Shown: in pieces, positions 1 to 38,305 of the stretch | Layout: each line of letters starts with the position of its first letter | How positions within the stretch are numbered: the stretch's first letter is position 1 | Source of the DNA: a virus | Virus record (IMG/VR): IMGVR_UViG_3300023094_000023 | Location: 1-38,305 of that record | Reading direction: 5' to 3' (one strand) | Length of the DNA: 38,305 nucleotides | Notes under the pieces: generated by a model | Databases searched by the model: none | Told to the model about the DNA's origin: nothing | The model's input: only the letters and a program-made list of their open reading frames with translations | Made by a program: the position numbers and the translations under genes

Positions 1-2
1 TG

Positions 3-33
3 GCGCGGAGAGCCGCGTTCTCCACGCTTTTTT
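3..33 (+). terminator. Rho-independent terminator of an upstream rightward transcript
   Basis: GCGCGGAG at 3-10 pairs with CTCCACGC at 20-27 (one C/A mismatch, nine-base loop), followed directly by six T. It would end rightward transcription entering from before the window, probably from the far end of the phage genome. A second GC hairpin (ACAGCC 53-58 with GGCTGT 64-69) follows but lacks a T-run. Confidence 0.6.
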
Positions 34-336
34 CGAGCCTCCTATGGCACCAACAGCCTTCCGGGCTGTCAACCAAGTTGCATAAAGGGTTCTGTCCCTG
101 ATGTCCGCAATAATCGACCAAATCAAACTAGCTGTATTCCTACAACATTTTATTTTTTTACCTGTTACACGTATTCATTTCTATTGTTTTTCGGGACATT
201 AGGGACACTCCTGACAAGAAAAAATACAAAAAGAGAGTAAAACGCGAGAAAAAATGCGATTTGTCCGCAAAAATGTGTGCCGAGCCGTTGATTTGGTCAA
301 AAACGCGAGAAATCGACCGAAAAGCGACCGGAAATG
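34..336. other. AT-rich gene-free region with repeats; candidate replication origin
   Basis: No credible gene lies between the two terminators that bound this stretch. From about 120 to 320 it is far richer in A and T than the rest of the window and has long A and T runs. It contains a near-identical inverted pair (93-106 and 193-207), a 13-base direct repeat AAAACGCGAGAAA (239-251 and 300-312), and a 12-of-13 match starting TGTCCGCAA (103-115 and 262-274). An AT-rich repeat cluster beside a primase-helicase gene is a common phage origin arrangement, so that role is inferred. A regulatory region is the alternative. Confidence 0.4.
93..207. repeat. Inverted repeat pair built on GGGACA/TGTCCC
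   Basis: TGTCCCTGATGTCC at 93-106 is the reverse complement, with one mismatch, of bases 194-207 within GGGACATTAGGGACA (193-207). The right arm is itself two GGGACA units in direct orientation, nine bases apart. The arms are 86 bases apart, so a pair of binding sites for a dimeric protein is more likely than a hairpin. Initiator (iteron-like) or repressor sites are both possible. Confidence 0.45.
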
Positions 337-362
337 AAAAAAGCGACCCGAAGGCCGCTTTT
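337..362 (-). terminator. Rho-independent terminator with UUCG loop after the primase-helicase gene
   Basis: Read on the minus strand, AAAAGCGGCC, a TTCG tetraloop and GGTCGCTTTTTT form a ten-pair stem with one G-T wobble, ending in a T-run. It starts 17 bases past the primase-helicase stop, exactly where the leftward transcript should end. UUCG is an unusually stable RNA tetraloop. Confidence 0.8.
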
Positions 363-378
363 CGTGAAAAACGCTAGA

Positions 379-2952
379 TCAGAGGTCGGTTTCGTGCTCG
401 TCCATCAACCGTCGCGCCATTTTTTTGATCTTGTTGATGTCGAACTCGAAAATTCCGCCGCCTTGGTCGGATTTGAACAAATCCGGCTCCCGCGAGTAGA
501 AATAGTGCCGATCCTCGCCCAAACGGATGCGCCCCATGTCGTCGAACTTGGCGCGAGACAGCATTGCGCCCATCGCCTTCTTCAGCGGCACGTCATAACC
601 GGCGTCGGCCATCGCCTCGGACAAGGCCGACACGGACAGCAGTTCGTTCGTGACCAGTGCGTGAACGCGCTGCTCGATCAAGTCCACCAGATTGCTGACG
701 AATTCCGGCCGGGCCTGACGGATCATGTACTGCTTGGCCGGGGTGTCAGGCGCATCGCCCTTCGCGTTGAAGCCGTTCGACTGCTCGCGGTGCAGCAGCC
801 AGTCGCGCAGTGCCGGTGCGCAGTTGTCCAGCGTGGCGTACAGTTCCTCGTAGTAGTCCGGGTTCTCGGCCTTGAACGCATCGAGCTTGTCTTTGCGCTG
901 CCACTTCGAGAACAGCACGCAATACCGGCGACCGTCATCGTCCAGCGGCAGCGCATCCCGGTAGTTCGAGAAGAACAGGTAGCTGGTGGTGTTGACGGCA
1001 TCGTATGCAGCTTTGCCTTTCGGGTGAACCTCGATCACGTTGTTCGTGATGAAGGGCTTGATGCGGTTAATCAGTTCGTACTTGTTGTGCTGCTTGATAA
1101 GCCGGACCTCTTCGATGCACGTCACGCACTGGCCGACAACCCAGTCAGTGAACGGCGACTCCAGAATGTGCGCGTTCAGCATCTGCACATTGGACGGACC
1201 CATGACTGCACGCAGCAGGAAACCGAAGAAGGATTTTCCGTCGCCTTCCACGCCTTGCAGCAGCACGGACCAGTTCGCGTGCTGGCCGGGATTCTGCACG
1301 ATCCACGACAGCCAGTCGCAGAACAGTTCGCGCTCACGCGGTTCGGACAGCAGGTGCCTGATGTGGTTCTTCACGCGGTTGACGGCGATGGTGTCACGCG
1401 GCTTCAGCTTGCGCGGCAGATCGGGAATCTCGTGTTCCGGGTAGGTGTTGGCGAACACACCTTCGGAGTTGTTGAACATCGGGTCTTCGCCGGGCATGTA
1501 GCGTCGGCCTTGGATGGTGTCGATCTTGAACACGTTGAGCGCCAGTTCGGACGCGGTGGAGGACGGACTTGACCGACCCTCCAGAATGTCCTTCTTGGTC
1601 AGCGCCTTCCGGTTGTACATGGCGTCGAAGCCCTGCTTGGTCACGCTGATCTTGCGCTCGGTGCAGAAGAACTTGTCGTCGCTGGTGTCGTACACCCACG
1701 TCGAGGCCCAGCCCGGCACCTGCTCGTTCGAGTTGTCGTAGGCCAGCGCCTTGCGCACTTCGCTGATGGGCGTCTTGTACGTCAGGATCTTGTCGAGGCG
1801 TTCCTTCGCCAGCGCGATCACGGCCGAGCGTGCGATGGAGTTGAGTTCAGCCTGCTGCGTGGCCGCACGCGCCTTCTCCCAGTCCGCGATGTCTTTCGCC
1901 ACGATGAACATTTCGTTCAGCTTCAGGACGTGCTTTTGCGCACGGTCGCTCTCGCCTTCCTTCGCCAGCTTGATGATGTAGCGAGCGGTCAGCGGTGCGC
2001 GCTTCTTGCCGCCGATGTCGAACGTGTCCCAGCGCCGGTCGAGCGCTTCGCCGTCGTAGTTGTGCGCCGTCTCCGACCACTCGTGCCACAACTCGCGGCC
2101 ATCTTCGTCGCCGTCGAACTGGTGGTACAGCGCCATGCCGACTTGGAACCAGATGTCGTGATCGTCCGCGCCGGAAACCATCATCAGCGTGGCGCGCAGC
2201 TTCTCGTAGCTGATGTCAACCGGGTGCGTGTCCTCAATGAACTCGTTGTCCAGATCGACGTTGCCGCTCGACTGCATGCGCTGCTTCTTCGCCAGTTCCC
2301 AGCCACGGCCTTCGCACTGATCCTCGAACCAGTCGATCAGTTCCTGACACTGTTCCTCGGTGATCGTCGGGAGGTCTTCGACACGCATCGAACGCGGCCC
2401 GCCTTCCGACACGACCGCGCCTTCTTTGTCGATCTCTTCCGCAGGCCATACATACGGCTTGTTCGTGTCCGGGTGAATGTGATACGCCACGAACTGCTGG
2501 CCGTCGCACAGAATTTCGATCTGATGGAACTCGAACTCGTCATCGCTGATCGGGTCCGGCGTGCGGTATTTGTTGGACCGCATTTTTTTGAACGGCTTAT
2601 CGGTGCGATACACCAACAGGCGCTTCGGTGCCATGCCGATCCGAACCGGCGCGTCACCGAAAATCTTGCGTGCCTTTTTCTCGGCAAGCAGCGCGAGTTC
2701 TTCGTCGCGGATATCCAGATCGACGCCCGGCGTGTGCTTGGTCAGGATGCCGATGCCCGCTCGCTTGTGGCCGTTCTCGATCCACTCTTCGAGTTGCCCT
2801 TTAGTCGAGCGGGACTTTTCCCAGTTGTCGAAATTTGGTGCCTTCTTACCGACCGCGATAGGCACAATCGCAAAGCCATGATCGATAAGTTCTGCACCGT
2901 ACACGGCGAGCGGCCCACTATTGCCGAGCGTGTAGTCAGTGTTTTTCTTCAT
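379..2952 (-). CDS. Bifunctional primase/polymerase-helicase (PrimPol, PriCT-2, SF3/D5-like helicase)
   Basis: This 857-residue protein should prime and unwind DNA at the phage replication fork. Residues about 13-170 resemble the prim-pol fold: an acidic GVDLD motif (D78, D80) and a VAYHIH segment (H158, H160) match its metal and nucleotide-binding signatures. Residues about 230-330 resemble the PriCT-2 linker. The C-terminal half is a superfamily 3/D5-like ATPase with Walker A GVEGDGKS (K573), Walker B CIEE (E614, E615) and a downstream sensor-type FFSN segment, as in DUF5906 proteins. The ATG at 2952 is chosen because GGAG lies about seven bases upstream; the frame stays open 38 codons further but that segment overlaps the regulator gene and looks non-native. 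It is read leftward, directly behind the Cro/YdaS-like gene, and ends in an acidic ETDL tail. Confidence 0.9.
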   Translation of the reverse strand: MKKNTDYTLGNSGPLAVYGAELIDHGFAIVPIAVGKKAPNFDNWEKSRSTKGQLEEWIENGHKRAGIGILTKHTPGVDLDIRDEELALLAEKKARKIFGDAPVRIGMAPKRLLVYRTDKPFKKMRSNKYRTPDPISDDEFEFHQIEILCDGQQFVAYHIHPDTNKPYVWPAEEIDKEGAVVSEGGPRSMRVEDLPTITEEQCQELIDWFEDQCEGRGWELAKKQRMQSSGNVDLDNEFIEDTHPVDISYEKLRATLMMVSGADDHDIWFQVGMALYHQFDGDEDGRELWHEWSETAHNYDGEALDRRWDTFDIGGKKRAPLTARYIIKLAKEGESDRAQKHVLKLNEMFIVAKDIADWEKARAATQQAELNSIARSAVIALAKERLDKILTYKTPISEVRKALAYDNSNEQVPGWASTWVYDTSDDKFFCTERKISVTKQGFDAMYNRKALTKKDILEGRSSPSSTASELALNVFKIDTIQGRRYMPGEDPMFNNSEGVFANTYPEHEIPDLPRKLKPRDTIAVNRVKNHIRHLLSEPRERELFCDWLSWIVQNPGQHANWSVLLQGVEGDGKSFFGFLLRAVMGPSNVQMLNAHILESPFTDWVVGQCVTCIEEVRLIKQHNKYELINRIKPFITNNVIEVHPKGKAAYDAVNTTSYLFFSNYRDALPLDDDGRRYCVLFSKWQRKDKLDAFKAENPDYYEELYATLDNCAPALRDWLLHREQSNGFNAKGDAPDTPAKQYMIRQARPEFVSNLVDLIEQRVHALVTNELLSVSALSEAMADAGYDVPLKKAMGAMLSRAKFDDMGRIRLGEDRHYFYSREPDLFKSDQGGGIFEFDINKIKKMARRLMDEHETDL

Positions 2953-2956
2953 GCGT

Positions 2957-3250
2957 CTACTCCGTTGCTTCGATTTCGAGTGGGAATACCAAATGCTCTT
3001 TGCGGACGAACTCGCGGCCGACCGCTCGTTCAATCGCCTTGGCCGTGCCGACCGGGAAGCTGCCACGGCTGATGTACATGTACAGGTTCTGGCGCGTGAC
3101 GCCGACGTGCGCGGCCAGTTCGATGATCGAGCCTTTCGGCCCGGCGTGTGTGGCGGCTTGCATTAGGAGGAAGCGCAGGCGATTGGACGCCAGTTCTTCC
3201 TCACAAACGGGATCGCTGGCGGGGCCAGTGACCCATTGTGGAAATTTCAT
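2957..3250 (-). CDS. Cro/YdaS-like helix-turn-helix regulator
   Basis: The 97-residue product has a helix-turn-helix at about residues 41-62 (SIIELAAHVGVTRQNLYMYI), followed by GTAKAIERAVGREFVRKEHL. That second segment recalls the YdaS/Cro pattern in which an AIE helix precedes an arginine-rich end. It probably binds operators in the adjacent divergent region and sets the balance between leftward and rightward early transcription. Start choice: two ATGs are adjacent (3253 and 3250); GGGGG on the minus strand is better spaced for the second. The stop lies four bases before the primase-helicase start, so the two are very likely co-transcribed and coupled. Whether it acts as a repressor of a lysogenic switch or only as an early-gene regulator cannot be decided here. 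Confidence 0.75.
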   Translation of the reverse strand: MKFPQWVTGPASDPVCEEELASNRLRFLLMQAATHAGPKGSIIELAAHVGVTRQNLYMYISRGSFPVGTAKAIERAVGREFVRKEHLVFPLEIEATE

Positions 3251-3264
3251 CATTACCCCCTTTG

Positions 3265-3283
3265 GAAAATATGTTGAAAATAT
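3265..3283. promoter_or_regulatory. Candidate operator: two GAAAATAT repeats 11 bases apart
   Basis: GAAAATAT occurs at 3265-3272 and again at 3276-3283, so the copies sit one helical turn apart on the same DNA face. They lie just upstream of the Cro/YdaS-like gene start, where its leftward promoter should be. A repressor dimer binding here would fit autoregulation. The assignment rests only on spacing and position. Confidence 0.35.
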
Positions 3284-3296
3284 TGTCGCACAACAC

Positions 3297-3326
3297 TTGA
3301 CGAAGCGCAATGTTGGAGTTTATAGT
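3297..3326 (+). promoter_or_regulatory. Rightward early promoter (sigma70-type)
   Basis: TTGACG at 3297-3302 and TATAGT at 3321-3326 each match the sigma70 consensus at five of six bases and are separated by 18 bases. The start point would be near 3333, ahead of the first rightward gene at 3369. This is the best promoter seen in the window and would drive the replication block. Confidence 0.65.
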
Positions 3327-3368
3327 TCACTCCGTCGCAGCGAATAGTGCTAACGCCAAGAGGAAGTG

Positions 3369-3602
3369 ATGATTGACTACGAAGACACGAGCTTCGGTTT
3401 CAACCGCCGCAGGGACTTTGTGAAAGCGTTGAACGCGGCGAAAATGCAAGTCGTCCAGCGCCTTGAGCATCCGGGCCATGAGTCGGTAGAACGACTCGCC
3501 CGGTTGAAGGCGGCGCTGGACGAAGTGCTGGAAGATGAAGTGTTTGAACCACATGCTCGCCAACTGGCAGAACGCGAGCAACCCCTTACTGCCAAAACTT
3601 AA
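3369..3602 (+). CDS. Small hypothetical early protein
   Basis: The 77-residue product is first in the rightward early operon. It has no family I recognise. It is rich in charged residues and looks largely alpha-helical, with heptad-like leucine/alanine spacing over residues about 36-58 (SVERLARLKAALDEVLEDEV), so it may form a small helical dimer. The ATG at 3369 is preceded by AGAGGA; a GTG three bases earlier is an alternative start. First genes of phage early operons often encode small host-directed or regulatory proteins, but nothing in this sequence identifies such a role. Confidence 0.65.
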   Translation: MIDYEDTSFGFNRRRDFVKALNAAKMQVVQRLEHPGHESVERLARLKAALDEVLEDEVFEPHARQLAEREQPLTAKT

Positions 3603-3614
3603 TGGAGCCTTACC

Positions 3615-4007
3615 ATGCTGGAAAAACTGCTTGCTGCAATCATCGCCCTGACCGAAGCCCTGAACGCCAAATCGGGTAGCGCCGATTCGTCGGACAAAGG
3701 CGGCGACGAAGACAAGAAAACCACCACCCGCAGCCGTGCCTCGGCCAAGGACAAGGACGGAGACGACGAGAAGAAGACCACGACTCGCGCCAAGAAAGTC
3801 ACCCGCGAAGACGTGACCGCGCTGCTGAACAAGGTCAAGGAAGACCTCGGCGCTCCGGTCGCCAAAAAGCTGATTAAAGACATCGGTGAAGCCGAGCGCT
3901 TGGCCGAAGTGGACGACGATCTGCTGGAAGCCCTGTTCAAAGCCGCCAACAAAAAGCTGGACGCGGCGGCTGACACCGGCAAGGGCGGCGACGACGACAA
4001 CCTGTAA
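3615..4007 (+). CDS. Charged hypothetical protein, probably replication-associated
   Basis: The 130-residue protein has three parts. Residues 1-18 form a short hydrophobic helix. Residues about 20-62 are a low-complexity linker of alternating D/E and K/R, including KKTTTR twice. Residues about 64-118 (VTREDVTALLNKV onward) look like a compact three-helix domain of a kind often seen appended to phage recombination proteins; that resemblance is from memory. It ends in GGDDDNL, an acidic tail like that of the SSB two genes downstream. The stop overlaps the next start (TAATG), implying coupled translation with the Cas4-like nuclease. GGAG precedes the start. A recombination mediator or SSB-partner role is a guess. 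Confidence 0.7.
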   Translation: MLEKLLAAIIALTEALNAKSGSADSSDKGGDEDKKTTTRSRASAKDKDGDDEKKTTTRAKKVTREDVTALLNKVKEDLGAPVAKKLIKDIGEAERLAEVDDDLLEALFKAANKKLDAAADTGKGGDDDNL

Positions 4008-5299
4008 TGTCTGACCACCACATCTTCACCGTCGCGGATATCCGTGACGCGATGCTGCGGGTGGTGCAGGGCGGTCACTCCGTCTTCGCACCGTCCGCAT
4101 CGAAGATGTGGCTCAACTGTGCCGGATCGCTGATCCCCAATCTGTTCGCGCCGGATGAATCTGGCGAGGACGCGGCCTACGGAACCGTGGGCCACATGGT
4201 CGGGGAGCAGTGGCTCAAGTCCGGCAAAAAGCCCCTCCACCTGTTGCACAAGACCTTTTGGGTCGATGGCGCAGGCTGGGGCTTTTTTATTACGGTTGAC
4301 GAAGTGATGGTCGATCACGTCGAGCGCTACGTGAAGTGGTGCCGTCGTTTGGAGGGCGAGCATTTCGTTGAACAGCGCGTGGACTTCTCGGTGCTCACGC
4401 CGATCCCGAATCAGGGCGGCACGGCCGACCATGTGGCCTGTGCGTATCAGGTCATGGTCATCACCGACCTGAAGATGGGCAAAGGCGTGTGGGTGTACGC
4501 CGAGGACAACACGCAGGCTATGCTGTACGCGCTGGGCTTCTTCTACGCATGGGATTGGCTGTACGACTTCCAGCGCATCATCATCAGGATCGCCCAGCCG
4601 CGACTCGACAACTTCGACGTGTGGGAGATCACGCGGGAAGAGTTGCTGGAGTTCGCGGCGACGGTGAAGGTCAAGGCGGCAGCGGCGTGGGAGAAGAACG
4701 CTCCCCGCACGCCGTCGCCGGAAGCGTGTATGTGGTGCCGCGTGCAGTCCACATGCACGGCGCGAGCGAAGGTGGTGTTCGACGTGGCCGGTGGTGATGT
4801 GACGACCGGCGACAAGCCGGTGGACGTGAAGCGGATGATTATGTTCAAGAAGGAGTTGGCGAACAACGAAGACGCGGCCTTGGCGGAAGCCGCCACGCTC
4901 ACGACGTTCGAGCTTGAGCGCATCTACACTTGGAAGCCGTCAGTTGAGCGCTTCTTCAAGCAGGTGCAAGAGGAACTGGAATCGCGTGCGAACGACAACG
5001 CGAAGCTGGTGCTCACGAAGCAGGTGGAGGGCCGCACACATCGGGCGTGGAAGCATCCGAAGGCGGCGCTGCACAGGCTGTTGGAACTTGGTCTGGATAG
5101 GGGCGATGTCGAGTCCCTTGAAATGGCCTCGCCGTCAGTGGTCGAAGACCTCCTGACAAAAGCCGGGCATAAACGCAAGGATTTGCCGGACTTGCTGGAC
5201 GACTTGATCTTTAAGCCGCCCGGCAGAACAACCATTGTCCCTATCAAGGATCGGCGTCGGCCGGTACACGACAGGGATGGTGGGGCGTTCGATGATTGA
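4007..5299 (+). CDS. DUF2800-family PD-(D/E)XK nuclease with Cas4/AddB-like iron-sulfur cysteines
   Basis: This 430-residue protein matches the DUF2800 pattern and should be a DNA exonuclease of the RecB/Cas4 type. Nuclease motifs are visible: H63 in GTVGHMVGE (motif I), D141 in GGTADHV, D154-L-K156 in ITDLKMGKG, and Q170 in TQAMLYALG. One N-terminal cysteine (C38, in WLNCAGS) and a C-terminal cluster C241-x2-C244-x5-C250 reproduce the split four-cysteine arrangement that holds a 4Fe-4S cluster in Cas4 and AddB. Residues beyond about 260 form a helical extension of unclear role. It probably resects DNA ends for recombination-dependent replication alongside SSB, VRR-NUC and helicase. It is not linked to any CRISPR array. 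The family match and motifs are strong; the activity is inferred. Confidence 0.88.
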   Translation: MSDHHIFTVADIRDAMLRVVQGGHSVFAPSASKMWLNCAGSLIPNLFAPDESGEDAAYGTVGHMVGEQWLKSGKKPLHLLHKTFWVDGAGWGFFITVDEVMVDHVERYVKWCRRLEGEHFVEQRVDFSVLTPIPNQGGTADHVACAYQVMVITDLKMGKGVWVYAEDNTQAMLYALGFFYAWDWLYDFQRIIIRIAQPRLDNFDVWEITREELLEFAATVKVKAAAAWEKNAPRTPSPEACMWCRVQSTCTARAKVVFDVAGGDVTTGDKPVDVKRMIMFKKELANNEDAALAEAATLTTFELERIYTWKPSVERFFKQVQEELESRANDNAKLVLTKQVEGRTHRAWKHPKAALHRLLELGLDRGDVESLEMASPSVVEDLLTKAGHKRKDLPDLLDDLIFKPPGRTTIVPIKDRRRPVHDRDGGAFDD

Positions 5300-5305
5300 G
5301 CGCCG

Positions 5306-5327
5306 AAACCGTATAAACCGTATAAAC
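5306..5327. repeat. Tandem 9-base repeat AAACCGTAT upstream of SSB
   Basis: AAACCGTAT is repeated twice back to back (5306-5314, 5315-5323), followed by a partial AAAC, in the short gap between the nuclease and SSB genes. It is too short for a gene. It could be a protein-binding site or just a slippage product. Confidence 0.4.
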
Positions 5328-5350
5328 ACTTAAACCCGAAGGGAAATATC

Positions 5351-6070
5351 ATGGCAAGTTTGGTACTCGTTAAAAAAGTCAAGGGCGGCATCGTCTACGA
5401 AGATGGCTACTTCCGCATCGACAATGCTCGCGTGTCCTTCCCGCACCTCGCACGTCCGTACAAGGGTAAGGACGATGACGGCAATCCGAAGAAGAAAGGC
5501 TCCTTCGGTATCGTCGGCATGCTGGAGCCTGCGGCCAAGGTTCACGGCGAGATCATTGACGAAATCGAAGACTACATCGACGACCTGATCGCAAAGAACA
5601 AAGGCGGCAAAGTATCGGCCGACCGGCGCTTCCTGCGTAACGGCGATGATGGCGACCGTGAAGAGTACGAAGGCCACATGATTGTCTCCGCACGCGAGTC
5701 GAAGCGACCTAGCGTGCGTGATGGGGATGGCGAATTGCTGGACCCAGTGGACGACGAAGAACGCATCGAAGAACTGATCTACGGTGGCTGCTATTGCGAC
5801 ATTCTGATCCGCGTCTGGTATCAGGATGGCGTCAAGGTGGGCAAAGGCTACGGCAAGCGTGTCAACGCTGGTCTGGTCGGCGTCAAGTACCGTGGCGAAG
5901 GTGAATCCTTCGGTGAAGGTCGTATCGACGACAGCGCCGCATGGGGCGACGAAGACAGTGGCAGCAGCCGCTCGTCCCGCCGCAACAAGGACGACGATGA
6001 TGGCGATAGCCGTTCGAGCCGCAGCAGCCGCAGCAAGCGTGGCAGCAGCGATGACAACGACGATCTGTAA
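5351..6070 (+). CDS. Enc34-type single-stranded DNA-binding protein (DUF2815)
   Basis: The 239-residue product matches the DUF2815 family, now known from the Enterobacter phage Enc34 protein to be an OB-fold single-stranded DNA-binding protein. Family features include the segment IDNARVSFPHLARPYKGK near residue 22 and YGKRVNAGLVGVKY near residue 164. The last 45 residues are a Ser/Arg/Asp-rich disordered tail ending DDNDDL. Acidic tails of this kind in SSB and T7 gp2.5 recruit partner enzymes and keep the DNA-binding surface free when DNA is absent. It sits between nuclease and polymerase and should coat the exposed strand during replication and resection. AAGGGA precedes the ATG. A strong hairpin lies just after the gene. 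Confidence 0.9.
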   Translation: MASLVLVKKVKGGIVYEDGYFRIDNARVSFPHLARPYKGKDDDGNPKKKGSFGIVGMLEPAAKVHGEIIDEIEDYIDDLIAKNKGGKVSADRRFLRNGDDGDREEYEGHMIVSARESKRPSVRDGDGELLDPVDDEERIEELIYGGCYCDILIRVWYQDGVKVGKGYGKRVNAGLVGVKYRGEGESFGEGRIDDSAAWGDEDSGSSRSSRRNKDDDDGDSRSSRSSRSKRGSSDDNDDL

Positions 6071-6084
6071 CAACCCGCAGTAAC

Positions 6085-6118
6085 AACAAGCCCGCAGAAT
6101 CAACCCTGCGGGTTTGTT
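6085..6118 (+). terminator. Long hairpin, likely (partial) terminator, between SSB and polymerase genes
   Basis: AACAAGCCCGCAG at 6085-6097 pairs with CTGCGGGTTTGTT at 6106-6118 over 13 base pairs with one G-T wobble and an eight-base loop. The descending arm is T-rich (TTTGTT) but no long T-run follows. It may lower polymerase expression relative to SSB, which is needed in large amounts, or protect the SSB mRNA 3' end. Confidence 0.6.
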
Positions 6119-6134
6119 CATTTCTGGAGCGACC

Positions 6135-8321
6135 ATGCCCCGCGATACCGAAATTATTGACTACCTCCTGCCGCGTCAGGAAGCCGTGCTGGATACCGAG
6201 TGCTTCAGCAACTACTGGTGCATCGGCTTCGAGAACACGGACACCGGCAAGCGCGTGGTGCTGGAGCAGTACGAGGGCCACGTACTAGACCGCGCCCGCA
6301 TGCGCGATATCCTCCAGCGCTTCCGCGTCTACACGTTCAACGGCCTCAACTACGACGTGCCGATGATCTGCTACGCGATGCAGAAAGGCGTGACGTGCGC
6401 CATGCTGAAGAAGCTGAACGACTTCATCATCGTGGACAACAAACTGCGCGGCGACAAGAAGCTGATGCCGTGGGAAATCCTCGACCGCTTCGGCATCACG
6501 ATCCCCAAGTGGCTTGACCACATCGACTTGTTCGAGGTCGCGCCCGGCGTGCGCCTGTCGCTGAAGAAGTACGGCGCTCGCATGAACATGAAGCGCCTGC
6601 AAGAAACCCCGATCCCATTCACGAAGCCGATCAACCTGCTGACCGACCGGCCGCGTGTGATCGACTACATGAACAACGACCTCGCCACCACGGCGGAACT
6701 GAAGCGCCGGTTGAAGTCCGAACTGATCGCCCGCGCATGGATGTCGAACGACCTGAAGTTCGACGTGCGCAGCAAGTCAGACGCGCAGATGGCCGAGGCC
6801 CAGTTCAAGGTCAAGTACGAGCGCATCACCGAGGAACGCCCGGACAAGCCGAAGGTGCGCAGCATGCGCTTCCGCTACGAGCCGCCAGCGTTCATCCGCT
6901 TCAAGACCAAGCAGTTGCAGGACATGCTGGAGACGGTGTGCAACACGGACTTCGTGATCGACGCGAGCAACAAGAAGCTGAAGAAGGTTTGGGGCGTGGT
7001 CAAACTGCCGCAGGCCATCAAAGACCTGAAGCTGCGCATCGGCCACACCGACTACAAGATGGGCATTGGTGGCCTGCACAGCAAAGAGCACAGCCGCAGC
7101 TTCATCGCAGACGACGACACGATCATCGTGGACCGCGACGTGCGCGCCTACTACCCGCGCCTGATGCTCGCCTGCGGCTACGAGCCGGATTCGCTGGAGG
7201 GCGTGTTCACGCCGATCTTCCGCGAGTCGGTGGACAAGCGCGACGTGTTCAAGTTCAAGGCGCAGGTGCTGAAGGATGCAGGCGAGCCGGAAGAAGTCTG
7301 GATCGAATACGACCGCAATGCAGGCACGTTCAAGATTGTGAATAACGGCACGTTCGGCAAGGCCGGTTCGCCGTACTCGATCATGTACGCGCCGAAGATG
7401 ATGATCTCCACCACCTTGACCGGGCAGCTTTGCCTGCTCATGCTGATCGAGCGCCTGCACGAAGCTGGCGTCGGCTTCAACGTCATCAGCGCCAACACGG
7501 ACGGCATCGTGACCGTGATCCCGAAAGAGAAGTATGGCCTGTTCACCGCCATCGTGTTCGACTGGGAAATGGACTGCTCGCTGCAAACCGAAGAGGTCGA
7601 GTATGCAGGCGTCTACAGCCGCGACGTGAACAGCTACATCGCGCTGGTGAAGGACGACAAGACCGGCGAAGTGAAGAAGGCCAAGCGCAAGGGGCTGTTT
7701 GCACCAGCAGGCTTGCAGGACAAGCACGACCCGACCTACGACATCTGCTCGACCGCCGTGATCGACTATCTGATGAAGGGCGCGGACATCGAGCGCACCA
7801 TCCGGCGCTGCGCAGACATCACGCAGTTCGTGGCCGTGAAGCAGGTGGGCAAGTCGGGCGCATACACGCGCAGCGGTGAACACCTCGGCCGCATGATCCG
7901 CTGGTACATCGGTGAAGGCGTGCGTGAGGCGATCTACAGCGAGGACAAGAAGCGCGTGGCCGGTACGACTGGCGCGGTGCCGTGCTTGGACTTCCCGGAC
8001 GACTTCCCGGACGACATCGACTACGAGTTCTATATCCGCGAGGCGTATGCGCGCCTGAACGACATTGGCCTGACCGTGCGTGACCCGCGCAACGCCAACC
8101 GCAGCGGATACAAGCTGGCGTCCCTGCCGAAGCAGAAGACGGCGCACATCGTCGATCTCGCCACGCGCAAGAGCCTGTGCCAGCGCACCACCGAGAAGAC
8201 CGTGCGCGAGGCATGGATCGAATACACCCGCGCACCGGAAGGCATGCGCGTCTGCAAGGCGTGTCAGGAAGAACGCGGCTACGTTGACGAGGAAGAAAAT
8301 GACGACACAGTGGAAGCCTAG
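6135..8321 (+). CDS. DNA polymerase, family B-type motifs with 3'-5' proofreading exonuclease
   Basis: This 728-residue enzyme should copy the phage genome. The N-terminal DEDDy exonuclease shows LDTE (D20, E22), FNGLNYD (N69-D74) and YMNND (Y178, D182). The polymerase half carries motif A DVRAYYP (D335), motif B K400-x3-N404-x2-F407-G408 and motif C ANTDG (D456), matching family B spacing (DxxSLYP, KxxxNSxYG, DTD) better than family A. Motif C has Asn at the first, less critical Asp position. At 728 residues it is short for family B. The ATG at 6135 is chosen because GGAG lies five bases upstream; an in-frame ATG 21 bases earlier falls inside the hairpin. The VRR-NUC gene starts within its last 23 bases. 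Polymerase identity is firm; family assignment rests on motif reading. Confidence 0.88.
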   Translation: MPRDTEIIDYLLPRQEAVLDTECFSNYWCIGFENTDTGKRVVLEQYEGHVLDRARMRDILQRFRVYTFNGLNYDVPMICYAMQKGVTCAMLKKLNDFIIVDNKLRGDKKLMPWEILDRFGITIPKWLDHIDLFEVAPGVRLSLKKYGARMNMKRLQETPIPFTKPINLLTDRPRVIDYMNNDLATTAELKRRLKSELIARAWMSNDLKFDVRSKSDAQMAEAQFKVKYERITEERPDKPKVRSMRFRYEPPAFIRFKTKQLQDMLETVCNTDFVIDASNKKLKKVWGVVKLPQAIKDLKLRIGHTDYKMGIGGLHSKEHSRSFIADDDTIIVDRDVRAYYPRLMLACGYEPDSLEGVFTPIFRESVDKRDVFKFKAQVLKDAGEPEEVWIEYDRNAGTFKIVNNGTFGKAGSPYSIMYAPKMMISTTLTGQLCLLMLIERLHEAGVGFNVISANTDGIVTVIPKEKYGLFTAIVFDWEMDCSLQTEEVEYAGVYSRDVNSYIALVKDDKTGEVKKAKRKGLFAPAGLQDKHDPTYDICSTAVIDYLMKGADIERTIRRCADITQFVAVKQVGKSGAYTRSGEHLGRMIRWYIGEGVREAIYSEDKKRVAGTTGAVPCLDFPDDFPDDIDYEFYIREAYARLNDIGLTVRDPRNANRSGYKLASLPKQKTAHIVDLATRKSLCQRTTEKTVREAWIEYTRAPEGMRVCKACQEERGYVDEEENDDTVEA

Positions 8322-8601
8322 GAAAAAGAAGCTGGACCCGCTGGAGGCCGAACTGGAGCAGTCGGTTCGCAAGTACGCGGAGAAGCGCGGGTGGCTGTGG
8401 CTGAAGTTCGTGTCGCCCGGCTACGACGGCCCACCGGACAGGATCGGCATGCGGCGCGGCCGGGTGATCTTTATGGAGTTGAAGAAGTTTGGCGAGAAGC
8501 CGGAACCACACCAGCTTCTCGTTCACCAAGAAATGCGGGACCACGGCGTTGAAGTGTTCGTGGTCGATAACCTTGAAGATGCGATGGAGATTTTGCGTTG
8601 A
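8299..8601 (+). CDS. VRR-NUC domain nuclease
   Basis: The 100-residue protein is a stand-alone VRR-NUC domain, the PD-(D/E)XK subfamily found in Holliday-junction and flap nucleases such as FAN1. Its motifs are present: GPPDRIG (D47), the E60-L-K62 pair in FMELKK, and HQ (Q72), with an early basic stretch KPRKKK for DNA contact. It starts inside the end of the polymerase gene and its stop overlaps the helicase start, so the three are translationally coupled. GAGGAAG precedes the ATG. Its likely job is trimming branched intermediates produced by recombination-dependent replication, working with the helicase that follows. Confidence 0.88.
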   Translation: MTTQWKPRKKKLDPLEAELEQSVRKYAEKRGWLWLKFVSPGYDGPPDRIGMRRGRVIFMELKKFGEKPEPHQLLVHQEMRDHGVEVFVVDNLEDAMEILR

Positions 8602-10292
8602 GCGATATGTCAATACTGCGGGAAATCCGCAAGCTGTTCAGCGATGTGAAGCTGGAACGCGAGGCGATGCACGACTACCAGCAGACCGCCTACAACTTCC
8701 TGCGGGACAATCCGTACAGCGGCCTGTTCATCGACATGGGCCTCGGCAAGACCGTGAGCACCGCCACGCTGGTGGTCGATCTGCTGAACGACTTCAAGAT
8801 CAGCGACGGCAAGAAGGTGCTTATCATCGGGCCGAAGAAGGTGGCGCTGACGACGTGGCCGGACGAGTTTCGGACGTGGCGGCATCTTGCGCCGTTCGTG
8901 CCGCAGGTGATCCACGTCGATGACAAGGACAAGCGCCTGAAGGCGTACCGCAAGCAGTGCCTGCAAGACGGCCTTGAGCGGCAGATGTTCCCCACGGAGC
9001 GCGGCAAGTACGCGGACCAGTTGGTCGCGCATCGCGTCATCAAGCTGCGCGAAGAGGCCGCACTGTCGAGCAAGCAAATCCACATCATCAGCCGCGACTG
9101 GATCGAATGGCTGGTGGACTTCTACGGCAAAGACTGGCCCTACGAAATCGTCATCATCGACGAGAGCAGCGGCTTCAAGGATCACAAGTCCAGCCGCTTC
9201 GAGGCGCTGAAGTCCGTGCGCACGCAGCCGTCGAATCCGATCAAGCGCCTGCACATTCTGACCGCGACCCCGGCCACCGAAGGCTACGAGGGACTGTTCT
9301 CGCAAATCTTCCTGCTCGACTGCGGCACGCGCCTTGGCCGGAAGGTCACGCACTACCGCGAGAAGTATTTCGTCGAGAACCGCTACGACCATTCGCTCAA
9401 GCTGCGGCCGGGCGCGGAGAAGGCCATCCTCGCCAAGATCAGCGACATCTGCTTGGTGATGAAGGAGAAGGACTACCTCGAACGCGAAGAACCGCTGTAC
9501 GTGCAGCGCGTCGTCCACATGGATCAGGAGCAGATGGCGAAGTACCTGTCGATGGAGCAGACGATGGTGACGAAGCTGGACGACGGCACTGTGGTGAAAG
9601 CGGACTCGGCGGCGGCGCTGTCGCAGAAGCTGTTGCAGATGGCGTCCGGCGTGCTGTACGACACCAAGCTGGAGCCGGGACAGAGCGAGGACGACGACCA
9701 TGTGAAGGTGCTGAAGGTCCACCACATTCACGACCACAAGATCGACATGCTCAAGCAGATCGTGGAAGAGGCGCAGGGCAAGAATATCTTGGTCGCCTAC
9801 CACCACAAGTCGTCGAAGGATCGGCTCAAGAAGCACTTCCCCGGCATCAAGTTCATGGACGCCGAGGGCAAGCTGAAGAAGCCGTGGAACGATGGGAAGA
9901 TTCCACTGCTGGCGATGCACCCGGCGTCGGGCGGTCATGGTCTGAACCTGCAACTGGGTGGTCACATCATCGTGTTCTTCGACATACCGTGGAGCCTTGA
10001 GTTGTACCAGCAGTTCATCGGCCGACTCTCGCGCCAAGGTCAGAAGTACCGCGTCACCGTCTTCCTGATCGTGTGCGACAAGACCAAGGACCGCGAGGTC
10101 GTGTCCGCGCTCAACAACAAGGACGTGGGGCAGGAAATGCTGAAGCGCATCATGCAGAAGATGCGGCGCAAGCTGATGAAGATGCTGGGCAAGATGCGCC
10201 GCATGCCTGAAACCGACGAAGACTGGGAGGCCGTCCACGAGGCGCTGGAGGACTACGGCGAGTCGCGGGAGTTTGAGACGGACGAACTCTGA
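8598..10292 (+). CDS. SNF2-type superfamily 2 DNA helicase/translocase
   Basis: This 564-residue ATPase contains the SF2/SNF2 motifs in order: DMGLGKT (K51, motif I), IIDESS (D188, E189, motif II), LTATP (motif III), SGGHGLNL (motif V) and QQFIGRLSRQGQ (R476, R479, motif VI with arginine finger). Stand-alone phage SNF2 proteins are thought to remodel forks or branch-migrate DNA. The start is taken as TTG at 8598, overlapping the VRR-NUC stop (TTGA), because GGAG at 8586-8589 is eight bases upstream; the ATG at 8607 would be 17 bases from it. It is last in the replication block and is followed by a terminator. The C-terminus is acidic, ETDEL, close to the ETDL ending of the primase-helicase. 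Confidence 0.9.
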   Translation: MSDMSILREIRKLFSDVKLEREAMHDYQQTAYNFLRDNPYSGLFIDMGLGKTVSTATLVVDLLNDFKISDGKKVLIIGPKKVALTTWPDEFRTWRHLAPFVPQVIHVDDKDKRLKAYRKQCLQDGLERQMFPTERGKYADQLVAHRVIKLREEAALSSKQIHIISRDWIEWLVDFYGKDWPYEIVIIDESSGFKDHKSSRFEALKSVRTQPSNPIKRLHILTATPATEGYEGLFSQIFLLDCGTRLGRKVTHYREKYFVENRYDHSLKLRPGAEKAILAKISDICLVMKEKDYLEREEPLYVQRVVHMDQEQMAKYLSMEQTMVTKLDDGTVVKADSAAALSQKLLQMASGVLYDTKLEPGQSEDDDHVKVLKVHHIHDHKIDMLKQIVEEAQGKNILVAYHHKSSKDRLKKHFPGIKFMDAEGKLKKPWNDGKIPLLAMHPASGGHGLNLQLGGHIIVFFDIPWSLELYQQFIGRLSRQGQKYRVTVFLIVCDKTKDREVVSALNNKDVGQEMLKRIMQKMRRKLMKMLGKMRRMPETDEDWEAVHEALEDYGESREFETDEL

Positions 10293-10323
10293 AAACGTAC
10301 TGACAGCCTCGAAGGCGGTTATG

Positions 10324-10358
10324 ATCCCCTCCTATTCATTGGATAGGTGGGGATTTTT
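10324..10358 (+). terminator. Hairpin terminator ending the replication block
   Basis: ATCCCC-T-CCTATTC at 10324-10337 pairs with GGATAGG-T-GGGGAT at 10341-10354, with a T/T mismatch, one wobble and a three-base loop, followed by T at 10355-10358 (a run of five with the last stem base). It should end or attenuate rightward transcription before the packaging genes. Its descending arm (AGGTGGGGA) is also the only purine-rich stretch ahead of the next start codon, so it may control that gene's translation. Confidence 0.75.
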
Positions 10359-10363
10359 CATTC

Positions 10364-10570
10364 ATGCCGAATAAAACGCTAGTCAAATTCGAGCGGCACC
10401 TCGGCCTCGGCCCGCCGCAAGCGTGCAAGGTCATTGGCATCGCCTACGCGACCTACGCCGCATACCGCAACTGCTCACGCGAGCTTCAACCGTACCACGC
10501 GAACCACGTAGCGGACATCATGCGTCTGCCGGTTCGACTCCTGCAACAAGTCATCAAGGAACGCATCTAA
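10364..10570 (+). CDS. Small helix-turn-helix protein preceding the terminase
   Basis: The 68-residue product looks like a single helix-turn-helix: QACKVIGIAYATYAAYRN at about residues 19-36 fits a recognition-helix pair, followed by two short helices. It could regulate late transcription or assist small terminase binding at the packaging site. There is no conventional ribosome-binding site; the nearest purine-rich sequence (AGGTGGGGA) is locked in the terminator stem about ten bases upstream. The stop overlaps the small terminase start (TAATG). Function is unproven. Confidence 0.7.
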   Translation: MPNKTLVKFERHLGLGPPQACKVIGIAYATYAAYRNCSRELQPYHANHVADIMRLPVRLLQQVIKERI

Positions 10571-11286
10571 TGCCATCACAGCACACCACACGCCGTCGCA
10601 CCAGCAGTCTGGACGACGAGTCACGCGAAATGCTTTATGACGGCCTCAACCTGTCCCAGTTGTCCATCGCCTTCCGCATGGATCACCGCGTACTGGTCGA
10701 GAAGCTGCACGGATGCCCGGCGACCGGCAACCGCAACGGGACGGAGACATGGCGGCTCGAAGTCGCAGCGCCGTTCCTCGTCAAGCCACTGGGCGACATC
10801 GAGAGCCACATCAAGCGCATGAACCCGGCCGATCTGCCGAAGGCGCTGGCCCGCGAGTTCTGGACCGCCATCAAGACGCGGCAGGAAGTGGAGAAGGCCA
10901 ACGGCGACCTGTGGCCGACCGAGCGAGTAGTCGGCACCATCGGCGCGCTGATGAAGCTGATGAAGATGTCCGTGCGCCTGATGTCGGACACGGTGGACAT
11001 GCAGTCGGAACTGAGTGACGCGCAGCGGCGCATCGTCAAGCAGCTTGGCGACTCCATGCTGGAGCAGTTGTACGCCGAGGTCCGCGAGCAGTTCAAGCCG
11101 AAGAAGGTGGAGGACAAGGAACTCCCGATCAGCCCTGAAGCCGAGGGCATGGCGCAGCGCCTCGTCACGCTGCTGTCGATGGACATGGAGGTGATCGACG
11201 CTGTACTGGAACTGGCTGCGGTGGACGCCCGCATTATGAAGCGCGCCGTGAAGATTGCTAAACGTGAGGACGACGATGAACTTTGA
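10570..11286 (+). CDS. terS: Small terminase subunit (DUF1441-like)
   Basis: The 238-residue protein should recognise phage DNA for packaging. Residues about 22-60 form a winged-helix-like N-terminus (LNLSQLSIAFRMDHRVLVEK), recalling DUF1441/Nu1 proteins, where this domain binds the packaging site. The middle is helical, suited to oligomerisation. The end is strongly acidic (REDDDEL). It lies directly upstream of the large terminase and overlaps it by 11 bases, the standard order. The ATG at 10570 overlaps the preceding stop. Identification rests on position, HTH and size; family membership is from memory. Confidence 0.8.
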   Translation: MPSQHTTRRRTSSLDDESREMLYDGLNLSQLSIAFRMDHRVLVEKLHGCPATGNRNGTETWRLEVAAPFLVKPLGDIESHIKRMNPADLPKALAREFWTAIKTRQEVEKANGDLWPTERVVGTIGALMKLMKMSVRLMSDTVDMQSELSDAQRRIVKQLGDSMLEQLYAEVREQFKPKKVEDKELPISPEAEGMAQRLVTLLSMDMEVIDAVLELAAVDARIMKRAVKIAKREDDDEL

Positions 11287-13360
11287 CAAGAAAGAGTATG
11301 CCGCCATCAGCGAGTTGGTGTTCGACTGCGCCGAAATGCTGCGACCCCCGGAACGCATGTCGGTCAGCGAGGCCGCTGCTGCATACCGGCATGTGAACAG
11401 CCCCGGTGCATACGTCGGGCCGTGGCTCAATTCCAAGGTGCCGTACATGCGCGAGCCGATGGACGTGTTCGCGTCCACCACGTTCACAGGCATGGTGTTC
11501 GTCGGCCCGGCGCAGTGCGGCAAGACCGACTCGCTGATTATCAACACGATCCTCTACTCCGTCATCATCGACCCGATGGACATGATGATCGTCTGCCCGA
11601 CCAACACGGCGGCGCGTGACTTCTCGATGCGCCGGGTGGATCGCCTGAACACGTACAGCGATCAGGTGGGCAAGCTGATGATGCCCGGCTCGTCGGCCGA
11701 CAACACGTTCGACAAGCAGTACCGCAACGGCATGCTGCTGTCGATCTCGTGGCCGACGCCAACGGAGGTCGCCGGTAAGCCAATCGGCCGCGTGGTCATC
11801 ACCGACCGTGACCGCATCGACGACGATATCGGCGGCGACGGCGAGGTGTATGACTTGGCCGCGAAGCGAACCACCACCTACAAGTCGAACGCGATGTGCC
11901 TCGTCGAGTCGTCGCCGTCCCGCGAAGTGCTCGACATGAAGTGGATTCCGTCTACACCGCACGAGGCACCACCGTGCAAGGGAATCATCAGCCTGTACAA
12001 CCGGGGCGACAAGCGGCGCTGGTACTGGCCGTGTCCTCACTGCGATCACTACTTCGAGGGCCAGTGGAAGCACCTGCAATGGCGGCGCGAAGAGGGCATG
12101 TCGAATCTGGATGCGGGCGAGACAGCGCGCCTCCACTGCCCGAAGTGCGCGGAGCCGATCCACCAAGACGAGCGCTACGACATGAACCTGTGGGGCATGT
12201 GGGTGAAGGACGGCGAAGCCGTGCTGCCGACCGGCCTGCGCATCGGTAAGGGCATCCGATCCATGATCGCGTCGTTCTGGCTGCGCGGGATCGCCGCCGC
12301 GTTCGTGACGTGGAAGCAGCTTGTCGTGATGTACCTCGACGCCGAGGACGAGTACGAGCGCACCGGGTCCGAAGAGGGCTTGAAGAAATTCCACAACAAT
12401 GACTTGGGTGAACCGTACCTGTCGAAAGCGCTGCGCGAAATCCGCCTGCCGGAAAACATCAAGGCCCGCGCCGAGCCGCTGCCGCAGAAGAAGGTGCCGA
12501 AGGGCGTGCGCTTCCTGATCGCCACCATCGACGTGCAGAAGGGTGGCTTCGCAATCGAGGTCAAGGGGATCGCGCCGGGCATGCCGTTCGACATGGTGTT
12601 CATCGACCGCTTCCACATCACGAAGTCGGAACGACTGGACGATGATGGCGACCCGTACCCAGTGCGGCCACACACCTATCTGGAGGACTGGAAGCTGATC
12701 GTGCCGCAGGTGATGGAGCGCGAGTACGAGTTGGACGACGACACCGGCCGCGTCATGGGCATCAAGATGACAGGCTGCGATTCGGGCGGTAAGAAAGGCA
12801 CCACGAGCCGCGCATACGACTTCTGGCGCTGGCTGTACGCGAGCGGCAACGCACAGCGCTTCGTGCTGCTGAAGGGCGACCACGCACGCGGCCAGCCACG
12901 CGCCCGCGTCTCGTTCCCGGACTCAGGCCGGAAGGACGACAAGTCGGCCGCACGCGGCGACGTGCCGGTGCTGATGCTGAACTCCGACATGCTGAAGGAC
13001 GACCTCGACGGCCGACTGGACAGCATCGAGCCGGGCAAGGGCATGTACCGATTCCCGGACTGGCTCCCCATCGAATACTTCAACGAGTTGTGCGCCGAGG
13101 TCCGAACCGACAAGGGCTGGGAACACCTCGGCACCACGCGAAACGAGGCATGGGATTTGGGCTACTACGGCATCGGCGTGGCCGTCTCCAGCTACGTCCG
13201 GGTCGAGAGCATCGACTGGGAGAACCCGCCGTCGTGGGCGACCGACTGGAGCGATGGCGCGGCGAACGATTTCGTGCGGACACCGGAAGGGGAAACGCCG
13301 AATGCCACTAGAGTAAAATCCGGCTACGATTTCGCAGGATTAGCCCAAGCACTCGCCTAG
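11276..13360 (+). CDS. terL: Large terminase subunit (GpA family)
   Basis: This 694-residue packaging motor and nuclease belongs to the lambda gpA family. Walker A is GPAQCGKT (G77-T84). The probable Walker B reads VVITDRDRI (D177, D179), where the usual Asp-Glu is replaced. A zinc-ribbon-like insert carries CPHC (C253, C256) and CPKC (C288, C291), typical of this family. The nuclease domain begins near IATIDVQKGG (D419), and CDSGGKKG about residues 501-508 may supply a second metal site. The ATG at 11276 follows GAGGA at five bases. It translocates DNA into the procapsid through the portal encoded two genes on. Whether packaging ends at cohesive sites cannot be seen, since no cos site is recognisable. 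Confidence 0.95.
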   Translation: MNFDKKEYAAISELVFDCAEMLRPPERMSVSEAAAAYRHVNSPGAYVGPWLNSKVPYMREPMDVFASTTFTGMVFVGPAQCGKTDSLIINTILYSVIIDPMDMMIVCPTNTAARDFSMRRVDRLNTYSDQVGKLMMPGSSADNTFDKQYRNGMLLSISWPTPTEVAGKPIGRVVITDRDRIDDDIGGDGEVYDLAAKRTTTYKSNAMCLVESSPSREVLDMKWIPSTPHEAPPCKGIISLYNRGDKRRWYWPCPHCDHYFEGQWKHLQWRREEGMSNLDAGETARLHCPKCAEPIHQDERYDMNLWGMWVKDGEAVLPTGLRIGKGIRSMIASFWLRGIAAAFVTWKQLVVMYLDAEDEYERTGSEEGLKKFHNNDLGEPYLSKALREIRLPENIKARAEPLPQKKVPKGVRFLIATIDVQKGGFAIEVKGIAPGMPFDMVFIDRFHITKSERLDDDGDPYPVRPHTYLEDWKLIVPQVMEREYELDDDTGRVMGIKMTGCDSGGKKGTTSRAYDFWRWLYASGNAQRFVLLKGDHARGQPRARVSFPDSGRKDDKSAARGDVPVLMLNSDMLKDDLDGRLDSIEPGKGMYRFPDWLPIEYFNELCAEVRTDKGWEHLGTTRNEAWDLGYYGIGVAVSSYVRVESIDWENPPSWATDWSDGAANDFVRTPEGETPNATRVKSGYDFAGLAQALA

Positions 13361-13374
13361 AAAGGAACCGCAAT

Positions 13375-13626
13375 ATGAACTGTGTACTATCCCCAGCCGA
13401 CGTACTGCTTTACACCACGCGCCTCACGGAAGCAGAGAAGGCGTATCACGATCTGGTGACAGGCGGCAGCGCCCGCGTTGTCGTCGATCAGAACGGTCAG
13501 CGCGTGGAGTTCACCGCTGCGCGCAAGACCGATCTCTACAACTACATCATGTCGCTGAAGTCGGCGCTCGGTGTGTGCTCCCCAATCGGCGGCGTGCCGA
13601 GCGGCCCTGCAACCTTCTACTTCTAA
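13375..13626 (+). CDS. gpW-like head-tail joining protein
   Basis: The 83-residue protein fits the lambda gpW family: an N-terminal helix (LTEAEKAYHDLVTGG), a central beta hairpin (ARVVVDQNGQRVEFTAA) and a second helix (RKTDLYNYIMSLKSALG). gpW plugs the portal after packaging and provides the surface on which FII and the tail dock. AAAGGAA lies ahead of the ATG. As in lambda it sits between large terminase and portal. The C-terminal PSGPATFYF extension is longer than the lambda protein. Confidence 0.9.
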   Translation: MNCVLSPADVLLYTTRLTEAEKAYHDLVTGGSARVVVDQNGQRVEFTAARKTDLYNYIMSLKSALGVCSPIGGVPSGPATFYF

Positions 13627-13632
13627 CCGATC

Positions 13633-15303
13633 ATGGGCAAACGCGAACAACTCCCGGCCGTCACGACGGCACACGCTCCAGTGCAGCAGAACGCGATGGG
13701 TGGTGGCCTCGAAGGGGCCAGCCGCACCTCCGCTGAAATGCTGCGATGGAATCCTCCAATCATTTCCCCCGACTCGCAGATCAACCGCAGCAAAGACATC
13801 ATGGATGCGCGCAGCCGCGACTCCGTGCAGAACGATGGCTTCCTCACTGGCGCGATGCACACGCACCGCGACTCCATCGTCGGCACGCAGTTCCGTCTGA
13901 TCTCGATGCCGGACTGGGAAGCCCTCGGCGCGACCGAAGAGTGGGCCGACAAGTTCTCGCAGATCGTCGAGTCGCGCTTCAACCTGATGGCCGATTCGAC
14001 CGAGTGCTGGTTCGACGCTGGCGGCACCATGACCTTCACGGATATCATCCGACTCGACGTGGTGGGCTTCGGCTTCACCGGCGAAGTGCTCGGCACCGTG
14101 GAGTGGTTGCCTGCGAAGGGTCGCCCATTCCGCACCGCGTTCCAGTCCGTGTCTCCGACGCGCCTGTGCAACCCGAACAACGGCATGGACGAAGTGGGCC
14201 TGTCGCGTGGCGTCGAGAAGGACATGTACGGTCGCCCGATGGCCTACCACATTCGCTCGACGTTCCCCGGCGAATTCTGGTCCGGCGATCTGCCGCAGTG
14301 GAAGCGCGTGCCTGCTTCGACGAAGTGGGGCCGTCGCTTGGTCATCCACATCAAGGAGCCGATGCAGCCGGACCAGACACGCGGCATCAGCGACATGGTG
14401 TCGGTCCTCAAGCAGATGAAGATGACGAAGAAGTTCAGCGACGTGGTGTTGCAGAACGCCGTGGTCAACGCGACCTACGCTGCCGCCATCGAGTCCGAAC
14501 TGCCGACCGACGCCATCTTCGCTTCGATGGGTGGCGGCGCTGGCGCGCAAGGCTTCGCCGGTATGCTGAAGGAATACATGACCGGCCTGACCGAGTACGT
14601 GAACGCCTCGGACAAGATCGGCATTGACGGCGTGAAGATGCCGCACCTGTTCCCCGGCACCAAGCTGAACCTGAAGTCGGCCGCAACGCCGGGCGGCATC
14701 GGCACCGGCTTTGAAGAGTCGATGCTGCGCCACATCGCCGCGCCGCTGGGCATGTCCTACGAGCAGTTCAGCAAAGACTACTCGAAGACGAACTACTCGT
14801 CGGCGCGTGCGTCGATGGCCGAGACGTGGAAGTTCATGCAGGCGCGCAAGAAGACCGTGGCCGACCGCAAAGCGACCATGATGTTTATCTGCTGGCTGGA
14901 AGAAGAGATCAACCGCGAAGACAGCGTGATCCCACTGCCGCCGAACTTCGACTTCTACGACCCGTACATGCGCGAGGCGCTGTGCTCGTGCGAGTGGATC
15001 GGCGCAGCACGCGGCCAGATCGACGAGACGAAGGAAACGCAGGCGGCGATCATGCGTATCAGCGCTGGCCTGTCCACCTACCAGAAAGAGGTAGCGCTGC
15101 TGGGCGACGACTTCCGCCGCGTCTTCAAACAGCAAGCCCGCGAGAAGAAGCTGATGGAGAAGCTGGGCCTGACGTTCGATCTGAGCGGCAGCAAGCCGGG
15201 CGGCAGCGGAAGCGGCCAAGGTGAAAACGGTGACGGCACCGACAACCCGGACGATAATGGCGACACCAAAGACCAACAGAAAACAGGAGGTACGAAAAAA
15301 TGA
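13633..15303 (+). CDS. Portal protein (lambda gpB family)
   Basis: The 556-residue protein resembles lambda-type portals (about 530 residues). It should form the dodecameric ring at one capsid vertex, acting as DNA channel and head-assembly nucleator. Supporting segments are NDGFLTGAMHTHRDSIVG near residue 68 and an early RSKDIMDARSRD stretch, both like the N-terminal portal core. The C-terminus is low-complexity, Gly/Ser/Asp-rich. There is no clear ribosome-binding site before the ATG; the gpW stop is six bases upstream, so translation may rely on reinitiation. The stop overlaps the protease start (ATGA), and the protease ribosome-binding site lies inside this gene's end. Confidence 0.92.
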   Translation: MGKREQLPAVTTAHAPVQQNAMGGGLEGASRTSAEMLRWNPPIISPDSQINRSKDIMDARSRDSVQNDGFLTGAMHTHRDSIVGTQFRLISMPDWEALGATEEWADKFSQIVESRFNLMADSTECWFDAGGTMTFTDIIRLDVVGFGFTGEVLGTVEWLPAKGRPFRTAFQSVSPTRLCNPNNGMDEVGLSRGVEKDMYGRPMAYHIRSTFPGEFWSGDLPQWKRVPASTKWGRRLVIHIKEPMQPDQTRGISDMVSVLKQMKMTKKFSDVVLQNAVVNATYAAAIESELPTDAIFASMGGGAGAQGFAGMLKEYMTGLTEYVNASDKIGIDGVKMPHLFPGTKLNLKSAATPGGIGTGFEESMLRHIAAPLGMSYEQFSKDYSKTNYSSARASMAETWKFMQARKKTVADRKATMMFICWLEEEINREDSVIPLPPNFDFYDPYMREALCSCEWIGAARGQIDETKETQAAIMRISAGLSTYQKEVALLGDDFRRVFKQQAREKKLMEKLGLTFDLSGSKPGGSGSGQGENGDGTDNPDDNGDTKDQQKTGGTKK

Positions 15304-16658
15304 GCGAGCACGCAGCCCGCAGCGCACTCAGTCGGATGAACCTGCGCGAGAACTTCATCGCGTCGGCGTTCCGCGAGAACTTCGCCAACGACATGATGCT
15401 GATGATGTCTGCCAGCGTCGATGTCGAACAGCAGAAGCTGGAGCAGCGCCGCCACGAATTGTGCGAAGCCTACGGCTTCACGCGCCGCGATCAGAACAAG
15501 CCGTTCGCATTCGCAAACGGCGTGGCGATCATCCCGGTCCACGGCACCCTCATTAACCGCTTCGGCAGTTCGTGGGGCTTCGTGACCGGCTACAACTTCA
15601 TCCGGTCGCAGTTGAACGCCGCGATGGCTGACCCGGACGTGACCACCATCCTGCTCGACGTGAACTCGTTCGGCGGCGAAGCGGCAGGCTGCTTTGAACT
15701 GTCGGCGCAGATCGCGGCAGCACGCGGTCAGGGCAAGAAGATCATCGCCTACGTGGACAGCAACTGCTACAGCGCCGCCTACGCCATCGCATCGGCCGCT
15801 GACAAGATCATCGCCATTCCGAGCGCCGGTATCGGCTCCGTAGGCGTGGTCGCAATGCACGTCGATATGAGCAAGTTCTTGGAGAAGATCGGCATGGCCG
15901 TCACCTTCATCCACAGCGGCGCGCACAAGGTCGATGGCAACCCATACGAACCGCTGGACAAAGAAGTGAAAGCGGACATTCAAAAGAGCGTAGACAAAAG
16001 CCGCGACAAGTTTGTTGCGGTGGTATCGCAAAACATGGGCCTTGATTCCAAGGTCGTTTATGATACCGAGGCTCGCACGTACCGGGCCGACGACGCACTT
16101 GAACTCGGCCTGATCCATGCGATTGCGGAACCGACCGTGGCGCTGCAATCAATCATCGACGACGATACCGAGAGCGATCCCGGCGAAGTCGCCAAAACCA
16201 CTGAAACCAAGGAGTTAGTTATGAGCGGCACTGAAAACAAAGACGACAAAGCAGCAGCGGTCGATACCGCAGCAGTTCAAAAGGCCGAACGCGAACGCTG
16301 CGCTGGCATCATGTCGTGCGACGAAGCCAAAGGCAAATCGAAGCTGGCAACCCACCTCGCGCTGAACTCCAGCATGAGCGTGGCCGATGCCAAAGCCACC
16401 CTGTCCGCAGCAGCACCTGAAGTCGTCGAAGCCGCCAAGGTGGAAGACGCTGGCAAGGAAGAAGCTGGCAAGGACGGCGGCGACAACACCGGCAAGGACA
16501 AGGCTGACGCCAAAGGCGGCAACCAGTTCGAGAAGGCAATGAGCAAAGAAGGCGGTGCAGGCATTGGTGCCGACAACGCCGGTCAACAGCAGCAGCAGGA
16601 CGCCTCGGCCGACATCTTGAAATCCTTCTCGATGGCGACCGGCCAGAAGTTCGGCTAA
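15300..16658 (+). CDS. S49-family capsid maturation protease with C-terminal scaffold domain (gpC-like)
   Basis: The 452-residue protein combines a protease and a scaffold. Residues about 70-290 are an SppA/S49-type serine protease: oxyanion segment SFGGEAAG (124-130), nucleophile S158 in CYSAAYA and general base K210 in HSGAHKVDGNPYEPL. Residues about 308-452 are Ala/Lys/Asp-rich, with a Q-run and predicted disorder, like lambda Nu3 scaffold. The protease should cleave itself and scaffold during procapsid maturation. AGGAGGT precedes the ATG by nine bases, and the start overlaps the portal stop. A strong internal start at codon 308 makes the scaffold separately, as in lambda C/Nu3. Confidence 0.92.
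   Translation: MSEHAARSALSRMNLRENFIASAFRENFANDMMLMMSASVDVEQQKLEQRRHELCEAYGFTRRDQNKPFAFANGVAIIPVHGTLINRFGSSWGFVTGYNFIRSQLNAAMADPDVTTILLDVNSFGGEAAGCFELSAQIAAARGQGKKIIAYVDSNCYSAAYAIASAADKIIAIPSAGIGSVGVVAMHVDMSKFLEKIGMAVTFIHSGAHKVDGNPYEPLDKEVKADIQKSVDKSRDKFVAVVSQNMGLDSKVVYDTEARTYRADDALELGLIHAIAEPTVALQSIIDDDTESDPGEVAKTTETKELVMSGTENKDDKAAAVDTAAVQKAERERCAGIMSCDEAKGKSKLATHLALNSSMSVADAKATLSAAAPEVVEAAKVEDAGKEEAGKDGGDNTGKDKADAKGGNQFEKAMSKEGGAGIGADNAGQQQQQDASADILKSFSMATGQKFG
16221..16658 (+). CDS. Nested in-frame scaffold protein (Nu3-like)
   Basis: An ATG at codon 308 of the protease gene is preceded by CAAGGAG at a six-base distance, among the strongest ribosome-binding sites in the window and with no purpose unless it starts a protein. 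The 145-residue product is the C-terminal scaffold portion alone: charged, alanine-rich, with a Gly/Asp/Lys linker, a QQQQQ run and a short terminal helix (ADILKSFSMATG) that may bind the capsid protein. In lambda the same arrangement (Nu3 inside C) supplies most of the scaffold. The start is inferred from sequence; the product has not been seen. Confidence 0.8.
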   Translation: MSGTENKDDKAAAVDTAAVQKAERERCAGIMSCDEAKGKSKLATHLALNSSMSVADAKATLSAAAPEVVEAAKVEDAGKEEAGKDGGDNTGKDKADAKGGNQFEKAMSKEGGAGIGADNAGQQQQQDASADILKSFSMATGQKFG

Positions 16659-16705
16659 TCGGCACCTAATCACAACCGCAGCCCATCAATAGGAGAAACA
16701 CCATC

Positions 16706-17092
16706 ATGGCAGCAGATAAACTCCCACTGGACCCGAAGCAGGACTTGGCCGCTTACGAGCAGGTTGGTTCCCGCGTCCCATTCCAAGTCTGGATCGGCGG
16801 CACGCCGGTCATCACCGACAGCGCGAAATCGGCCGTAGCAGCACTGCCGAAATACTCGCTGGCCGCGCTGACCGCCGCAGGCATCGTCGCCTACGACCCA
16901 GCAACGCACAAGCCTGAACAGGCCGTCATCACCGCAGTGCTGATCGAGAAAGTCGGTCAGGACGTTCCGTACTGGGACAGCGGCAAGTTCAACCACGAGT
17001 GCATCAACTTCCCGGCCGCGTGGAACACCTACGCGCTGCGCAAGCTGGGCCTGCAAGGCTCGATGGGCCTGCGCGTCGGCCACCTGATCTAA
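16706..17092 (+). CDS. Head decoration protein (lambda gpD-like)
   Basis: The 128-residue protein resembles the gpD/HDPD decoration family (lambda gpD is 110 residues), whose trimers bind the expanded capsid and hold it against internal DNA pressure. Family-like features are the small beta-rich core with SLAALTAAGIVAYDP and a C-terminal segment NTYALRKLGLQGSMG. AGGAGA lies ahead of the ATG. It sits between scaffold/protease and major capsid genes, the lambda C-Nu3-D-E order. Confidence 0.9.
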   Translation: MAADKLPLDPKQDLAAYEQVGSRVPFQVWIGGTPVITDSAKSAVAALPKYSLAALTAAGIVAYDPATHKPEQAVITAVLIEKVGQDVPYWDSGKFNHECINFPAAWNTYALRKLGLQGSMGLRVGHLI

Positions 17093-17136
17093 CCCGGTCA
17101 GCAGTACAACCTTACAAACGAATTAGGAGAAATAGC

Positions 17137-18222
17137 ATGGCTGGTATTTATGATCTCGTGACCTTGGATGGCGTTCAGCGCCGTCTGAAAACCGCACCGC
17201 GCTTTTGGCTGACCATGTACGGTCGCCAGATCAACTTCGAGACGGAGTGGATCATGTTCGACCGCGTGTACGAAGACAACCGCAAACTGGCACCGTTCGT
17301 CGTGCCTAACGTTGCGGGCCGTCCTTCGCGTCTGAACGGCTTCGAGAGCGACCGCTTCAAACCGGCGTACTCGAAACAGAAGGACATCGTGGACTACACG
17401 ATGCACATGGATCGCGTGGCCGGTGAAGCACTGGGCGGTACTCTGTCCTACGACCAGCGCCGTGACGCCGTTGTGGCCTACCTGCTGCAACAGCAGAAGG
17501 AGAAGCTGCAAAATACCTTCAACTGGCTGGCCGCTCGCGCCACCATCGACGGTAAAGTCACCATCATCGGTGAAGACTACCCGGAAACGCTGGTGGACTT
17601 CCGCCGTCACGCCAACCTGACCGTCACGCTGACCGGCGCTGCCAAGTGGGATCAAACCACCGCGACGCCGCTGCAAGACATCAAGGAAGCGCGTATCGAA
17701 GCCAACGGCCAGTCCGGCTCGCGCATCAAGGAGTGGGTGTTCGGTCAAGACGCATGGGAAGACTTCACCCAGCGCGTCGATCTGAAAGACCTGCTGGACA
17801 AGAACTACGGCGGCGTCACCGCGTCGAACATCACCCGCATCAACGCCCTGACCGAAGGCTACCCGGACACCATCGAATACATGGGTCGCATTTCGGGCGC
17901 TGACGGCCAAGGCGCAATCGATGCGTGGGTGGACAGCACCCGCTACATCAGCCCTATCGACGGTAAGCAGAAATACTACCTCGACCAAGGCTCCGTGGTC
18001 GGCGTGTCCCGCGACGGCATGGGCGGCACCCGCTGCTTCGGTGCCATCAAGGATCGCAAGGCAGGCTACAAGGCGATGGAATACTTCTTCAAGAACTGGG
18101 AAGAAGAAGACCCATCGCAGGAATACCTGCTGACGCAATCCGCGCCGCTGATGGTGCCGCGTGATCCGAACGCAACGGTGCTGCTGAAAGTCACCACCAC
18201 CATCCACACCGACGAAGTTTAA
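17137..18222 (+). CDS. Major capsid protein (lambda gpE family)
   Basis: The 361-residue protein matches the major capsid protein E family, with HK97-like fold in known members (lambda gpE is 341 residues). Typical segments are FDRVYEDNRKLAPFVVPN near residue 44, FKPAYSKQKDIVD near 76 and YLLTQSAPLMVPRDPNA near the end. AGGAGA lies upstream of the ATG. A frame open further upstream overlaps the decoration gene and is not used. It forms the icosahedral shell. The strong hairpin just after the stop would set off this highly expressed gene. Confidence 0.94.
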   Translation: MAGIYDLVTLDGVQRRLKTAPRFWLTMYGRQINFETEWIMFDRVYEDNRKLAPFVVPNVAGRPSRLNGFESDRFKPAYSKQKDIVDYTMHMDRVAGEALGGTLSYDQRRDAVVAYLLQQQKEKLQNTFNWLAARATIDGKVTIIGEDYPETLVDFRRHANLTVTLTGAAKWDQTTATPLQDIKEARIEANGQSGSRIKEWVFGQDAWEDFTQRVDLKDLLDKNYGGVTASNITRINALTEGYPDTIEYMGRISGADGQGAIDAWVDSTRYISPIDGKQKYYLDQGSVVGVSRDGMGGTRCFGAIKDRKAGYKAMEYFFKNWEEEDPSQEYLLTQSAPLMVPRDPNATVLLKVTTTIHTDEV

Positions 18223-18232
18223 TCGGCAAACC

Positions 18233-18257
18233 GGCCGGGCCTAGCGCCCGGTCTTTT
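18233..18257 (+). terminator. Terminator-like hairpin after the major capsid gene
   Basis: GGCCGGGC (18233-18240) pairs with GCCCGGTC (18246-18253) over eight mostly GC pairs with a five-base loop, followed by TTTT. The T-run is short, so partial termination is likely. It would raise capsid mRNA relative to the downstream tail genes and stabilise its 3' end. Confidence 0.7.
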
Positions 18258-18286
18258 CACACCTCACAAATTTTAGGAGCAACATC

Positions 18287-18574
18287 ATGGCTGCAAATGA
18301 AGGCACCAAACTGCGCGTAGCAACCGGCAAGATCATCCTGCACCGCGACGGCAAGCGCATCGTCGTCAACGCGAACCAGTCGTTCAAGTTCACCGCCTCC
18401 GAACTGGAGTCGCTGAAGGAAGCGAACCCGGACGCCGTGCGCACGCCGGTCAACGAAGAAGAAAGCGCCGTCGAAGTCAAAGCGCCAGTCGCCAAGGGCA
18501 GCGCGTCGAGCAAGTCCACCGACAAGACCGACAAGGGCGAAGGCAAGGGCGACAACAAGTCCGAAGACCTGTAA
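18287..18574 (+). CDS. Small hypothetical head protein at the lambda FI position
   Basis: The 95-residue protein has no family I can name. Residues 1-58 look folded and beta-rich (LRVATGKIILHRDGKRIVVNA), then a helix SELESLKEANPDAV. Residues about 60-95 are a Lys/Ser/Asp/Glu low-complexity tail ending KSEDL. Position after the major capsid gene equals lambda FI, which helps terminase engage the procapsid; FI is also small, but similarity is not evident. TAGGAG lies upstream of the ATG. It could equally be a minor capsid-surface protein. Confidence 0.65.
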   Translation: MAANEGTKLRVATGKIILHRDGKRIVVNANQSFKFTASELESLKEANPDAVRTPVNEEESAVEVKAPVAKGSASSKSTDKTDKGEGKGDNKSEDL

Positions 18575-18579
18575 TCGTC

Positions 18580-18960
18580 ATGGCCTTCGACTTCGCTGCC
18601 GCGCTGGCGCGCAACCACCGCATCGTTCACGACACGCTCTCGCTGGAGGCGCTGTACTGGGACAAAGCGCTGGTCGCGCCGGTCAAGCTGCGGGTTCGCT
18701 GGCACTACAAACAAGCACCTATCGGTGACATCGAGAGCGCGGGCTATCCCATGTACCTCGATCTGATCGAGAAGGTAATCTTCGACAAAGAGGAACTTGC
18801 ACTGAACGGCATCACGATCACTCGTGGTGGCCGCGTGCAAGTTACCTCGCCGGGCTTCAGTGGCTACTTGGCCGTTGACGTACAGAACACCGATAACGTC
18901 GGCCCGGTGAACGAAGCTTGGAGTGTAGGGAAACTTCAACGTGGCGATCTCACTGCTTGA
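18580..18960 (+). CDS. Putative head-tail connector (lambda FII position)
   Basis: The 126-residue protein follows the FI-position gene and precedes gpZ, as FII does in lambda. FII docks on gpW to create the tail-binding surface. The sequence shows a helical start, then beta-rich segments (KLRVRWHYKQ, GGRVQVTSPGFSGYLAVDV) fitting a small beta-barrel like FII, though no conserved motif settles it. The gpZ-like gene starts 20 bases before its end, implying translational coupling. Function is inferred mainly from gene order. Confidence 0.6.
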   Translation: MAFDFAAALARNHRIVHDTLSLEALYWDKALVAPVKLRVRWHYKQAPIGDIESAGYPMYLDLIEKVIFDKEELALNGITITRGGRVQVTSPGFSGYLAVDVQNTDNVGPVNEAWSVGKLQRGDLTA

Positions 18961-19531
18961 GGCCATCAACGGCTTCAAAGATTTACCCGGCATCACGGAC
19001 AGAGCAGCGTCCCTAGCCATCAACACCGTCGCAACCCGCAGTGGCATGACGCTGCTGCGGCGCGATATCCTCGAAGACATTGCCTTCCCCCGCGACTACC
19101 TGAACAACGACCGACTGGGTGTCACGAAGAAGGCGAACGTCAACGATCTCGAAGCGGTCATCACCGCTCGCAAACGCCCCACATCACTCGCTCGCTTCGT
19201 GCAGCCCGGCACACCGCTCGGCTCGCGTGCGCGCATCGGCCTGCGCGTCCGCGTCAGCAAGAAGGACGGCGGCAAGACCTTCGGCAAGTTCGCGTGGCTG
19301 ACGACCCTGAGCAACGGGAACATCGGCCTCGCCATCGCGCTGAAGCCGGGCGAGACGCTGGACAACCGATACGGTGAACCGGCGTGGCTCGTGCCGAACC
19401 GCGTGGCGCTGCTGTACGGTCCATCGGTCGATCAGGTCTTCAGGCACGTCAGCGCTGACGACGCGCCGCAGATCGGCCGCATGGTCACTGACGAATATCT
19501 CCGACAACTAGGAAGGTTCTCCCTCACATGA
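18941..19531 (+). CDS. Minor tail protein Z-like (tail completion)
   Basis: The 196-residue product resembles lambda gpZ (192 residues), needed to finish the tail so that DNA can be injected. Typical are the N-terminal helical part (DRAASLAINTVATRSGMTLLRRDI) and the end VTDEYLRQLGRF. It starts at GTG 18941, with AGGGAA eight to nine bases upstream, inside the end of the preceding gene, and its stop overlaps the next start (ATGA). Expected to sit at the head-proximal end of the tail. Confidence 0.8.
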   Translation: MAISLLEAINGFKDLPGITDRAASLAINTVATRSGMTLLRRDILEDIAFPRDYLNNDRLGVTKKANVNDLEAVITARKRPTSLARFVQPGTPLGSRARIGLRVRVSKKDGGKTFGKFAWLTTLSNGNIGLAIALKPGETLDNRYGEPAWLVPNRVALLYGPSVDQVFRHVSADDAPQIGRMVTDEYLRQLGRFSLT

Positions 19532-20067
19532 TTACGACAATCCCACCTGACCGCGCTGCGGTCCAACCCAAGCGCCTCGCCGTGCTGATCCGCCTGCAAC
19601 TGCTGCTGGAGGAAATCTGCAAAGCCGATGGCGACCTGTACGACATGGCCGGTCACGTCCACGTCAACCGCCTGCTGTTCGGCGCGGAGGTGCAGCAGGC
19701 TCACGAGGCCACGCTGTCGATCATCGAAGCGCCGCGCTCCGACTTCGCCGTGTTCGCGGGTGACGGCGACAGCCGGGCCGACCGCTGGACGCTGATGATT
19801 CAGGGTACGGTGCCTGACGATAAGACGGTGGACACGGAGTACCTGCCGTACTTCTTCTGTCAGGACGTGGAGCGCCGCCTGCTGCGGATCATCGAGCGGA
19901 AAAGCAGCGGCACTCCGAAGTACCCGCATGACTACTTGCTGGGTGATATGATTTCGTCCGTCGAGGTCGCGCCACCTGTAGTACGCCCACCAGAAGCACA
20001 GGTGTCGAGCCACGCATTTTTCTACTTGCCGATCCGTCTTGGCATCGCAGTGGAAATCGGCCAGTAG
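19528..20067 (+). CDS. Putative tail terminator protein (gpU position)
   Basis: The 179-residue protein sits between gpZ-like and tail tube genes, exactly the lambda U position. Tail terminators cap the tube once tape length is reached and join it to the head. The sequence is alpha/beta with a central acidic loop (VFAGDGDSRADRW) and a final strand (SSHAFFYLPIRLGIAVEIGQ) of the type seen in terminator and neck proteins. AGGAAGG is 11-12 bases upstream, slightly far; coupling to gpZ may help. No diagnostic motif is visible, so the role is from synteny. Confidence 0.65.
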   Translation: MITTIPPDRAAVQPKRLAVLIRLQLLLEEICKADGDLYDMAGHVHVNRLLFGAEVQQAHEATLSIIEAPRSDFAVFAGDGDSRADRWTLMIQGTVPDDKTVDTEYLPYFFCQDVERRLLRIIERKSSGTPKYPHDYLLGDMISSVEVAPPVVRPPEAQVSSHAFFYLPIRLGIAVEIGQ

Positions 20068-20113
20068 AAGATCGCTGGCAAGCCTCAACTTTCAACTACA
20101 CAAGGAGCATCAA

Positions 20114-20956
20114 ATGGCTGCAACTGAAAACGGTAAGAAGTATGTCATCGGCAAGGGCAAACTGTTCTTCGACAAATTCATGGCCGGTGCCAAACTGGGT
20201 ACGGGCGAACGCTACTTGGGCAACTCGCCCGAACTGTCGTCCAACCAGTCGCAGGACACGCTGGATCACATCGACGCCGATCAAGGTCTGAACGTCAAGG
20301 ACGAACAGATCACGATCAGCAATGACCTCGGCGGCGCGTTCGCGCTGGATTCCATCGACACGCAAAACGTGGCGATGTGGTTCGGCGGCGATATCGACAA
20401 GCAGACCGTGGCCGCTGCCACCGCCATCACCGAAACGTTCACCACCGACCAGTGGACGCCGGGCGGCTGGAAGCAACTCGGCACCGCCGTGGATCAGCCG
20501 CAAGGCACCCGCAGCGTGACCAACGTGACCATCAGCACTTCGGTGCCTGCCGTGGTGCCGACCGATCCTCCGGTCGTGACCGCGCTGACCGCGCAGCAAC
20601 TCGAAGACAACTTCGAGATCGATCTGGAAGGCGCTCGCATTTATCTGGAGCCGACCAGCACCCTGTTCACCGCAACGCCCGGCACCTCGCTGGTCGTCAA
20701 GTACGATCAGGAAGCGATCACCAACGAGATCATCATCGGCAAGGGCATGGAAATCCGTGGCGCGCTGCGCTTCCAAGCCAAGAACCCGAAGGGCGAGAAC
20801 AAGGACTACTTCTGGCCTTACGTCAAGATCACGGCGAACGGCGACTACGCACTGAAGGGCGACACTTGGCAGCAGATGTCCTTCAACTACGAAGTGCTGA
20901 AGAAGGACGACACCACCGAGCGCGTCTACATCACTAACCGCCCGGCCACCGCGTAA
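20114..20956 (+). CDS. Major tail tube protein
   Basis: The 280-residue protein should build the tail tube as stacked hexameric rings. Evidence is its place between the terminator-position gene and the frameshifted chaperones (lambda V position), a near-ideal AAGGAG site six bases before the ATG, and segments typical of tube proteins: KKYVIGKGKLFFDKF at the start, the near-terminal NGDYALKGDTWQQMSFNYEVLKK, and ERVYITNRP at the end. Residues about 140-160 (VPAVVPTDPPVVTALTA) look like a flexible proline-rich loop that may project from the tube surface. Lambda V is 246 residues, with an extra Ig-like domain that I do not clearly see here. Confidence 0.85.
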   Translation: MAATENGKKYVIGKGKLFFDKFMAGAKLGTGERYLGNSPELSSNQSQDTLDHIDADQGLNVKDEQITISNDLGGAFALDSIDTQNVAMWFGGDIDKQTVAAATAITETFTTDQWTPGGWKQLGTAVDQPQGTRSVTNVTISTSVPAVVPTDPPVVTALTAQQLEDNFEIDLEGARIYLEPTSTLFTATPGTSLVVKYDQEAITNEIIIGKGMEIRGALRFQAKNPKGENKDYFWPYVKITANGDYALKGDTWQQMSFNYEVLKKDDTTERVYITNRPATA

Positions 20957-20971
20957 CAAAGGAACCCTGAT

Positions 20972-21409
20972 ATGTCTCTCGCTGATTTCGTTATCCGCAC
21001 TGAAGAGGTGATGTATCAGGGTCGTGTCGCCACTACGGTGCGCGGCATTGCCCTGCGTGACATTACCGGCCTGATGCACACGCATCTGGTTGACCTCAAC
21101 TCCGTCTTCGCCGCATACAAGGCCGAAGCGAACTCCGACGTGGCGCTGATGAAGGGCGCTGCATTTGCCATGAAGATGGTCAACGACGTTCCCGATCTGG
21201 TCGAAGCCATCGTGATCGCCGCAACCGACGCCGAGGACACGGAAGAACTGCGCGCCAAATTGCGCAAGCTGCCGATTGGCCTGATGGTCGAAGTCCTGCG
21301 CAAGATCATCGAGATCACAACCGAAGATGCGGGCGGCGCAAAAAAGCTGTTCGACAGCCTAGTGGCGATGGTGGAGACGATGCGCCCGATGACGACGCAA
21401 CCGGACTAG
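20972..21409 (+). CDS. Tail assembly chaperone, short form (gpG-like)
   Basis: The 145-residue mostly helical protein lies between tail tube and tape measure genes, where G/GT-type tail assembly chaperones are encoded. Such chaperones coat the tape measure protein during assembly and are absent from the finished tail. AAAGGAA lies about nine bases upstream of the ATG. A slippery A AAA AAG at codons 124-125 directs a fraction of ribosomes into the -1 frame to make the long form, annotated separately. Expected to be the majority product. Confidence 0.85.
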   Translation: MSLADFVIRTEEVMYQGRVATTVRGIALRDITGLMHTHLVDLNSVFAAYKAEANSDVALMKGAAFAMKMVNDVPDLVEAIVIAATDAEDTEELRAKLRKLPIGLMVEVLRKIIEITTEDAGGAKKLFDSLVAMVETMRPMTTQPD

Positions 21410-21669
21410 AACACCTCACTGATGCGGAGCGATTCCACAGATCGCTACGTGTCAACGCGAGCTTCCTGATGGCCGAGGGCCACAGATACCCGCACTACTA
21501 CACGCTGTCAACTCTGTGGATGGAAACCGAACTTGCACGCGAGCGTGTCAACCTTCGGATTGCAACCGAATCGTCGCTCATGCGTACAGTTATCGCGTCG
21601 GTTCTCTCGACCGATAATTCCGGCGTAGAGAATTTAAAAACCGACTTGCGAAAGCTGACTCATGGCTAA
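20972..21669 (+). CDS. Tail assembly chaperone, -1 frameshift long form (gpGT-like)
   Basis: Slipping back one base at 21340-21346 joins the first 125 residues of the short form to 107 residues from the -1 frame, giving a 232-residue protein ending at 21669. The T part begins AVRQPSGDGGDD and carries LEHLTDAERFHRSLRVN and YYTLSTLWMETELARE. The -1 frame stays open from before the slip site to the tape measure start, and its first ATG (21469) has no useful ribosome-binding site, so frameshifting is the natural way to express it. In lambda the T domain bridges chaperone and tail tube protein. The stop overlaps the tape measure ATG (21662) by eight bases. Confidence 0.82.
21340..21346 (+). promoter_or_regulatory. 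Programmed -1 ribosomal frameshift site A AAA AAG
   Basis: The zero-frame codons read GCA AAA AAG, giving the heptamer A AAA AAG, the slippery sequence used in E. coli dnaX and among the most efficient in bacteria. It lies 63 bases before the zero-frame stop. GGGCGG just upstream could act as a stimulatory anti-SD pairing site. A downstream structure is possible but not clear by eye. Confidence 0.85.
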
Positions 21670-24600
21670 CAACACGACCGACGTAGAACTGCGGATCAGA
21701 GCAACAAACTACTCGAAGAAAACCACCACCGAAGTCACGGATGCGCTGAAGGATTTGGTCAAGGCCGAAGAAGCGCAGATCGAGGCATCTAAACGCGGCG
21801 CTGCATCAGCCGCCGATCTGTCGAAGGGCTATGACAAAATCGAGAGCGCGGTCAAGGCGCTTCTCGGTCAGCAGTCCATCATCAAACTGTTCCAGTCCCA
21901 AAGCGCCGCGCTCGACGAGGTGAAGGCGAAGCTGGAAGCCGCACGAAAAGCCCAGGCCGATTACGCACGCTACGTCGCAGAGAGCGGCAAGCAAACTCCC
22001 GCACAAACGAAAGCCCTGAAAGATCAGGCAGTGGCCGTCACGCAACTGGAGAAGGACTTGTCGCGGCTGGAGGCCAAAGTCGGCACGACGGCGGCGAACA
22101 TGCGGCAGTTCGGCGCAGACGCATCAAACGCGGCTCAGAAGCAGCAACAGATCGTCGGGGCAGTCACGGCAGCAAATGCCGCGCTCGACCGTCAGGAGGC
22201 CGCAATGGACGCCGCAGACGGCTTCGCAAAGCAGGCCCGCGATGCCGCCAAGGCCGCAGCCGCAGCGGAGCAGAAAGCACGCGCCGACAAAGCGGTAGCC
22301 GACGCCGCCGCAAAAGCCACCGCCGCGCTGGACGCGCAGGCCCGCGCCGAGCGTGAACTGGCTGCGGCCGACGCCATGCGCAACGTGCAGCACCAAGCCG
22401 ATCTGGAAGCGCTGTTCACCCGCGAGGCGAACAAACGCACCGAGGCCATCAACAAGCAGGCCGCTGCCATGCGACTGGCCGCTGACGCCGCCGAGCGCCA
22501 GATGCGCGCCTCCGTCTCTAACGCACGCGGCAGCACCGCCCCGGTCGCCACGCCAACCGTCAGCGCTCGACTGGCCGACATCGCACAACCCGCCACCGCC
22601 GCACTGCGCAGCGTGGACGCGCTGAACTCGTCGATCACGGACCTGACCGCGAAGGTCAGCGGCATCACCGGCCCGGTGAAGAACTACCGTGACATCTTGC
22701 TGCAAGCGCAGCAGGCGCAGAAGGCGCTGGCCGACATGGGTGGCCTGCTCGATTCCTACAGCCGCCAGATCACGTCGATCCGCACCGCCCGCGCCGAGTA
22801 TGTCGCAGCACGCGCCGACGTGACCGCGCTGATCGCCGCACTGCGTAGCGGTGCCGGTGGCGACGACATCACCACGCGCCTCGCTCGCGCACAGAACACG
22901 CTGGAGCGCAGCGCCGCGAACATGTCGAACCTGACTACCGCAGCACGCACCACGCAGGCCGCATTGCGCGCCGCAGGCGTGGACACTACCAACCTCGCAG
23001 CGGCCGAGACGAACCTGATTAACCAAGCAGGCCGCGCAGCCGGTGCGATGAACACGCTGACCGAAGCGTATCGCCGCAACGGTGCCGCAGCCGAAGGTTC
23101 CGGCTCGTCGATCTTCCGCTGGTTCAGCGGTGACAATGGCCGGACCACCCTGTCGTTCGCACAGCGCCTGCGCGGCGAAGTGCTGGGCCTCGCCACCGCG
23201 TTCGTCGGCCTGAACGCCATCATCGGTTTGGCGAAGAAGACCATCGACGTGTACAACGCCAACTCCGCAATTCTGGCGCGACTGACCATCGTGGCCGGTG
23301 GCAACGCGGCCAAGGCGGCGGAAGAGTTTGCGTATCTCGAAGCGCAGGCCGACCGCATCGGCTTCGTGTTCACTGAAGTCGCACCGGCCTATGCGAAGTT
23401 CGCCATTGCGATGACGGCCGCTGGCTTCACCACGCAGCAGACGCGCTTCTCGTTCGAGCAGATCGCGGGCAGCGCGGTAAAGGCCCGCCTGTCCACCGAC
23501 GAACTGACCGGCGTGCTGAAGGCGTTCGAGCAGATGGCGTCGAAGGGCAAGATTCAGGCGGAAGAGTTGCGCGGCCAACTGGGCGACCGTCTGCCGGGCG
23601 CATTCCAGATCGCGGCCAAGGCGGCGAACATGACCGTGCAGGAATACACGAAGGCGATGGAACTCGGTCAAGTCGGCTCCGACCAAGTGCTCGCCATCGC
23701 ACGCGAACTGGGCAAGACCTACGGCGCGGCGCAGCAAGGCGCGACCACGCTGCTCGTCGCACAGGCGCGCTTCGAGAACGCGACCAACCGCTTCCTCACG
23801 CAAGTCGGCAACGGCGGATTCATCGAAGCCTACCAGCAACTGCTGGAGCGCCTGACCAAGTTCCTGAACGACGGCAGCGCGGACAAGATCGCACAGTCGC
23901 TGTCCAGCGGCTTCGTGGTCGTGATCGACGTGTTGCAGAAGGTGGTGGAGAACCTTGATCTGGTGAAGGTCGCCATCGGTGCAATCCTCGCGCTGAAGTT
24001 CGTGTCGTGGCTGGCATCGCTGCCGACACTGATTCGCGCCTTCTCCGCTGAACTGGTGATCCTCAACGGCGTGCTGCTGACCATGCAGGCCCGCCTGAAC
24101 GCCGCCAGCGCCGCCGTGGCGCTGTCCGCAGCACTCGGCCCTACCGGACTGACCGGCATCGCTGTGCGCCTCGCACCGGCCCTTATCGCGGTCGGCAACG
24201 CGCTGCTGTTCGTCGGCCGCGCCCTGCCGGTGATCGGTGCCGCCATCGTCGCCTATCAGGCCACGTCGGCAATCCTCGACAGCATGGACGACAAAGTGCG
24301 CGCCCGGATCACGAAAGCGCAGATCGACAACGAGAAGGCAACCGCATCGCTGGAGCAAGCGGCCGACGAGTTGAACAAGCAACGCGGCACCAAGGACGAG
24401 AAGGCTGCACAGGAACGCTACGACAAGCTGCGCGAGATCGCCGTCAAGTCGTTGCGCGAGCGTAGCGCGGCCGAGGCCGAGGCGCAGGCGAAAGGCATCC
24501 GGTTGCAGGACGTGCAGGCGCTCGCGGCCGAGCGTAAGCGCGCAGCGGCCACGGCGGCGTCCGGTACTGCCGACCCCGGCGACATCGACAGCAGCCCGCA

Positions 24601-26377
24601 AAAGCTGCTGGCCCTGAAAGCCGATCTGGCGAAGCAGCAGAAGGTCATCGACCGCCAAGCGCAGAACGAACGCCTGAAGGCAGCGAAGGGCGATCTCGCC
24701 GCACGCCTCGACCTGATCGATCAGGAGTTCGACGCACAGCGCGCAGCAGCGGACGAGAACATTAAGGACAAGAAGATTCACGACGAAGCGATTGCCCTTA
24801 TCAACAAGGCGTCGGCAAGCAAGCAGGCTGTCGAGCGCGCCAAGTACAACAACGAGCAGGCGAAGAAGGACAAGACCGATGGCGAGCAGCGCGTTGAACT
24901 GGCGCGTCAGGTGGCCGAGCAACTGCGCGACTTGCAGGCGAAGCTGAACGCTGATCTGGCCGACCAGAAAGGCACCGCGCTGCCGATTGAAGAACAACTC
25001 AAGGCGGCAGAGGCGACCGTCGATAAAACGTTCAAGGAGATCAGCGACAAGATCGCACGCTTCAACAAGCGCGACCCGGCAGCGGCCAAGGCGGCGACCG
25101 AACAGGTCGAGGCGCTGAAGCAGCAGGCCATCGCTATCTCCAACACGAACGTGTACCGGCAGCAGGCCAATGACCTGACGGAAGAGTTCAACAAGAAGCA
25201 GAAGATTCTGCAAACGAACATCGCGGCGATCCAGACGCAGGTGGACAGTGGGCAGAAGACGATCATCGCCGGTAACAACGAGATCAACAACCAGCTTGCG
25301 CTGTACGGGCCGGGTGTTGAAGCTGCGGGCAAGGCTGCGCTCGACTTCGCCACCAAGTTCCAGAACATGCTCGACCCGGTGAAGTTCGCGGAGATCGTGT
25401 CGATCATCAACGCCGGTACGGTCAAGGCTGGCGTGTCGGCGCAGACGGCGGTGAACAACCTGAAGACGCAGCAGGAACTGTTGAACAACCTGCTCGCGGC
25501 CGAGGCTCGTGAACGCGACCTGATCGAGACGCGGCGCAACCTCGGACTCATTACTGCCGCGCAGGCCACCGACGAATTGAACGCCACGGCGGTGAAGTAT
25601 TCGGACGGCATCCTGACCTTGACGAACCAGTTGCAGACGTTCATCGACAAGGCGCGTGAAGCGAACGCCCTTAGCGACGAGCAGCTTGCTGAGATTCAGG
25701 CCAAGGCTGACAAGATCAAGGTGACGGCCGAAGCGTCGAAGAACTCGCTGTCGGAACTCGACACCGTGATGAAGGACTCGATCTTGCAGAACGGTGCGAC
25801 CGCGTTCGATCAGGTGGGCGAGGCGCTTGCGAAAGTGGCGCTGGGCCAGTCGTCGATCAAGGACGGCTTCAAGAGCATGGGTCAGGCCGCGTTGCAGTTC
25901 TTCGCGTCCTTCCTGCGCGACATCACTATGGCGATCATCAAGCAGCAAATCCTGAACGCGCTGACTTCGTTCATGGGCGGTGGCACGCCGGGCGCGTCGA
26001 ACGTTGCACCTGTGCCGGTGGCGCACGCGGGCGGCATGGTCGGCACGCAGAACCGCAGCCGCGCAATCAACCCGGCCGTCTTCCTCGGCGCGCAGCGATT
26101 CCACAATGGCGGTCTGCCGGGCCTGAAGGCTGACGAGGTGCCGACGATCTTGCAGAAGGGCGAAGAGGTGCTGACGAAGAACGACGCCCGCAACGTGATG
26201 AACGGTGGCGGTGCTGGTGCCACTAGCGGTGCCGACGCTGGCACGCGCATCGTGCTGGTCGATGATCGCGCTCGCGTACCTGAAGCGATGGCCGGGTCCG
26301 ATGGCGCTAAGGTGATCGTGCAGCAGATCAAGGCAAACATTCCAACCATTAAAACCATGCTGGGCATTCGAGGCTAA
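21662..26377 (+). CDS. Tail tape measure protein
   Basis: At 1571 residues this is the longest gene, and it sets tail length; at about 0.15 nm per residue the tail would be roughly 235 nm. Residues about 1-500 are alanine/glutamine/lysine-rich coiled coil. The tape measure N-terminal-type domain follows, with EELRGQLGDRLPGAFQIAA at about 634-652. A strongly hydrophobic stretch at about 770-870 probably inserts in the host membrane at DNA entry. Further coiled coil runs to about 1400. The last 150 residues have the usual tape measure ending: a final helix pair, Gly-rich segments, HNGGLPGLKADEVPTILQKGEEV and a C-terminal IKTMLG. No peptidase or lysozyme motif is seen. The start overlaps the end of the frameshift product. 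Confidence 0.95.
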   Translation: MANNTTDVELRIRATNYSKKTTTEVTDALKDLVKAEEAQIEASKRGAASAADLSKGYDKIESAVKALLGQQSIIKLFQSQSAALDEVKAKLEAARKAQADYARYVAESGKQTPAQTKALKDQAVAVTQLEKDLSRLEAKVGTTAANMRQFGADASNAAQKQQQIVGAVTAANAALDRQEAAMDAADGFAKQARDAAKAAAAAEQKARADKAVADAAAKATAALDAQARAERELAAADAMRNVQHQADLEALFTREANKRTEAINKQAAAMRLAADAAERQMRASVSNARGSTAPVATPTVSARLADIAQPATAALRSVDALNSSITDLTAKVSGITGPVKNYRDILLQAQQAQKALADMGGLLDSYSRQITSIRTARAEYVAARADVTALIAALRSGAGGDDITTRLARAQNTLERSAANMSNLTTAARTTQAALRAAGVDTTNLAAAETNLINQAGRAAGAMNTLTEAYRRNGAAAEGSGSSIFRWFSGDNGRTTLSFAQRLRGEVLGLATAFVGLNAIIGLAKKTIDVYNANSAILARLTIVAGGNAAKAAEEFAYLEAQADRIGFVFTEVAPAYAKFAIAMTAAGFTTQQTRFSFEQIAGSAVKARLSTDELTGVLKAFEQMASKGKIQAEELRGQLGDRLPGAFQIAAKAANMTVQEYTKAMELGQVGSDQVLAIARELGKTYGAAQQGATTLLVAQARFENATNRFLTQVGNGGFIEAYQQLLERLTKFLNDGSADKIAQSLSSGFVVVIDVLQKVVENLDLVKVAIGAILALKFVSWLASLPTLIRAFSAELVILNGVLLTMQARLNAASAAVALSAALGPTGLTGIAVRLAPALIAVGNALLFVGRALPVIGAAIVAYQATSAILDSMDDKVRARITKAQIDNEKATASLEQAADELNKQRGTKDEKAAQERYDKLREIAVKSLRERSAAEAEAQAKGIRLQDVQALAAERKRAAATAASGTADPGDIDSSPQKLLALKADLAKQQKVIDRQAQNERLKAAKGDLAARLDLIDQEFDAQRAAADENIKDKKIHDEAIALINKASASKQAVERAKYNNEQAKKDKTDGEQRVELARQVAEQLRDLQAKLNADLADQKGTALPIEEQLKAAEATVDKTFKEISDKIARFNKRDPAAAKAATEQVEALKQQAIAISNTNVYRQQANDLTEEFNKKQKILQTNIAAIQTQVDSGQKTIIAGNNEINNQLALYGPGVEAAGKAALDFATKFQNMLDPVKFAEIVSIINAGTVKAGVSAQTAVNNLKTQQELLNNLLAAEARERDLIETRRNLGLITAAQATDELNATAVKYSDGILTLTNQLQTFIDKAREANALSDEQLAEIQAKADKIKVTAEASKNSLSELDTVMKDSILQNGATAFDQVGEALAKVALGQSSIKDGFKSMGQAALQFFASFLRDITMAIIKQQILNALTSFMGGGTPGASNVAPVPVAHAGGMVGTQNRSRAINPAVFLGAQRFHNGGLPGLKADEVPTILQKGEEVLTKNDARNVMNGGGAGATSGADAGTRIVLVDDRARVPEAMAGSDGAKVIVQQIKANIPTIKTMLGIRG

Positions 26378-26379
26378 CA

Positions 26380-28074
26380 ATGACTATCCGCACTCCATTT
26401 GATTTTGGCCCTGCCGGTCCTGACGGCGAACTGAAGGTGTCGCCTGTGCCGGAAGGCGGCACCGCGCTGGGCGATCACACCTACTACTTCGCACGTCGGT
26501 TCCACTTCAGCGACGGCAACTACACGCTGACGATTGCGGCCGACGACGGCGCGAGCCTGTGGATCGGCACGACGCAGTTGACGAGCCGGATCATCGGCTC
26601 CTGCACGCTCGCGGGCGGGCCGTCGTCCGCGTTCGTGAATATCCCGCAGGGCGACTACCGACTCGACGTGCTGCTCCAGAATATCCCGGCGTCACCGGCA
26701 TACTTCACCCTCGTCATCAAGAAGGGCGAGGACGTGGTGTACACGTCGGACAAGACCGACTGGCTGCTCGACGACGTGGCGATCAGCGACGACGATCTGC
26801 CGGTGGCCGCTGACTACCGCTTCGGCCTGCCGATGTTCACGACGCTGCCGAACTGGAAGCAGGGCGTCACCGAGCGCCTGACGTGGCTGACCGACATTCT
26901 GAGCAGCGAGACAGCGGCCGAGCAGCGCCGCAGCGTGCGCCGCAATGCGCGCCGCCAGTTCGAGGCGAACTTCCTGCGCCAGCGCCACGAGCGTGATCGC
27001 CTCGACACGTTCTTCAGCGGCATCGGCGCGGCCGAGTTCATGTTCCCGATGTGGCACGAAGCCGTGCGCATGGAAGACGGCATCGACATGGAGGGCAGCG
27101 GCGTGCGGTTCCCTGACGGCGAGCTTCAGTACCGCGAGTTCTACAAAGGCGATCTGGTGTTCGTCAACAAAGGCGACCCGGCCGACTACGACATCTTGCA
27201 GGTGGGTGACGTGGACTACACGAACAACCGCTTCACATGGGCCTTCCCGCCGCCGCGTGCGTGGCCTATCGGTACGCGCATCTACCCGATGCGTGCAGCG
27301 CGGATGATTACGCCACCGCGCATGTCCAACATCACCGACACCGTGAGCGCGGCTACGCTGCAATTCGATCTGAGCGAGCCGTACAAGGTTACGGCATCGT
27401 GGGGCAACGTCGTCGGCGGTCAGCCGTTCTTCCCGTTCGTGGCCGACCGCGCAACCAACATCGACAGCGAGTACAGCCGCAAGTTCTTCACCATCGACAA
27501 CGACAGCGGCGTGCCGGTGACGCTCGACCACGGCCGGTACACGACCATTCTCACGCAGGCCAGCTTCCGCCTGTTCGGCCGCATCAAGGCCACGCAGTTG
27601 CGCCAGTGGCTTCAGGCAGCACGCGGCCAAGCTATGCACTTCTTCATGCCGACCTTCATGCAGGACATCGAGCCGGTTGGCGATATCCAGCAGGGCGCGC
27701 AAGAGGTGGTGATCCGGCCGCAGGGCTTCTACGAGTACATGCTGCGCCCGCAGCCCACGCGCATCCAGTTGTCGTTCCAACTGCGCACCGGGACCAACAT
27801 CTACGCGAACATCACGAACGTGTCGCCCATCTACAAGACTGACCCGGACGGCAGTGTGAGCACGCCGCTCGTGACCGTGGCCGAAATGCTGTCGCTCGAC
27901 GTGGCGCTTCCCGAAATCGATATGAGCGAAGTGAAACGAGTATCCTTTGTCACCGAAGCGCGGTTCAATCAGGATGCGTTTGAACTGCACCACAACACCA
28001 ATCAACAGGCAGCGGTGGACGTGACGCTCACGTTCCGCCAAGCCTTCAACCCACGGGTAGGGACTCCAGCATGA
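26380..28074 (+). CDS. Distal tail protein with N-terminal PA14-like domain
   Basis: The 564-residue protein follows the tape measure gene, where the distal tail ring is normally encoded. Residues about 35-130 resemble a PA14 beta-barrel: FSDGNYTLTIAADDGASLWIG (D55-D56-G57) and GDYRLDVLLQNIPASPAYF fit the family's DDG and later strands; PA14 domains usually bind glycans. Residues about 150-564 form a separate tail domain with two similar-looking beta-rich halves, including FRLFGRIKATQLRQWLQAARG near 405-425 and a final VDVTLTFRQAFNP. It could form the ring joining tube and hub, with the PA14-like domains outside. The role is inferred from position; family of the main part is unrecognised. Confidence 0.72.
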   Translation: MTIRTPFDFGPAGPDGELKVSPVPEGGTALGDHTYYFARRFHFSDGNYTLTIAADDGASLWIGTTQLTSRIIGSCTLAGGPSSAFVNIPQGDYRLDVLLQNIPASPAYFTLVIKKGEDVVYTSDKTDWLLDDVAISDDDLPVAADYRFGLPMFTTLPNWKQGVTERLTWLTDILSSETAAEQRRSVRRNARRQFEANFLRQRHERDRLDTFFSGIGAAEFMFPMWHEAVRMEDGIDMEGSGVRFPDGELQYREFYKGDLVFVNKGDPADYDILQVGDVDYTNNRFTWAFPPPRAWPIGTRIYPMRAARMITPPRMSNITDTVSAATLQFDLSEPYKVTASWGNVVGGQPFFPFVADRATNIDSEYSRKFFTIDNDSGVPVTLDHGRYTTILTQASFRLFGRIKATQLRQWLQAARGQAMHFFMPTFMQDIEPVGDIQQGAQEVVIRPQGFYEYMLRPQPTRIQLSFQLRTGTNIYANITNVSPIYKTDPDGSVSTPLVTVAEMLSLDVALPEIDMSEVKRVSFVTEARFNQDAFELHHNTNQQAAVDVTLTFRQAFNPRVGTPA

Positions 28075-28883
28075 GCTTCAACGAAATCGAGAGCAGCAAC
28101 GATCTTGGTCGGCCGATCTTCCTCTACGCCTTCAACCTCGGCGCGGCAACGTGGCGCTACACGTCGGGCGACGAAGACGTTACGCTGTCCGGCTACAAGT
28201 GGTCGGCCTGCGCCATCAACGACGACGGCGTGAAGATCACTGGCGAGAGCAGCACGGACGGCATCAGCATCACCGCGCCGTCGTCCATCGCGCCGGTCCA
28301 GATGTTCTACGGCACGCCGCCATCGAACGCCATCATGGTTCAGATTTACCACTACCACGAAGGCGACACAGACGCGGTGCTCGGCTATACCGGCGAGGTG
28401 CTGCAAGTGTCGCTGCCTGCGCCCGGCAAAGCCGTCATCGCGTGCGACACGATCAGCGCGTCGATGGAGCGTGACGGCCTGCGCCTCGCGTGGCAGCGGA
28501 CGTGCGGTCATGCCCTCTTCGGCCTCGGCTGCAATCTGAACAAGGAGGACTTCAAGCTGGACGTGAAGGTCTTCGATGTGGTCAACAACGTCGTGTACTT
28601 TCAAGGCATGGACAGCGTGGTCGATGGCAAGTTCGACGGCGGGTTCATTTCGTGGGAGCACCCGACACGCGGCACCGAGTTCCGCGCCATCGAGACGCAG
28701 GTGGCTAACGCAATGACCATGTTCGGGTTGGCCGATGGCTTATACTACGGCCTCGCAGTAAAGGCATATCCCGGTTGCCGCCGCACGACCGCTGCCTGTA
28801 CAGAGTTCAACAACCTGCCAAACTACGGCGGCGTGCCAGATATGCCGGGCAAGTCTCCGTTCGATGGCGACCCAGTTTTCTAA
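28071..28883 (+). CDS. BR0599-family tail tip protein
   Basis: The 270-residue protein matches the phage BR0599 family, found in tail tips of siphoviruses and in gene transfer agents next to the hub. Conserved C-terminal features are clear: WQRTCGHALFGLGC (C145, C154), then CRRTTAACTEFNN (C236, C243) and NYGGVPDMPG. The four cysteines probably bind iron-sulfur or zinc, as known for related hub proteins. The gene overlaps the preceding stop (ATGA). In gene transfer agents the neighbouring gene order is distal tail, hub, cap peptidase and megatron; here the next genes are two small proteins and a 489-residue protein. Confidence 0.88.
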   Translation: MSFNEIESSNDLGRPIFLYAFNLGAATWRYTSGDEDVTLSGYKWSACAINDDGVKITGESSTDGISITAPSSIAPVQMFYGTPPSNAIMVQIYHYHEGDTDAVLGYTGEVLQVSLPAPGKAVIACDTISASMERDGLRLAWQRTCGHALFGLGCNLNKEDFKLDVKVFDVVNNVVYFQGMDSVVDGKFDGGFISWEHPTRGTEFRAIETQVANAMTMFGLADGLYYGLAVKAYPGCRRTTAACTEFNNLPNYGGVPDMPGKSPFDGDPVF

Positions 28884-28895
28884 CGGAGCACGCAC

Positions 28896-29135
28896 ATGAA
28901 CATCTACCTGCAAATCTTCCTGATGATCTGCTCATACATCTTGAGCGTATCGATGCAGCCGAAGCAGCAGCAGCCCGCACCCACCGCATTCGAGGACATC
29001 GACTTCCCGCAGGCCGACGAAGGCACGCCGCAGTGCGTGGTCTTCGGTGACTGCTGGATCACCGACTGGACAGTGCTCGCCGTGGGCAACTACCACGTCG
29101 AAGAAATCCACGCTTCCGAGACTGGCAAAAAATGA
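28896..29135 (+). CDS. Small tail-tip protein with N-terminal hydrophobic segment
   Basis: The 79-residue product starts with a hydrophobic stretch (IYLQIFLMICSYILSVSM, residues 3-20) long enough to span a membrane, then QPKQQQPAP linker, then EDIDFPQADEGTPQCVVFGDCWI. That last segment resembles the opening of many phage tail hub proteins, where a PxAxEGxPIxVVFG pattern is common. It may thus be a detached N-terminus of a hub protein or a small tip protein inserting in membrane. GGAG lies ahead of the ATG. The stop overlaps the next start (ATGA). Confidence 0.65.
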   Translation: MNIYLQIFLMICSYILSVSMQPKQQQPAPTAFEDIDFPQADEGTPQCVVFGDCWITDWTVLAVGNYHVEEIHASETGKK

Positions 29136-29341
29136 CGATCATCGTTCGCATTCAAGATATCCGCGATGCCGGATTCTGCTCTCGCGGTGCGCGCCGCTGG
29201 GCCGCAGAAAACGGCTGGGACTTCCGCGACTTCCTGCTCAACGGAATGCCGGTCGAGAAGATGGAAGAACACGGCGACTACTTCTGCTTGACGGTGGCCG
29301 CGCATGTACGCAAAAAACACAACGAGGTGAACAATGGGTAA
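29132..29341 (+). CDS. Small hypothetical tail-region protein
   Basis: The 69-residue product has the sequence IQDIRDAGFCSRGARRWAAEN, then FRDFLLNGMPVEKMEE and GDYFCLTVAAHVR. From memory this pattern recurs in small proteins found before hub genes in related siphoviruses, but no function is known to me. Two cysteines (C16, C52) could pair or bind metal. It overlaps both neighbours: the ATG lies in the preceding stop (ATGA) and its end overlaps the hub gene start by eight bases. Confidence 0.65.
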   Translation: MTIIVRIQDIRDAGFCSRGARRWAAENGWDFRDFLLNGMPVEKMEEHGDYFCLTVAAHVRKKHNEVNNG

Positions 29342-30803
29342 GAAGGGCGGCGATCCGATCACCGGATATAAGTACAGCTTCGGCATTCACATGGGCCTTT
29401 CGCGTGGCCCCATCGACGAGGTGGTGGAGATTCGCGTGGGCGACAAGGCGGCGTGGGTTGGCAGCGTTACCGACACCGGGCCGCTGGACGTGTATGCGCC
29501 AGAACTGTTCGGCGGTAACAAGCAGGAAGGCGGCGTGGAAGGCAGCGGCTACCTGATGATGGGCAAGCCTGACCAGACTGCGTTCGGCGCGCTGGTGTCG
29601 ATGGTCGGCCACGCGCTGCCCGGCTTCCGCCGCATGGCGACCTACTTCTTCAACGGCGCAATCGCGTCGAACTCGCCGTACCCGAAGGCGTGGAAGTTCC
29701 GCGTGCGCCGCGCAGTCAAAGGCTGGGAGAACGACGCGCCGTGGTATCCAGAAAAGGCCGTCATCGAATTGCAGGGGCCGAAGGACTTCACGACCAGCGA
29801 GGCCAACCTGACCATCAAGGCCATGAACCCGGCGCACATCATCATGGAGTGCATGACCAACCGCGAGTGGGGCCGTGGCCTGCCGATGTCAGCGATGGAC
29901 GTGGGCGCGTTCGCCGCATGTGCCGACACGCTGGCGACTGAAGGCTTCGGGCTGTGCCTGCGCTGGACCCGCCGCGACACGCTCAAGGCGTTCATCCAGT
30001 CGGTGCTCGATGCCATCGGTGCCGCGATGTATGCCGACCGCGAAACCGGCCTGCTGAAGCTGAAGCTGATCCGCCTCGACTATGATCCGAATGCGCTGCC
30101 GATCTACACCAGCGACAACGGCATCGTCGAGATCAAGGAAGCGGACGTGTCGGCGCTCGGCCCATCGGTCAACGAGATCATCGTCGAATACGTGGACCCG
30201 ATCAGCGGCGAGAAGCGCACCAAGGGCGCACAGAATCTCGGCCTGCTGCAATCGACACGCGGCGTATTCAACTCGCTGACGAAGCCGTACCCCGGCGTGC
30301 CGACGCCTGAACTGGCCGCTCGTGTCGCACAGCGCGAACTGCGGTTGAACGCACTGGCGCTGCGCCGCTTCGAGATCGTGTTCGACCGCCGCGCATGGCG
30401 CATCCCACCAGCCGGTGTCATGCGCATCAGCGATCCGGTGCGCGGCATCAACAACGTGGTCGTGCGTGTCGGCCGCATCGACGATGGCACGCTCGCATCC
30501 GGCAGCATCACCATCACCGCCGTGCAGGACGTGTTCGCGCTGCCGCAGACTTCCTTCAGCGGAACCGAGCCGCCGAACTGGGTGAAGCCGAACAACAAGC
30601 CGATCCTGAAGGAGCACCGCGCATTCGAGGTGCCGTACTTCCTGCTGAACCAGTCCATGTCGCCAGCCGACTTCGACTACCTGTCCGACGACAGTGGCTT
30701 CCTCGGCACCGTCGTGGCAAAACCATCCGACCTTTCCTTGGCCTATAACATCTTCGTCAAACCCGGCGCTGCCGAAGACGACGAACAACCTGTGACTCCG
30801 TAA
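29334..30803 (+). CDS. Tail hub protein (baseplate hub)
   Basis: The 489-residue protein is the likely central hub of the tail tip. The N-terminus has YKYSFGIHMGLSRGPIDEV and VRVGDKAAW, and the middle NREWGRGLPMSAMD and VNEIIVEYVDPISGEKR; these are typical of hub proteins related to the N-terminal part of lambda gpJ and gene transfer agent megatron. Unlike gpJ (over 1100 residues) it lacks the fibre-like C-terminus, which here seems to be supplied by separate downstream genes. GAGGTGA precedes the ATG. The stop overlaps the next start (TAATG). No peptidoglycan hydrolase motif is seen. Confidence 0.78.
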   Translation: MGKKGGDPITGYKYSFGIHMGLSRGPIDEVVEIRVGDKAAWVGSVTDTGPLDVYAPELFGGNKQEGGVEGSGYLMMGKPDQTAFGALVSMVGHALPGFRRMATYFFNGAIASNSPYPKAWKFRVRRAVKGWENDAPWYPEKAVIELQGPKDFTTSEANLTIKAMNPAHIIMECMTNREWGRGLPMSAMDVGAFAACADTLATEGFGLCLRWTRRDTLKAFIQSVLDAIGAAMYADRETGLLKLKLIRLDYDPNALPIYTSDNGIVEIKEADVSALGPSVNEIIVEYVDPISGEKRTKGAQNLGLLQSTRGVFNSLTKPYPGVPTPELAARVAQRELRLNALALRRFEIVFDRRAWRIPPAGVMRISDPVRGINNVVVRVGRIDDGTLASGSITITAVQDVFALPQTSFSGTEPPNWVKPNNKPILKEHRAFEVPYFLLNQSMSPADFDYLSDDSGFLGTVVAKPSDLSLAYNIFVKPGAAEDDEQPVTP

Positions 30804-32707
30804 TGGCAAACAGCGACTATCAGAACATCGGTGCAGGCAGCTTCGCCACCTTCGTGAAAACGGACGTGGCCTACGAGCAGTTGGACACCGCAATCGAATA
30901 CACCGACTTCAACTTCGCCACGTTCGACGCAATCAAGGTGGGCATGGCCGCGTTGTGGGACGACGAGATTTGCCGCGTCGAGACTGTCGGCGTGCGCGCC
31001 TTCACGCTCAAGCGCGGCTGTGCCGACACGCTGCCTGCACGTCACCTGCCCGGCACGATCATCTGGCTGCTGAACCTCGGCACTGTCGGGACCGACCGCA
31101 AAGAGCGCAGCGCGGACGAGACGGTGGCCGTGAAGATTTCACCGTTCACTATCGGCGGCGGCAACCTCCCCATCGGCGTCGTGGCCCCGGACGAGGTGAC
31201 GTTCAACTGGCGCTACTTCCGCCCGTACAACGCGGCGTACCTGTTCGCCAATGCAGCGCGCTGGTACTTGGGCGCTACGCTCAACTCGACGACTGGCGGC
31301 GTGAACCTGACGTGGCGTGACCGCAATCGCGTCATGCAGGCCGACCAGCTTCTCGGCCAAGACGACGCCACCATGACCCCGGAGGTCGGCACCACCTACA
31401 CGATGCGCCTGCATGACGCTGGCGGCGCGCTGCTGCGCGAGGAACCCGGCATCATCGGCAACGCCTTCCTCTACCAGTACGGCAAAGCGCTGCACGATGT
31501 CGGCAATCCCGGCACGCCGGTCAACGCGACCGTCACGTTCTACAGCGAGCGGCAGGGTATGGAGTCGATGCAGGGCTACGCGGTGCCGGTGACGATCCAG
31601 CCGGGCGGCGCGCTGCCTTCCGTGTGGCAGCAGTTCGATCAACGCGGCATGGCCTCGCCATACATTATGAACGTCAAGCGCGGCCTGCCACCATCGACGC
31701 TGACGCAGGACTACCTGCTCGCGTTCGGCGTGCGCCCGGCTGACCGCATGAGCGACACGTACAACATGTACCGCCACTGGATCGAGACGGTGGACACTGG
31801 TGAAGACGACGGCAACGGCGATCCGATCTACGACTACGTGCATCACCACGACCTGATCGGCTCGAAGCCATACACGCCTTGGGTCAGTCTGGAGTTCCGC
31901 TTGCCCGAACTGGAGCAGATCGTCAACGTGCGTTCGTCCTCGCTGTACGACGGCGTGCGCATCAGTCAGGATTTGGTCGGCAACTACGCGCTGATCGACG
32001 ACGAGTTGGTCATCATCATCGCAATCCCCGGCGACGGCACGATCAAGATTTTCCGAGGCATGGGTGACACCATCCCGGCAGTCCACATCGCCGGTAGCCG
32101 CATGTTCATCTTCGACGAGACGTGCGTGATCGACCCTACGCTGCGTGGCGGCGGCAGCTACGACTACCGACTGCAACCCGGCGTGTACGGCCCAGCGGTG
32201 GACGTGGACACGCTGCCGTCGCTGCCGATCAATCCGAACGCTCGCGGCTACCGGCCATACAACGTCGGCCAGTTGCAGGTGAACGGTCGGCCGTGGTTCG
32301 AGGAAGCGCAGGCCATCAACGGCGCACCGCTGCAAATCCTGTGGGCGTGGCGCAACCGCATCACGCAATCGAGCACGCCGGTCGATCACACTTATCCGTC
32401 CATCGATCCTGAACCCGGCACGACGGCCCGCGTGATCTTCTACTACGAGACGCCGCCCGCCAGTGAAGGCAGCAACCCGGTGCAGCACAACCTGCGCGTG
32501 GTGAACGTGAACCCGGTGGCCGGTCAAGACGGCTCGTTCCAGTACACCTACGCGATGGCACTGACTGACGGCGAGATCGCAGGCCAAGCACTCGGCCAGT
32601 GCGGCACCATCGTCATCTACTGCCGCATCGACTGCGTGCGCGAGAACTACATTTCGTTCCAGCGCTACGTCATCCCTGTCCGTGTCCCATCCTACCCTTG
32701 CACCTGA
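30803..32707 (+). CDS. Tail protein with two copies of a repeated module (paralogue A)
   Basis: The 634-residue protein starts MANSDY and contains the same module twice, about 347 residues apart. Landmarks in copy 1: KRGCADTLPARH (70-81), FRPYN (139-143), LTWRDRNR (169-176), a TTYTMRLHD strand and a MQGYAVPV ending. In copy 2: FRGMGDTIPAVH (417-428), YRPYN (483-487), LWAWRNR (514-520) and FQRYVIPV ending. The W-x-x-R-x-R part resembles the fibronectin-like domain found in several phage tail proteins. The next gene is a paralogue. Probably a beta-rich structural component of the tip or side fibres. No catalytic signature is visible. TAATG overlap with the hub gene implies coupling. Confidence 0.75.
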   Translation: MANSDYQNIGAGSFATFVKTDVAYEQLDTAIEYTDFNFATFDAIKVGMAALWDDEICRVETVGVRAFTLKRGCADTLPARHLPGTIIWLLNLGTVGTDRKERSADETVAVKISPFTIGGGNLPIGVVAPDEVTFNWRYFRPYNAAYLFANAARWYLGATLNSTTGGVNLTWRDRNRVMQADQLLGQDDATMTPEVGTTYTMRLHDAGGALLREEPGIIGNAFLYQYGKALHDVGNPGTPVNATVTFYSERQGMESMQGYAVPVTIQPGGALPSVWQQFDQRGMASPYIMNVKRGLPPSTLTQDYLLAFGVRPADRMSDTYNMYRHWIETVDTGEDDGNGDPIYDYVHHHDLIGSKPYTPWVSLEFRLPELEQIVNVRSSSLYDGVRISQDLVGNYALIDDELVIIIAIPGDGTIKIFRGMGDTIPAVHIAGSRMFIFDETCVIDPTLRGGGSYDYRLQPGVYGPAVDVDTLPSLPINPNARGYRPYNVGQLQVNGRPWFEEAQAINGAPLQILWAWRNRITQSSTPVDHTYPSIDPEPGTTARVIFYYETPPASEGSNPVQHNLRVVNVNPVAGQDGSFQYTYAMALTDGEIAGQALGQCGTIVIYCRIDCVRENYISFQRYVIPVRVPSYPCT

Positions 32708-32708
32708 T

Positions 32709-35147
32709 ATGGCAAATAGCGATTACAAAGCCCCCTCCAATGTCCGCGCCGGTCACTTCACGCCGCTCGCGGAACTCGCCGCTGCCATCGACTACCTCGA
32801 TCACAGCATCCCGCTGGGCCGCACGAACTTCCCTACCGCTGATTCGTTAGAGGTCGGCATGGCGTGCTTGTGCGAAGACGAGTTCATGGCGCTGACCGCG
32901 ATCACGCCGAGCGGCATTACCGTCAAGCGCGGCACCGCCGACACCGTGCCAGCGAAGCATCCGAAGGACGCGCTGATCTGGTTCTTCGACGCGCCGCTGG
33001 TGTCGTCGGACGCGAAGGAGTACAGCGCGGGCGAGACGACGAGCGTGAAGTATTCCCCCTACACTATCGGCGGCGGCGCGTTCCCGTACCAGCAGTCGCC
33101 GGTTGACGAGGTGACGTTCAACTACCGCTTCTTCCGCCCGTACCCGCCCGGCCAGATGCGCGCCAACGGTGATCGCTGGTGGATCGAGCACGTCATCACG
33201 ACGGACGCGCCGAACCTGAAGCTGACGTTCGCGCACCGCTCGCGCATCATCGAAGCCGATCAACTCGTAGACCATGACGTGACGAACATCGGGCCTGAAG
33301 CTGGCACCACATACACGGCCCGCATCTACGACGCGGCCGGTGTGCTGAAGGCGACGTACAGCGGGATCATGTCCGTGCTGCGTGACCGCTACGGCAAACT
33401 GATCGCGCCGAACTGGACGTACACATGGCGGCAGGCGATGACGGACCTCGGCTTCGACAACCCGACCGAAGAGGAACAACTGGTGCCGGGCGTGATGACG
33501 TTCGTGTCTACCCGCGACGGCTTCGACTCGTGGCAGGGATACACGCTGCCGTTCAAGATCGACATTCAGGGCAAGTTCATCAAGGTCGCGCAGCTTGCCG
33601 AAATGGCGGCGCAGCAGCCTGACCCTATCGCTGATCCCGGCACGCCGCCAATCGGTTTGACCGTGGGCCAGTACGGCGAAATGGTGGCGCAGAATCCGTC
33701 GCCGCTGGACGATGATGTCGTGTCGTCGGCCGCGCTGTATGTCGGTCAGGTGGCGCAGGGTGCGGCGTCGGAGACGAACTTCTACACGTCAATGAACCGC
33801 AACCTGTTCTCGGCACCCTATGCGTTCACGGCGGCGCTGGGCTTCACCGGCTCGCACACGGTCGTGACCGTGGCGGCGCGGCCGAGCGACAGGCTGGTGG
33901 ACAGCTACGACTTGTGGACGCGCTACGACTGGCCCGCTGGCACTGGCAACCTGCTGCCGTACAGCGAGGTGGACGAACCTGACTGGACGCCGTGGGCCAC
34001 ACTGCTCGCAACCGTCGCGCAGTTGGACAACAGGATCGAGTTCGACAAGACCTCGTTCGTTGATGGCGTTGCGCTGTCGTCCGTGGAGCCGGGCCAGATC
34101 GCAATGATCGACGCCGAAATGATCCGTGTGGATTCCATCGACGCTACCGGCATCAACTTCTCGCGTGGCTGCTATGACACCGTACCGGCCAAGCACAACA
34201 AGGGCGCACGCATCTGGTTCTTCGGCGCGCAGTTCGGCATCGACCGTGCAGACTACCCGGAGAAGATCGTCGCCAAGGTCTTGAATGGTGCCTTGCAGGT
34301 GAAAATGCGGCCGAGTGTCTACGGACCCCCACTGAACCTGCTGGACGTGCCTACGGATCGAATTGAGACGTTGAACCGCCCTGACCGTCCATACCCTCCG
34401 GGTCAGGTGATGGCGAACGACAAGCGCTGGTTCAGCGGCGCAGTGGTGCAGGCCGACACGCCGGTCAACATCACATGGGTCCACCGTCATCGCACCGACC
34501 AAGGCGCGCAGGTGATCGACCACCTCGCACCAGACCAAGGCGCGGAGACGGAGCAGAAGTATCGCCTGACCATCAGCATCACGATCACGCCGAAGGCCGC
34601 AGGCGCGAAGCCGTACATCGTCATCATCCGCCGCGAGATCGTGGACGGCACTAGCTGGACGTACACCTACGAAATGGCGAAGCAGGATGGCTACCGTGCC
34701 GGTTCGCTGCTGGGCGTGTGTGGCCGCGTCACGGTTGGTCTGGTGCTGGAGGCGATCCGCTATGACTTGGTGTCGTGGCAGAACTACGTGATCCCGCTGG
34801 GCCTGCCTTCGTACACCTGCCCGCCCGGCCAGCCGCCCGGTGGTGGTCAGCTTCCTCCGAACACTGGCGGCGGCAATGGCGACACTGGCGGTGAAACACC
34901 GGGCGGTCAAACGCCGGGCGGCGATAATACCGGCGATGGGCCGAAAGACCCTATCGACAATGGCGGTGGTGGCGGTGATAACGGCACCGGCCCGCCGAAG
35001 CCACCGGAGCTTCCGCCCGACTGGCCGGACCCCGTTGATCCACCGGACCCGGACCCGAATGATCCGAATCCAAATCTGGCGGCGCACTGGGACTTGAACT
35101 GGGATCGTCACTGGGACGCCTACAACAAAGACAACACAGGGAACTAA
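32709..35147 (+). CDS. Tail protein with two copies of the same module and a Gly/Pro-rich C-terminus (paralogue B)
   Basis: The 812-residue protein also starts MANSDY and repeats the module of the previous gene. Copy 1 landmarks: KRGTADTVPAKH (73-84), FRPYPPG (142-148), HRSR (176-179), WQGYTLPF. Copy 2: SRGCYDTVPAKH (485-496), RPYPPG (560-565), WVHRHR (590-595), WQNYVIPL. Between the copies is a segment with two similar short repeats (VAQLAEMAAQQPDP, VGQYGEMVAQNPSP). After about residue 705 comes a Gly/Pro/Asp-rich linker, then AAHWDLNWDRHWDAYN at the end. The ATG is two bases after the preceding stop with no ribosome-binding site, so reinitiation is likely. Linker plus Trp-rich tip suggests attachment of a further appendage protein. 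Confidence 0.75.
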   Translation: MANSDYKAPSNVRAGHFTPLAELAAAIDYLDHSIPLGRTNFPTADSLEVGMACLCEDEFMALTAITPSGITVKRGTADTVPAKHPKDALIWFFDAPLVSSDAKEYSAGETTSVKYSPYTIGGGAFPYQQSPVDEVTFNYRFFRPYPPGQMRANGDRWWIEHVITTDAPNLKLTFAHRSRIIEADQLVDHDVTNIGPEAGTTYTARIYDAAGVLKATYSGIMSVLRDRYGKLIAPNWTYTWRQAMTDLGFDNPTEEEQLVPGVMTFVSTRDGFDSWQGYTLPFKIDIQGKFIKVAQLAEMAAQQPDPIADPGTPPIGLTVGQYGEMVAQNPSPLDDDVVSSAALYVGQVAQGAASETNFYTSMNRNLFSAPYAFTAALGFTGSHTVVTVAARPSDRLVDSYDLWTRYDWPAGTGNLLPYSEVDEPDWTPWATLLATVAQLDNRIEFDKTSFVDGVALSSVEPGQIAMIDAEMIRVDSIDATGINFSRGCYDTVPAKHNKGARIWFFGAQFGIDRADYPEKIVAKVLNGALQVKMRPSVYGPPLNLLDVPTDRIETLNRPDRPYPPGQVMANDKRWFSGAVVQADTPVNITWVHRHRTDQGAQVIDHLAPDQGAETEQKYRLTISITITPKAAGAKPYIVIIRREIVDGTSWTYTYEMAKQDGYRAGSLLGVCGRVTVGLVLEAIRYDLVSWQNYVIPLGLPSYTCPPGQPPGGGQLPPNTGGGNGDTGGETPGGQTPGGDNTGDGPKDPIDNGGGGGDNGTGPPKPPELPPDWPDPVDPPDPDPNDPNPNLAAHWDLNWDRHWDAYNKDNTGN

Positions 35148-35148
35148 A

Positions 35149-35883
35149 ATGTCACGACACGAATCAGCACGATGGAAGATCAGCTACGGTTGGCTGCGCG
35201 GTGAAGACTGGTGGGGCGATCCGGTCAGCAACAACTTCGTGCTCATGGATATTCTGCTGCACCCTTGGGCCGTCAGCATGAACGAGAACACGCCACCGGC
35301 CGCGCTCGCCATCGGCGCGCAGTACATCATCGGCCCGAACCCGGTTGGCGGCTGGGCCGGTCATCCGCTCGAACTCGCGGTGTATAGCGAGAACGGCTGG
35401 GTGTTCTGCAAGCCGCTGGTGAAGGGTGTGCGCGTCGGCTGCGAGTCGCCCGCTGGCTGGTACTACTGGGACGGCGACGAGTGGGTGGGCGAGGACAAGA
35501 ATGCAGCCGCGCCGCCCGCCGCCGAGGGTCAGTTCTACGACGTGATTATGTGGGTCGGCTTCGCGGCCGAACCGCTCGAAGAGATCGGCGGCATCCCGCT
35601 GCCCGAAGACATGACGTGGCCGAAGGACGCGCTCGACTCGGTGGGCCGCAGCAAGACCGCGCCGGACATCGACGTGGTGATCTCCGTAATGCGAAACTTC
35701 ACGGAGCAGGTTGGTACAATCACGTTCACGCCCGGCTCCACCATCGCTACGTTCGTTGTGACAGCAGACCGCGTGTTCGCAAAGGGGCAGACGATCTCCT
35801 TCCAAACGCCGGTCAACATGCCTGAGTTCTTCGCTTCATACGGCGCGACGGTGCGACTCGTTCTTAACCGCACAGGAGGTTGA
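35149..35883 (+). CDS. DUF2793-domain tail appendage protein
   Basis: The 244-residue protein matches DUF2793, common in tail fibre and appendage proteins. Family-like features: VLMDILLHPWAVSMNENTPPAAL, then GAQYIIGPNPVGGWAGHPLELAVY and NGWVFCKPL in residues about 30-90. The C-terminal segment VGTITFTPGSTIATFVVTADRVFAKGQTISFQ is also typical of such proteins. AGGGA lies six bases before the ATG. It probably links or decorates the fibre, perhaps holding the two lectin-like proteins encoded next; no enzymatic motif is present. Confidence 0.75.
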   Translation: MSRHESARWKISYGWLRGEDWWGDPVSNNFVLMDILLHPWAVSMNENTPPAALAIGAQYIIGPNPVGGWAGHPLELAVYSENGWVFCKPLVKGVRVGCESPAGWYYWDGDEWVGEDKNAAAPPAAEGQFYDVIMWVGFAAEPLEEIGGIPLPEDMTWPKDALDSVGRSKTAPDIDVVISVMRNFTEQVGTITFTPGSTIATFVVTADRVFAKGQTISFQTPVNMPEFFASYGATVRLVLNRTGG

Positions 35884-35884
35884 T

Positions 35885-36880
35885 GTGATTTTTATTGACG
35901 GCTTTGAAGGCTTCAGCGGTCCCGGCAATCCGGCCGCACTGTTGCAGCGCGCCGAGTACGTCGCCACCGGCACGCTGTCGTCGGTTGGCGGTCGCTCGTC
36001 GTTCACCGGCAGTGCGGCGCTCGCGGGCGGCAAGGTGTCGGTGACGCGCACCTTCCCTTGGGTGACGCCGAAGTTTTCGTGCGGCCTCGCCCACCAGTTC
36101 AGCGCACGCGGCTCGGTGATGTGGGTCAAGATCGGCACCTCGTACATCACGCTTTGGATGAACGAAGAGAACGGCCTGCCGATGCTCAACGAGAACGCTG
36201 GTGGCGCACTGCCGACCATCACGCGCTGGTACTACTACGAGCTTCTGCTGAACCGCGACAACGACACCTGCGAACTGTGGATCAACAACAAGCTGGATCA
36301 GTCGATCCCGTTGCCCGCAGGTGCCGACGCCGCGACCACCATCGACGTGTCTATCGGCTACCGCGATCCAGCGCTGTACCGCCCGGCCGGGTTCCCGGTC
36401 TACGCCGACAACGGCAACCGCTACATGGACGACTTCTACGCACGCGACAACGACCGCATCGGCCCGGTGATCGTGACCACGCGCTTTCCGTCACACGACG
36501 AGAACGTGGAGTGGTTCGCGGCATCGCCAACCGGCACGCACTCGGCCAGCCTGTCGCTGCATCCGCCGAAGCCGCTGGACAACTACGTGGCGTCCGACGA
36601 GATCGGCAAAGAGGATCGCTTCACGTCCGGCGTGCTGCTGCCGAACGAAAACGAGATTCTGGCAACCGGCATGCTCGTGATGGCGCGCAAGGCCGACACG
36701 CTCAACGCAAAGCTGGGCGTGTTCATGGGCGGTAACGCTGGAGCAATTGCAGCGCGCTCCGCGAAGCTGACCGTGGACAACAACTGGAAGACGCAGTACG
36801 CGGCCTTCGACAAAAACGGTGGCGACACCAAGGCGGGAGTCGAAGCCTCCCAATTCGGAATCAACGTAGCAACTCCATAA
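35885..36880 (+). CDS. Lectin-like (concanavalin/LamG-fold-like) tail appendage protein
   Basis: The 331-residue protein starts FIDGFEGF and then shows a jelly-roll pattern: GSAAL (42-46), TRTFP (54-58), GLAH (67-70), WYYYELLLNR (115-124), LWINNKLD (131-138) and YMDDFYARD near 185-193. The WYYYE..LNR and L.IN pair is typical of LamG/concanavalin-like strands in phage appendages, which often bind surface sugars. A second beta-rich domain fills residues about 200-331 (ending ASQFGINVATP). The start is GTG at 35885, set by AGGAGG five bases upstream, one of the strongest ribosome-binding sites here; an ATG two bases earlier runs straight into a stop. The next gene is a paralogue with an inserted domain. 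Sugar binding is inferred. Confidence 0.72.
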   Translation: MIFIDGFEGFSGPGNPAALLQRAEYVATGTLSSVGGRSSFTGSAALAGGKVSVTRTFPWVTPKFSCGLAHQFSARGSVMWVKIGTSYITLWMNEENGLPMLNENAGGALPTITRWYYYELLLNRDNDTCELWINNKLDQSIPLPAGADAATTIDVSIGYRDPALYRPAGFPVYADNGNRYMDDFYARDNDRIGPVIVTTRFPSHDENVEWFAASPTGTHSASLSLHPPKPLDNYVASDEIGKEDRFTSGVLLPNENEILATGMLVMARKADTLNAKLGVFMGGNAGAIAARSAKLTVDNNWKTQYAAFDKNGGDTKAGVEASQFGINVATP

Positions 36881-36891
36881 GGAAGAAAAGC

Positions 36892-38305
36892 ATGTCCATT
36901 AAATTCATTGATGGCTTCGACCAGTATCAAGGCCAAGCCGCGCAACAACTCCTGTCCTCGCTGTCGTCGGCTGGCTACTCGGTATCGTCGGGCCTCGCAA
37001 TGAACGATGGCCGCAAAGAAGGCAGCTACGCGCTTGAACTGCTCGTGGCTACCGGCGTTGCTGGCAAGTCGTGGTCCGTCCGCACGAACAACGCGGGCAA
37101 CGGCCTGCTCGCCGCCGAGGCGTCCACCACCGGCCACTACATCGCAGTCGGTCGTGGCGGCAAGGCCGTGTACAGCGACGACAGCCTGACGTGGCTCCCG
37201 CTTATCATGGGTGTCTCCAGCGACCTGAACGACGTGAAGAACTTCGGCAATACGTGGATCGCCATCGGCGCGGCATCGGTCATCACGCGCTCGACGGACG
37301 GCCGCAACTTCGCACGCCGCACGCCGCCGACCAACGGCGTGATCCTGTACGCGATTGAAACGGACGGCCTCGGCAACTGGCTGATCGTCGGCGCGAACGG
37401 CGCGAACTCGGTGGTGTGGAAGTCGAACGATGACGGCCTGACGTGGCAACCCGTTGACCTGACGAGCCTCGGCAATGTTCCCGCAGCGCTGTGCGTGCGC
37501 CGCAAGAACGGCGTGTGGATTGTCGGCCTCGCCAACGGCAGCTATCTGGTCACGCCTGATCTGCTGGCGTGGTCGATGAACGCTGGCCTCGGCACCTTCT
37601 CGGTCTTGTCCCTCGACGCCGACAACAACGGCCTGTGGTATGCCGTCACCGCGAACGTCGGTAGCACGCGCACGCTCCTGCGCTCGACAAACAACGGTGC
37701 GACGTGGCAGGACTCCGGGATCAACGTAGCCATCGGCGCATACGACACGATCCGCTGGGCAGATGGCCGCTGGATTCTGGTCGGCATGCCTTCTGGCTCT
37801 GCGTCGGCCGTGACGAACATCGGCGTGTCGGACGACGGCCTGCTGTGGGAGATCGTGACCGTGAACGGCGCGAGTGTGCGCATCCGCGATGTGTCGCCAG
37901 TGCCAGCGCCGCGCAGCGGCTGGATCGCTGTCGGTGACAACGGCGTCGGCACCAGCGCTACCACGTCACCCGCGATCCTGATGTCGCTGGCCCCGGCCAC
38001 CACCGTGCAGCGCACCTTCCCGGCACCTGTCGAGGTGGTGGAGTTCACGGTCGGCTTCGCCCACATGTCGAACACACGCGGCAAGATTCTGTCCATCGCT
38101 GGCGTGGTCGATATGGACTGGCCGTCGTTCATCACGATGGGCGGCGTCAACGGCGGCGCGATCCCGGCGCGCAATGTCTGGTACTACTACGAGGTGACGA
38201 TCAACCGCACCGCCAAGACCGCGACCCTCCACATCAACGACACGCTCGACATCACCTGCCCGATCAGCAACGAAGCGGCGGCGCGCACCAGCTACGACTT
38301 CCAGT
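36892..38305 (+). CDS. Lectin-like tail appendage protein with inserted beta-propeller (partial, cut by window end)
   Basis: At least 471 residues are encoded, open through the window end. It begins KFIDGFDQYQ and has GSYAL (44-48) like its neighbour, but RTFP appears only at 374-377 instead of 55-58, then GFAH (388-391), WYYYEVTINR (430-439) and LHINDTLD (446-453). The interposed 320 residues are a beta-propeller: Asp-box-like turns at about 95, 134, 178, 221, 265 and 313 (e.g. SNDDGLTW, STNNGATW), each preceded by a W-[IL]-x-VG-type strand. Asp-box propellers occur in sialidases and surface-binding proteins; no catalytic residues are evident. AAGGAAG precedes the ATG. It is the last gene in view and a likely host-recognition protein. 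Confidence 0.8.
   Translation, partial: MSIKFIDGFDQYQGQAAQQLLSSLSSAGYSVSSGLAMNDGRKEGSYALELLVATGVAGKSWSVRTNNAGNGLLAAEASTTGHYIAVGRGGKAVYSDDSLTWLPLIMGVSSDLNDVKNFGNTWIAIGAASVITRSTDGRNFARRTPPTNGVILYAIETDGLGNWLIVGANGANSVVWKSNDDGLTWQPVDLTSLGNVPAALCVRRKNGVWIVGLANGSYLVTPDLLAWSMNAGLGTFSVLSLDADNNGLWYAVTANVGSTRTLLRSTNNGATWQDSGINVAIGAYDTIRWADGRWILVGMPSGSASAVTNIGVSDDGLLWEIVTVNGASVRIRDVSPVPAPRSGWIAVGDNGVGTSATTSPAILMSLAPATTVQRTFPAPVEVVEFTVGFAHMSNTRGKILSIAGVVDMDWPSFITMGGVNGGAIPARNVWYYYEVTINRTAKTATLHINDTLDITCPISNEAAARTSYDFQ

Follow-up and report, generated by a model that had tools for sequence, protein, structure and literature searches.

A predicted seven-bladed propeller inserted into one member of a tandem tail-protein array in a clade of Casjensviridae-type phages

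The tail module and the tandem array

The window, i.e., the whole stretch of DNA analysed here, is an entire IMG/VR virus record of 38,305 bases. Its last two genes, A and B, are tandem paralogues of PHROG 2448 and occupy the first two positions (slots 1 and 2) of an array. Gene B is cut at the contig end: 471 of its ~640 residues lie in the window, and its C-terminal part is known from relatives only. The features are as follows.

35149..35883, plus strand: DUF2793 / PHROG 7049 tail fibre protein, directly 5' of the array (Pfam 2.2e-15, PHROG 7049 1.5e-31)
35885..36880, plus strand: gene A, slot-1 array protein of 331 aa without insert (full-length PHROG 2448 match, 1.4e-55; slot-1 clade in trees)
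36892..38305, plus strand: gene B, slot-2 array protein with the putative propeller insert, cut at the contig end (open frame; flanks match PHROG 2448; orthologues in ten contigs)
36892..37059, plus strand: N-terminal part of the gene B scaffold domain, residues 1-56 (alignment with uninserted members; strand mapping from the model)
37069..37989, plus strand: predicted seven-bladed propeller insert, ~residues 60-366 (AF2 model of L029 mapped onto the window; Foldseek; profile against PDB sequences)
37174..37194, plus strand: Asp-box-like turn 1, SDDSLTW (pattern)
37291..37311, plus strand: Asp-box-like turn 2, STDGRNF (pattern)
37423..37446, plus strand: Asp-box-like turn 3, SNDDGLTW (pattern)
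37552..37572, plus strand: Asp-box-like turn 4, TPDLLAW, degenerate (pattern)
37684..37707, plus strand: Asp-box-like turn 5, STNNGATW (pattern)
37828..37848, plus strand: Asp-box-like turn 6, SDDGLLW (pattern)
37990..38304, plus strand: gene B scaffold domain resumed after the insert, residues 367-471, then cut (best PHROG 2448 stretch 370-469)

Six landmarks are common to the two proteins, all of them at the places given in a preliminary description of this DNA. In A these are FIDGF (residue 3), GSAAL (42), RTFP (55), GLAH (67), WYYYELLLNR (115) and LWINNKLD (131); in B, FIDGF (5), GSYAL (44), RTFP (374), GFAH (388), WYYYEVTINR (430) and LHINDTLD (446). GSxAL and RTFP are separated by 8 residues in A but by 325 in B, close to the ~10 and ~328 reported there, and the Asp-box-like turns of gene B start at residues 95, 134, 178, 221 (the degenerate one), 265 and 313, with the spacing of 39-48 residues reported earlier.

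Residues 371-469 of gene B are 35% identical to gene A. The flanks of gene B match PHROG 2448 at 3.3e-25 and the match is confined to them; the full-length orthologue from contig L018 reaches 1.1e-67, with the best stretch at 341-633. A propeller profile built from relatives, with the window left out, scored 193.7 bits on gene B compared to at most 7.0 bits on 998 shuffled versions of the protein. The PHROG 2448 matches and this shuffle test indicate that neither the resemblance of A to B nor the propeller is due to chance.

By its tail module and array, the window phage is placed with phages of the Casjensviridae type (Chi/BcepNazgul-like). The tail-tip protein encoded at 29334-30803 is 47% identical to that of BcepNazgul; its PDB matches are chain 8vjh_A, a minor tail protein, and chain 8rk3_o. 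The array located 3' of the DUF2793 gene is the one known from Chi-like genomes, and the gene order (DUF2793 tail fibre gene followed by the tandem array) is common to the window, its clade and other Casjensviridae. The last 8.3 kb of the window have no near DNA match among named phage records.

The tail-tip region (29334-35147) consists of three genes here, coding for 489, 634 and 821 aa, compared to one ORF of ~1270-1300 aa in Chi-like phages. The 634-aa and 821-aa products are paralogous to each other (38% over 320 aa, E 9e-58), and each of them matches PHROG 1101 in the same middle portion. The three-gene split is preserved in several relatives. The closest relative seen is contig L097, whose tail-tip protein is 91% identical to that of the window; there is no array protein in its examined stretch.

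Predicted structure of the inserted slot-2 protein

The structure was predicted with AlphaFold2 for the full-length L029 orthologue (634 aa). The first run, with seven orthologues, modelled the scaffold poorly (mean pLDDT 66). With a 51-row alignment of the window and viral loci only, mean pLDDT rose to 93.6 (pTM 0.81, no residue below 50), so the poor first model can be attributed to the shallow alignment. The model is a prediction only, its confidence being measured by pLDDT and pTM; pLDDT is ~78-97 in the insert region.

The predicted strands between residues 60 and 352 can be arranged into seven four-stranded blades (our own grouping of the DSSP strand list). By our reading of the same list, the first insert strand (60-63) would serve as the outer strand of blade 7, providing a velcro closure. 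The insert is positioned in a hairpin loop between scaffold strands 46-50 and 357-363. The model and the Foldseek matches therefore agree with the original suggestion that the extra block is a propeller, with seven predicted blades, six of them bearing Asp-box-like turns, and the model also places it in one loop of the scaffold domain.

The structure-database search, which had been suggested as a check, listed Ycf48 first among PDB entries (TMt 0.72), and the best solved matches were Ycf48 and other BNR propellers; sialidases were also listed, and seven-bladed designs matched at TMt 0.76-0.78. The propeller sequence profile matched GH74 xyloglucanase at 3.6e-10 and Ycf48 at 8.3e-9. Several relatives match Pfam DUF6242 and PSII_BNR at 1e-6 to 1e-8, and several also match Sortilin-Vps10; gene B of the window scores 18.3 bits with Pfam BNR_2, under the 31.4 cut-off.

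For the flanks, the preliminary description had proposed a single lectin-like jelly roll. One domain is indeed confidently predicted and matches uninserted members. The Foldseek matches of the whole model are mostly due to the propeller, and a PDB sequence search with the scaffold returned no relative below E 0.07. The number and order of its strands suggest a lectin-like jelly roll (ConA-like / LamG) for the scaffold. Among viral predicted structures, the first match was a slot-2 protein without insert, that of Serratia phage JS26 (TMt 0.81, 38% identity). Two BFVD entries, A0A889IQ39 (799 aa) and A0A5Q2WAE5 (730 aa), can be aligned with a large part of the model (14-15% identity) and could carry a similar scaffold-propeller combination.

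Distribution and gain of propeller-type inserts

PHROG 2448 array proteins have an uninterrupted scaffold of ~306-344 aa, from which slot 2 of the window's clade departs by ~300 extra residues; the inserted slot-2 protein is a variant member of this group. Proteins of the same family from Chi, Enc34, JS26 and AchV4 (AchV4_0025), encoded in the same gene slot 3' of the DUF2793 gene, align with the scaffold on both sides and have just a short turn where the window-clade protein has the ~300 residues.

Scans with the paralogue, gene B and the third array protein retrieved ten further distinct contigs, all of which encode a full-length slot-2 protein of 623-634 aa with the insert at the identical site. 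In these orthologues the insert is followed by the remainder of the scaffold and then by a second domain; slots 1 and 3 are without insert in all ten. Related phages had been recommended as a source of an insert-free form, and this form was found: slot 2 has no insert in 25 other loci that carry the same array, and is mostly 316-330 aa long there. In the 51-row alignment, the uninserted rows listed have 0-1 residues across the 283 central insert columns, and both flanks align.

A scan with the tail-tip protein revealed no uninserted slot 2 within the clade and no inserted slot 2 outside it. The contig-end-cut gene B alone gave no match in viral contigs and one Ignavibacteriae propeller in genome contigs. 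None of the 50,697 named phage records covers both scaffold and propeller or has a place covering 80% of the protein, and no description of a propeller-bearing slot-2 protein was found in literature searches.

Some other array proteins are of unusual length. The slot-2 ORF at L041:9387-10139 codes for only 250 aa and was probably shortened by a frameshift or sequencing error. Array proteins encoded at L007:9965-11581, L011:9959-11581, L012:9909-11531 and L173:13315-14877 are longer than usual (~520-540 aa); their extra stretches of ~150 residues have no propeller match, suggesting that the scaffold may accept other domains too.

Trees computed after removal of the insert columns resolve slot-1, slot-3 and inserted slot-2 proteins as distinct, well-supported clades, the inserted slot-2 proteins being one clade (support 99/99-100). 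This speaks against the idea that gene A represents the "before" state of gene B: A and B are old paralogues which split long before the insertion, and A is not an ancestor-like form. The proper "before" comparators are slot 2 of the other phages with the array (the 25 loci) and AchV4_0025. The latter is the nearest uninserted protein, 42% identical over the scaffold, with five residues (STTGN) at the insert site. Grouping every slot-2 protein, with or without insert and with AchV4_0025 included, into a single clade is compatible with the data but not required by them (p-AU 0.46). The insertion, its site and its predicted fold are established computationally, as is its absence from all same-slot comparators, a pattern which fits a single gain at the base of the window's clade.

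The window ends 5' of the slot-4 gene, and a second insert is known from relatives. Nine of the ten relatives encode a slot-4 protein of 712-739 aa, with ~314-334 extra residues near the C-terminus.

L029:11028-13193 and orthologues: slot-4 protein with the second insert
L037:11016-12182: slot-4 protein without the second insert, 388 aa

This extra block has a weak match to neuraminidases and sialidases (best 1.6e-5), and its profile-profile comparison with the slot-2 propeller gives a probability of 96-97%. Judged from these sequence comparisons, the block is a domain of the propeller type. No propeller was seen in slot-4 relatives outside the clade.

The exceptional contig, L037 (the same contig as L022), is sister to L036 in the concatenated tree. 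The two are 78% identical in slot 1, 64% in slot 3 and 35% in the slot-4 flanks. Since slots 3-4 are far more divergent than slot 1, this segment has probably been exchanged, and we do not favour a simple loss of the insert from slot 4 of L037.

We also disfavour an origin of the slot-4 insert as a copy of the slot-2 propeller: the slot-2 profile scores 27 bits on a slot-4 insert and 70-81 bits on propellers from unrelated viral contigs, and the two inserts resemble different solved families. We speculate, giving the idea about an even chance, that the array serves as a modular scaffold for display and that, within one phage clade, its paralogues acquired unlike propellers independently of each other and at different places. 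The captured modules would be a Ycf48/GH74-like propeller in the N-terminal domain of slot 2 and a sialidase-like one near the C-terminus of slot 4.

Possible role of the inserted propeller

AchV4_0025 and AchV4_0026 were detected by LC-MS/MS among AchV4 virion proteins, with 22 and 14 peptides (PMC7996906). This relative supports the view that the slot-2 protein may be part of the virion, but the published data on relatives disagree: array proteins are absent from the virion list of pEp_SNUABM_08 (PMC8310351), so their abundance or detection appears to vary. For Chi and YSD1, binding of the flagellar receptor has been assigned to the tail fibre protein encoded upstream (PMC10399903), so the array would be accessory.

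Propellers related to the slot-2 insert are present in proteins of other phages too, namely of Limnohabitans phage DC31, in a tail fibre of Caulobacter phage Percy and in baseplate wedge initiators of Synechococcus phages. For Percy and the cyanophages, the protein concerned is annotated as belonging to the tail or baseplate. The DC31 and Percy propeller proteins showed no PHROG 2448 scaffold. The seven-bladed propellers of the Ycf48 / BNR type have the fold and the Asp-box-like turns in common with the slot-2 insert, but are separate proteins or end domains, while the slot-2 propeller is predicted to lie within a loop of another domain.

The explanation we prefer, though we would not put it above an even likelihood, is as follows. 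Gene B occupies slot 2 of a conserved array that encodes three to four tail proteins in tandem (PHROG 2448 and kin) and that, in Casjensviridae-type phages, lies 3' of the tail-tip genes. The window's clade would descend from an ancestor in which one hairpin loop of the N-terminal scaffold domain received a ready-made propeller of ~290 residues, seven-bladed and BNR/Ycf48-like. As the propeller ends meet at one blade, a single loop could carry it while the scaffold still folds. The scaffold would presumably hold the protein on the tail, with the propeller facing outward as an accessory module that may bind a host surface polysaccharide or protein.

It is rather unlikely, yet deserves attention, that the propeller is architectural, i.e., that it makes the tail protein larger or stiffer, or touches another part of the tail, and does not bind the host. 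Ycf48, the best structural match, is an assembly factor binding a protein partner, and the array proteins adjoin tail-tip genes. However, all 25 uninserted slot-2 relatives manage without a propeller, and the second, unlike propeller-type insert in another array protein suggests displayed modules over one fixed assembly contact.

Still more doubtful is an enzymatic role, with the propeller acting as a glycosidase, for instance a sialidase, to trim glycans on the host surface instead of binding them. The profile matches to GH74 xyloglucanase, the sialidases among the Foldseek matches and the match of the L031 insert to NCBIfam F510_1955 glycosylhydrolase (6.6e-10) point in this direction, but the latter scores 38.7 bits against a cut-off of 175. 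Moreover, sialidases have six blades and GH74 enzymes act between two propellers, while the slot-2 insert is predicted to be one propeller of seven blades. An assembly artefact or chimeric gene might be suspected for a gene at a contig end, where assembly errors are common, but it has a negligible chance of being right, being already refuted by ten further distinct contigs with the same open full-length architecture and site, and one uninterrupted frame spans both insert junctions in the window.

Returning to the displayed binding module, its closest counterpart is the "evolved Dit", a distal tail protein of 936 lactococcal siphophages with an internally inserted carbohydrate-binding module (PMC6669499). 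It is likewise a tail structural protein with an internal binding-module insertion, but the scaffold is a distal tail protein, the module is BppA-like, and its binding was tested there (PMC6669499), while that of the slot-2 propeller is presumed here. Inserted binding modules in tail proteins are therefore already known from other phages, and the slot-2 insertion is a known type of tail-protein change, not a new principle. The second propeller-type insert, in slot 4 of the same array, is newly recognised here.

The inserted clade, the 25 uninserted same-slot comparators and the second insert make the loop-insertion route testable. They also offer a lead to the function of PHROG 2448, a family annotated as "unknown function". 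If the array does act as a display scaffold, it would constitute a series of domain insertions made by nature, each comparable with orthologues that lack the insert.
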